Positions 1 through 38,196 of a DNA stretch of 38,196 nt are shown one piece after another. The position numbers were made by a program, and so were the translations under genes. The notes below the pieces were generated by a model, which saw only the letters and a list, made by a program, of their open reading frames with translations, was not told where the DNA came from and did not search any database. The DNA lies in contig CALLZN010000028.1 in the NCBI GenBank assembly GCA_937858895.1, forward strand, positions 1 to 38,196. Reading direction: 5' to 3'. The DNA is from an uncultured bacterium (GTDB taxonomy: Bacteria > Planctomycetota > UBA1135 > GCA-002748355). How positions within the stretch are numbered: the stretch's first letter is position 1; each line of letters starts with the position of its first letter.

Positions 1-1
1 G

Positions 2-2047
2 CTGCGTTTTGCTAGCGCCGCAGTTGCTTGGCTCTTCTTGCGGGCGACGACCTGGTGTGCGCTCTTCTGGCACAAAGCGCTGCTGACCCCGTACGACGCC
101 GAGTTCACCAACACCGCCAGGCTCTGGAGTCCTTGGGTCGATGCGGTCTACATGCTGCCGCTCGTGCTGTTCGCGGCATGGCTCGCACTTCCGCGCGCGG
201 GCGCAGCGTTGCCGCGTGGAGACGAGGCGCCGAGCCCTGAGCCGACGGCGCTCCCCTTTCCGATGCGTGCTTCGGTGGTCGCTGCGCTCGCGGGCTTCGT
301 GCTCGTCGTCGGCTTCTTCTGGCAGCCATCGGGAGAACGCAAAGGTGGCCGCGTCCTCATCGACGAGTTCCACAGCCAAGTCACCGATTGGACGCGGTGG
401 CGCTGGGCTGCCAAGCGCTTCGACACGGTCGGCACGCAGCGCCCCTACGACACCGAGTGGTACGGCGAGGACGCGGCCTACAACTACGCCTCGCTCTATG
501 AGTACACGGGCCTGCACTACGACGTCGACCGCCTGCTCGAGCGTATCAGCGATGCCAAGCTCCAGACCGTCGACGTCCTCGTGCTCAAGGTGCCAACGAT
601 CGAGTTCGAGGAAGAAGAAGTGCAGGCCGTCCTGCGCTTCGTCGAACGCGGCGGTGGCCTGCTCGTGATCGGCGAGCACACGGCCGTCTTCGGCTCGGGT
701 GTTTCGGTCAATCAGATCGCGCGCAAGTTTGGCTTCGAGTTCCGCTACGACTGCCTCTTCGGCATGGACGAGGTCTTCCACCAGAGCTACGAGCCGTGGC
801 TGCTCTCACATCCGGCGAGTCAGCACATGGGGCCGATGGAGTTCGCGGTCTCGTGCTCGATCGATCCAGGCGTGACGCAGGGAACAGCCTTCTTGCGCGG
901 CATGGGCCTCAAGAATCTCGACGCCGACTACCACGCACGCAACGCCTATCCGCAACCGGTCGACGCGGCGCAGATGATCGCTGGCTCCTTCGTCCAGGGC
1001 TTCGCGACCGAGCATGGCAAGGGGCGCGTGCTGGCCTTCACCGACTCGACCATCCTCGCCAACTTCAGCTTCTTCGAGCCGGGCAAGAGCGAGCTCTTCC
1101 TCGGCATGGTCGAGTGGCTGAACCACGAGCAAGGCATGAAGACGGCGTGGCTGGCCTGGCTCGGCCTCGGGCTCATGGCCATGGCCATCGTGCTCTTTCT
1201 GCGCGCGAAGGGCGCCTTCTTCGCGGTCTTCGCCTTCGCGGTCCTCGGCACGACGCTCGGCGTCGTGACCGTGCGCGCCGCGCACGCGACTTCGATGCCG
1301 GTCCCCGAACGCAAGCGTCCCTGCGTCGCGGTCGCCTTCGACCGCAGCCTCTGCACGGCCATCGACTTGCCGGCGCGGGGCTTCATCGGTGGCACCGACG
1401 CTGGCTACGGCCTCTTCGAGCGCGCGATCCAGCGCCTCACCAAGCCACAGCGTCCGGGCGCGCCTGGCCTCCCTTGGATCACGCGCCGCGTCTCGAGCCT
1501 CGAGGACGTCGACCCCGCGCGCCACGCGTTCTTGACCCTGGTGCAGCCGAACGAAGAGCCGAGCAGCAGCGACCTCGCAAAGCTCCAGAGCTACGTCGAG
1601 GGCGGTGGCACCCTCGTCGTCCTCACGACCGCGCCTGAGGCCATGATCTCGGCCCGCGACGCCGAGGCACGCAAGGCCGACGCAAAGGCCGAGAAGCGCG
1701 ACGAGCTGCGCTCGACGACGAACGCCGTCCTCGCGCCCTTCGGCATGAGCGTCGACGAGAGCAAGGCGCTGTCGGGCAAGGTCATGGCCAAGGGCTTCCC
1801 CGAGCTCGAGATCGAGCACAGCGTGCGCGTCGAGGGCGGCGAAGCGTGGATGCGCCTCGGCAGCGAGCCCGACGCACCCGTCGTCGCCGCCCGAAAGACC
1901 GTCGGCAACGGTCGCGTCATCGTGCTCGGCTTCGCGTCGCGCTTCCGCGACACTTCCCTCGGCTTGACGCCCGACGTGATCCCCGACGCAGCGCTACGCG
2001 CGGTCTACGACTTCGAGTTCGCGCTCTGGCGGGCGCTGAAGCCGTGA
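2..2047 (+). CDS. Membrane protein with two GATase1-like domains, 5' end outside window
   Basis: I do not recognise a named family with certainty; the layout resembles DUF4350/GldG-like proteins. The frame is open to the window edge, so the true start is probably upstream. A TTG at 38 is the first internal candidate, but the codons before it encode a hydrophobic stretch (LRFASAAVAWLFLR) that looks like part of a membrane helix. Counting from that TTG, further hydrophobic segments lie near residues 35-52, 78-95, 373-390 and 394-414. Between them is a soluble domain (about 105-365) with 'VERGGGLLVIGEH', and after the last helices a second one (about 430-669) with 'YVEGGGTLVVLTT'. Both patterns are typical of the class I glutamine-amidotransferase-like fold without an evident catalytic Cys-His-Glu set. 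It ends 22 bases from the convergent lipoprotein gene. Function unknown; a membrane-anchored periplasmic sensor or transport accessory is possible. Confidence 0.7.
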   Translation: MRFASAAVAWLFLRATTWCALFWHKALLTPYDAEFTNTARLWSPWVDAVYMLPLVLFAAWLALPRAGAALPRGDEAPSPEPTALPFPMRASVVAALAGFVLVVGFFWQPSGERKGGRVLIDEFHSQVTDWTRWRWAAKRFDTVGTQRPYDTEWYGEDAAYNYASLYEYTGLHYDVDRLLERISDAKLQTVDVLVLKVPTIEFEEEEVQAVLRFVERGGGLLVIGEHTAVFGSGVSVNQIARKFGFEFRYDCLFGMDEVFHQSYEPWLLSHPASQHMGPMEFAVSCSIDPGVTQGTAFLRGMGLKNLDADYHARNAYPQPVDAAQMIAGSFVQGFATEHGKGRVLAFTDSTILANFSFFEPGKSELFLGMVEWLNHEQGMKTAWLAWLGLGLMAMAIVLFLRAKGAFFAVFAFAVLGTTLGVVTVRAAHATSMPVPERKRPCVAVAFDRSLCTAIDLPARGFIGGTDAGYGLFERAIQRLTKPQRPGAPGLPWITRRVSSLEDVDPARHAFLTLVQPNEEPSSSDLAKLQSYVEGGGTLVVLTTAPEAMISARDAEARKADAKAEKRDELRSTTNAVLAPFGMSVDESKALSGKVMAKGFPELEIEHSVRVEGGEAWMRLGSEPDAPVVAARKTVGNGRVIVLGFASRFRDTSLGLTPDVIPDAALRAVYDFEFALWRALKP

Positions 2048-2069
2048 ACCAGGCGCCGCGCTGCCCGCG

Positions 2070-4685
2070 CTAGGTCTCGTAAACAAAGCGCATCCGTGTC
2101 ACCACGATGTCCTCCGCCACCGCACGGTCGAAGCGGAGCAAGACACGGAAGGCCGACCGAGCCGCTTGTCCAATCGGCGCGATGCGGTGCTCGAACCACT
2201 GCGTCTCCGAGCGCTCTTCGAGCTGGCGTGTTTGCGGGTCGAGCTTCGCACCTTGGAAGAAGACTTCGATCGCTTCGCCGCTCGCCGCGAGTCGCCCGAG
2301 ACCAGGATCATCGCTGAAGCGGACGGGCTGCCCATCGACCCGCGCCTCGATCACGTAGTGCAGGAAGCGCGGCGGGAAGAGGAGCCCCGTGTCGTAGTAG
2401 CGCGTCATCACGACTGCAAAGCGGTCGCGTTCGAGCAAGCGCCCGACGTTGCCCGCGCGCACCGTCGGGCGCAGCGTCGTCAACTGCGCTAGGCTCGGCG
2501 GCGGATCGGCCTCGATGCGCACGAAGCCGTCACCACCTGCACCGCTGAGGCTGTCGACGCTGATCCAATACGCAGCGCTCCGAAAGCGACCGCCTTTGCC
2601 ACCGCTCGCGTCGAGGGAACCACGCAAGTCGACGAGCCCCGCCAGCTGCACGAGGAGCGACCCGCCACTTCCGGCCCCGCCCGGCGCCGGGTTGCTCAGG
2701 TTGAGGGCGTCGACGATGTAGTCCTGGGCATCACCGCCCCGCACTTGGACTTCGGCGCCGGTCGCTACATAGAAGTCGCGGCCGACGCGCAGCTGCAGCA
2801 CGCCACCACCGCCGGCTCCGCCGCTGCCCGGCGACCAATGCTGCGGCTGGCTGCCGATCGGCTTGTACTGTGTACTCGTGTGGGTGCCGCTCCCGCCGCC
2901 ACCCGCGCCGCCGATGCGGTAGAGCTCACTCGAAGTTCCCTGGAGACCGACGAGGCTCGCGAAGTCGATGTGGCTGCTCGCCAAGGGAGCGGGGCCGTAG
3001 TCCGATGGCCGTGGTTCACTGTTCCCAAAGCGATTGTCATTGCGAACACAACTCCCAGCCTCGCCTGGAGACAAGAAGCCACCACCGCCTCCGCCAGCTG
3101 CACACATCTGACTGATCTGCCCGCTAAAGCCGCTGTAGACGACGTCCTTTACGGCGCCGCTCGCCGGATAGGCCGACGATGCGCGCCCGCCCGTGCCGCT
3201 CGCCTGGTCTCGAAGCGGATGCCCATTCGGCATCACGAGGTCGCCACCGTCGGTGCCGTCGAAGCGCGTCGCGCCGCTGCGCAGCGGACTGTCCCCGCCG
3301 CGGCCGCCGCTTCCGGCTCCGATGCCGCCACGAAAACCAGCTTGGCCTTCCGTCGGCGGGAGGCGATTCGCGCCTTGGAGCACCGTCGCCGCTTCGGGCG
3401 GCACCTCGAGGACGCCGTGCACTTCGACGCTGCCGCTCACGCGCAAGACCGGCACGTGGCTGCCGACGAAGCGCAGCCGAACGCCGCTCGGCACGCGGAA
3501 ACTCGTGAAGTCGAGCACCCCGTTGGTCACGACCTCGGTGTTGCCGCTGACGGTCAGATCGGGTGGCACGACGACGCGACTGGTGTCGATGACGTAGACG
3601 ACTCGCCCGGCGGCATCGCGCTCATCGACCTGCGTCGCGATCTTCGCATACTCGAAGTCACCGAGCTGGCCGCTACCACCGAGGACCGCCGGCACGAGCT
3701 GACCTTGCCCCCACTGACCACCGCCGCGCAGGGGATCTTCGCGCTCCTGCGTGGCGAAGTCCTCGACCAGCTCGCGTTGCTCACCGCTGCCTTCGCAGAC
3801 CATGAACCTGAAGACGGCCGCCTCCGCCCGCTTCGAAGCGAGATCGCGCACATCGTCGCTGACGACGACCGAGATGCAGGTGCCGTGCGGCAGCTCGAGG
3901 GACGGACGGAAGACGAGTCGCGTGCGCTGCGTGATCACGTCGACACTCGTGCTACGGATTCCGGGCAGTGGAATGGACTCCGGCAAGCAGCTCCCACTCG
4001 ACGAGATTCGTGAGAGCAAGAAGTCCACACCGCCAACTCCTTCTTGCAAGGTCTGCGGATCGACGAGCTCCGAGAACTCGAGCAAGAAGCTGCTGTCCGC
4101 GGTGACGCAACCACTCGTCGCCGGCACCAACACGGAAGCGCGCGGCGCACGCGCATCGAAGTCGACCACGCCTTGGCTCACGACCAAGGAACAGGTGAAC
4201 GACGCGCCGAGGGCATCGCCCGAAGTCGAGCGCAGCGTCTGATAGGCGTCCTTGCCACCCGGCAGGTCGAGGGTGTAGGTGGCATCACGCGTGAAACCAA
4301 AGAAGGTCGTTTCGCCGATGACTTCGATCTTCGGGATGAAGCTCACGACTTCGCGCTGGACGAGGAAGACCCCGATGGGCTCGTTGCCTTGTTCGTCGCG
4401 CAGGCGGAAGGTGTTCGTGTTGACCGTCGCCGCATCGATTTCGAAGTTGAAAGCGAAATCGAGACGCTGATTGACGGCGATGTTGGTCGAACCACAGCGG
4501 CGGTTGCCACAGCCGAGGTTGCAACGCGTCACGCAGAGCGCCTGCGAGCCATCGGCGCAACCAGCGATCCCGGTCGCCGAGCCCGAGCCTCCCGAGCACG
4601 CGCCCAAGTAAGAGGCAACAACAAGTACAGCAGCTAGGCGAAGGCGAAGCAGAAGCGCAAAAAACGATCGACCGGGACGAATCAT
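2070..4685 (-). CDS. Large glycine-rich lipoprotein with Ig-like N-terminal domains
   Basis: An 871-residue secreted protein of unknown function. The first 30 residues form a lipoprotein signal: basic start, hydrophobic core and a lipobox 'LGAC' whose cysteine would be residue 30. Residues of about 60-175 and 180-300 look like two SbsA-type Ig-like domains ('FRLRDEQGNEPIG', 'SFLLEFSELVDPQTL'). Residues of about 380-700 are dominated by glycine-rich beta-solenoid-like runs (for example 'CAAGGGGGGFLSPGEAG') with scattered cysteines. The last 170 residues are a compact non-repetitive domain. The ATG is preceded by CTGGAG six bases upstream, which supports this start. The gene is divergent from polA with 142 bases between them. 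Such proteins are frequent on planctomycete and myxobacterial surfaces; adhesion or matrix roles are inference only. Confidence 0.8.
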   Translation of the reverse strand: MIRPGRSFFALLLRLRLAAVLVVASYLGACSGGSGSATGIAGCADGSQALCVTRCNLGCGNRRCGSTNIAVNQRLDFAFNFEIDAATVNTNTFRLRDEQGNEPIGVFLVQREVVSFIPKIEVIGETTFFGFTRDATYTLDLPGGKDAYQTLRSTSGDALGASFTCSLVVSQGVVDFDARAPRASVLVPATSGCVTADSSFLLEFSELVDPQTLQEGVGGVDFLLSRISSSGSCLPESIPLPGIRSTSVDVITQRTRLVFRPSLELPHGTCISVVVSDDVRDLASKRAEAAVFRFMVCEGSGEQRELVEDFATQEREDPLRGGGQWGQGQLVPAVLGGSGQLGDFEYAKIATQVDERDAAGRVVYVIDTSRVVVPPDLTVSGNTEVVTNGVLDFTSFRVPSGVRLRFVGSHVPVLRVSGSVEVHGVLEVPPEAATVLQGANRLPPTEGQAGFRGGIGAGSGGRGGDSPLRSGATRFDGTDGGDLVMPNGHPLRDQASGTGGRASSAYPASGAVKDVVYSGFSGQISQMCAAGGGGGGFLSPGEAGSCVRNDNRFGNSEPRPSDYGPAPLASSHIDFASLVGLQGTSSELYRIGGAGGGGSGTHTSTQYKPIGSQPQHWSPGSGGAGGGGVLQLRVGRDFYVATGAEVQVRGGDAQDYIVDALNLSNPAPGGAGSGGSLLVQLAGLVDLRGSLDASGGKGGRFRSAAYWISVDSLSGAGGDGFVRIEADPPPSLAQLTTLRPTVRAGNVGRLLERDRFAVVMTRYYDTGLLFPPRFLHYVIEARVDGQPVRFSDDPGLGRLAASGEAIEVFFQGAKLDPQTRQLEERSETQWFEHRIAPIGQAARSAFRVLLRFDRAVAEDIVVTRMRFVYET

Positions 4686-4827
4686 GGGATTCTCCAGCCA
4701 GGGTGGGTCGCGGGGGCGTGGGGCGCGGGGGCTGGAGTCACTAGTCCGGCAGTCTCCTCCGGTTGCTCGGCGCTTCGAAGATTCTCTGTGGCTGCCTTTG
4801 CTCGCATGCCGCGGCTAGCCTGCGCGC

Positions 4828-7572
4828 ATGGTCAGGACCTTCCTACTCGATGGCACGGCGCTCGCTTACCGCGCCCACTTCGCCTTCACGGCGCGCGGCG
4901 ATGGCTTGACGACGGCCGAAGGCCATCCGACTTCGGCGATCTACGGCTTCACGCTCTCGCTGCGCGCCCTCCTGCAGAAAGAAGAACCGGACTGCATCGC
5001 TGTGGCCTTCGACGGCCCGACGGAGCACCTCGAGCGAACCGCGCTCTATCCTGCCTACAAGGCAACGCGCGAGAAGGCGCCGGACGAGTTGGTCTTGCAG
5101 TTCGACGACGTGCGCGCGGTCGTCGATGGCTTCGGTATCCCGATCCTCGAGCTCCGTGGCCAAGAGGCCGACGACGTGATCGGCACTCTCGCGCTTCGTT
5201 GCGCGGCTGCGGGTCACGAGGTCTTCATCGTGACGGCCGACAAGGACTTCATGCAGCTCATCGACGACGCGCGGGTGCGACTCTACGACTTGCGCACGAA
5301 AGCATCCGAGCCGACTCGCATCCTCGGCCCCGACGAAGTCGTCGAGAAGTTCGGCGTCCCGCCCGAGCAGATGATCGACCTGCTCGCGCTGACTGGCGAC
5401 ACGAGCGACAACGTCCCCGGCGTGCCCGGGGTCGGCCCGAAGACCGCGGCCAAGCTGCTCCAGGAGCACGGCAGCCTCGAGGCCATTCTCACCGCCGCAT
5501 CTTCGATGAAGGCGTCGAAGTTGCGCGACAACCTGATCGAGCACGCGGACGCGGCGCGGCTCTCGCGCGAGCTCGTGACGATCCGCACCGACCTCGAGCT
5601 GCCGATCGCGCCTTCCGACCTGGGGCCGCCCAAGCCCGACGCCGATCGCTTGGTCGGCCTCTTCCAGCGCTTCGAGTTCCGGCGCTTCGCCGAAGAGTTC
5701 GCGCGCAGCGCGAGCACGACGAGCGCGGTCCAAGCCGCCCAGAACGAAGAACTCGATCTGCGCTGCGTCACGACCCTCGAAGGCGCCAAGGCGCTTGCGC
5801 GGCGCTTGTGCGAGGCGCGCAGCTTCGCGGTCGAGGTCATCCACGACGACACGAGCACGGGCGTGACGACCGTGGGTCGCCAGGTCTTGGGGCTCGGCTT
5901 CGCGCTGCGGAAAGGGCAGGGCTACTACGTAGCGCTACCCAGTGACGATGCCGCGGCCTACTTCGAGTGCTTCCGCGAAGCGCTCGCCAGCGAGCAGCAC
6001 GAGGTCGCGTCCTCCGACCTCAAGGCCGTGTGGCATGCCTTCCTGCCCCACGGCATCCGCATCGCGAAGGGCGTCTTCGACGCCCAGGTCGCGAGCTACT
6101 GCGTCGCACCTGGCGTGCGGCGTCACGACCTGCGCAGCCTCGCCCTCGCCATGCTCGGACGCGGCCTCGAGGCCTTCGAAGAGCTGAGCGGCACCGGCAA
6201 GGCACGCATCAAGGCCCGCGACATCGACATCGAACGCATGAGCGCCTACGCCGCGACGCGCGCCGAGACGGTCTTGCGCCTGCGCGAGCCGCTCGAGCAA
6301 GAGCTCGAGGCGACCGGCACGCTCGCGCTCTACCGCGACCTCGAGCTAAGGCTCATCCCTGTCCTCGCCGCCATGGAGGCCCGTGGTATCACGGTCAGCA
6401 CGGCCGTCCTCGACGACTTGCGCCTCGACTTCGAGAAGCGCCTCTTGGTCCTGCATCGTCACATCCATGAGCTCGCGGGTGTCCACGACAGCGACGACTT
6501 GAACATCGCGAGCCCACAGCAGATCGGCGACCTGCTCTTCGCCAAGCTCGAGATCCACAAGCAGCTCGGGCGCAAGGCACCCAAGCGCACGAAGACGGGC
6601 CAGTGGGCGACCGACGCGACGACGCTCGAGCGCTTCGAGGACCATGCGCTCGTCGCGGCCATCCTCGAGTGGCGCCGCTTGTCGAAGCTCATGGGCACCT
6701 ACGTCGACGCGCTGCCGAAGCTCATCGCCGCGGACGGGCGCATCCACACGAGCTTCAACCAGAGCGTCGCCGCTACCGGGCGCTTGTCGAGCGAGGACCC
6801 GAACCTACAGAACATCCCGATCCGCACCGAAGACGGGCGGCAGCTTCGCCGCGCCTTCGTCGCCGGCGACCCCGACTGGGTCCTCGTTTCGGCCGACTAC
6901 TCGCAGATCGAGCTGCGCATCCTCGCCCACCTCTCGGGTGACGAGAATCTCTGCAAGGGTTTCGCGGAGGGTGAAGACGTGCATCGTCGCACGGCTTCGA
7001 TCGTCTTCGGCGTCCTGCCGGCGACCGTCGACTCGACGCTGCGCAACCACGCCAAGGTCGTCAACTACGGCCTCATCTACGGCATGGGGGTGCAGCGGCT
7101 CGCGAACGAAACCGGCATGTCACAGGTGGAGGCGAAGAAGTTCATCGACGCCTACTTCCGCGCGATGCCCCGCGTCAAGGCTTGGCTCGACGGCACGCTC
7201 GAGCAGGCGCGCGCGGACGGCGAAGTGCACACGCTCTTCGGCCGTCGCAGGCCGCTGCCCGAGATCACTTCGGACGCAGCGCGCCTGCGCGTCAACGCCG
7301 AGAACATCGCCGTCAACTCCCCGATCCAAGGCACAGCAGCGGACATCGTCAAGCGCGCGATGATCGACCTGCACGACGAGCTCACGCGTCGCGAGCTCAG
7401 CGGTCGCATGTTGCTCCAGGTGCACGACGAGCTCGTCCTCGAGTGCCCCGCGGTCGAACTCGACGAGACGATCGAAGTCGTCAAGGCCTGCATGGAGGGT
7501 GCTGCCTCGCTCGCGGTGCCGCTCGACGTCGAGGTCGGCCACGGGAAGAACTGGCTCGAAGCGCACGGCTGA
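4828..7572 (+). CDS. polA: DNA polymerase I
   Basis: A 914-residue DNA polymerase I, acting in Okazaki fragment processing and repair gap filling. Residues 1 to about 290 are the 5' nuclease with 'YPAYKATREKAP', 'EADDVIGTLA', 'TADKDFMQLI' and the helix-hairpin-helix 'GVPGVGPKTAAKLL'. Residues of about 325-500 correspond to the 3'-5' exonuclease fold, but the metal ligands are gone: the DxE of motif I is replaced in 'FAVEVIHDD' (about 332), motif II lacks its Asp ('DLKAVWHAF') and motif III reads 'YAATRAE' instead of YxxxD. Proofreading is therefore probably absent, as in Bacillus and Thermus Pol I. Polymerase motifs are intact: 'SADYSQIELRILAHLSG' (motif A, about 688), 'RNHAKVVNYGLIYGMG' (motif B) and 'QVHDELVLE' (motif C, about 863). 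The ATG start gives the canonical N-terminus MVRTFLLDGTALAYRAHF; no strong Shine-Dalgarno is visible. Confidence 0.97.
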   Translation: MVRTFLLDGTALAYRAHFAFTARGDGLTTAEGHPTSAIYGFTLSLRALLQKEEPDCIAVAFDGPTEHLERTALYPAYKATREKAPDELVLQFDDVRAVVDGFGIPILELRGQEADDVIGTLALRCAAAGHEVFIVTADKDFMQLIDDARVRLYDLRTKASEPTRILGPDEVVEKFGVPPEQMIDLLALTGDTSDNVPGVPGVGPKTAAKLLQEHGSLEAILTAASSMKASKLRDNLIEHADAARLSRELVTIRTDLELPIAPSDLGPPKPDADRLVGLFQRFEFRRFAEEFARSASTTSAVQAAQNEELDLRCVTTLEGAKALARRLCEARSFAVEVIHDDTSTGVTTVGRQVLGLGFALRKGQGYYVALPSDDAAAYFECFREALASEQHEVASSDLKAVWHAFLPHGIRIAKGVFDAQVASYCVAPGVRRHDLRSLALAMLGRGLEAFEELSGTGKARIKARDIDIERMSAYAATRAETVLRLREPLEQELEATGTLALYRDLELRLIPVLAAMEARGITVSTAVLDDLRLDFEKRLLVLHRHIHELAGVHDSDDLNIASPQQIGDLLFAKLEIHKQLGRKAPKRTKTGQWATDATTLERFEDHALVAAILEWRRLSKLMGTYVDALPKLIAADGRIHTSFNQSVAATGRLSSEDPNLQNIPIRTEDGRQLRRAFVAGDPDWVLVSADYSQIELRILAHLSGDENLCKGFAEGEDVHRRTASIVFGVLPATVDSTLRNHAKVVNYGLIYGMGVQRLANETGMSQVEAKKFIDAYFRAMPRVKAWLDGTLEQARADGEVHTLFGRRRPLPEITSDAARLRVNAENIAVNSPIQGTAADIVKRAMIDLHDELTRRELSGRMLLQVHDELVLECPAVELDETIEVVKACMEGAASLAVPLDVEVGHGKNWLEAHG

Positions 7573-7591
7573 GCACGCAGTCCTCGCGTGC
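7573..7591 (+). terminator. Hairpin directly after polA stop
   Basis: Immediately after the polA TGA there is a perfect 6-bp inverted repeat, GCACGC / GCGTGC, with a 7-base loop. No T-run follows, so this is at best a weak or Rho-assisted 3' end structure. Confidence 0.25.
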
Positions 7592-7656
7592 GCGCTGACG
7601 CTGGATAATCGCCAATCCAGGTGATTCACGCCAAGAGCGAGCTAGCGTCAAGCACC

Positions 7657-8265
7657 ATGAAGTGGGAGCCTCTCATCGCGATGGCCTTGCTCTTTGCGCT
7701 CGGTCTCTGGGTCGTCGTCAGCCCTGCGCGGCATGGCGCGCTGCCGGACTTGCGTGAAGGCGCTGCGACGGTCGACTTGCGAGTCGGCAATGCGCGCGGC
7801 GTGCTCGAGCGGGTCGGTGAAGGCAATGCTGCGACCTTTCGGGTGCTTTGGCGGGATGGCCAGCAGAGCGAGGTCTTCGACCTGCGCACGCTCGAGCGCG
7901 ACTTCGGCCCTGAAGCGGCGACGCGCATGCTGGACGGCGCCGACCACCCGCTCTTTCGCGTTCTCTCGATCACGTCGTGGTCTGGGCTCATCTGGGTCCT
8001 CATAGGCTTCCTCGGCCAGGCGCTCTTCTTTGCGCGCATGGCCGTGCAATGGGTCGTGTCCGAGCGAGAAAAGCGCAGTGTCGTGCCGCGGGTCTTCTGG
8101 GTCTTCAGCCTCGCTGGCGCGCTCATGCTCTTCGTCTACTTTGCGTGGCGACGCGACATCGTCGGCATCCTCGGCCAGACAACGGGTATCGTGATCTATG
8201 CGCGCAACCTGCGGCTCATCGCCAAGGAAGCGCGGCGCGACCAGGTCTCGAGGTCCCCTGCATGA
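7657..8265 (+). CDS. LAB_N (lipid A biosynthesis N-terminal-like) membrane protein
   Basis: A 202-residue inner-membrane protein with the LAB_N fold, the domain often found beside or fused to lipid A glycosyltransferases and deacylases. The signature lies in the C-terminal half: 'GFLGQALFFARMAVQWVVSE', then 'SVVPRVFWVFSLAG', then 'RRDIVGILGQTTGIVIYARN'. These form three predicted membrane helices; a further N-terminal helix (about residues 4-20) anchors a short periplasmic insert (about 25-100). I chose the ATG at 7657 because it begins directly with this helix; a GTG at 7621 would add 12 polar residues. The stop overlaps the next gene's ATG (ATGA), so the two are probably translated from one message. 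The exact reaction is unknown; a link to sugar-lipid or envelope biogenesis is family-based inference. Confidence 0.82.
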   Translation: MKWEPLIAMALLFALGLWVVVSPARHGALPDLREGAATVDLRVGNARGVLERVGEGNAATFRVLWRDGQQSEVFDLRTLERDFGPEAATRMLDGADHPLFRVLSITSWSGLIWVLIGFLGQALFFARMAVQWVVSEREKRSVVPRVFWVFSLAGALMLFVYFAWRRDIVGILGQTTGIVIYARNLRLIAKEARRDQVSRSPA

Positions 8266-9500
8266 TGGTCAAGTCGCTCAGTCCTTCGCTTGCCTTGCTC
8301 ACATTGCTCGCCACTTGCGGTGCGAGCCTCGTGCTAACTTCGTCGATCGTCGCTGCGCAGACGAGCGTGACGCTCGCTCCCGATGTCGGCGTCGACCCGT
8401 GGCGCAAGCTCACCGTCGACCGCGCCTACCGCGCCGAGGGAGCCAATGTCGCCGACTTCGACCGCGACGGCCAACTCGACCTCGTCTGCGGTGCATTTTG
8501 GTTCAAGGGCCCGAGCTTCGCTGCGCGCACGCGCATCCACGCAGGTGCAGCTTTTCCGATCGGCGGCTACAGCGATCGCTTCTTTGCCTTCGTCGACGAC
8601 TTGGACGGCGATGGCTGGACCGATGTCTTGACGATCGGTCTGCCCGGTCAGAGCGCGTTCTGGTATCGCAATCCAGGCCCGAGCGGCACTTGGACCGAGC
8701 ACGCGGTGGCTGCGGGCATCGGGCTCGAGTCGCCGGCCTACGAGGACCTCGATGGCGACGGCGTGCGCGAACTCGTCTGCGCGCAAGCGGGAAGCCTGGT
8801 CCGCATCGTGCCCGATCGCAGTCGGCCCTTCGCTGTCTGGACGACGCGAGCGCTCTTCCGGTCGACGATCTTCGGCCCCTTCACGCACGGCTTCGGGATC
8901 GGGGACGTCGACGGCGACGGCCGCAAGGACCTGCTCACGAAGGACGGCTGGCTGCAGCAGCCGACCTCGCTCGCGGGCGACCCGGACTGGAAGGCGCACC
9001 CGTATCTCTTTTCGCCCTTCGGCGGAGCGCAGATGTACTGCGCGGACCTCGACGGCGATGGCGACGCCGACGTCGTGTCGAGCTTCCACGCCCACGGCTG
9101 GGGCCTCGCGTGGTACGAACACGTGAAGCGCGGAAGCGCGATCGACTTCGTCCCCCACATCATCCTGCCGCCGACGCCACCAGGTCCTGGCACGCCGCGT
9201 TGCTCACAACTCCACGCCCTCGTCGTCGCGGACTTCGATGGTGACGGCGTGCCCGACATCGCGACGGGCAAGACCTTTTGGGCACACAACGGCCTCGACC
9301 CCGGCGCCTTCGATCCGGCCGAAGTCTGGATCTTCCGAACGCGGCGCACGGCGCAGGGGCTGCGCTTCGACCCGCAGTTCGTGGACGGCAACTCCGGCGT
9401 GGGACGCCAGCTCGTAGCCCACGACGTCGACCGCGACGGCAAGCTCGACCTCGTGGTCGGCAACAAGAAGGGCGCGGCCATCCACTTCAACCAGCGCTGA
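8262..9500 (+). CDS. Secreted VCBS/FG-GAP repeat protein
   Basis: A 412-residue exported protein that begins with ATG ATG inside an ATGA overlap with the LAB_N gene. Residues of about 1-33 are a Sec signal peptide ending 'SIVAAQ'. At least seven calcium-binding-like VCBS/FG-GAP blades follow: 'VADFDRDGQLDLVCG', 'VDDLDGDGWTDVLTIG', 'YEDLDGDGVRELVCA', 'IGDVDGDGRKDLLTKDG', 'CADLDGDGDADVVSS', 'VADFDGDGVPDIATG' and 'AHDVDRDGKLDLVVGNKKG'. Seven blades fit one closed beta-propeller, as in integrin-alpha-like bacterial proteins. There is no catalytic motif I recognise. The probable location is the cell surface or outside the cell; the ligand is unknown. Confidence 0.88.
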   Translation: MMVKSLSPSLALLTLLATCGASLVLTSSIVAAQTSVTLAPDVGVDPWRKLTVDRAYRAEGANVADFDRDGQLDLVCGAFWFKGPSFAARTRIHAGAAFPIGGYSDRFFAFVDDLDGDGWTDVLTIGLPGQSAFWYRNPGPSGTWTEHAVAAGIGLESPAYEDLDGDGVRELVCAQAGSLVRIVPDRSRPFAVWTTRALFRSTIFGPFTHGFGIGDVDGDGRKDLLTKDGWLQQPTSLAGDPDWKAHPYLFSPFGGAQMYCADLDGDGDADVVSSFHAHGWGLAWYEHVKRGSAIDFVPHIILPPTPPGPGTPRCSQLHALVVADFDGDGVPDIATGKTFWAHNGLDPGAFDPAEVWIFRTRRTAQGLRFDPQFVDGNSGVGRQLVAHDVDRDGKLDLVVGNKKGAAIHFNQR

Positions 9501-9520
9501 GGGCTGGCACGCCGCAGCCC
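9501..9520 (+). terminator. Hairpin directly after VCBS gene
   Basis: A perfect 6-bp inverted repeat GGGCTG / CAGCCC with an 8-base loop begins on the base after the TGA. It has no T-tract. It is placed like the hairpin after polA and could stabilise or end the LAB_N-VCBS message. Confidence 0.28.
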
Positions 9521-9571
9521 TGGACCGCGGAGTCCGTGCGCCGACTCATCCGCAGTGAGACGCGAGGCGAG

Positions 9572-9879
9572 TTACGTGGAGACAAAGTCCACTTTCCAGA
9601 TGTGACGAGCCCGCTTCGCGTAGGCCTCGGAGCGACGCCGGATTGCCTCCGCCCCCCAATCGTTCGCCGCTACGGACCGGGGCAGGGCGTAGCAGCTGCG
9701 TGCATAGATCGCGGTCTTCTCCCGGAAGCCAAGCTGGTCCGCCTCTCGGTTGAGACTCGGCTCGAGCAGGCCGTCTCGGTCCAAGAGTAGCTGCGCTGAT
9801 GGATGGGAACCTGATAGCGCTTCCCGTTCGAGAAGAGCTCGCCGAGCGTTACGGCATCCGTTTGCAAGGAGTCCTTCAC
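9572..9879 (-). pseudogene. Remnant of a DUF262/DUF1524 (GmrSD-type) protein
   Basis: Two pieces of one family survive in different frames. From about 9879 down to 9776 the frame reads 'TLGELFSNGKRYQVPIHQRS' followed by YSW, the N-terminal DUF262 signature of GmrS-like proteins (a ParB/sulfiredoxin-like NTPase domain). From about 9740 down to the TAA at 9572 another frame reads 'LPRSVAANDWGAEAIRRRSE' and ends in ARHIWKVDF, which resembles the C-terminal DUF1524 region of the same proteins. The central several hundred residues, including the expected HNH nuclease motif, are missing, so an internal deletion plus frameshift is the simplest reading. Full-length relatives are type IV modification-dependent restriction enzymes. 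It lies downstream of the O-methyltransferase and hipBA, on the same strand. Nothing else is seen in the gap between 9501 and 10038. Confidence 0.6.
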
Positions 9880-10038
9880 GGAGAACGGGATAGTTCGAGC
9901 GGCTGGGCGCGTAGCCGCGGAAAGTCCGGTTGGCCCGTGCGGTCGGTGATCGGCCGAAAGCCGACTGCCCCTGGACGCAGATCGAACTCGACACAGCGCT
10001 TCAGAAGCGTTGAAGCGCCGAGTCGGCACTCAGCGCCT

Positions 10039-10698
10039 CTACTCGGCGTGGGCGCTCGGCTCCCGCTTGCGCGCGACGAGCAGGCCGTCGCGGATCGGAA
10101 CGAGCACCGGGTCGAGGCGCGGGTCCGCGAACGCGCGCTCGGCGACGTCGCGGACGACCTTGGCCGCAGCATCGTCGACTTCGGGCGTGAGCACGCGCCC
10201 GCCGAGGAACATGTTGTCGACCAGCAGCAGACCGCCGGGCCGCAGCAAGGCGAGGCAGGCCTCGACGTAGCCCAGGTAGCCCTCCTTGTCGGCGTCGATG
10301 AAGGCGAGGTCGAAGCTCCCCTCCTCGCCAGCAGCCAAGAGGGCCGCGAGCGTCTCGGTGGCGGGGCCGAGCCGTAGATCGACGCGCTCGAGAACAGCGG
10401 CCTCGCGCCAGAACTCACGCGCAATCGCTGTCCATTCGGCCGAGACGTCGCAGCAGACCAAGAGCCCGTCCGCGGGCAAGCGTTCGGCGATGCACAGCGC
10501 GCTGTAGCCCGTGAAGGTACCGACTTCGAGCGCCCGCCGCGCGCCCACGAGCTCGGTCAAGAGCGCGATGAGCCGTCCTTGCTCCACCGAGATCTGCATC
10601 TGGGCCTCCGGCAGCGTCGCCGTGCGCTCGCGCAGGCGTCGCAACACATCGCTCTCACGCCGCGCGTTCGCCGCATGAACGTAGCTGTCCATTTCCAT
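10039..10698 (-). CDS. Class I SAM-dependent O-methyltransferase
   Basis: A 219-residue methyltransferase of the caffeoyl-CoA/catechol O-methyltransferase type (Methyltransf_3). The SAM-binding motif I is 'ALEVGTFTGYSALCIAE'. The acidic ribose-binding region follows ('LVCCDVSAEW'), and the metal/catalytic part is 'FDLAFIDADKEGYLGYV' with 'GGLLLVDNMFLGGRV'; the Asp and Asn there fit a divalent-metal-dependent enzyme. I place the start at 10698 because an AGGA lies eight bases upstream and the N-terminus then matches the family length; the frame is open upstream to 10749. It follows hipA at close spacing on the same strand. The substrate cannot be read from sequence. Confidence 0.85.
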   Translation of the reverse strand: MEMDSYVHAANARRESDVLRRLRERTATLPEAQMQISVEQGRLIALLTELVGARRALEVGTFTGYSALCIAERLPADGLLVCCDVSAEWTAIAREFWREAAVLERVDLRLGPATETLAALLAAGEEGSFDLAFIDADKEGYLGYVEACLALLRPGGLLLVDNMFLGGRVLTPEVDDAAAKVVRDVAERAFADPRLDPVLVPIRDGLLVARKREPSAHAE

Positions 10699-10752
10699 GG
10701 TGGGCATCCTAAGTCCGAAACCCGGCCGCGCGCGCATTGCACTCGCCAACCC

Positions 10753-11952
10753 TCACAGGCCGCGCAATCTGTCCGCGCGATAGCTACACGCCTTGCGCAG
10801 CTTGTGCACGGTCCGCGCGTCGAACGGCAGTTCCTCGAGGCGATCGTGCCAGGTCGGCATCTTGCCGACGAGTTCGTCGAGCACGCGCTCGACAGCCTTG
10901 GCGCGCACACCGCACGCTTCGCCGAGCGCGAGGAAGTCCTTGCGCCCGATGTCCTCGCGATCACGCCCCTGAATCTGCAGAGCCATCGTCGTGTCGCCGT
11001 ACGGATGCGTAGTCGGAATGTCGTAGGCAAGCGCGGGCCGCCACTGCCGGTTCTGCACGATCGAGAAGTTCTTCGCGTGAGCATCTCCGTTGCAAGTCAA
11101 GTATGCGAACGCAAGCTGCTGAATCAGACTTCGAGCAGCGACGACCCGGGCCATCGTGCGTTCGGCGAGAGCTTGCACGACTTCTTCGGCACTCACGCGA
11201 TACTTGTCTGCGGGGTAGCGGCCGAGCACCTGGCACGCGTCCTCTTGCGCTAGCGCAAGCAAGCGACCGCCTTGCGAAACGCGATCGAAGCGGCGCACGA
11301 GGAGGCCTTGTCGGCCGCGGCGGTCGTGCACGACCTCGTAGTCAGCGCTTTCGATGCCGGACGCGCGGGCGGCCGCAAGAAAGAAGGCTTCATTGGCAAC
11401 GAGGTGCGGGTACTCGGGCGGGTTCAGCTTCAGGATCCACGCCGAGTCGGCGCGGGCGAGCGGCAAGGAGAGCATGCGCCCCGAGACCTTGTCCTGCACG
11501 CCGGGCAAGCCGACGCGATCGGCCGGGTTCGGGGCGAGGACACGAGCGAAGACTTCCTCGAAGTCACTCTCCTCGATCGGTTTCGAAGCAGCGCTGCTCT
11601 GCTCTTCGTCGTAGCGCAGCCCCTCGGGCAGCACGACCACATCGCCGATCGTGTCGCGTCCGATCGCCAGGAGGAGACTCAGCTCGTCGTCGGCAGAAGT
11701 CTTGATGGCGCTGCGAAGCGCCGTCAGGCGACGACCTTCGGGGAGCAGGCCGGAAAAGAATGGTGGTAACGCACCACCTCGGCTTCGAAGCGCGGCACCC
11801 TCGCGCGGCAGCGTCCATGCCACGGGTGGACCCGCATACTCGTCGAGATAGCGAAACACGAGGCCGTCGTGCTCGCGCTCGAGGCGTGCCGCTTCGCGTC
11901 CCGACTTCCAGACGGTGGCCGCCTCGACCCGTTTGAGGTCCGCGAGCCTCAA
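10753..11952 (-). CDS. hipA: HipA-type serine/threonine kinase toxin
   Basis: A 399-residue HipA-family kinase; in E. coli HipA phosphorylates glutamyl-tRNA synthetase and induces dormancy. The N-terminal HipA domain contains 'FFSGLLPEG' (about 65-73). The kinase core shows 'GVQDKVS' (about 151-157; Ser157 corresponds in position to the autophosphorylated serine of E. coli HipA), the ATP lysine in 'AWILKLNPPEY' (Lys175), the catalytic loop 'LTCNGDAHAKNFSI' (Asp290, Asn295) and the metal-binding Asp311 in 'LAYDIPTTHPYGD'. All key residues are present, so it is probably active. The likely start is a TTG that overlaps the antitoxin stop (TTGA), giving tight translational coupling. It lies directly after the HTH gene, as expected for a hipBA operon. 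Confidence 0.9.
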   Translation of the reverse strand: MRLADLKRVEAATVWKSGREAARLEREHDGLVFRYLDEYAGPPVAWTLPREGAALRSRGGALPPFFSGLLPEGRRLTALRSAIKTSADDELSLLLAIGRDTIGDVVVLPEGLRYDEEQSSAASKPIEESDFEEVFARVLAPNPADRVGLPGVQDKVSGRMLSLPLARADSAWILKLNPPEYPHLVANEAFFLAAARASGIESADYEVVHDRRGRQGLLVRRFDRVSQGGRLLALAQEDACQVLGRYPADKYRVSAEEVVQALAERTMARVVAARSLIQQLAFAYLTCNGDAHAKNFSIVQNRQWRPALAYDIPTTHPYGDTTMALQIQGRDREDIGRKDFLALGEACGVRAKAVERVLDELVGKMPTWHDRLEELPFDARTVHKLRKACSYRADRLRGL

Positions 11953-12224
11953 CGGTCCGTCTCCGAAGCAACGCGGTCGACCCCTTCGAGATCGGCTTCG
12001 AGGTCGCTAGCGACTCCAAGACCCGGCATGCGGACGAGTCGAAGCCCGAGACCGAGGACTTCGAGCAGGTCGACGAGCTTGTCGAGTCGCAACGTCGCCT
12101 TGTCCGCCTCGACACTGTGGACGAAGCGAGTCGAGCAAGCGGCGAGTTCGGCGAGTTCGACTTGCTTGAGGCCGAGCGCCTCCCGCTGCGCCCGCACAGC
12201 AGAGCCAAATGATCGATCGTGCAT
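11949..12224 (-). CDS. hipB: HipB-like HTH antitoxin
   Basis: A 91-residue protein with a Cro/C1-type helix-turn-helix: 'FGSAVRAQREALGLKQVELA' leading into ELAACSTRFVHSVEADKAT, then a C-terminal helix 'LDKLVDLLEVLGLGLRLV'. This is the usual HipB layout: HTH, then dimerisation strand, then a tail that can bind HipA. I choose the ATG at 12224, which gives a family-sized protein; the frame is open up to 12335 but that extension has no family features. The start codon sits in one of three related palindromes (12210-12223), which fits autoregulation. It is followed with a 4-base overlap by hipA. Confidence 0.85.
   Translation of the reverse strand: MHDRSFGSAVRAQREALGLKQVELAELAACSTRFVHSVEADKATLRLDKLVDLLEVLGLGLRLVRMPGLGVASDLEADLEGVDRVASETDR
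12210..12223. promoter_or_regulatory. Operator-like palindrome 1 of hipBA
   Basis: TGATCGATCGTGCA matches 12 of 14 positions of the perfect palindrome at 12331-12344 and overlaps the antitoxin start codon. It is 60 bases from site 2. A HipB-type repressor is the obvious candidate binder; this is inference. Confidence 0.45.
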
Positions 12225-12269
12225 ATCGATCTCATCATCGGCTTCGAGATCGCCTAGAGTCAACCTATC

Positions 12270-12283
12270 TGCACGATTGTGCA
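12270..12283. promoter_or_regulatory. Operator-like palindrome 2 of hipBA
   Basis: TGCACGATTGTGCA differs in one base from the perfect palindrome of site 3. On the minus strand it fills the spacer between a TTGATA (12289-12284) and a TAGGTT (12267-12262), which could be the -35 and -10 of the hipBA promoter, so a bound repressor would block RNA polymerase directly. Confidence 0.55.
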
Positions 12284-12330
12284 TATCAACGCGAATCGAG
12301 GCCTGCTCCGACCTGAAAACCACCCTGATC

Positions 12331-12344
12331 TGCACGATCGTGCA
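12331..12344. promoter_or_regulatory. Operator-like palindrome 3 of hipBA
   Basis: TGCACGATCGTGCA is a perfect 14-bp palindrome, 61 bases from site 2 and 25 bases downstream of the murB stop codon. Equal spacing of the three sites suggests same-face or looping occupancy by the antitoxin. Confidence 0.55.
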
Positions 12345-12368
12345 GTCAAAGATCGGGAAAAGTGCGGC

Positions 12369-13262
12369 TCAGTAACCCCAGAGCTTGACCTCGAGCTCCA
12401 GGTCGATGCCGGAGTCTTCCCGCACGCGGCCGCGCACGCGGTCGATGAGCTCGAGGACCTGGGCCGCCGTGCCGCCGCCCTTGTTGACGAAGTAGTTCGC
12501 GTGCTTGGTCGAGACCTCGATCGGACCAATGGCTTCGCCCTTGAGCCCTGCCGCTTGGATGAGGCGACCCGCTGCGTCACCGGGCGGGTTCTTGAAGATG
12601 CAACCGACGCTCTTCTCGGTCACCGGCTGGGTGGCGTTGCGCTTCTGGAGCTGTTCCTTCATTGCGTCTTGGATCGCTTGGGCGCTCTTGCCGCTCTCGA
12701 GCTCGAAGGTCGCGGTCGTCACGAGGACATCGCCGAGCTGGCCGTTGCGGTAGGTCGGCGCGAGCTGGTCGCGCTCGAGGGTGTGCAGCGCACCAGAGGC
12801 GTCGACGACGCGTAGCGAAGTGATCCGGTCGAAGGTCTCGCCCGTCGCCGTGCCGGCGTTCATCGCGACCGCGCCACCGACTTGAGCCGGGATGCCGATC
12901 AGACACTCGAGCCCCGCGAGCTGCGCGTCCTTCGCGTGGCGCAGCAGCGAGGGCAGGCTCGCGCCGGCGGCCGCGACGAGCTTGTTGCCATCCTTGACGA
13001 CGCGTTGCCAAGCCTCGATCGCGATGACGACGGCGTCGACGCCCTCGTCAGAAATGAGGAGGTTGCTGCCGCCACCAAGGACCACCCACGGCAGTCCTTG
13101 CTCGCTGCAGACGCGCAGGACGAGGGCCGCGTCCTCCTCTGCCCAGGGCTCGACGTAGACACGCGCCGGTCCGCCGATGCGGATGTGCGACTTGGGCGCG
13201 AGTGGAACGCCTTCGCGAATGACGCCCTTAAAGCCCTCGAACCACCTCTTGGACCACTCCAT
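12369..13262 (-). CDS. murB: UDP-N-acetylenolpyruvoylglucosamine reductase
   Basis: A 297-residue MurB, the FAD- and NADPH-dependent enzyme that reduces UDP-GlcNAc-enolpyruvate to UDP-MurNAc in the cytoplasm. The FAD domain shows 'SHIRIGGPARVYVEP', 'VVLGGGSNLLISD' and 'LIGIPAQVGGAVAMNAGTA'. The C-terminal part shows 'RNATQPVTEKSVGCIFKNP' and ends with 'LELEVKLWGY', which holds the conserved Glu. Its short length and lack of the Tyr-loop insertion fit type II MurB. The proton-donor position, usually Ser in 'GSxFKNP', is Cys here ('GCIFKNP'). It overlaps the end of murC by 35 bases. It is the last dcw gene in this operon; the hipBA control region follows. Confidence 0.95.
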   Translation of the reverse strand: MEWSKRWFEGFKGVIREGVPLAPKSHIRIGGPARVYVEPWAEEDAALVLRVCSEQGLPWVVLGGGSNLLISDEGVDAVVIAIEAWQRVVKDGNKLVAAAGASLPSLLRHAKDAQLAGLECLIGIPAQVGGAVAMNAGTATGETFDRITSLRVVDASGALHTLERDQLAPTYRNGQLGDVLVTTATFELESGKSAQAIQDAMKEQLQKRNATQPVTEKSVGCIFKNPPGDAAGRLIQAAGLKGEAIGPIEVSTKHANYFVNKGGGTAAQVLELIDRVRGRVREDSGIDLELEVKLWGY

Positions 13263-14619
13263 CCAGCTCTCCTGCTCCCAGCACGACGGGAATCGCCGTG
13301 GCCTCGAGTTCGTGCAAGATACGGCCTCCCAACGTGGAAAGCGGCCCCCCTACCATGGCGCGGCCACCGGCCTCGCGCACGGCTTCGACGACATCGCTTG
13401 CCGCGACCCCGTGGTCGAGGTTCGGATCCTCACGCGCAGCATAGATGTCGGCCACGAGGCAGGCATCCGCGAGCGCGAGCGAAGCGCCGAACTCGGCGAG
13501 CAAGTTCTTCGTGCGCGAGTGCTGATGGGGCTGGAAGGCGACGAGGATGGGTCTCCCCGGATAGACCCGACGCACCGTCGACAAGACCGCCTCGATCTCG
13601 CGCGGGTGGTGCGCGTAGTCGTCGACGACTTGCCGTCGCCCCGACTCGCCATTCCAGATCTGGAAGCGCCGCGCGACGCCGCGGTATTCACTGAGCCCGC
13701 GGCAAGCACCCTCCGGATCAGCGCCAGCGTCGACCGCCATCGCGAGGGCGAAGAGCGCGTTGAAGACCTGGAACTTGCCGAGCGCTTGCAGCGTGACGCG
13801 CGGCAGGCGCCGCTTGCGATAACTCGGCGTGAACGAGAAGCGCCCCAACTCGTCCGTCACGTCGAGCGCCCGCACATCGGCGAAGAGCTGGGACCCGATC
13901 TTCATCACGGTCACGTCCTTCGGCAGGCGACGGAAGACCGTGTCGGGCACCGACTCGTGGACGTAGAGCTTGCCACCGTGACGTAGGTTGCCGGCGTAGG
14001 CGGCAAACGACTCTTCGAGCGCCTCGAGGTCCGGGTAGCAGTCGAAGTGGTCGGAATCGAGGTTGAGGATGGCACCGAAGGTCGGCCGCAGCTGGTGGAA
14101 GCTGCGATTGAACTCGCAGGCCTCGACGACGAAGAGGTCCGACTGCCCGCCGTGCCCGTTGCCGATGCCCTCGCCGATCAACTCGCCGCCGACGAGGTAG
14201 CTGCAGTCGATCTTCGAAGCATGCAGGGCCGCGACGCACATCGCCGTCGTGGAGGTCTTGCCGTGCGTACCGGCAACCGCGATCGTGCGACGCCCGGTCG
14301 ACAGCGTGCCGATCGCCTCCGCATAGTAGAGACACGGGATGCGCTTGCGCCGCGCCTCGAGCAGCTCGGGATTGTCGTCCGGGATCGCCGCCGAGCGCAC
14401 GAGCCACCCGTCATCGAGCGGCGGCACTTCGCTGCGGTGGCCTACATCGATGCGCAGGCCGAGGGCCCGCAGCGCGCGAACGTTTGGCGAATCGAAGGCA
14501 TCGGAGCCCGTCACGGCGACGCCGAGGCCGGTCAGCATGCGCGCCAAGCCCGACATGCCACTGCCGCCGATGCCGACGAGGTGGGCCCGTCGAATCGGGA
14601 TCGTCGTACGCGGATTCAC
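13228..14619 (-). CDS. murC: UDP-N-acetylmuramate--L-alanine ligase
   Basis: A 463-residue MurC, adding L-alanine to UDP-MurNAc with ATP. Seen in order: the Rossmann-like UDP-binding start 'AHLVGIGGSGMSGLARML', the P-loop 'VAGTHGKTSTT' (Lys121), the central-domain acidic and His residues in 'LFVVEACEFNRSFHQLRP' and 'LNLDSDHFDCYPD', and the C-terminal domain with 'VVDDYAHHPREIEAVL' and 'FQPHQHSRTKNLL'. All catalytic positions are kept. It starts at GTG in a GTGA overlap with the murG stop, indicating coupled translation. Confidence 0.97.
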   Translation of the reverse strand: MNPRTTIPIRRAHLVGIGGSGMSGLARMLTGLGVAVTGSDAFDSPNVRALRALGLRIDVGHRSEVPPLDDGWLVRSAAIPDDNPELLEARRKRIPCLYYAEAIGTLSTGRRTIAVAGTHGKTSTTAMCVAALHASKIDCSYLVGGELIGEGIGNGHGGQSDLFVVEACEFNRSFHQLRPTFGAILNLDSDHFDCYPDLEALEESFAAYAGNLRHGGKLYVHESVPDTVFRRLPKDVTVMKIGSQLFADVRALDVTDELGRFSFTPSYRKRRLPRVTLQALGKFQVFNALFALAMAVDAGADPEGACRGLSEYRGVARRFQIWNGESGRRQVVDDYAHHPREIEAVLSTVRRVYPGRPILVAFQPHQHSRTKNLLAEFGASLALADACLVADIYAAREDPNLDHGVAASDVVEAVREAGGRAMVGGPLSTLGGRILHELEATAIPVVLGAGELDGVVQEVVRGL

Positions 14620-15755
14620 AGTTCTTCCTCCGAGCTGCCCTGGTCCAGCGCAGTGAAACCACCCTCGAGGGCCAGCGCGACGTTCGACTCACGCGCGACG
14701 CGGTAGAGATCTCGCGCGATGCGCGGACCAGCATCGATCGGCACGGCGAGGCGGCCGCGTTCCCCCATCGCTCGACGCTTCTCGGAGTCCTCGAGGAGGG
14801 CTTCGAGCTCGGCGCGCCCCATGCCAGCTTCGATGCGGGATTGCTCGAGGACGACCATGGCGCCGCGACGCTCGAACCAAGCGGCGTTGTGGAACTGCTG
14901 ACGATCCTTGTGCCACGGATAGGGAATCACGACCGCAGGTCGACTCGCGGCGGCGACTTCGACGAGTGTCGTGCCACCACCACGACAGACGACGAGGTCG
15001 GCCGCCGCATAGAGCCCACTCATGTCCTGCGTGAACGTCCGCACAGTCGCGCGCAAGCCATGGTCGGCGTACGCGGAGCGAGCGCTCGCCTCCTTGTCGG
15101 GTCCTGCGATGTGCAGGAAGGCGACGCGACCGGACTTGGCGGCCGGCAACTGGGCGAAGAGCCGGGGCAGCGACCTATTGAGCGCTTCGGCGCCTTGGGA
15201 ACCACCGACGACGAGGACGAGACAAGCCGCGTCACCGAGCAAGGCTCGTCGCAGCGCAGGGTCCGCGCCATGCCCGAGCCCGCGCCGCAGCGGCATACCG
15301 GTGGCGATCGCCGAGGCCCGACCGAGGAGAGGCACCGTCTCGGGGAAGCTCGTGTAGACGCGTCGCGCGAGCCGCGCTAGCAGCTTGACCACACGCCCAG
15401 GCACGACATTCTGCTCGAGCAGCACGAAGGGAATCCGCTGCGAGTAGGCCGCGAGGCAACTCGGCACCGACCCCGCTCCGCCGAGCCCGACCACGATGTC
15501 GATGCGAGACTGGGCGAGAATGCGACGCGCCGGCAAGAGGCTCTTCGTGAGCGCGAAGGGCAACGCGAGCCGCGATCGCGGCAGCGACAACTCATGGGTC
15601 GTGACCCCGTGGAGCCCAGCGAGGAAGTGCTCTTCGACCTTGCGGCCCGGCCTCACGAGGTGCAGATCGTTCCCTTCGGCCCGCAGCTCGCGCAGGAGAT
15701 TGAGGCCAGGAACGAGATGCCCGCCGGTCCCGCCGCCACTGACGAGGACGCGCAC
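14616..15755 (-). CDS. murG: Lipid II synthase (UDP-GlcNAc transferase)
   Basis: A 379-residue MurG, the GT28 glycosyltransferase that adds GlcNAc to lipid I at the inner face of the membrane. N-domain glycine loop: 'SGGGTGGHLVPGLNLL'. Linker region: 'FVLLEQNVVPG'. C-domain donor site: 'VVGGSQGAEALN', 'TQDMSGLYAAADLVVCRGGG' and 'VVIPYPWHKDRQQFHNA'. The start is GTG; the LysM gene ends six bases upstream. The last about 20 residues ('LDQGSSEEEL') extend beyond the family core. Confidence 0.96.
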   Translation of the reverse strand: MRVLVSGGGTGGHLVPGLNLLRELRAEGNDLHLVRPGRKVEEHFLAGLHGVTTHELSLPRSRLALPFALTKSLLPARRILAQSRIDIVVGLGGAGSVPSCLAAYSQRIPFVLLEQNVVPGRVVKLLARLARRVYTSFPETVPLLGRASAIATGMPLRRGLGHGADPALRRALLGDAACLVLVVGGSQGAEALNRSLPRLFAQLPAAKSGRVAFLHIAGPDKEASARSAYADHGLRATVRTFTQDMSGLYAAADLVVCRGGGTTLVEVAAASRPAVVIPYPWHKDRQQFHNAAWFERRGAMVVLEQSRIEAGMGRAELEALLEDSEKRRAMGERGRLAVPIDAGPRIARDLYRVARESNVALALEGGFTALDQGSSEEEL

Positions 15756-15760
15756 CGAAG

Positions 15761-16549
15761 TCAGCGTGACGACAGCGGGAGCAGGATCGCCATGCCGGCA
15801 TCGACGCGGTCACCGACCAGCGACGGGTTCGCGCGACGAATGCGATCGATGTTCTCTTTGGTGCCGGAGCCGAGTTGCTTCTGCGCGATTTTCCAGAGGC
15901 TGTCGCCTTTTTGCACACGGTACTCGACCGTGCCGGCTGCGGCAGGCTTGTCTTGCTGCTTCTGAGGCGTGTCGCCTCCCGACACGGTGAGAGCAGCAGT
16001 GGCCGGCAAGACCAGCTTGGCGTTGCGCGGCAACGTCTCGCCATACTGCGGGTTGAGGCGGCGCAAGAGCTCGATGTTCTTTGCCGACGGCGACCCGAGC
16101 TCGTTCTTGGCGATGACCCAGTAACTCTCGCCGGCCTTGACGACATACTCGCGGGTCGCGGTCTTGACGTTGAGCGGCGTATCGATCTTATTCGGTGTGT
16201 CCTTGGCCGGCACATCGAGGGGCACGAAGCTGGCCTTGCGCCCACTGTGATCTTCCCCGATCGACGACGAACCACGTACGTTGTCGAAGGCGGGATCCTC
16301 GCGCACGGGCCTCAAGTCATCGCCTTCGTTGAGATCGACCGATCCCTTCCTGTTCGTTGTGTCCTCCCACCCATCGCGAGGATTGGACTTGGCGAGGACC
16401 TCCGGCGGCACCGGCTGCACTTGACGCTCGAGCTTCGCGCGTTCGAAGTCGGGCACGGTGGTCCCGTCCTTGCCGAAGATGCCGACGCCCACGATGAGCG
16501 CACAGAGGACGAACAGGGCCAAGAGCCCATAGCGTTCGACGTTACCCAT
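15761..16549 (-). CDS. Membrane-anchored double-LysM protein in the dcw operon
   Basis: A 262-residue protein with one N-terminal membrane helix (about 7-26), a charged and disordered linker (about 30-130) and two LysM peptidoglycan-binding domains: about 134-182 ('EYVVKAGESYWVIAKNELG') and 209-258 ('EYRVQKGDSLWKIAQKQLG'). LysM domains bind GlcNAc-containing glycan, so the C-terminus should be periplasmic. The ATG at 16549 is preceded by GGGAGGG six bases upstream; the frame is open further upstream but without a comparable site. It sits between ftsW and murG, a place where murD, murC or no gene is found in well-known dcw clusters. A division-site peptidoglycan anchor or hydrolase regulator is my inference; there is no catalytic domain. 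Confidence 0.88.
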   Translation of the reverse strand: MGNVERYGLLALFVLCALIVGVGIFGKDGTTVPDFERAKLERQVQPVPPEVLAKSNPRDGWEDTTNRKGSVDLNEGDDLRPVREDPAFDNVRGSSSIGEDHSGRKASFVPLDVPAKDTPNKIDTPLNVKTATREYVVKAGESYWVIAKNELGSPSAKNIELLRRLNPQYGETLPRNAKLVLPATAALTVSGGDTPQKQQDKPAAAGTVEYRVQKGDSLWKIAQKQLGSGTKENIDRIRRANPSLVGDRVDAGMAILLPLSSR

Positions 16550-16622
16550 GTTGAACCCTCCCATTCTGCTGCGTCGCGCGTGCGCACGACGACTCGTTCC
16601 ACGGACTCCAGTCGGCGCAACT

Positions 16623-17753
16623 TCAACCGTGCGCCACGAGGTCCTCTGCGCACCGCCTGCGCAAGGGCCTCGTATGGTTTCGAGCAATGTTGAGGAGGAT
16701 ACCGACCGATGCGAGCGCGAACACGAGATTCGTTCCGCCCGACGACAAGAATGGTAGGTCGATCCCCTTCTCAGGCACCGTGAAGGTCACACCCAAGACG
16801 TTGATGCAGGCCTGCAACACGATCGTCAAGCCGAGTCCGACCGCGACGAGGAAGCGCCACGACGACGACGCAGAGCGCGCGATCTCGACCGTCGCGACGA
16901 AGAAGAGCGCGAAGAGCGCCAAGACGAGCAGCGAACCGACGAGGCCGAGTTCGTTGCCGACGATCGCGAGCACGAAGTCGTTCCGCGCCTCGGGCAGCCA
17001 ACCCATCTTCATCCACCCCGCACCGATGCCCACGCCGCCGAGCGCGCCTTCGGCGAAGGACTCGAGGCCACGGCCGATCTGAAAGCCCGGCTGCCCCGAT
17101 GAGAACTCCGCCATGCGGCTGCGCGAATGACCAAAGTGCTGCACCACGAAGATGAGGGCAAGCGTCGCCCCACCGCCGAGGACAAGGACATGCCGCGCCC
17201 TGATGCCGGCGCAAAGCACGAGGATGGCCGCGATCGCGACCAAGAAGAAGGCATGGCCGATGTCGGGCTGCGTCAAGAGGGCGAGCGAACCGACGAGCGG
17301 AACGGCGATGACCGGCAAGACGCCGCGCACGAAGCTGTCGCGCAGCGCGCGCCGCCGCTCGATCATCTCGGCCGTCGCGAGCACGACGAGGACCTTGATC
17401 AACTCGGCCGGCTGAAAGCGCAGGGCGCCGATTTCGATCCAACGACTCGCCCCCTTGGTCACGCCGCCGAGGACGTGTGGCACGAGACAGAGGAAGACAG
17501 CGGTCACGTAGAGCGGCAGCACGAACTTACGCGCCGCGTCGAGCCGCACGCGGAAGCAAACGAGCAGGGCGACGAGACCGATCAGGATGCGCAGGGCGCG
17601 CCCGCGCAGCGCAGCTACGAAGCCCACGCTCGGACCGTCGATCGTCGCGCTCATCAACACGCCGAAACAGACGAGCCCGAAGACCGCGAAGAGCAGCGCT
17701 TCACGCCAGAACCGTCGCCGCTGCGCTTCGCCCAAGCTGGCTTCTCCTTCCAT
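16623..17753 (-). CDS. ftsW: SEDS peptidoglycan glycosyltransferase FtsW
   Basis: A 376-residue SEDS polytopic protein with about ten membrane helices, which polymerises lipid II at the septum together with FtsI. Family hallmarks seen: 'ASRWIEIGALRFQPAELIKV', 'TQPDIGHAFFLV', the catalytic-loop segment 'LPEARNDFVLAIVGNELGLV' with its conserved Asp, and 'GIDLPFLSSGGTNLVFALAS'. The ATG overlaps the mraY stop by one base (TGATG), which sets the start; a longer frame exists upstream. A RodA role cannot be excluded by sequence, but the dcw location beside ftsI favours FtsW. Confidence 0.93.
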   Translation of the reverse strand: MEGEASLGEAQRRRFWREALLFAVFGLVCFGVLMSATIDGPSVGFVAALRGRALRILIGLVALLVCFRVRLDAARKFVLPLYVTAVFLCLVPHVLGGVTKGASRWIEIGALRFQPAELIKVLVVLATAEMIERRRALRDSFVRGVLPVIAVPLVGSLALLTQPDIGHAFFLVAIAAILVLCAGIRARHVLVLGGGATLALIFVVQHFGHSRSRMAEFSSGQPGFQIGRGLESFAEGALGGVGIGAGWMKMGWLPEARNDFVLAIVGNELGLVGSLLVLALFALFFVATVEIARSASSSWRFLVAVGLGLTIVLQACINVLGVTFTVPEKGIDLPFLSSGGTNLVFALASVGILLNIARNHTRPLRRRCAEDLVAHG

Positions 17754-18871
17754 CAACGCACCTTGAACAGAGCCAGGGAGAGCACCGCGCAGAGCACGGC
17801 GACGACCCAAAAGCGCGCCACGATGCGCGTCTCCGGCATGCCCGCGAGTTGGAAGGCATGGTGGATCGGCGTGCAGCGAAAGACGCGCTTCTTGAAGAGC
17901 TTGTAGCTCGCGACCTGGACGATGACACTGCCAGCCTCGGCCACGAAGACCGCCCCAGCAACGACCAGCAGAACCTCCATGCGACTCGCGAACGCGGCGA
18001 AACCGAGCAGCGTGCCGAAGCCAAGGCTACCGACGTCCCCCATGAAGACCAGCGCGGGCGCCGCGTTGAACCAGAGGAAGCCGAGCGCAGCGCCGACGAG
18101 GCCCGCGAGGACAACCGCGATCTCGAGGCAGCCCGGCACGTGGCGCACAAAAAAGCGCGCCGCGAGGTCCTCAGTGCCGACGACGTTGCAGGCGACGACG
18201 AGGGCGAGCCCGGTGATCGCGAGACAGCCCGCCGCGAGGCCGTCCATGCCGTCGCTGAGATTGACCGCGTTCGCGCTTCCGCAGATGACCCCCCACGCCA
18301 GAGCGACGAAGGCGACCGCGCCGAGCGGCAGGACCAAATCCTTGGCGAACGGAAGGATGAGCACTTCGAGGGCATCGTCGCCGTGCAGCGACCCCTCGGA
18401 CCAAATACCCTGTCGCAGGAAGAGCGCGGCCGCAACGACGAGCAGCGACAGCAGCCCGAGCTTGAGGCGGCCGCTGATACCGTGCTTGGTCGCATGGTGT
18501 TGCTTGACGTGGTCGTCGAGGAAGCCGATCGCGGTCGCCCCCCAGAAGAGCACGAGCCCGACCCAAACGAGCGGCGTGTCGAGCTTGGTCCAGAGCAGGG
18601 CCGCGACGCTGATCGCCGCAAAGGTCAGGATGCCGCCCATCGTCGGCGTCCCGGCCTTGCCGGCGGCGACGACCTTGCGCCGCGCTTCGCCCATCTTGTC
18701 GACGTTCTCCCCGAGCTTGCGGCGCCCCAAGGCGCGCAAGAAAGCTGGGCCAAAGGCGAGGCAGAACAAGAAGGCCGTCAAGAAGGCCGCCACCATGCGA
18801 AACGACGGGTAGCGGACCAAGTACGGGAAGCCGTGCGCCTCGTTCAGGTAGCGGAAGAGCTCGTACAGCAT
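17753..18871 (-). CDS. mraY: Phospho-N-acetylmuramoyl-pentapeptide-transferase
   Basis: A 372-residue multi-pass enzyme that makes lipid I from UDP-MurNAc-pentapeptide and undecaprenyl phosphate. Seen: 'KAGTPTMGGILTF' (about 72-84), the metal/catalytic aspartates in 'IGFLDDHVK' (Asp119, Asp120), 'NAVNLSDGMDGLAAG', 'FNAAPALVFMGDVGSL' and the C-terminal 'PIHHAFQLAGMPETRIVARF'. The last motif is usually HHHFE; here the third His is Ala and Glu is Gln, a small deviation at a conserved loop. It starts 15 bases after the murF stop and overlaps ftsW by one base. No murD is present between mraY and ftsW, where it lies in many bacteria. Confidence 0.96.
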   Translation of the reverse strand: MLYELFRYLNEAHGFPYLVRYPSFRMVAAFLTAFLFCLAFGPAFLRALGRRKLGENVDKMGEARRKVVAAGKAGTPTMGGILTFAAISVAALLWTKLDTPLVWVGLVLFWGATAIGFLDDHVKQHHATKHGISGRLKLGLLSLLVVAAALFLRQGIWSEGSLHGDDALEVLILPFAKDLVLPLGAVAFVALAWGVICGSANAVNLSDGMDGLAAGCLAITGLALVVACNVVGTEDLAARFFVRHVPGCLEIAVVLAGLVGAALGFLWFNAAPALVFMGDVGSLGFGTLLGFAAFASRMEVLLVVAGAVFVAEAGSVIVQVASYKLFKKRVFRCTPIHHAFQLAGMPETRIVARFWVVAVLCAVLSLALFKVR

Positions 18872-18886
18872 CGCGCGACGACGAGG

Positions 18887-20305
18887 TCAGCTCGGCGCGC
18901 CGCAGAGCGCGTCGACCGCCCGGTCGAGCGCGACGCCGCGCGACCCCTTGAAGAGGACGAAGTCACCCGGCCCGAAGAGCAGCGGCAGCTCCGGCAGCAA
19001 GGCGTCGACGTCGGCGAAGTCGAGGACGAGCTTGGCGCTCTCTTCGCGAAAGGCGCGACCCGCGCGCGCGGCCAGGGGGCCGACGGCGACCAAGAGGTCG
19101 ACGCGACCAGCCGCCGCCGCCCCGAGCTCATCGTGGAGCGTCTCGGCTTCGGTACCGAGCTCGAGCATGTCACCGAGCACGAGCACGCGCCGCTTGGCGT
19201 CGCGGATGCGATCGAGGACGGCCAAGGCGGCGAGCAACGACTCGGGGTTCGCGTTGTAGGTATCGTCGAGGACGCGGACGCCGTTCGCGCAGAGCTTCGA
19301 CTCGAGGCGGCGCGGCGTGACTTCGATGCGCTTCGCCGCGTCGACGCAGCCGGCGATCCACTCGGGCGTCGGACCGAAGGTCGCCACTGCGATTCCCAGG
19401 ACCGCGAGGAAGTTGCGCACGTCGTGCATCCCGGGCCGTCGCAACGACGCGCCACCGTAGTGCTTCCCTTCGATGTCGACGTCGAAGGAGACAGCGAGCG
19501 CCGCGTCCTTCGTCGTCATGCGCAGCGACGAGGCTTGGACCGTAGCGCGGTGCGTGAGGCCGAAGCTCACGACGCGACGGCCGGCCGCGATCTCGCGCAG
19601 CTGCTTGAAGTGGGCATCGTCGGCGTTGAGCACGACCACCGCCTCGGGGCGCGCGTGGGTGATGATCGCGCTCTTCTCACGAAGGACACCGGCGAGGTCG
19701 CCGAGACCGGCCAAGTGCCCGCGACCCACGAAGGTGACGACCACGACATCAGGGTCGGCGATGTCGGTGAGCGCGGCGATCTCTCCGACCGCGTTGGTGC
19801 CGATCTCACAGAGCACGACTTCGGTCGTGTCGTCGGCACGCAGCAGCGTCATCGGCACACCGATGTCGTTGTTGAAGGACTTCTCGCTCGCGACGACGCT
19901 GCGCTCGCTGAAAGCGACAGCCGCCATCTCCTTGACCGTTGTCTTGCCGACGCTGCCGGTGATGCCGACGACCTTGGCGCCAAGGCGCGCGCGGTGTGCA
20001 CGGGCGAGGTCGCCCAAGGCCTTGCGCGTATCAGCGACGACGACCGCGAAGGCGCCGCCGAGGTCGACGTTGTCATCGAGCCGCTCGACGACGACACCCG
20101 CAGCGCCACCTCGCAGCGCGGCCTCGACATGGTCGTGGCCATCGTGCGTTGCGCCGCGCAGCGCAAAGAACAGCGTCGTGACCACAGCGCCACGACTGTC
20201 GGTCGTGACGGCCTTGGCGAAGCCGCTGCCGTGGAGTTCACCCCCGCAAGCGTGCGCTACGAACTCTGCCGTAAAGCCCGTGGCCCGGGTTAGCGATGCA
20301 ACCAT
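18887..20305 (-). CDS. murF: UDP-MurNAc-tripeptide--D-alanyl-D-alanine ligase
   Basis: A 472-residue MurF, adding D-Ala-D-Ala to complete the UDP-MurNAc-pentapeptide. Seen: N-domain 'VTTDSRGAVVTTLFFALRG', P-loop 'GITGSVGKTTVKEM' (Lys121), 'SFNNDIGVPMTLL', 'VLCEIGTNAVGEIAAL' and C-terminal 'VLDDTYNANPESLLAALAVL'. It overlaps the 3' end of murE by 16 bases. Confidence 0.96.
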   Translation of the reverse strand: MVASLTRATGFTAEFVAHACGGELHGSGFAKAVTTDSRGAVVTTLFFALRGATHDGHDHVEAALRGGAAGVVVERLDDNVDLGGAFAVVVADTRKALGDLARAHRARLGAKVVGITGSVGKTTVKEMAAVAFSERSVVASEKSFNNDIGVPMTLLRADDTTEVVLCEIGTNAVGEIAALTDIADPDVVVVTFVGRGHLAGLGDLAGVLREKSAIITHARPEAVVVLNADDAHFKQLREIAAGRRVVSFGLTHRATVQASSLRMTTKDAALAVSFDVDIEGKHYGGASLRRPGMHDVRNFLAVLGIAVATFGPTPEWIAGCVDAAKRIEVTPRRLESKLCANGVRVLDDTYNANPESLLAALAVLDRIRDAKRRVLVLGDMLELGTEAETLHDELGAAAAGRVDLLVAVGPLAARAGRAFREESAKLVLDFADVDALLPELPLLFGPGDFVLFKGSRGVALDRAVDALCGAPS

Positions 20306-22050
20306 TCTAGAGCGACCTCGCGATCATCGAAGCTGTGCAAGGTCGTTCCAATGAGCTGCCCACTCTCATGCCCCTTGCCGGCGATCAGAATCGTATCGGA
20401 CGCGTCGGCCGAATCGAGCACGTGATAGATCGCCTGCCGACGATCTGCACTCACCTCGACGCGCGCGTGCGCTTCGGGTAGTTCGGCCACGCCGGCCAAG
20501 ATGTCGCTGAGAATCCCTTCTGGGTCCTCGCGGCGCGGGTTGTCATGGGTAACGACGACGTGGTCGGCGAGCGTCGCCGCGATCTGCCCCATGCGGCCAC
20601 GCTTGCCGCGGTCGCGCTCGCCGCCACAACCGAAGACGACGCGCAAGCGGCCGCGCGTCATCGGGCGCAGTGCACGCAGCACCTGCTCGAGCGCATCCGG
20701 TGTGTGTGCATAGTCGACGAAGACGCGGAAGGCGTCGAAGCCAGGCACCGCTTCCATGCGCCCCTTCACGGGCCGCGCCCGCGCCATCGCCGCGCCAACC
20801 CGCAGCGGTCCGACGCCGAGGGCGATCGCCGCCGCCATGGCGGCGAGGGCGTTGCGCGCGTTGTGGATCCCGATCAAGGGCAGGTCGACGTCGACGCAGC
20901 CGTCACGCGTGCGGATGCGCATGCGCGTGCCGAGTGTCGTCTCGCGCAGGATCTCGCCGCGCACGTGTGTGCCCTGCGGCGGCAAGCTGTCGGGGCGTGT
21001 GCTGCCGAGCGCCCAAGACGTGACGTTGTCGTGACCCCCCAGCACTTGCCGGATCGGCAACGCGCTCTTGTCATCGACCGGCACGACCGCGAGCTTCCCG
21101 GGACCGAGCTGTTCGAAGAGCCGGGCCTTGGAGCGCGCGTAGGCCTGCATCGTGCCGTGGTAGTCGAGGTGGTCACGCGACAAGTTCGTGAACAAAGCCG
21201 CCGCGAAGCGCACGGCGTCGACCCGCCCCTGGTCAAGAGCGTGCGAGCTGACCTCGACGACAGCGTGCTTGCAGCCGCGGTCGAGCATCGCGCGCAAGTA
21301 GCGCTGCACATCGATCGCACCCGGCGTCGTGTTCGTGGCTGCCTCGACGTGCTCGCGACCGTTGAGCTTCGTTCCGAGCCGGTATTCGATCGTGCCAAGC
21401 GAGCCGACGGGTCGACCGTCGTCTTCGAGACAGAGCCGTAAGAGGTCGGTGACGGTCGTCTTGCCATTCGTGCCCGTCACGCCGATGACCGCCAAGTGCG
21501 CCGATGGGTCGCCGTAGAAGCGCGCCGCGACGAGGCCAGAGGCCCGGCGCACGTCTTCGACGACGAAGCAGGGCACGGGCACCGGCAGGACGCGCTCGGC
21601 GACGACCGCGACCGCGCCGCGCCCGACGGCTTCGATCGCAAAGCGCGCTCCATCCGCCTCATGACCCGGGATCGCAAAGAAGATCGAGCCGACTCCGACC
21701 CGCCCCGAATGGTCGCAGAGCCCCGACACAGGTTCGTTGCGGTAGCGCACGACCTCGAGCGCACCTGCAGAGGCGAGCAGGGTCTTCAAGGCTTCGAGGT
21801 CGGGGAGCAAGGCTCCGACGCGCGCGACACGGTCGACCTCAGCGCCTGCCGACGCGGTCAACGCCGAGCTGTCGATCGGCTGGACGCGGAGCCGACGCCC
21901 GGACGGCATGGTCCGGTCGAAGGCTGGTTCTCCGTCTTGGTCCTTGGTCGACATCGCTGCAGGTACTCGCTCTTCAACGCGCTCCGCGCCCTCCGTCTTG
22001 TGGCGACGAACCCAGGCGCGCAGACCAGACAACTTACCGAAACCGACCAT
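20290..22050 (-). CDS. murE: UDP-MurNAc-dipeptide--meso-diaminopimelate ligase
   Basis: A 586-residue MurE, adding the third peptide residue. Seen: P-loop 'VIGVTGTNGKTTVTDLL' (Lys197), 'TNTTPGAIDVQRYL', 'EVSSHALDQGRVDAV', 'RDHLDYHGTMQAYARSKARL' (the Lys is the carbamylated metal ligand) and, in the C-domain, 'DYAHTPDALEQVL' and 'HDNPRREDP'. The DNPR motif is the meso-diaminopimelate selector, so this wall is DAP-type. The protein is about 80 residues longer at the N-terminus than typical MurE. The start is well supported: GGGGAGAGCC directly precedes this ATG, nine bases after the ftsI stop. The extension is basic and low in hydrophobicity, with no recognised domain. Confidence 0.95.
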   Translation of the reverse strand: MVGFGKLSGLRAWVRRHKTEGAERVEERVPAAMSTKDQDGEPAFDRTMPSGRRLRVQPIDSSALTASAGAEVDRVARVGALLPDLEALKTLLASAGALEVVRYRNEPVSGLCDHSGRVGVGSIFFAIPGHEADGARFAIEAVGRGAVAVVAERVLPVPVPCFVVEDVRRASGLVAARFYGDPSAHLAVIGVTGTNGKTTVTDLLRLCLEDDGRPVGSLGTIEYRLGTKLNGREHVEAATNTTPGAIDVQRYLRAMLDRGCKHAVVEVSSHALDQGRVDAVRFAAALFTNLSRDHLDYHGTMQAYARSKARLFEQLGPGKLAVVPVDDKSALPIRQVLGGHDNVTSWALGSTRPDSLPPQGTHVRGEILRETTLGTRMRIRTRDGCVDVDLPLIGIHNARNALAAMAAAIALGVGPLRVGAAMARARPVKGRMEAVPGFDAFRVFVDYAHTPDALEQVLRALRPMTRGRLRVVFGCGGERDRGKRGRMGQIAATLADHVVVTHDNPRREDPEGILSDILAGVAELPEAHARVEVSADRRQAIYHVLDSADASDTILIAGKGHESGQLIGTTLHSFDDREVALEWLHR

Positions 22051-22059
22051 GGCTCTCCC

Positions 22060-23943
22060 CTAGCGCCCGACGAGGGCATGCGACTTTTGGACGACCTCAC
22101 GCTGCCGGACGAAGGACAAGAGCTCCTTCACCGCCGGCGCCGCGTACTTCCCACCGTAAAAACTGCGCACTTTGCGCTTCATGAGCAGGGCCATCGACAG
22201 CCACCTCGGGTCCGAGGCGGGCGCGAAGCCGATGAAGCTCGCGTTCGATGTCTGCGTGATCCTGTTGACGGTCGTGCCGGTCTTGCCGGCCAACCAAGAG
22301 TCCGTCTCGGCGTCACTGAGATCCCGGGCCGTGCCACGCGGATCGGTCACGACGCGCACGAGCGTTTCGCGCACCCACTCCACGGTTCGATCCGAGAAGA
22401 GCCGCCGCCCCCTGCCCGCCTTCTCACCCTGGCTCTTTGCATCCACGATGAGACGCAAGCGGAAGTCATGGCCGGTGATCAAGCTCGCGAAGGCGCGCGC
22501 GAAACTCAGCGGGTAGATCTCGAGCTGATAGCCGAAGCTCAGCGACGGCCCGGTGTAGAGCTCGTAGTCGGGCAAGTACTCGAAGTTCCTCGCCGTTGGC
22601 ACGCGACCGCGCCGCGCTTCGCCGTTCTTGGCGCGCGGCAACGGGAGCCCGAGGTCCGGGGCCTCGGCCAACCGAAAGAGCTCGAGCATCTCACGGTGAA
22701 AGGCCGCCCCACCGAGCATGCCGACCTTGACCGCGCCGATGTTGCTCGACTGGATCAGGATGTCTTCGACTCGGCACTCACCGACGTAGTGATCGTCGGT
22801 GATGACGCGGCGGCCGCGAGCGTGGCGTGGCTGCATGCGCCAGGTCTTCTCTCCGTTATCGCCGCAGACGAAGCTCTGTCCGGGTCGAACGAGGCCGCGC
22901 TCCATCGCGAGCCCGAGGATCAGGGGCTTGATGACCGAACCGGGCTCGACGCGCGCCCAATGCGTCATCGGCCAGTCGGAATCGCCTTCGACTCGAAACT
23001 CAGGGTCAAAGGTCGGCGCGCCGGCCAAGGCAAGAACGTCACCCGAGTGCAAGTCGATCAGGAAGAGGAGCCCCCACTCCGCCTCGGCCGCGCGCACGGC
23101 GCGTTCGATCGCCTCGAAGGCGACCTCTTGCACACGCGCATCGAGCGTCGTGACGACGCGTCCGACCTCGAACTCGTCGGCGAAGGGCGTGACCTCGAGG
23201 TCGCGCAGGTAGGTCTTACCGCGTGCGTTGCGCGACTCGCGCACGAGGCGCGGCTTGCCAGCGTCGAGGTCGTCGAGGGCTTCGAGGCCGATCGCTCGGC
23301 TCGCGCCGTCGGCTTCGCCGACGATGGTGCCGACGACGTGGGCGGCGGCCCGACCGAGCGGATAGACCCGGTTCCAGACCGACTCGAAGCGAAAGCGGAA
23401 ACGGCAAGCGTCGAAGCGTTCGCGGCCGAGGGCCTCGAGGGCACGCAGGACTTCGGTCGATCCGACATCGCGCGCGAAGACGCGCTTCCAATAGAACTGC
23501 CAAGGACCGCGCGGCGTCCCGCGCGCGTCGGCGCGCTGCCAGAGGTCCCGTCGACGCTCTTCGCTCGGCAGCTCGAGCGCGATGCGCACTTCTTCACGCT
23601 GGGCCGTGCTCACGTGTTGGCCGAGCTCCAAGCTCGCGACGATGCGCGCGGCGAGCTCGCGCGGAAGGTCCGCGTTGCCGTAGCACTCGATCTCGATGTC
23701 GTAGGCGAGCGACGACGAAGCGAGCACGCGACCAGCGCGGTCGACGAGCATGCCGCGCGGCGCATCATGGCGCACGACGCGCTGGCCGTGCTGACGGCCT
23801 GGCGGCGGCGCGCGCCGGCCGTCGGCGTGGGCGACGAAAACACGCCACGTCGCGATCACGAGCATGCAGGCGACCGCAACGACGATCCAGGTGAAGGCCG
23901 GCCGTGCGATCTCGTCGACGTGAGAAGGTGAAGGACGCGCCAT
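22060..23943 (-). CDS. ftsI: Septal penicillin-binding protein (class B)
   Basis: A 627-residue monofunctional transpeptidase with one N-terminal membrane helix (about 17-35). Residues of about 60-250 are the non-catalytic dimerisation region. The transpeptidase domain carries all three signatures: SxxK as 'EPGSVIKPLI' (Ser336, Lys339), SxN as 'QSSNIGAVKV' (Ser399-Asn401) and KTG as 'LAGKTGTTVN' (Lys554-Gly556). It crosslinks peptidoglycan at the septum with FtsW; context (ftsL-like upstream, mur genes downstream) supports ftsI rather than mrdA. There is no C-terminal PASTA domain. It starts nine bases after the ftsL-like gene. Confidence 0.94.
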   Translation of the reverse strand: MARPSPSHVDEIARPAFTWIVVAVACMLVIATWRVFVAHADGRRAPPPGRQHGQRVVRHDAPRGMLVDRAGRVLASSSLAYDIEIECYGNADLPRELAARIVASLELGQHVSTAQREEVRIALELPSEERRRDLWQRADARGTPRGPWQFYWKRVFARDVGSTEVLRALEALGRERFDACRFRFRFESVWNRVYPLGRAAAHVVGTIVGEADGASRAIGLEALDDLDAGKPRLVRESRNARGKTYLRDLEVTPFADEFEVGRVVTTLDARVQEVAFEAIERAVRAAEAEWGLLFLIDLHSGDVLALAGAPTFDPEFRVEGDSDWPMTHWARVEPGSVIKPLILGLAMERGLVRPGQSFVCGDNGEKTWRMQPRHARGRRVITDDHYVGECRVEDILIQSSNIGAVKVGMLGGAAFHREMLELFRLAEAPDLGLPLPRAKNGEARRGRVPTARNFEYLPDYELYTGPSLSFGYQLEIYPLSFARAFASLITGHDFRLRLIVDAKSQGEKAGRGRRLFSDRTVEWVRETLVRVVTDPRGTARDLSDAETDSWLAGKTGTTVNRITQTSNASFIGFAPASDPRWLSMALLMKRKVRSFYGGKYAAPAVKELLSFVRQREVVQKSHALVGR

Positions 23944-23952
23944 CGAGAGAAC

Positions 23953-24189
23953 TCAGTCTCGTGACTTGCTGCGCTCGCCAGCCGGCGACGACGCTTGGAG
24001 CACTTCGGTTCGCTGCAACCAAGCGAGCCTGCGCTCGCAGCGCGCACGCTCGGCCGCGAGGTAGCTCGCGTCGCTCTGCAACGCGCTCAAGCGCGCTCGC
24101 AGCTGCACGGTCCGAATCCGAAGGGCGACCACCAGGAGGCAGGCGGCAAGACAGAAGAAGAGCGCGACGAACGCGCCTCCCCACCTCAC
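23953..24189 (-). CDS. ftsL: FtsL-like division protein
   Basis: A 78-residue bitopic protein: one membrane helix (about 5-23, 'AFVALFFCLAACLLVVALRI') followed by a heptad-like helix ('VQLRARLSALQSDASYLAAE') and a short polar tail. Size, topology and position between rsmH and ftsI are those of FtsL, which scaffolds FtsW-FtsI; sequence identity alone is too low to prove it. The start is GTG in a GTGA overlap with the rsmH stop. Confidence 0.8.
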   Translation of the reverse strand: MRWGGAFVALFFCLAACLLVVALRIRTVQLRARLSALQSDASYLAAERARCERRLAWLQRTEVLQASSPAGERSKSRD

Positions 24190-25136
24190 CGCGCTGCCCC
24201 CTGGCGACCCACCTGGGGATCGGAATCGACCGTCTTCACGGCCACTCGGAGCTTGGCGCTCCGACTGCGAGGATTGGCATGCAGCTCCTCGACACCCGCC
24301 GTAACGGGCTTCTTGACGAGGGGCTGCATGCGTTCTCGCAAGAACGTCTTCACCAGACGGTCCTCGAGGCTATGGAACGAGATCACGACCAGGCGACCCC
24401 CGACTCGGAGCGCGCGGCATGCCGCCGCGAGCCCCGCTTCGAGGATCTCCAGCTCTCTATTGGTCGCGATTCGTAAAGCCTGGAAGACGCGCGTCGCCGG
24501 GTGAATACGTCCCGTAGACGCCGAGGGTGGCACCGCTCGAACCACCAACTCGGCCAGCTCCTCACCAGTCGTGGGGAGCATCTGACGTTGCCGCTCTTCG
24601 CAGATCGCGCGCGCGATCCGTCTCCAGAAGCGCTCTTCCCCGTACTCACGGAACCAACGACCCAGTTCTTGCTCCGGTGTGATCCGGAGCAAGTCGTAGG
24701 CAGTCGGTCCAGTGGTCTGGTCGTAGCGCATATCGAGAGAGGTCGAAGAACGGAAGGACAACCCCCTCCCGGGGTCATCCATCTGATGCGAGCCGAAGCC
24801 TAGGTCTGCGAAAACCCGGTCGACGGAGTCGATGCCGAGTTCACGCAGAACCTCGTCCAAGTCGGCGTAGCTCGCATGTCGAAGCTCCACTCTCGGGGCG
24901 ACCCCCGTGAGGTTGGCGCCGGCGCATCGGAGGGCGGAACGATCGCGGTCGAGACCGATCAACGTTCCACCCGAACCGATGCGTTCGGCGATGCCCCTCG
25001 CGTGGCCACCCATGCCGATCGTCGCGTCCACGACGACCAGCCCCTCCACGAGAGCGAGGGCTTCGATGACTTCCTTTGAAAGAACAGATACGTGGGGCGG
25101 TAACCCCGAGTGCTCGGGCGGTGGCGTCTCCGTCAC
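24186..25136 (-). CDS. rsmH: 16S rRNA (cytosine1402-N4)-methyltransferase
   Basis: A 316-residue RsmH (MraW). Seen: 'HVSVLSKEVIEAL' near the start, SAM motif 'VVVDATIGMGGHARGIAERI', 'IGLDRDRSAL', 'FADLGFGSHQMDDPGRGLSF', 'RIHPATRVFQALRIATNREL' and 'VISFHSLEDRLVKTFLRER'. These are diagnostic of the family. The start is GTG at 25136, which overlaps (GTGA) the stop of a 48-codon frame that itself begins on the mraZ stop; the rsmH frame is open further upstream, but that part has no family features and lies across mraZ. Confidence 0.95.
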   Translation of the reverse strand: MTETPPPEHSGLPPHVSVLSKEVIEALALVEGLVVVDATIGMGGHARGIAERIGSGGTLIGLDRDRSALRCAGANLTGVAPRVELRHASYADLDEVLRELGIDSVDRVFADLGFGSHQMDDPGRGLSFRSSTSLDMRYDQTTGPTAYDLLRITPEQELGRWFREYGEERFWRRIARAICEERQRQMLPTTGEELAELVVRAVPPSASTGRIHPATRVFQALRIATNRELEILEAGLAAACRALRVGGRLVVISFHSLEDRLVKTFLRERMQPLVKKPVTAGVEELHANPRSRSAKLRVAVKTVDSDPQVGRQGAAR

Positions 25137-25279
25137 ACCGCGGCCCTGACTGCAGCTCGTGTTCGCGAGCCGGGCCAGGAAGGGGAAGAGGGCCCCGAGC
25201 CCTCTCCCCCCCGGAGAAGATCGATGTCGATGTCGACATGGCCGTCGACCTTGCGTTCGATGCAGCGCGTGGTCGACAT
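25133..25279 (-). CDS. Possible 48-residue coupling ORF between mraZ and rsmH
   Basis: This short frame starts with ATG sharing one base with the mraZ stop (TGATG) and ends with TGA sharing four bases with the rsmH start (GTGA). The predicted peptide begins MSTTRCIERKVDGHVDIDID and has a Gly/Ser/Pro-rich C-terminal half; no family is recognised. The exact threading between two genes, in an operon where most junctions overlap, suggests it is translated, perhaps only to carry ribosomes to rsmH. It contains the strong hairpin at 25182-25210. It may equally be chance in high-GC DNA. Confidence 0.4.
   Translation of the reverse strand: MSTTRCIERKVDGHVDIDIDLLRGGEGSGPSSPSWPGSRTRAAVRAAV
25182..25210 (-). 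promoter_or_regulatory. Strong hairpin in the mraZ-rsmH interval
   Basis: On the minus-strand RNA a 12-bp stem (one G-U pair) with a 5-base loop can form: the inner part is AGAGGGC / GCCCTCT and the outer part four G-C pairs. No U-run follows, so it is more likely an attenuating or mRNA-stabilising structure than a classical terminator. It lies 46 bases before the rsmH GTG. Confidence 0.45.
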
Positions 25280-25746
25280 CACATCGGGCCCTCTTCTCCG
25301 CTGAGGATGGCTTCCAGATCCTCCTGCCAATTCGCTGTCTTGGCCTCGTAGGCCTTGTGCACTTCGCTCGCCCAGAGCTCGATCCGCCGCAGCACGCCGA
25401 CACAGGTCAGGCTGTCGCCGATCTTCGCGAACTCGCGCAGGCGATCCGGGATCGCGATGCGGCCTTGGGCATCGAGCTTGATCCGCTCGGAGAGGCCGAA
25501 GAACCAGCGCTGCACCGCGCGCGTCTTGGCGTCGACCTTCTCCGAGACTTTGAGAATGCGCTGTTGGCGCCGCCACTCGGCCTCGTCGAGGAGCCAGAGG
25601 CAGCCGTCGGCGCCAGGCGTGATCCAGAACGAGTTGAGCGTCCGCGTGTAGCCCTCGCCGTCCTCGCGCTCCTCGAGGAATTGCTTCGGAAAGAAGGCGC
25701 GCCCCTTGGGGTCGACTTTCACCTCTTTGGTTCCGAAGGCTTCCAT
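25279..25746 (-). CDS. mraZ: Transcriptional regulator MraZ
   Basis: A 155-residue MraZ, a DNA-binding protein with two SpoVT/AbrB-like (MraZ) domains that controls dcw operons. The duplicated core is visible as 'VKVDPKGRAFFPKQF' (about 10-24) and 'IKLDAQGRIAIPDRLREFA' (about 88-106). It is the first gene of the operon, downstream of a promoter candidate at 25841-25868 and a pair of 16-bp direct repeats at 25785-25822 that could be its own binding region. Its stop codon overlaps the start of a 48-codon frame. Confidence 0.93.
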   Translation of the reverse strand: MEAFGTKEVKVDPKGRAFFPKQFLEEREDGEGYTRTLNSFWITPGADGCLWLLDEAEWRRQQRILKVSEKVDAKTRAVQRWFFGLSERIKLDAQGRIAIPDRLREFAKIGDSLTCVGVLRRIELWASEVHKAYEAKTANWQEDLEAILSGEEGPM

Positions 25747-25784
25747 GCATCACTCGAGGACTGGTGGAGGGGGCTGAAGCAACA

Positions 25785-25822
25785 TGTTCGCGACCTGCTC
25801 CACACCTGTTCGCGACCTGCTC
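25785..25822. repeat. Two 16-bp direct repeats upstream of mraZ
   Basis: TGTTCGCGACCTGCTC occurs at 25785-25800 and again at 25807-25822, identical and 22 bases apart (two helical turns). They lie in the predicted leader of the mraZ message. MraZ of other bacteria binds short direct repeats before mraZ, but with a different sequence and about 10-base period, so the analogy is only positional. Confidence 0.6.
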
Positions 25823-25840
25823 TTCAGCTCCACCCCGCCA

Positions 25841-25868
25841 ACTCTACCCCCTGGCCCTGGCGAGTCAA
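25841..25868 (-). promoter_or_regulatory. Candidate sigma-70-type promoter of the dcw operon
   Basis: On the minus strand TTGACT (25868-25863) is followed after 16 bases by TAGAGT (25846-25841), giving five of six and four of six consensus matches. Transcription would start near 25834, about 90 bases before the mraZ ATG, and run through the direct repeats. Confidence 0.45.
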
Positions 25869-25930
25869 GCTGTCGCGCCAAAGTTCATGACAGAGGCTAG
25901 CTACCGTCAAAATAAGGACTTATGAACACG

Positions 25931-25951
25931 TTTTCCACAAACTGTGGAAAA
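25931..25951. repeat. 21-bp palindrome of two DnaA-box-like 9-mers
   Basis: TTTTCCACA (25931-25939), three bases, then its exact complement TGTGGAAAA (25943-25951). Each arm differs in one base from the DnaA box TTATCCACA. A weaker box-like 9-mer, TTATGAACA, lies at 25920-25928. It is the most A/T-rich spot in the central part of the window. Confidence 0.6.
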
Positions 25952-26086
25952 GTCGGAGGCTGACCGGAGAACACGAGCAGACCATCCGCCGGCAGATCTT
26001 GTCGCAATCGCTTGCGAATCGCCGAGTTACGAAATGCGAACTTGCAAGCTCGCGCCGCAGGGCCGCTGCCGTTATCCCGATGCCCC

Positions 26087-27298
26087 ATGACAGGCACCCT
26101 CGATGTCGCCCTGATCGGCCAGCGCTTCATGGGCCGCGCCCACAGCAACGCTTGGCGCCAGGTCGCGCCCTTCTTCGACCCGCCGCTGCATCCCTTCCTC
26201 CACACCATCGCCGGACGCGGGAGCGAGAGCCTCGAGGCCTTCGCGAAGCGGTGGGGCTGGACGAACTGGACCACGCGCTGGCAAGACCTCGCCGAAGACC
26301 CGGAGATCGACCTCGTGGACATCGGCACGCCGAACGACGTGCATCGCGAGCAGGCGATTCTCATGCTCGAGGCGGGCAAGCACGTCGCCTGCGAGAAGCC
26401 GCTCGCCGGCACGCTCGACGACGCGCGCGCGATGCGCGACGCAGCGAAGAAGGCGCGCAAGAAGTGCCGCACCTTCGTCTGGTTCAACTACCGCCGCTGC
26501 CCGGCCATCGGGCTCGCCTACCGACTCGTGCGCGAAGGCCGCCTCGGCCGCCTCCTGCATGTGCGCGCGAAGTACCTGCAGAGCTGGGGCTTCGCGGACA
26601 CGCCCTTGCTCTGGCGCTTCCAAAAGAAGCACGCGGGCTCGGGCGCGCACGGCGACCTCAACGCTCACTCGATCGACCTCGCGCGCTTCTTGACCGGCGA
26701 GGACTTCGTGTCGGTCGAAGGTTCGATGGCCGAGACCTTCTACAAGGAGCGGCCGCTCGTCGGTGAGGCAACGCTGCTGGGTGGTAAGGGTAGCGGCAAG
26801 GGCAGCGGCGCGGGCAAAGGCAAGAGCAAGACAACGGGGCGCAGCAGCGTCGACGACGCGCTGCTCTTCTTCGCGCGCTTTTCGGGCGGCGCCATCGCGA
26901 GCTTCGAGGCGACGCGTTGCGCGCACGGGCACGAGAACCGCAACACGATCGAGCTGAACGGCGAGAAGGGCTCGCTGCGCTTCGACTTCGAGGACATGAA
27001 CGTGCTCGAGTTCTTCGACGCCGACGTCGACGCCGCGACGCGCGGCTGGCGCCGCATCATGTGCACGAGCGCGGACGTGCATCCTTACGCCGGCAACTGG
27101 TGGCCTTCGGCGCACGTGATCGGCTACGAACACGGCTTCACGAACATGGCTGCCGACATCCTGCGCGTCCTCGGTGGCCAAGAACCCGAGCTCCCGCTGC
27201 CCGACTTCGACGACGCCTACGAGGTGCAACGCGTCCTCGAAGCCGCGTCGATCTCTGCCGCCGAGGGCTGCCGCGTGCCTCTGCGCGAAGTGCGGTGA
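26087..27298 (+). CDS. Gfo/Idh/MocA-family oxidoreductase
   Basis: A 403-residue NAD(P)-dependent dehydrogenase of sugar or inositol type. The N-terminal Rossmann part starts 'DVALIGQRFMGRAHSNAW', in which the usual GxGxxG is altered to IGQRFMG. The family signature 'HVACEKPLAGTLDDA' holds the catalytic Lys104. The C-terminal domain has 'GDLNAHSIDLARFLTGE', with the His and Asp of the substrate site. Residues of about 232-251 are a Gly/Lys-rich insert ('GGKGSGKGSGAGKGKSKTTG') not expected in the fold, probably a surface loop. I place the start at ATG 26087, directly before the Rossmann strand. The stop overlaps the next gene's GTG. Substrate unknown; planctomycetes carry many paralogs. Confidence 0.9.
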   Translation: MTGTLDVALIGQRFMGRAHSNAWRQVAPFFDPPLHPFLHTIAGRGSESLEAFAKRWGWTNWTTRWQDLAEDPEIDLVDIGTPNDVHREQAILMLEAGKHVACEKPLAGTLDDARAMRDAAKKARKKCRTFVWFNYRRCPAIGLAYRLVREGRLGRLLHVRAKYLQSWGFADTPLLWRFQKKHAGSGAHGDLNAHSIDLARFLTGEDFVSVEGSMAETFYKERPLVGEATLLGGKGSGKGSGAGKGKSKTTGRSSVDDALLFFARFSGGAIASFEATRCAHGHENRNTIELNGEKGSLRFDFEDMNVLEFFDADVDAATRGWRRIMCTSADVHPYAGNWWPSAHVIGYEHGFTNMAADILRVLGGQEPELPLPDFDDAYEVQRVLEAASISAAEGCRVPLREVR

Positions 27299-28074
27299 AG
27301 CCGCTGCTGCGCCTCTACGAGGCGCTGCGCTTGCTCGAGACCGCGCGCTCGCCGTCGGCGCGTGCAATGGCCTGCAGCGAGGCGCTCGCGATCTGCGGGG
27401 AGCTGCAAGCGACCGAAACGGCAGCCAACCTCCCCTACCTCGCCTCGCTGGTCTCCATGCTGCGAGGCGACCCCGACGACCGCACGGTGACCGCGATGCT
27501 CGTCGGCGTGGAGCGCAGCCTCGACAAGAAGCTGCGCGACGAAGACTTCTTGCTCCATCGCGACGACAGCGCGAAGGCCGTCGTGACGATGCCGCTCGTC
27601 TTGGTCGCCGACAGCCTGCGCTCGTCGTTCAACGTCGGCGGACTTTTTCGTAGCGGCGACTGCTTCGCGATCGAAGAGCTCATCCTCTGTGGCTACAGCG
27701 CCGACCCCTCCGACGCACGGGTCAAGAAGGCGGCGCTCGGCGCCGACGCCTTTGTCCCTTGGTCACGCGCGCGCCGCGTCGAAGACGCGCTTCTTCGCTG
27801 CCGTGGCGAAGGGCGCTTCTGCTTGGCCCTCGAGAGTGAAGCCCTGCACCCACCCCTGGACACGATCGAGCTGCGCTGGCCTTGCGCGCTCTTCGTCGGC
27901 AACGAACGCCATGGGCTCGCGCCGAGCTTCCTCGAGCGCTGCGACGCGACCGCGCGCATAGCGCTCTTCGGACACAAGAACTCGCTCAACGTCGTCGCCG
28001 CAGCTGCGATCGCGCTGGCGGAGCTACGACGCGCTCATGAGCAGCGCGGAGGCGGTGCCACCGCGCCGACATGA
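27295..28074 (+). CDS. SpoU/TrmH-family RNA 2'-O-methyltransferase
   Basis: A 259-residue SPOUT methyltransferase. All three knot motifs are visible: motif 1 'SLRSSFNVGGLFRSGDCFAI', motif 2 'CALFVGNERHGL', motif 3 'ALFGHKNSLNVVAAAAIALA'. The N-terminal about 95 residues are helical and not recognised. The start is GTG in a GTGA overlap with the oxidoreductase stop. It probably methylates a tRNA or rRNA ribose with SAM; the target cannot be named. It ends 36 bases from the convergent VCBS gene. Confidence 0.9.
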   Translation: MKPLLRLYEALRLLETARSPSARAMACSEALAICGELQATETAANLPYLASLVSMLRGDPDDRTVTAMLVGVERSLDKKLRDEDFLLHRDDSAKAVVTMPLVLVADSLRSSFNVGGLFRSGDCFAIEELILCGYSADPSDARVKKAALGADAFVPWSRARRVEDALLRCRGEGRFCLALESEALHPPLDTIELRWPCALFVGNERHGLAPSFLERCDATARIALFGHKNSLNVVAAAAIALAELRRAHEQRGGGATAPT

Positions 28075-28110
28075 ATGCGGCGGCGAGCCGAAGGCCGGCC
28101 ACCTGCCCAC

Positions 28111-29658
28111 TCAAGGCAAGATGCGGTCAGCAGTGACGTTGGTCAGGCGTGCATCGATGGATCCGCGCACGACGAGCGCCTGGGCGAAGACGTCGATTCC
28201 GGCGAGAGCCGGGTCGTTGGGCAAGCTCCAGGTCAAGGTGCCGACGCCGGCGGGCTGCGGGATCACGACAGCCGGCATTTGCACCAAAGGCACCACGCGG
28301 AGGACGCCGAAGGGCGGGACGGGGACAGAGACGCGCGTCGTGGAGAGAAATGGGACCGCCACGTACTGAGTCGACGGGCCATTGCGTGCGTAAATGTCGA
28401 TGCTACTGGGTTGACCGACTTGGAGTACGCCAGTGGTGTTGAGCTGGCGCAGCAAGTTGACATAGAGCCGGTTCCTGCCATGACCCGCGTTCCCGATCGC
28501 AAGGTCGAGGTCACCGTCGCCGTCGACATCACCAAGCGCGACCGCATTCGTGAAGTCTTGGGCTACCGGCATCCGGTCCGTCACATCGATGAACATGCCA
28601 GTAGCATCGTTGAGGTAGAGGCGGGCCTGGCCAAACCCGGGGGTGTCGGTCCCGAAGTGGCGGGCCCCATCAACGTCGATGTGGCCGAGCGCAAAAAATG
28701 TGGGCTCCAAGAAGGTCATCACGGGCAATTGGGTCGCCGACACATCGGTGAACGTGCCCGTGCCGTTGTTCAGGTAGAGCTTGTTCACGCCGCCGACAGT
28801 GAAGTTCGCGATGATCAGGTCGCGGTCGCCATCGCCGTCGACGTCGCCGAGAGCTAAGGACGCAGCATAGAACCAGTCGAGTGGCATCCGACCTGCCGTG
28901 CCGTCGGTGAAGGTGCCCTTGCCGTTGTTCAAGCTGAGACGAGGTTGGCCCTCGTTACCGGTCACGAGGTCGAGGTCGCCGTCACCGTCGACATCGCCAA
29001 GCGCCAGCGACCAGGTGAGATCACTCATGGCCGGCATCCGGCTCGCAGTCAGATCACTGAATGTGCCCGTGCCGTCGTTCACATAGAGGCGGTTTTGCAC
29101 GCCCTGCGGGTACCTCCCCGTACCCATCACCAGGGCGATGTGGCCCGCACCCTCGACGTCGCCGATCGCCATGGCCGCGGTCCAGTCGCTGTCGGCCGGC
29201 ATGCGACTCGCGGTGGCGTCGGTGAACGTGCCCGTGCCGTCGTTCAGGTAGAGCCGATTCTGTCCCTGGTTCGCGAGGACCATGTCGAGGTCGCCGTCGC
29301 GATCGACGTCACAGAGCGCCACCGCCCCGGTGTTGTCTTTGTCCGCCGGCATCCGGCTCGAGGTCGCATCGGTGAAGGTGCCCGTGCCGTCGTTCAAGTA
29401 GAGCTTGTTCTGCCCGAGGAAGTTGCCGACAACCATGTCGAGGTAGCCGTCGCCGTCGACGTCGCCGAGTGCCACCGAATAGGTGGTGTCGCTGACCACG
29501 GGTATCTGGCCGAATTCAGCGAAGTGCTTGACCTGCGCCGGTAGCGCCGCGCCGACGCCCGCCAACAAGATGGCCGGTAGCAAGGCCTTTGGAGGACCGG
29601 CCCGAAGCAAGGTAGTAGATCTGCGAAACGAAGAAAGACACGCGAAGCGTCCGGTCAT
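28111..29658 (-). CDS. Secreted VCBS/FG-GAP repeat protein with C-terminal sorting-like domain
   Basis: A 515-residue exported protein. A signal peptide (about 1-41, ending 'GAALPAQ') is followed by seven VCBS blades with 'LGDVDGDGYLDMVVGN'-type calcium loops and the linking phrase 'LYLNDGTGTFTDAT', repeated in nearly every blade. One blade is degenerate: 'GHIDVDGARHFGTDT' lacks the acidic loop. The last about 105 residues form a beta-rich domain ('GVGTLTWSLPNDPALAGIDV' and 'FAQALVV') of the kind I associate with planctomycete secreted repeat proteins; a sorting role is a guess. ATG start with a GAGG nine bases upstream. It probably binds carbohydrate or protein at the surface. Confidence 0.88.
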   Translation of the reverse strand: MTGRFACLSSFRRSTTLLRAGPPKALLPAILLAGVGAALPAQVKHFAEFGQIPVVSDTTYSVALGDVDGDGYLDMVVGNFLGQNKLYLNDGTGTFTDATSSRMPADKDNTGAVALCDVDRDGDLDMVLANQGQNRLYLNDGTGTFTDATASRMPADSDWTAAMAIGDVEGAGHIALVMGTGRYPQGVQNRLYVNDGTGTFSDLTASRMPAMSDLTWSLALGDVDGDGDLDLVTGNEGQPRLSLNNGKGTFTDGTAGRMPLDWFYAASLALGDVDGDGDRDLIIANFTVGGVNKLYLNNGTGTFTDVSATQLPVMTFLEPTFFALGHIDVDGARHFGTDTPGFGQARLYLNDATGMFIDVTDRMPVAQDFTNAVALGDVDGDGDLDLAIGNAGHGRNRLYVNLLRQLNTTGVLQVGQPSSIDIYARNGPSTQYVAVPFLSTTRVSVPVPPFGVLRVVPLVQMPAVVIPQPAGVGTLTWSLPNDPALAGIDVFAQALVVRGSIDARLTNVTADRILP

Positions 29659-29699
29659 GGGAAATGCCTCAACGAAAGATCAGGCGATTGGATGGAGAA

Positions 29700-29722
29700 C
29701 CATCGACGCTGCTCGTCGATGG
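29700..29722. terminator. Inverted repeat between VCBS and thioredoxin-like genes
   Basis: A perfect 9-bp inverted repeat CCATCGACG / CGTCGATGG with a 5-base loop lies about 80 bases after the stop of the thioredoxin-like gene and about 40 bases before the VCBS start. It lacks a T-run on either side; it could be a weak terminator or an operator. Confidence 0.3.
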
Positions 29723-29802
29723 CTTAGGGTTCTCACGCTCACCATACCGACCGCCATGGCCGGCGCCTACTGGGCAAAGGAGACGGTCATGATCTCGGTT
29801 GC

Positions 29803-31065
29803 TCAGCGCGCCGTGCCCGCCCTCGGCCGGGCGAGTTCAACCCCGAGCCAGTAACGGTCGCGGGTCTTGCGACCGCCGTAAACGTGTGTTAGCTCGCTCG
29901 CGCGACTCACGATGCGCAGCGCTGTGAAGTGACCCGCCACACGATCGAACTTGAAATCCCCGGTGAGCTCCATCGTGAGCTCGAAGGGCATGCGCGCTTC
30001 CTTGCGAGCTCCGACCTCCTCGCCGGTGGTCGGACGCAGCTCGAGCCGCCCTTCGATCCGCCCACGCACGGCGGCATGCGTGACCTCGTCGACGAGCATG
30101 CGCAGCTCGCCGTGTATCGATTCGTCTCGAAGCCGGGGCAGGACGGCGCCGCGCGGGTAACTCGCGTGCGCAATGCGAAGGAAGGCTGCGCGGGGCCACT
30201 TGCGCGCACGCTCGCCCACCGAGCAGTCGGGCAGGAGCTGCGCAAGCTCAGCGTCTTTCCAAGCAATCAGGTCTTGGCCGCAAAGCTCGGTGTACATGAC
30301 ACGATCGTTGCGCACGCTGACGCGCAGGGCGGGTCCGTCGCTAGCGAAGCGAGGCTGCGGCACGACGCTCGCCGCGACCTCAGCGACTGCGGCCGCGCTG
30401 CCGTCACAGAGCGCTTCGAAGTCGTCGGGCAGCGCGCCGTGCACCGCGCGCAGCGCGCTAGACGCTCGCTCGAAGAAGCGCTGCACCATCGCCTCCGGCC
30501 GCGCGCGCTGCTCGACCAAGAACTGACTGTCGGCGCGGCCCTGCGTGCCGAGGCTCAAGAAGACATCGAGCACCTCGCCGTCCGGCGTGAAGAAAGCCTC
30601 CCGCTCGCCGCCGAAGAAGCCAGGCCGACGCGGGTACGGCCCGGCCATCGCCTCGGCGTGCAGCCGTTCGAGCAGCGCGACGTCGCGCGGATCGCGAATC
30701 AGGTCCTTCGTGCTGAGTTCGGGCAGGCGCGCACAGACGAAATACTTGCGCAAGAGGGCGACGACGCGCGCATCAGAGAGCGACCCGGCTCTCACTGCCA
30801 CTCCGCCAGCTCAACAATAACCGTTGTCGAGGATGCCGTCGTAACCGAAGAAGAAGACAGGCCGGCGTTCCCGTTTGGCAATCGCGAGAGCTTCGACCAG
30901 GGAGTCGCCGAACGGGATGAGCCGCCAACGCTCTTCGTCCGCACGCGGACGCGCGCGCGAGAGCGCAGCGCTGACATCACAACGCTCTTCGCATTTGGGG
31001 GTCGCCTGTGCGGTCACGACGGTGGCGACCACGACGAAAAGGAGCAAAGCCCGCAGCGCGGTCAT
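29803..31065 (-). CDS. Secreted thioredoxin-like protein, candidate selenoprotein (in-frame UGA)
   Basis: Read through one TGA this is a 420-residue exported protein. Residues 1-21 are a signal peptide ('LLLFVVVATVVTAQA'). Next comes a thioredoxin-fold-like entry 'ALAIAKRERRPVFFFGYDGI' leading to 'LDNGYC', then TGA (30813-30811) as codon 85, then in the same frame 'AGGVAVRAGSLSDARVVALL' and 'RKYFVCARLPE', as in secreted thioredoxin-like proteins where a redox Cys pair occupies this spot. The frame stays open, with coding character, for 335 more codons; residues of about 215-420 form a domain I do not recognise. If UGA is selenocysteine, the redox centre is Cys84-Sec85. A bacterial-SECIS-like hairpin lies downstream (30776-30793). 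The alternatives are a nonsense mutation of a Cys-Cys ancestor or a sequencing error, in which case two fragments exist (31065-30811 and, from GTG, 30801-29803). Confidence 0.6.
30776..30813 (-). promoter_or_regulatory. In-frame UGA with bacterial-SECIS-like hairpin
   Basis: After the UGA (30813-30811), 17 bases later, a perfect 6-bp stem GAGAGC / GCTCTC encloses the loop CGGGTC. The loop starts 23 bases after UGA and has G at its second position; described bacterial SECIS elements have an apical loop about 16-37 bases after UGA with a G in its first two positions. The fit is by eye, without folding software. Confidence 0.45.
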
Positions 31066-31116
31066 ACGCCATCCCTCAACGCGCCGAGCGGCCGCACGTC
31101 GCTGCCACGGACCTGA

Positions 31117-31146
31117 TCCATGGCCGGCATCATAGCCGGCCCTGGA
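31117..31146. terminator. Strong dyad between chemoreceptor and thioredoxin-like genes
   Basis: GGCCGGC (31122-31128), six bases, GCCGGCC (31135-31141), extended by four more pairs after one mismatch. It lies about 95 bases after the chemoreceptor stop and about 50 before the thioredoxin-like start. There is no T-tract; it could close the chemotaxis operon or act as an operator. Confidence 0.35.
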
Positions 31147-31241
31147 CCGACGGTCGCGTAGCTTCCAACAAACTCACCAGACTCGAGCTAGCCCAGAGAA
31201 GGAGCTGGAGGCTCGAATCGAAGGAGCGATCCATCTGCGGC

Positions 31242-33038
31242 TCAGAAGTCTTCCCAATCCTCGTCGTCACCGGAGCGCGCCGGCTTGCCGACGCTCCGCA
31301 GAGCAGGCTGTGCAGTTGCTCGCTGCCTCGGTCGCGCTGGCGTCCGGGGCTCGCCGGTCAGGGCTGCAGCATCGCCGACCTTGAAGAACCCGACGAGCTC
31401 GACCAGGGCCTGCGCCTCCTGCTCCATCGCAGCGCTGGCCTCGGCAGCCTGCTGGACGACCGAAGCGTTCTGCTGAACGGTGCTGTCCATCTCAGTCACG
31501 GCCTTATTGACCATCTCGATGCCCGTTGCCTGCTCCTCGCTCGCGGAAGCAATGTCGGTGATGATCTCGTTGACGGTCTTGACCGACTCGACGATCTGCT
31601 TGAGCGTCTCACCGGACCGGTTGACGAGGCTCGTACCGTCGCTCACCCGTTCGACACTGTCGCTGATCAGGCGCTTGATCTCCTTGGCAGCCTCGGCCGA
31701 GCGCTGTGCCAGATTGCGCACTTCGGTCGCGACGACCGCAAATCCACGGCCCTGCTCGCCAGCGCGCGCGGCCTCGACGGCAGCGTTCAATGCCAACAAG
31801 TTGGTTTGGAACGCGATCTCATCGATGACGCCGATGATGTCCGAGATCCGACGACTGCTCGCGTTGATCTCGCCCATGGCGGTCACGGCGTTGTTCATGA
31901 CACTTCCACCCTGCTCAGCGAGCTCGCGTGCTTGCGACGCGAGCTGACGCGCCTGCGCGGCGTTGTCGGCGTTCTGCCGCACAGTGCTCGTCAACTCCTC
32001 GACGGCTGCTGCGGTCTCCTCGAGCGCGGATGCTTGCGCCTGACTGCGACGAGACAGGTCCTCGTTGCCGACGGCGATCTCCCCAGCTCCTCGCGTGATC
32101 TGAGCAGCAGCGCCGAGGATACTCCCGACCATGGAGCCGAGCTGGTCGACTGTGCCGTTGATCGCTGACTTCAGGACTTCGCCGTCCCCATCGAAGTCGC
32201 CGCTCACGTGCTGCGTCAAGTCACCTGCAGCGAGCGCCCCGGCAACCCGAGCGGACTCCGAGATCGCGACCTTCCGCGCCGTCACATCGGTGGCGTACTT
32301 GACGACTTTGAACGGCTTGCCGTTCATATCGAAGATCGGGTTGTACGCGGCTTGGATCCAGATCTCCTTGCCGCCCTTGCCGATACGCTTGTAATCACCC
32401 GCGTCAAAGATGCCACGGCCCAGTCGAAGCCAGAAGTCACGATACTCTGCACTCTGCGCATAGCTTGCTTCAACGAACATGCTGTGGTGCTGGCCACGGA
32501 TCTCATCGATCGTGTAGCCGACCGCGTGAAGGAAGTTCTGGTTCGCCGTCCGAATCGTGCCATCGAGATCGAACTCGATGACAGCTTGCGACTTGTCGAT
32601 CGCCCGAATTTGACCTTCGAAGTCAGCACTCTCGCGCTTCGTGGCCGTGATGTCCGTGGCGAACTTGACGACGCCGACAACCTTGCCGCGGCTATCGAAG
32701 ATCGGGTTGTAGGAGGCCTGAATCCAGACCTCGCGGCCGTTCCGGCCATAACGCTGGAACTCACCGGCTTGGAACTCACCGCGCGCGAGGTTCGACCAGA
32801 AATCGGCGTAAGCAGCGCTGCGCGCATACTCAGCGTCGACGAACATGCGATGGTGCTTGCCGACAATGTCTTCCGGCTTGTAGTCGAGCGCGGACAAGAA
32901 GTTGTCGTTAGCACGCACAATCGTACCGTCGATATCGAACTCGATGATCGCCTGCACGCGATCAATCGCAGCAACCATGGACCGAATGCGCTGGTCCCCG
33001 GCCTTGTTGACCGGTTTCTTCTCTGTAGCCTTCACCAC
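31242..33038 (-). CDS. Soluble methyl-accepting chemotaxis protein with two PAS domains
   Basis: A 598-residue cytoplasmic chemoreceptor without membrane helices. PAS1 (about 20-130) and PAS2 (about 142-252) are close copies of each other (both with 'ANxNFLxAxxY', 'FxRYGxxGxExWIQAxYNPIFD' patterns and a final 'VKxATDxTAxK'), so they arose by duplication. A HAMP-like linker (about 255-300) leads into the signalling coiled coil, whose tip reads '[20 protein letters not shown]' (about 415-435). The C-terminus 'DEDWEDF' resembles the NWETF pentapeptide that tethers CheR and CheB. The start is GTG at 33038, seven bases after AGAGGAGG; a second GTG follows directly. The PAS ligand (redox or energy state, as in Aer) is inference. 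Confidence 0.92.
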
Positions 33039-33119
33039 TTCAACCTCCTCTTTCAGTAAGAACTGACTGCCGTTCCTATGTTGCGAAGTACTCGTCCTTC
33101 GTACCGTCGCACCTGATGT

Positions 33120-33458
33120 TCATGAATAGCTCTGCCTAGAGCTCTCCCCGACTGACCCAAGGAGCAACCTGGAGTCTGATCCAATATCATCAAACGCCGC
33201 AGACACGGCACGTGACAACAACCATTCACTCTGAACGTCCCTTCTGCCGAGATGGGCGTGCATCGCCATCAGAATCTGAATTCCTGCGGCATCGACGCGA
33301 CCGATCTCGGATGCGTCAATAACAAGCTTCTTGTGGCCTCGATTGATTATGACGTCAAAGTCCGCATAGACGCGAGTCGCACATTCGATCGTCATCTCAG
33401 ACGGCAAGTCGAAATGTTGGATATTCAATGTTGGTCCCTGTTCAAAACAACTCGACAT
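33120..33458 (-). CDS. STAS-domain protein
   Basis: A 112-residue single-domain STAS protein, the fold of anti-anti-sigma factors. The core is 'KKLVIDASEIGRVDAAGIQI'; the position of the phosphorylated Ser in SpoIIAA-type proteins is Ala here ('DAAG'), so phosphorylation-controlled partner switching by the classical route is unlikely. ATG at 33458 with GGAGG six bases upstream; it overlaps the end of the preceding MCP-like gene by 17 bases. STAS proteins occur in many che operons, where their role is poorly defined. Confidence 0.85.
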   Translation of the reverse strand: MSSCFEQGPTLNIQHFDLPSEMTIECATRVYADFDVIINRGHKKLVIDASEIGRVDAAGIQILMAMHAHLGRRDVQSEWLLSRAVSAAFDDIGSDSRLLLGSVGESSRQSYS

Positions 33459-34644
33459 CACCAGCCTCCATGTCCACCTGCTGCACGGTGACACGCGATG
33501 GAGCTTCTTGATCTCGACCCGCGCTCACCAAGCGATCGCGCAGCTCAACAAGGCGATCTTCCAACAACCCGTGCGCCGCGTCTTCGGTAACGGCGATCTC
33601 ACTCACCACAGCATCGGTCAACGACTGCATCGACCGCTCCGTCGACTCGATGTCGTGCACGATGCTGTCGAGACGCTGGCGTGCAAGGTCTTCGAACTGC
33701 AGGGCGGTGACGGCTCGGGCCACATCTGAATTGACACGCTCCTGCGCAGCCATGAGTCGCCGAACTTCGTCTTCCATGCTCTCGTTGTCGGCGCGGAGGC
33801 GCACGAGGACATCACCAACGTGCGCAACGGAATCGGTCGCCGTGGCAAGATCACATGCGCTGAGCCGTGTCACGGTCGAGCGCGTGTCTTGCATCGAAGC
33901 GATCATCTCGCGTGTTCGAATCGCCAACTCGGAGTCGAAGCTCTGTGCCTTCTTCGACAACTCGCGCACACTCGCTGCGACCTGGGCAAATGCTCGTCCG
34001 TGCTCGCCCGCTCGAGCCGCCTCGATAGCAGCGTTGAGAGCCAAGACGACAGTCTCGCGTCGAATCTCGTCTGCCTGCTCGAGCAACCCGAGCATGGCGT
34101 CGCCATTGCTCGCCATCGTGTCGAAGCGAGGCAACAGGACGGAGCACTGACTCGCCATCTCGTGCAACTTCGCGATGCTGTGTTCGAGCAAGCGCTTCAG
34201 CTCTTTGGCGACATTGACGAGACTCGACGGCTCCTCGTCCGAAACCTGCATCTCCACACGCTCGACGAGTTGCTCGATGAAGCGCGACTCCGTCGTGACA
34301 TGCTCGTGCAAGCTCGCGAAAGAAGCCTGTAGCTTTCCAGCGGCGTCATCCAGAATCGCCTGCACTTGACCAACGCCGCTCTTGCTTGCGCTCTGCCGGC
34401 CAGCAACGATCGCGGCAGCCGATGTGGCGAGCGAACGAAGCGCGTCCTTCACGGTGGCGCTCGGGTCATGGCCGTCAGCAGCATCGGCGGAATCATGCTC
34501 TCTGTCGCGCGCCCGATGCGACAAGGACAATCCCACAATTGCGAAGGCGGCTGCCGTGACGAGGCGGCTGTTGGCGATGACGGCGAGAACGCCGCACGTC
34601 AGCAACACAGAGAGCACGAATCGCGTCGTCTTGAGCGCGCTCAT
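33442..34644 (-). CDS. Membrane MCP-like protein with CheZ-like DxxxQ motif
   Basis: A 400-residue protein: two close membrane helices at the N-terminus (about 8-25 and 28-42) with almost no periplasmic loop, a long coiled coil, and an MCP hairpin tip 'VLALNAAIEAARAGEHGRAF' (about 200-219). After the hairpin comes 'AVTALQFEDLARQRLDSIVH' with Asp319 and Gln323 in DxxxQ spacing, the pattern of the CheZ phosphatase site (QDLTGQ). The C-terminus 'VTVQQVDMEAGDVELF' has no pentapeptide tether. It starts with ATG in an ATGA overlap with cheB. Without a sensor domain, it may act as an array scaffold or signal sink; phosphatase activity is inference. Confidence 0.8.
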   Translation of the reverse strand: MSALKTTRFVLSVLLTCGVLAVIANSRLVTAAAFAIVGLSLSHRARDREHDSADAADGHDPSATVKDALRSLATSAAAIVAGRQSASKSGVGQVQAILDDAAGKLQASFASLHEHVTTESRFIEQLVERVEMQVSDEEPSSLVNVAKELKRLLEHSIAKLHEMASQCSVLLPRFDTMASNGDAMLGLLEQADEIRRETVVLALNAAIEAARAGEHGRAFAQVAASVRELSKKAQSFDSELAIRTREMIASMQDTRSTVTRLSACDLATATDSVAHVGDVLVRLRADNESMEDEVRRLMAAQERVNSDVARAVTALQFEDLARQRLDSIVHDIESTERSMQSLTDAVVSEIAVTEDAAHGLLEDRLVELRDRLVSAGRDQEAPSRVTVQQVDMEAGDVELF

Positions 34645-35684
34645 GCTCCGACTCCGACGCGGCGCCGCGGAGTCCACTCAATCATCGCATCGGCGATCCG
34701 TTCGAGTGGCAGGACACGTTCAGCGGCGCCCAAGCGCACCGCTTCGCCAGGCATACCCCAAACAACAGAGCTGGCTTCGTCTTGCGCAATCGTGCCAGCA
34801 CCGGCCTCACGCATGCGCAAGAGCCCGGCCGCACCATCCCGCCCCATGCCGGTAAGGAGGACCCCCTGCGCACGCCACGCAAAGGTCTCTGCAAGCGACT
34901 CGAACAGGATGTCGACCGAGGGGCGAAAGCCCTCACGCAACGGGTCACTCGACAAGCGCAGCCTCGGCATCCCATCGCGCAACGCGACCTTCATGTGCGC
35001 GCCAGGCGGTGCGATGTAGACATTGCCGACATCGAGTGCGTCTCCTTCAGCGGCAAGTCGCACCCGGTTCGCGCAGGCAGCATCGAGCCTGGCAGCGAAG
35101 GCTTCGTGGAACGCTGCGTGGAGGTGCTGAACGATGAGCGTCGGCGGACATGGGCTCGGCAGAGCCTCCAGGACTTGTCGAATGGCCTCCGTCCCCCCCG
35201 TGCTCGCACCAATGGCAAGCACGTGCATCATAGAGGCTAACGGCGCGGGAGCGCGTGGGATCGCCCCACGATCCCGCGTGACCCGCAGCCGAGCTTGGTG
35301 AGCAAGCTTGACACTTGCTCGAATCTCATCGGCGATATCATCGAGCAGCTCTCCTTCAGCCGTGGATGGCTTGGCCACGCAGGCCACCGCACCCAGCTCC
35401 AAGGCCTCGAGCGACTCGGCTGCCCCACGTGCCGTCAGACTCGAGACCATGACGACGGGCGTCGGGCGTAGCCGCATGAGATTCTGCAGGAACGTCAACC
35501 CATTCATGCGTGGCATCTCGATGTCCAGAGTGAGGACATCAGGATTCAGAGACTTGACAAGACTACGCGCCTCGTACGGATCTGCAGCCGTCCCAACGAC
35601 ATCGATCTCGGGCTCCTGATCGAGTACCTGCTTGAGGACCGCCCGCAAGAACGGCGAGTCGTCTACGATGAGTACACGTATCAC
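34641..35684 (-). CDS. cheB: Chemotaxis response regulator protein-glutamate methylesterase
   Basis: A 347-residue CheB. The receiver domain starts 'VIRVLIVDDSPFLRAVLKQ' and has the phospho-acceptor Asp54 in 'LTLDIEMPRMNG', the Ser of 'VVMVSSLT' and the Lys in 'CVAKPS'. The esterase domain has the triad Ser161 ('AIGASTGGTEAI'), His187 ('IVQHLHAAF') and Asp283 ('LTGMGRDGAAGL'). It removes receptor methyl groups and can deamidate glutamines. I choose GTG 35684, eight bases after AGGG and directly before the first receiver strand; the frame is open to 35735. Confidence 0.95.
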   Translation of the reverse strand: MIRVLIVDDSPFLRAVLKQVLDQEPEIDVVGTAADPYEARSLVKSLNPDVLTLDIEMPRMNGLTFLQNLMRLRPTPVVMVSSLTARGAAESLEALELGAVACVAKPSTAEGELLDDIADEIRASVKLAHQARLRVTRDRGAIPRAPAPLASMMHVLAIGASTGGTEAIRQVLEALPSPCPPTLIVQHLHAAFHEAFAARLDAACANRVRLAAEGDALDVGNVYIAPPGAHMKVALRDGMPRLRLSSDPLREGFRPSVDILFESLAETFAWRAQGVLLTGMGRDGAAGLLRMREAGAGTIAQDEASSVVWGMPGEAVRLGAAERVLPLERIADAMIEWTPRRRVGVGA

Positions 35685-35700
35685 TGCTAAACCCTGAACA

Positions 35701-36312
35701 TCAGAAGAGTTCGACATCCCCGCACGGCACAGCATCGGAGATCCGGGCGCCGTAGCTGACCTCGGTCGCAGCGAGCTTGGCCGCTCCCTTGATCTTCTTG
35801 ACTCGAACGCGACCTGTCACAGGCCAGTAATGGACAACGCGTGCTTGCTCTCCTCCAACGTCCTTCGACTCAACAGACAGCTGCTCTAGATCCAAGTAGC
35901 GCGTGACGAAGTCGACGTTCTTGGCTCCAACATCGCTCAGACCTTCTATGATCCGAGCACCGCCGAAGATCTTGATCTCGAGCCGGTTCTTTGCTCCGCC
36001 ACGCTTGAGCACTTCATTGATCAGCGTCTCCATTGCATAGCTGCCGTAGCGCGCAGCATCCGACCAGCTTCCTGGAGCACTGCGCGAAACGTTCGGAAGC
36101 AAGAAATGATTCATCCCTCCCACTCCGACTTTAACATCGCGCACGCACGCCGCAACACACGAACCAAGGATCGTGATGATGCGCTCGCCACGCTTCGTCA
36201 CGTAAAAGTCTCCAGGTCGCAACTCGGCGACGACTTCGTCATCGCGTCGATCCATGTATCGATGAATCGCTTCAAAGCCAGGGAAACACGATGGGAGGTC
36301 GGACATACTCAT
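35701..36312 (-). CDS. cheD: Chemoreceptor glutamine deamidase CheD
   Basis: A 203-residue CheD that converts receptor glutamines to glutamates. The catalytic Cys52 lies in 'TILGSCVAACVRD' and His69 in 'GGMNHFLLP', 17 residues later as in characterised CheD. Also seen: 'RYGSYAMETLINEVLKRGG' and 'LEIKIFGGARII'. ATG at 36312, five bases after GGAGG and overlapping the cheR stop (ATGA). It is longer than many CheD proteins because of a tail ('VHYWPVTGRVRVKKI' and beyond) and ends 'DVELF', the same five residues as the end of the MCP-like protein two genes later. Confidence 0.95.
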   Translation of the reverse strand: MSMSDLPSCFPGFEAIHRYMDRRDDEVVAELRPGDFYVTKRGERIITILGSCVAACVRDVKVGVGGMNHFLLPNVSRSAPGSWSDAARYGSYAMETLINEVLKRGGAKNRLEIKIFGGARIIEGLSDVGAKNVDFVTRYLDLEQLSVESKDVGGEQARVVHYWPVTGRVRVKKIKGAAKLAATEVSYGARISDAVPCGDVELF

Positions 36313-37130
36313 CGCGACCTCCGACGAAACATCGTCTTGCCGCACGAGGAAAGTTCACTATGCACGCCACACAGGGACTCCGAGTGGCCGAGGAAGAGCA
36401 CGCCTCCCGGGCTTAGAAGCGATACGAAACGATCGACGAGTCGGGCTTGCAAAGCACGATCGAAGTAGATCAACACATTTCGACAGAAGATCACGTCGAA
36501 TGGGCCGCGTACCGGCCATGGATCCAAGAGGTTCAGTCTCCGGAATCGAATCATGCTGCGCATGGCGCTGCCCGCGCGAACGACCTTCGCGTCTGGGCTC
36601 ACCTCGAAGCGAGCTAGTTGCGACTTTGACATTGTTGCTACGTCGCCGGCCGCATACTCACCGCGCTCGGCTTTGGCGAGCACGTTGGAGTCCACGTCCG
36701 TAGCCAAGACCTTGACGTCCCAACCGTCGGCTGCGGGACTGTCGAGAATCGTGACGGCAATCGAGTATGGCTCTTGCCCAGTCGAGCATGCGGCCGACCA
36801 GATCCGAAGCCTTCGTTGCCGAGCTTCCTCCTTGGCCGCAATGATGCCTCTCAACTCTTCGAAGTGATGCTGCTCCCGAAAGAACGACGTCAAGTTTGTC
36901 GTTATCGCATTAGTGAACTCGATTAGCTCTGAGGTGTCGGGGCTCCGGACGATATCCAGATACTCGCTGATCGACGAGAGCCCCAAGGCGCGCGCTCGCT
37001 TCGACAGCCGTCCACGAACCATGGCTCGCTTCTCGTCATTGAGGTTGATTCCGACGTTCTTTCGTGCAAAGTCACGCACGAACTCGAAGTCGGCAGTCGA
37101 AAGCGTCATTCCCGCTGTCGTGAGAGCCAT
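36309..37130 (-). CDS. cheR: Chemotaxis protein methyltransferase CheR
   Basis: A 273-residue CheR that methylates receptor glutamates with SAM. Seen: N-terminal helical domain with 'TNLTSFFREQHHFEEL', SAM motif 'RIWSAACSTGQEPYSIAVTI', 'VLATDVDSNVLAKAE', 'FDVIFCRNVLIYFDRALQAR' and 'GVLFLGHSESL'. It follows cheW by 13 bases and overlaps cheD. Confidence 0.96.
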   Translation of the reverse strand: MALTTAGMTLSTADFEFVRDFARKNVGINLNDEKRAMVRGRLSKRARALGLSSISEYLDIVRSPDTSELIEFTNAITTNLTSFFREQHHFEELRGIIAAKEEARQRRLRIWSAACSTGQEPYSIAVTILDSPAADGWDVKVLATDVDSNVLAKAERGEYAAGDVATMSKSQLARFEVSPDAKVVRAGSAMRSMIRFRRLNLLDPWPVRGPFDVIFCRNVLIYFDRALQARLVDRFVSLLSPGGVLFLGHSESLCGVHSELSSCGKTMFRRRSR

Positions 37131-37143
37131 GATAGCTTACTGG

Positions 37144-37641
37144 TCAGATGGCCGTTACGCTCATTGCGTCGGAACTCAGAAGACGATCGGCGTCGAGGAT
37201 GATCACCATCGGATCGCTCACGCATGTGATGCCGCGCATATAGCGCGTATCAACATTGACACCAAAGTCGGGAGTCTCTTGGACGTCGCTTGACTTGACC
37301 GAGCACACGTCAGAAACGGCGTCAACGACGATGCCCATTGTCCTCGACCCGTGTTCCGAACGCACTTGGAGCACGACGATCACGGTTGTTGGTTCGTACT
37401 CGACTTGCTTCAGGCCAAGCCGGATGCGCAGATCGATGATAGGAACGATCGCGCCGCGTAGGTTGAGTACGCCTCGAATGTGATCGGGAGTGTTGGGCAC
37501 CCGCGTAACCGACTCCCAGCAACGGATCTCCTGCACGCGTAGAATATCTACGCCGTAATGTTGACCATCGACGACGAACGTCAGGACCTCGCTGGTGTCA
37601 GCAGTCACCGACTGAACTGTACTTGAGTTTGCAGTCTCCAC
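37144..37641 (-). CDS. cheW: Chemotaxis coupling protein CheW
   Basis: A 165-residue CheW, the adaptor linking receptors to CheA. Seen: 'VLTFVVDGQHYGVDILRVQE' at the start of the fold, 'PDHIRGVLNLRGAIVPIIDL', 'VIVVLQV' and 'MGIVVDAVSDV' followed by the C-terminal strands ('YMRGITCVSDPMVIILDADR'). The start is GTG, nine bases after GAGGAG within the end of cheA; the two genes are separated by three bases. Confidence 0.95.
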   Translation of the reverse strand: METANSSTVQSVTADTSEVLTFVVDGQHYGVDILRVQEIRCWESVTRVPNTPDHIRGVLNLRGAIVPIIDLRIRLGLKQVEYEPTTVIVVLQVRSEHGSRTMGIVVDAVSDVCSVKSSDVQETPDFGVNVDTRYMRGITCVSDPMVIILDADRLLSSDAMSVTAI

Positions 37642-37644
37642 CTC

Positions 37645-38196
37645 TTACTCCTCCTCCAGGCACTTCGATGCGTAGTCACGGCGCTCTGCTCGAGCTTGAC
37701 GCGTGAGCCAGACGCGAATCACACCGGCTACATCGAGAATCAACGCAACTCGGCCATCGCCAAGAATCGTCGCTCCTGAGACCCCTTCGATCTTCTCGAA
37801 GTTCGTCTCCAAACTTTTGATGACGATTTGTTGTTGACCTAGCAGTTCATCGACGAACAGGCCGACTTTTTCGCGACCGCCTTCGACAACGACGATCAGA
37901 CCGCCGTCGAGGCCAGTCTCGGCACCTTCTACGTCGAGGATCGACCCCAAGCGAATGATGCGGAGCCTCTCGTCCCGGAGGCGGATGACCTCGGCGTCAC
38001 CCGCCAGACGATCCACGTTCTTCGCTTGAACCTGAACCGTCTCGAGAATCGAACCCAGCGGCAGTATCTACTTCTCGCTGCCGACCCGAATCGTCTGGCC
38101 GTCCAGAATCGCCAGCGTCAAGGGTAGGCGGATCGTGATCGTCATGCCGACCCCCGACTGCGATTGAATTCCAATCGAGCCGCCGAGTTCGACAAT
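37645..38196 (-). pseudogene. cheA: cheA 3' part interrupted by an in-frame TAG
   Basis: The window edge cuts cheA. The frame enters in the ATPase (P4) domain, reads 'IVELGGSIGIQSQSGVG', then 'ITIRLPLTLAILDGQTIRVG' SEK, then a TAG (38070-38068), and continues in the same frame with 'ILPLGSILETVQVQAKNVDR' through the whole regulatory (P5, CheW-like) domain to TAA. In CheA proteins the stop position is normally Tyr or another residue ('VGxExYVLPLxSI'), so a single base change from TAC or TAT explains it. The downstream piece could only restart at weak sites (GTG at 38016), already inside the domain. If real, the kinase would lose P5 and could not couple to CheW and receptors. A sequencing error is a serious alternative because the P5 frame is otherwise well kept. 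Confidence 0.75.

Follow-up and report, generated by a model that had tools for sequence, protein, structure and literature searches.

A predicted exported thioredoxin-like selenoprotein with a vicinal Cys-Sec pair represents a candidate selenoprotein family of the Planctomycetota

The stretch of DNA analysed here (the window, 38,196 nucleotides from an uncultured member of the Planctomycetota) holds a 420-codon gene whose single internal UGA is, in our judgement, almost certainly a site of selenocysteine (Sec) insertion. Comparative evidence settles this prediction: the Sec machinery of the genome, conservation of the UGA, constraint on an RNA stem downstream of it, and the residues that replace it in genomes lacking selA. 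By the alignments described below, the gene belongs to a large selenoprotein family of the Planctomycetota with C-U or C-x-U motifs.

Translation of the minus strand with TGA read as U bears out the frame proposed by an earlier, sequence-only reading: it opens at the ATG at 31065 and has one internal TGA, codon 85, preceded by TGT, in the motif GYCUAGG (Table 1). Under standard ORF calling the gene falls into two pieces: the N-terminal one has 84 aa, and the other is a 332-aa ORF that opens at GTG 30801.

Table 1 Features of the predicted selenoprotein gene in the window.
Feature	Position	Strand	Basis
Predicted selenoprotein gene, 420-residue CDS with one internal UGA	29803..31065	-	Translation and orthologue alignment
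Shine-Dalgarno-like GAGGGA, 6 nt ahead of the ATG (putative)	31072..31077	-	Read from the sequence
Predicted signal peptide, about residues 1-20 (MTALRALLLFVVVATVVTAQ)	31006..31065	-	Translation, judged by eye
Thioredoxin-like domain (predicted), about residues 43-170, DsbH/AGR/Thioredoxin_7 type	30556..30939	-	AlphaFold2, 7tkv/3ira, sub-threshold orthologue profiles
TGT, Cys84, putative partner in the vicinal Cys-Sec pair	30814..30816	-	Sequence; Cys here in all group-A homologues
In-frame TGA, predicted selenocysteine 85	30811..30813	-	Same-column TGA in homologues and Sec machinery in the genome
Candidate bacterial SECIS hairpin, stem GAGAGC/GCUCUC, loop CGGGUC	30776..30793	-	Sequence, folding, pairing in 10/10 group-A sequences
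AGA codon of invariant Arg92, within the 5' stem	30790..30792	-	AGR in 10/10 at this site
Beta-rich C-terminal domain (predicted), about residues 245-412, no known family	29830..30333	-	AlphaFold2; profile comparison with the GCTU family
Terminator TGA	29805-29803	-	Sequence

A class-level search of 154 genomes found 28 places in 23 genomes, counting the window gene, nearly all of them with exactly one inner TGA; in every member covering the site it lies at query position 85, give or take a few residues of alignment slack. Three orthologues are near full length, L023 (50%), L024 (40%) and L025 (37%), the last of which begins at a contig end just past the UGA codon. Scanning the genome contig collection with the single sequence gave zero relatives; scanning it with a four-sequence alignment gave four loci, all in Planctomycetota MAGs, which comprise the three orthologues again (L050 is L023, L051 is L024 and L052 is L025) and one additional locus, L049. 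All four align along the window gene, and the window gene and all three orthologues that reach the codon (L049, L050 and L051) have TGA there. When the window gene is compared with these three, pN is lower than pS both upstream and downstream of the UGA, and both sides evidently are coding. A search of plasmids for relatives returned a chance match only (E 0.6).

Across the Planctomycetota, about 60-62 distinct homologous loci carry a UGA in the same column. Elsewhere the column holds Ser, Asp, Pro and, once, Cys (L091). The sequence-only reading had expected either UGA or Cys here: the UGA is indeed conserved, whereas Cys homologues are almost absent and their place is mostly taken by Ser, Asp and Pro.

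That reading also made its claim depend on the presence of selA, selB, selC and selD, and all four are found in the window's genome (5.77 Mb, 449 contigs, 87.6% complete). The selB gene scores 359 bits, above the cut-off; tRNA-Sec (selC) scores 71.6 bits and is called by ARAGORN as tRNA-SeC with anticodon tca; selD scores 357 bits and has an in-frame TGA of its own; and selA, at 470 bits, adjoins selD on contig C165. The Sec trait and the UGA go together in other genomes as well. We found selA in 47 of the roughly 49 UGA-bearing genomes tested, one of these matches (G320) being truncated where its contig ends; the two genomes with no selA match, G053 and G065, are only 67% and 64% complete. 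Conversely, the selA-less genomes of family f17 (G318, G246, G428 and G162) have Ser, Ser, Pro and Cys at the Sec column and never TGA, and we read this as loss of the UGA from the family in that lineage. Given that selA also occurs in genomes with no detected family member, the Sec trait is broader than this selenoprotein family.

The hairpin behind the UGA lies where it had been proposed, with 17 nt from the UGA to the stem and 23 nt to the loop. The published bSECIS model calls for a loop of 3-9 nt, a stem of 4-16 bp and a G within the first two loop positions, with a spacing of 16-37 nt and an MFE of at most -7.5 (quoted in PMC13188914); the window hairpin, at -8.1 kcal/mol, fits every one of these constraints. 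The geometry of the earlier proposal therefore stands, but its weight does not: in isolation the hairpin is weak evidence for Sec, because an equally good one follows 60 of the 825 TGA triplets in the window (about 7%; the DNA is GC-rich) and because the segment folds no better than its shuffles (z +0.46 and +0.84).

Conservation does rise above chance, judging from the homologues: it extends to the codon, to the hairpin and to the hairpin's synonymous sites. We defined group A as the ten sequences with the motif CU....RAGxLS, which are closest to the window gene. The six-pair stem is 100% paired at an identical distance from the UGA in all ten, and this register ranks first among 493 geometries scanned. 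The loop-closing pair is A-U or G-C in seven of them, leaving a GGUC loop; in the other three, the window gene among them, it is unpaired and the loop has six bases. All ten group-A sequences use AGA or AGG for the Arg in the 5' stem, compared with 8/225 of the Arg codons at other sites in these genes (nominal binomial P 3e-15, which is overstated since the sequences are related). This rare synonymous codon for Arg92 is, by the alignment, retained for the sake of the RNA. In the GCTU group, named for its C-x-U motif, a hairpin at or below -7.5 kcal/mol follows the UGA in 30 of 46 sequences, and the SECIS loop sits about 2 nt nearer the UGA than in the CU group. In a fixed register 65% of GCTU-group pairs form, with neighbouring registers about equal; we make no claim of covariation in this group, where pair counts are ambiguous between registers.

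An AlphaFold2 model built from five sequences (mean pLDDT 77.8, pTM 0.76) gives its best PDB fold matches to the Thioredox_DsbH proteins 7tkv (E 1.3e-4) and 3ira (E 2.5e-4), with AGR2 and AGR3 ranking lower. In the model, the N-terminal domain has a thioredoxin fold of DsbH/AGR type, with the Cys-Sec pair in a poorly modelled loop (residues 77-91 around U85, pLDDT < 50). Orthologues give sub-threshold matches to PF13899 and PF03190; the window protein itself stays below the curated Thioredox_DsbH and Thioredoxin_7 cut-offs, with no Pfam hit even at E 1, and a canonical CxxC is absent. The predicted fold and the weak orthologue matches together support the thioredoxin-like assignment of the sequence-only reading. 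Residues 245-412 have no confident Pfam or PDB match.

These features suggest a mechanism in which SelB and tRNA-Sec would decode UGA 30813-30811 as selenocysteine, directed by the hairpin at 30793-30776 inside the coding sequence. The product would probably be exported through its predicted N-terminal signal peptide and would consist of a DsbH/AGR-type thioredoxin domain, with Cys84-Sec85 as a vicinal redox centre, and behind it a beta-rich domain whose fold is unrecognised. The selenolate may attack an oxidised substrate, with Cys84 resolving the product. Export, the redox chemistry of the Cys-Sec pair and the nature of the substrate are inferred here. The most likely role of the protein is that of a selenol/thiol oxidoreductase or peroxidase outside the cytoplasm, with Cys84 resolving Sec85; given the fold, the adjacent Cys and the precedent of other thioredoxin-like selenoproteins, a redox function seems to us fairly probable.

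Among the neighbouring genes scanned, we found no conserved neighbour common to the orthologue loci. The window gene has chemotaxis genes upstream and an FG-GAP protein downstream, and the orthologues are flanked by other genes. The upstream chemotaxis cluster (31242-37130, minus strand) encodes two MCP-type proteins, CheB, CheD and CheR. Elsewhere in the window, 22060-25403 (minus strand) encodes a MraW methylase and a penicillin-binding protein, members of the cell-wall and division cluster, parts of which are missing in many Planctomycetota.

At E <= 0.001 a wider-family profile detects members in 143 of the 392 Planctomycetota genomes searched; the weakest of these matches may be other thioredoxin-like proteins. 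Most UGA members have a Cys one or two residues ahead of the Sec. For the tree built from 63 sequences, an ancestral UGA and several separate losses fit best; the non-UGA members are few and sit on scattered branches, and the full-length members in it have Sec or Ser, Asp or Pro, with no full-length Cys form. On balance we lean towards the view that exported selenoproteins of this type occur throughout the Planctomycetota, often with several copies in one genome, with a Cys-Sec or Cys-x-Sec redox centre, a new C-terminal domain and an ancestral Sec that gave way to Ser, Asp or Pro and not to Cys.

The window's own genome holds two further paralogues: a GCTU-type one (L097, G000:C230:4351-5601), with its UGA in NGHPLGCTUNNGV, and a third (L021:874-1866, minus strand, G000:C283) that has the motif FCU (U94), is Thioredoxin_7-like and is without the typical C-terminal domain. 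A second architecture occurs in L026, L027, L037, L040, L042 and L047, where the CU...RAGxLS domain and SECIS lie at the C-terminal end, behind an N-terminal region of 280-370 residues, for which Pfam gave no match in L037 and L047, the two members tested. In L038:1-1830 (minus strand), by eye, a GCTU family domain is followed by an M28-peptidase-like region in one open frame.

We weighed three other accounts of the gene. That ORF calling yields exactly the two fragments given above is what one would expect if a nonsense mutation or a base error had split an ordinary thioredoxin-like gene. Yet three orthologues, each from an independent assembly, and some 60 distinct homologous loci have a TGA at this very codon, and both halves of the gene are conserved as protein; the orthologues in practice refute this account, and we hold it to be highly improbable. 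Nor do we give much credence to a genome-wide reassignment of UGA to a different amino acid (code 4 or 25), or to general readthrough, with no part for selenium. The frame would be open whatever residue TGA encodes, but the gene itself stops at TGA where L049 and L050 stop at TAG, the genome has the full Sec machinery, and in the selA-less lineage the family does without UGA; the chance that this account is right is very slight.

Predicted Sec insertion is thus the reading we retain, and within it the protein might still be something other than an oxidoreductase. Sec could serve in metal or selenium binding, and the members with Ser, Asp or Pro would then show that what the family conserves is something other than redox chemistry. 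The lack of Cys among full-length non-UGA members, the missing CxxC and the poor modelling of the active-site loop favour such a role. Against it stand the rarity and scatter of the non-UGA members over the tree, the Cys close ahead of Sec in most UGA members, and a fold that is that of DsbH/AGR proteins. We consider a non-redox role unlikely, though deserving of weight beside the redox function preferred here.

Most selenoproteins have been found through their Cys homologues. If the family is as proposed, selenoprotein searches built on Cys/Sec pairs would fail to see it. Exported redox proteins found across a whole phylum have probably been overlooked because standard annotation cuts such genes in two. 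The family suggests that Planctomycetota make wide use of selenium as a catalyst outside the cytoplasm, and it raises a testable question, namely why Cys hardly ever replaces Sec in it. The authors of deep-Sep note that selenoprotein families without Cys homologues may be filtered out (PMC12013277); that searches may miss such families would explain why this one has been overlooked so far.

Sec genes and some selenoproteins have been recorded in planctomycetes before (PMC4807772). For the window protein, no Pfam or NCBIfam model matches at E <= 1, PHROGs and PDB sequence searches gave no usable match, and nothing fitting appears among the 119 families in a 2026 inventory of prokaryotic selenoproteins (PMC13188914). 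Within the coverage of Pfam, NCBIfam, PDB and this inventory, the searches suggest that the exported thioredoxin-like family is undescribed, and within the same bounds the novelty that the sequence-only reading had ascribed to the 420-residue architecture holds.

The VPGUxxT family (NF041382/NF041383, OS_HP5) is likewise thioredoxin-like and selenium-containing, and matches the orthologue L024 weakly (E 2.5e-4, 20.8 bits). This score is, however, far under the curated cut-off of 275 bits, the Sec motif and the C-terminal part differ from those of the window protein, and the VPGUxxT models give no match to the window protein at E 1, the motif itself being absent. A true VPGUxxT member is encoded elsewhere in the same genome (L101, 373 bits). 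This protein (NF041383, G000:C229:8345-9205) has a second in-frame UGA, in FSQAUFWISEAEFG, at a site resembling the GCFW active site of MsrA, and is possibly a two-Sec protein. KCU-star, SaoC, SaoL, HgcA and MbdU share with the window protein a Cys immediately before Sec but belong to other families (NF033934, NF040734, NF040728, NF040863 and NF045648; PMC13188914). Thioredox_DsbH (PF03190) and Thioredoxin_7 (PF13899) proteins, such as 7tkv and 3ira, resemble it in the predicted N-terminal fold and in the sub-threshold orthologue matches; in place of their CxxC, the window protein has a Cys-Sec pair in an enlarged loop, and its C-terminal domain differs. The GCTU-type paralogues of Planctomycetota (for example L097 and L048) have GCTU where the window gene has CU, and share with it both the alignment column of the UGA and the two-domain architecture (344 aligned columns, hhalign 99.7%, E 6.6e-27).
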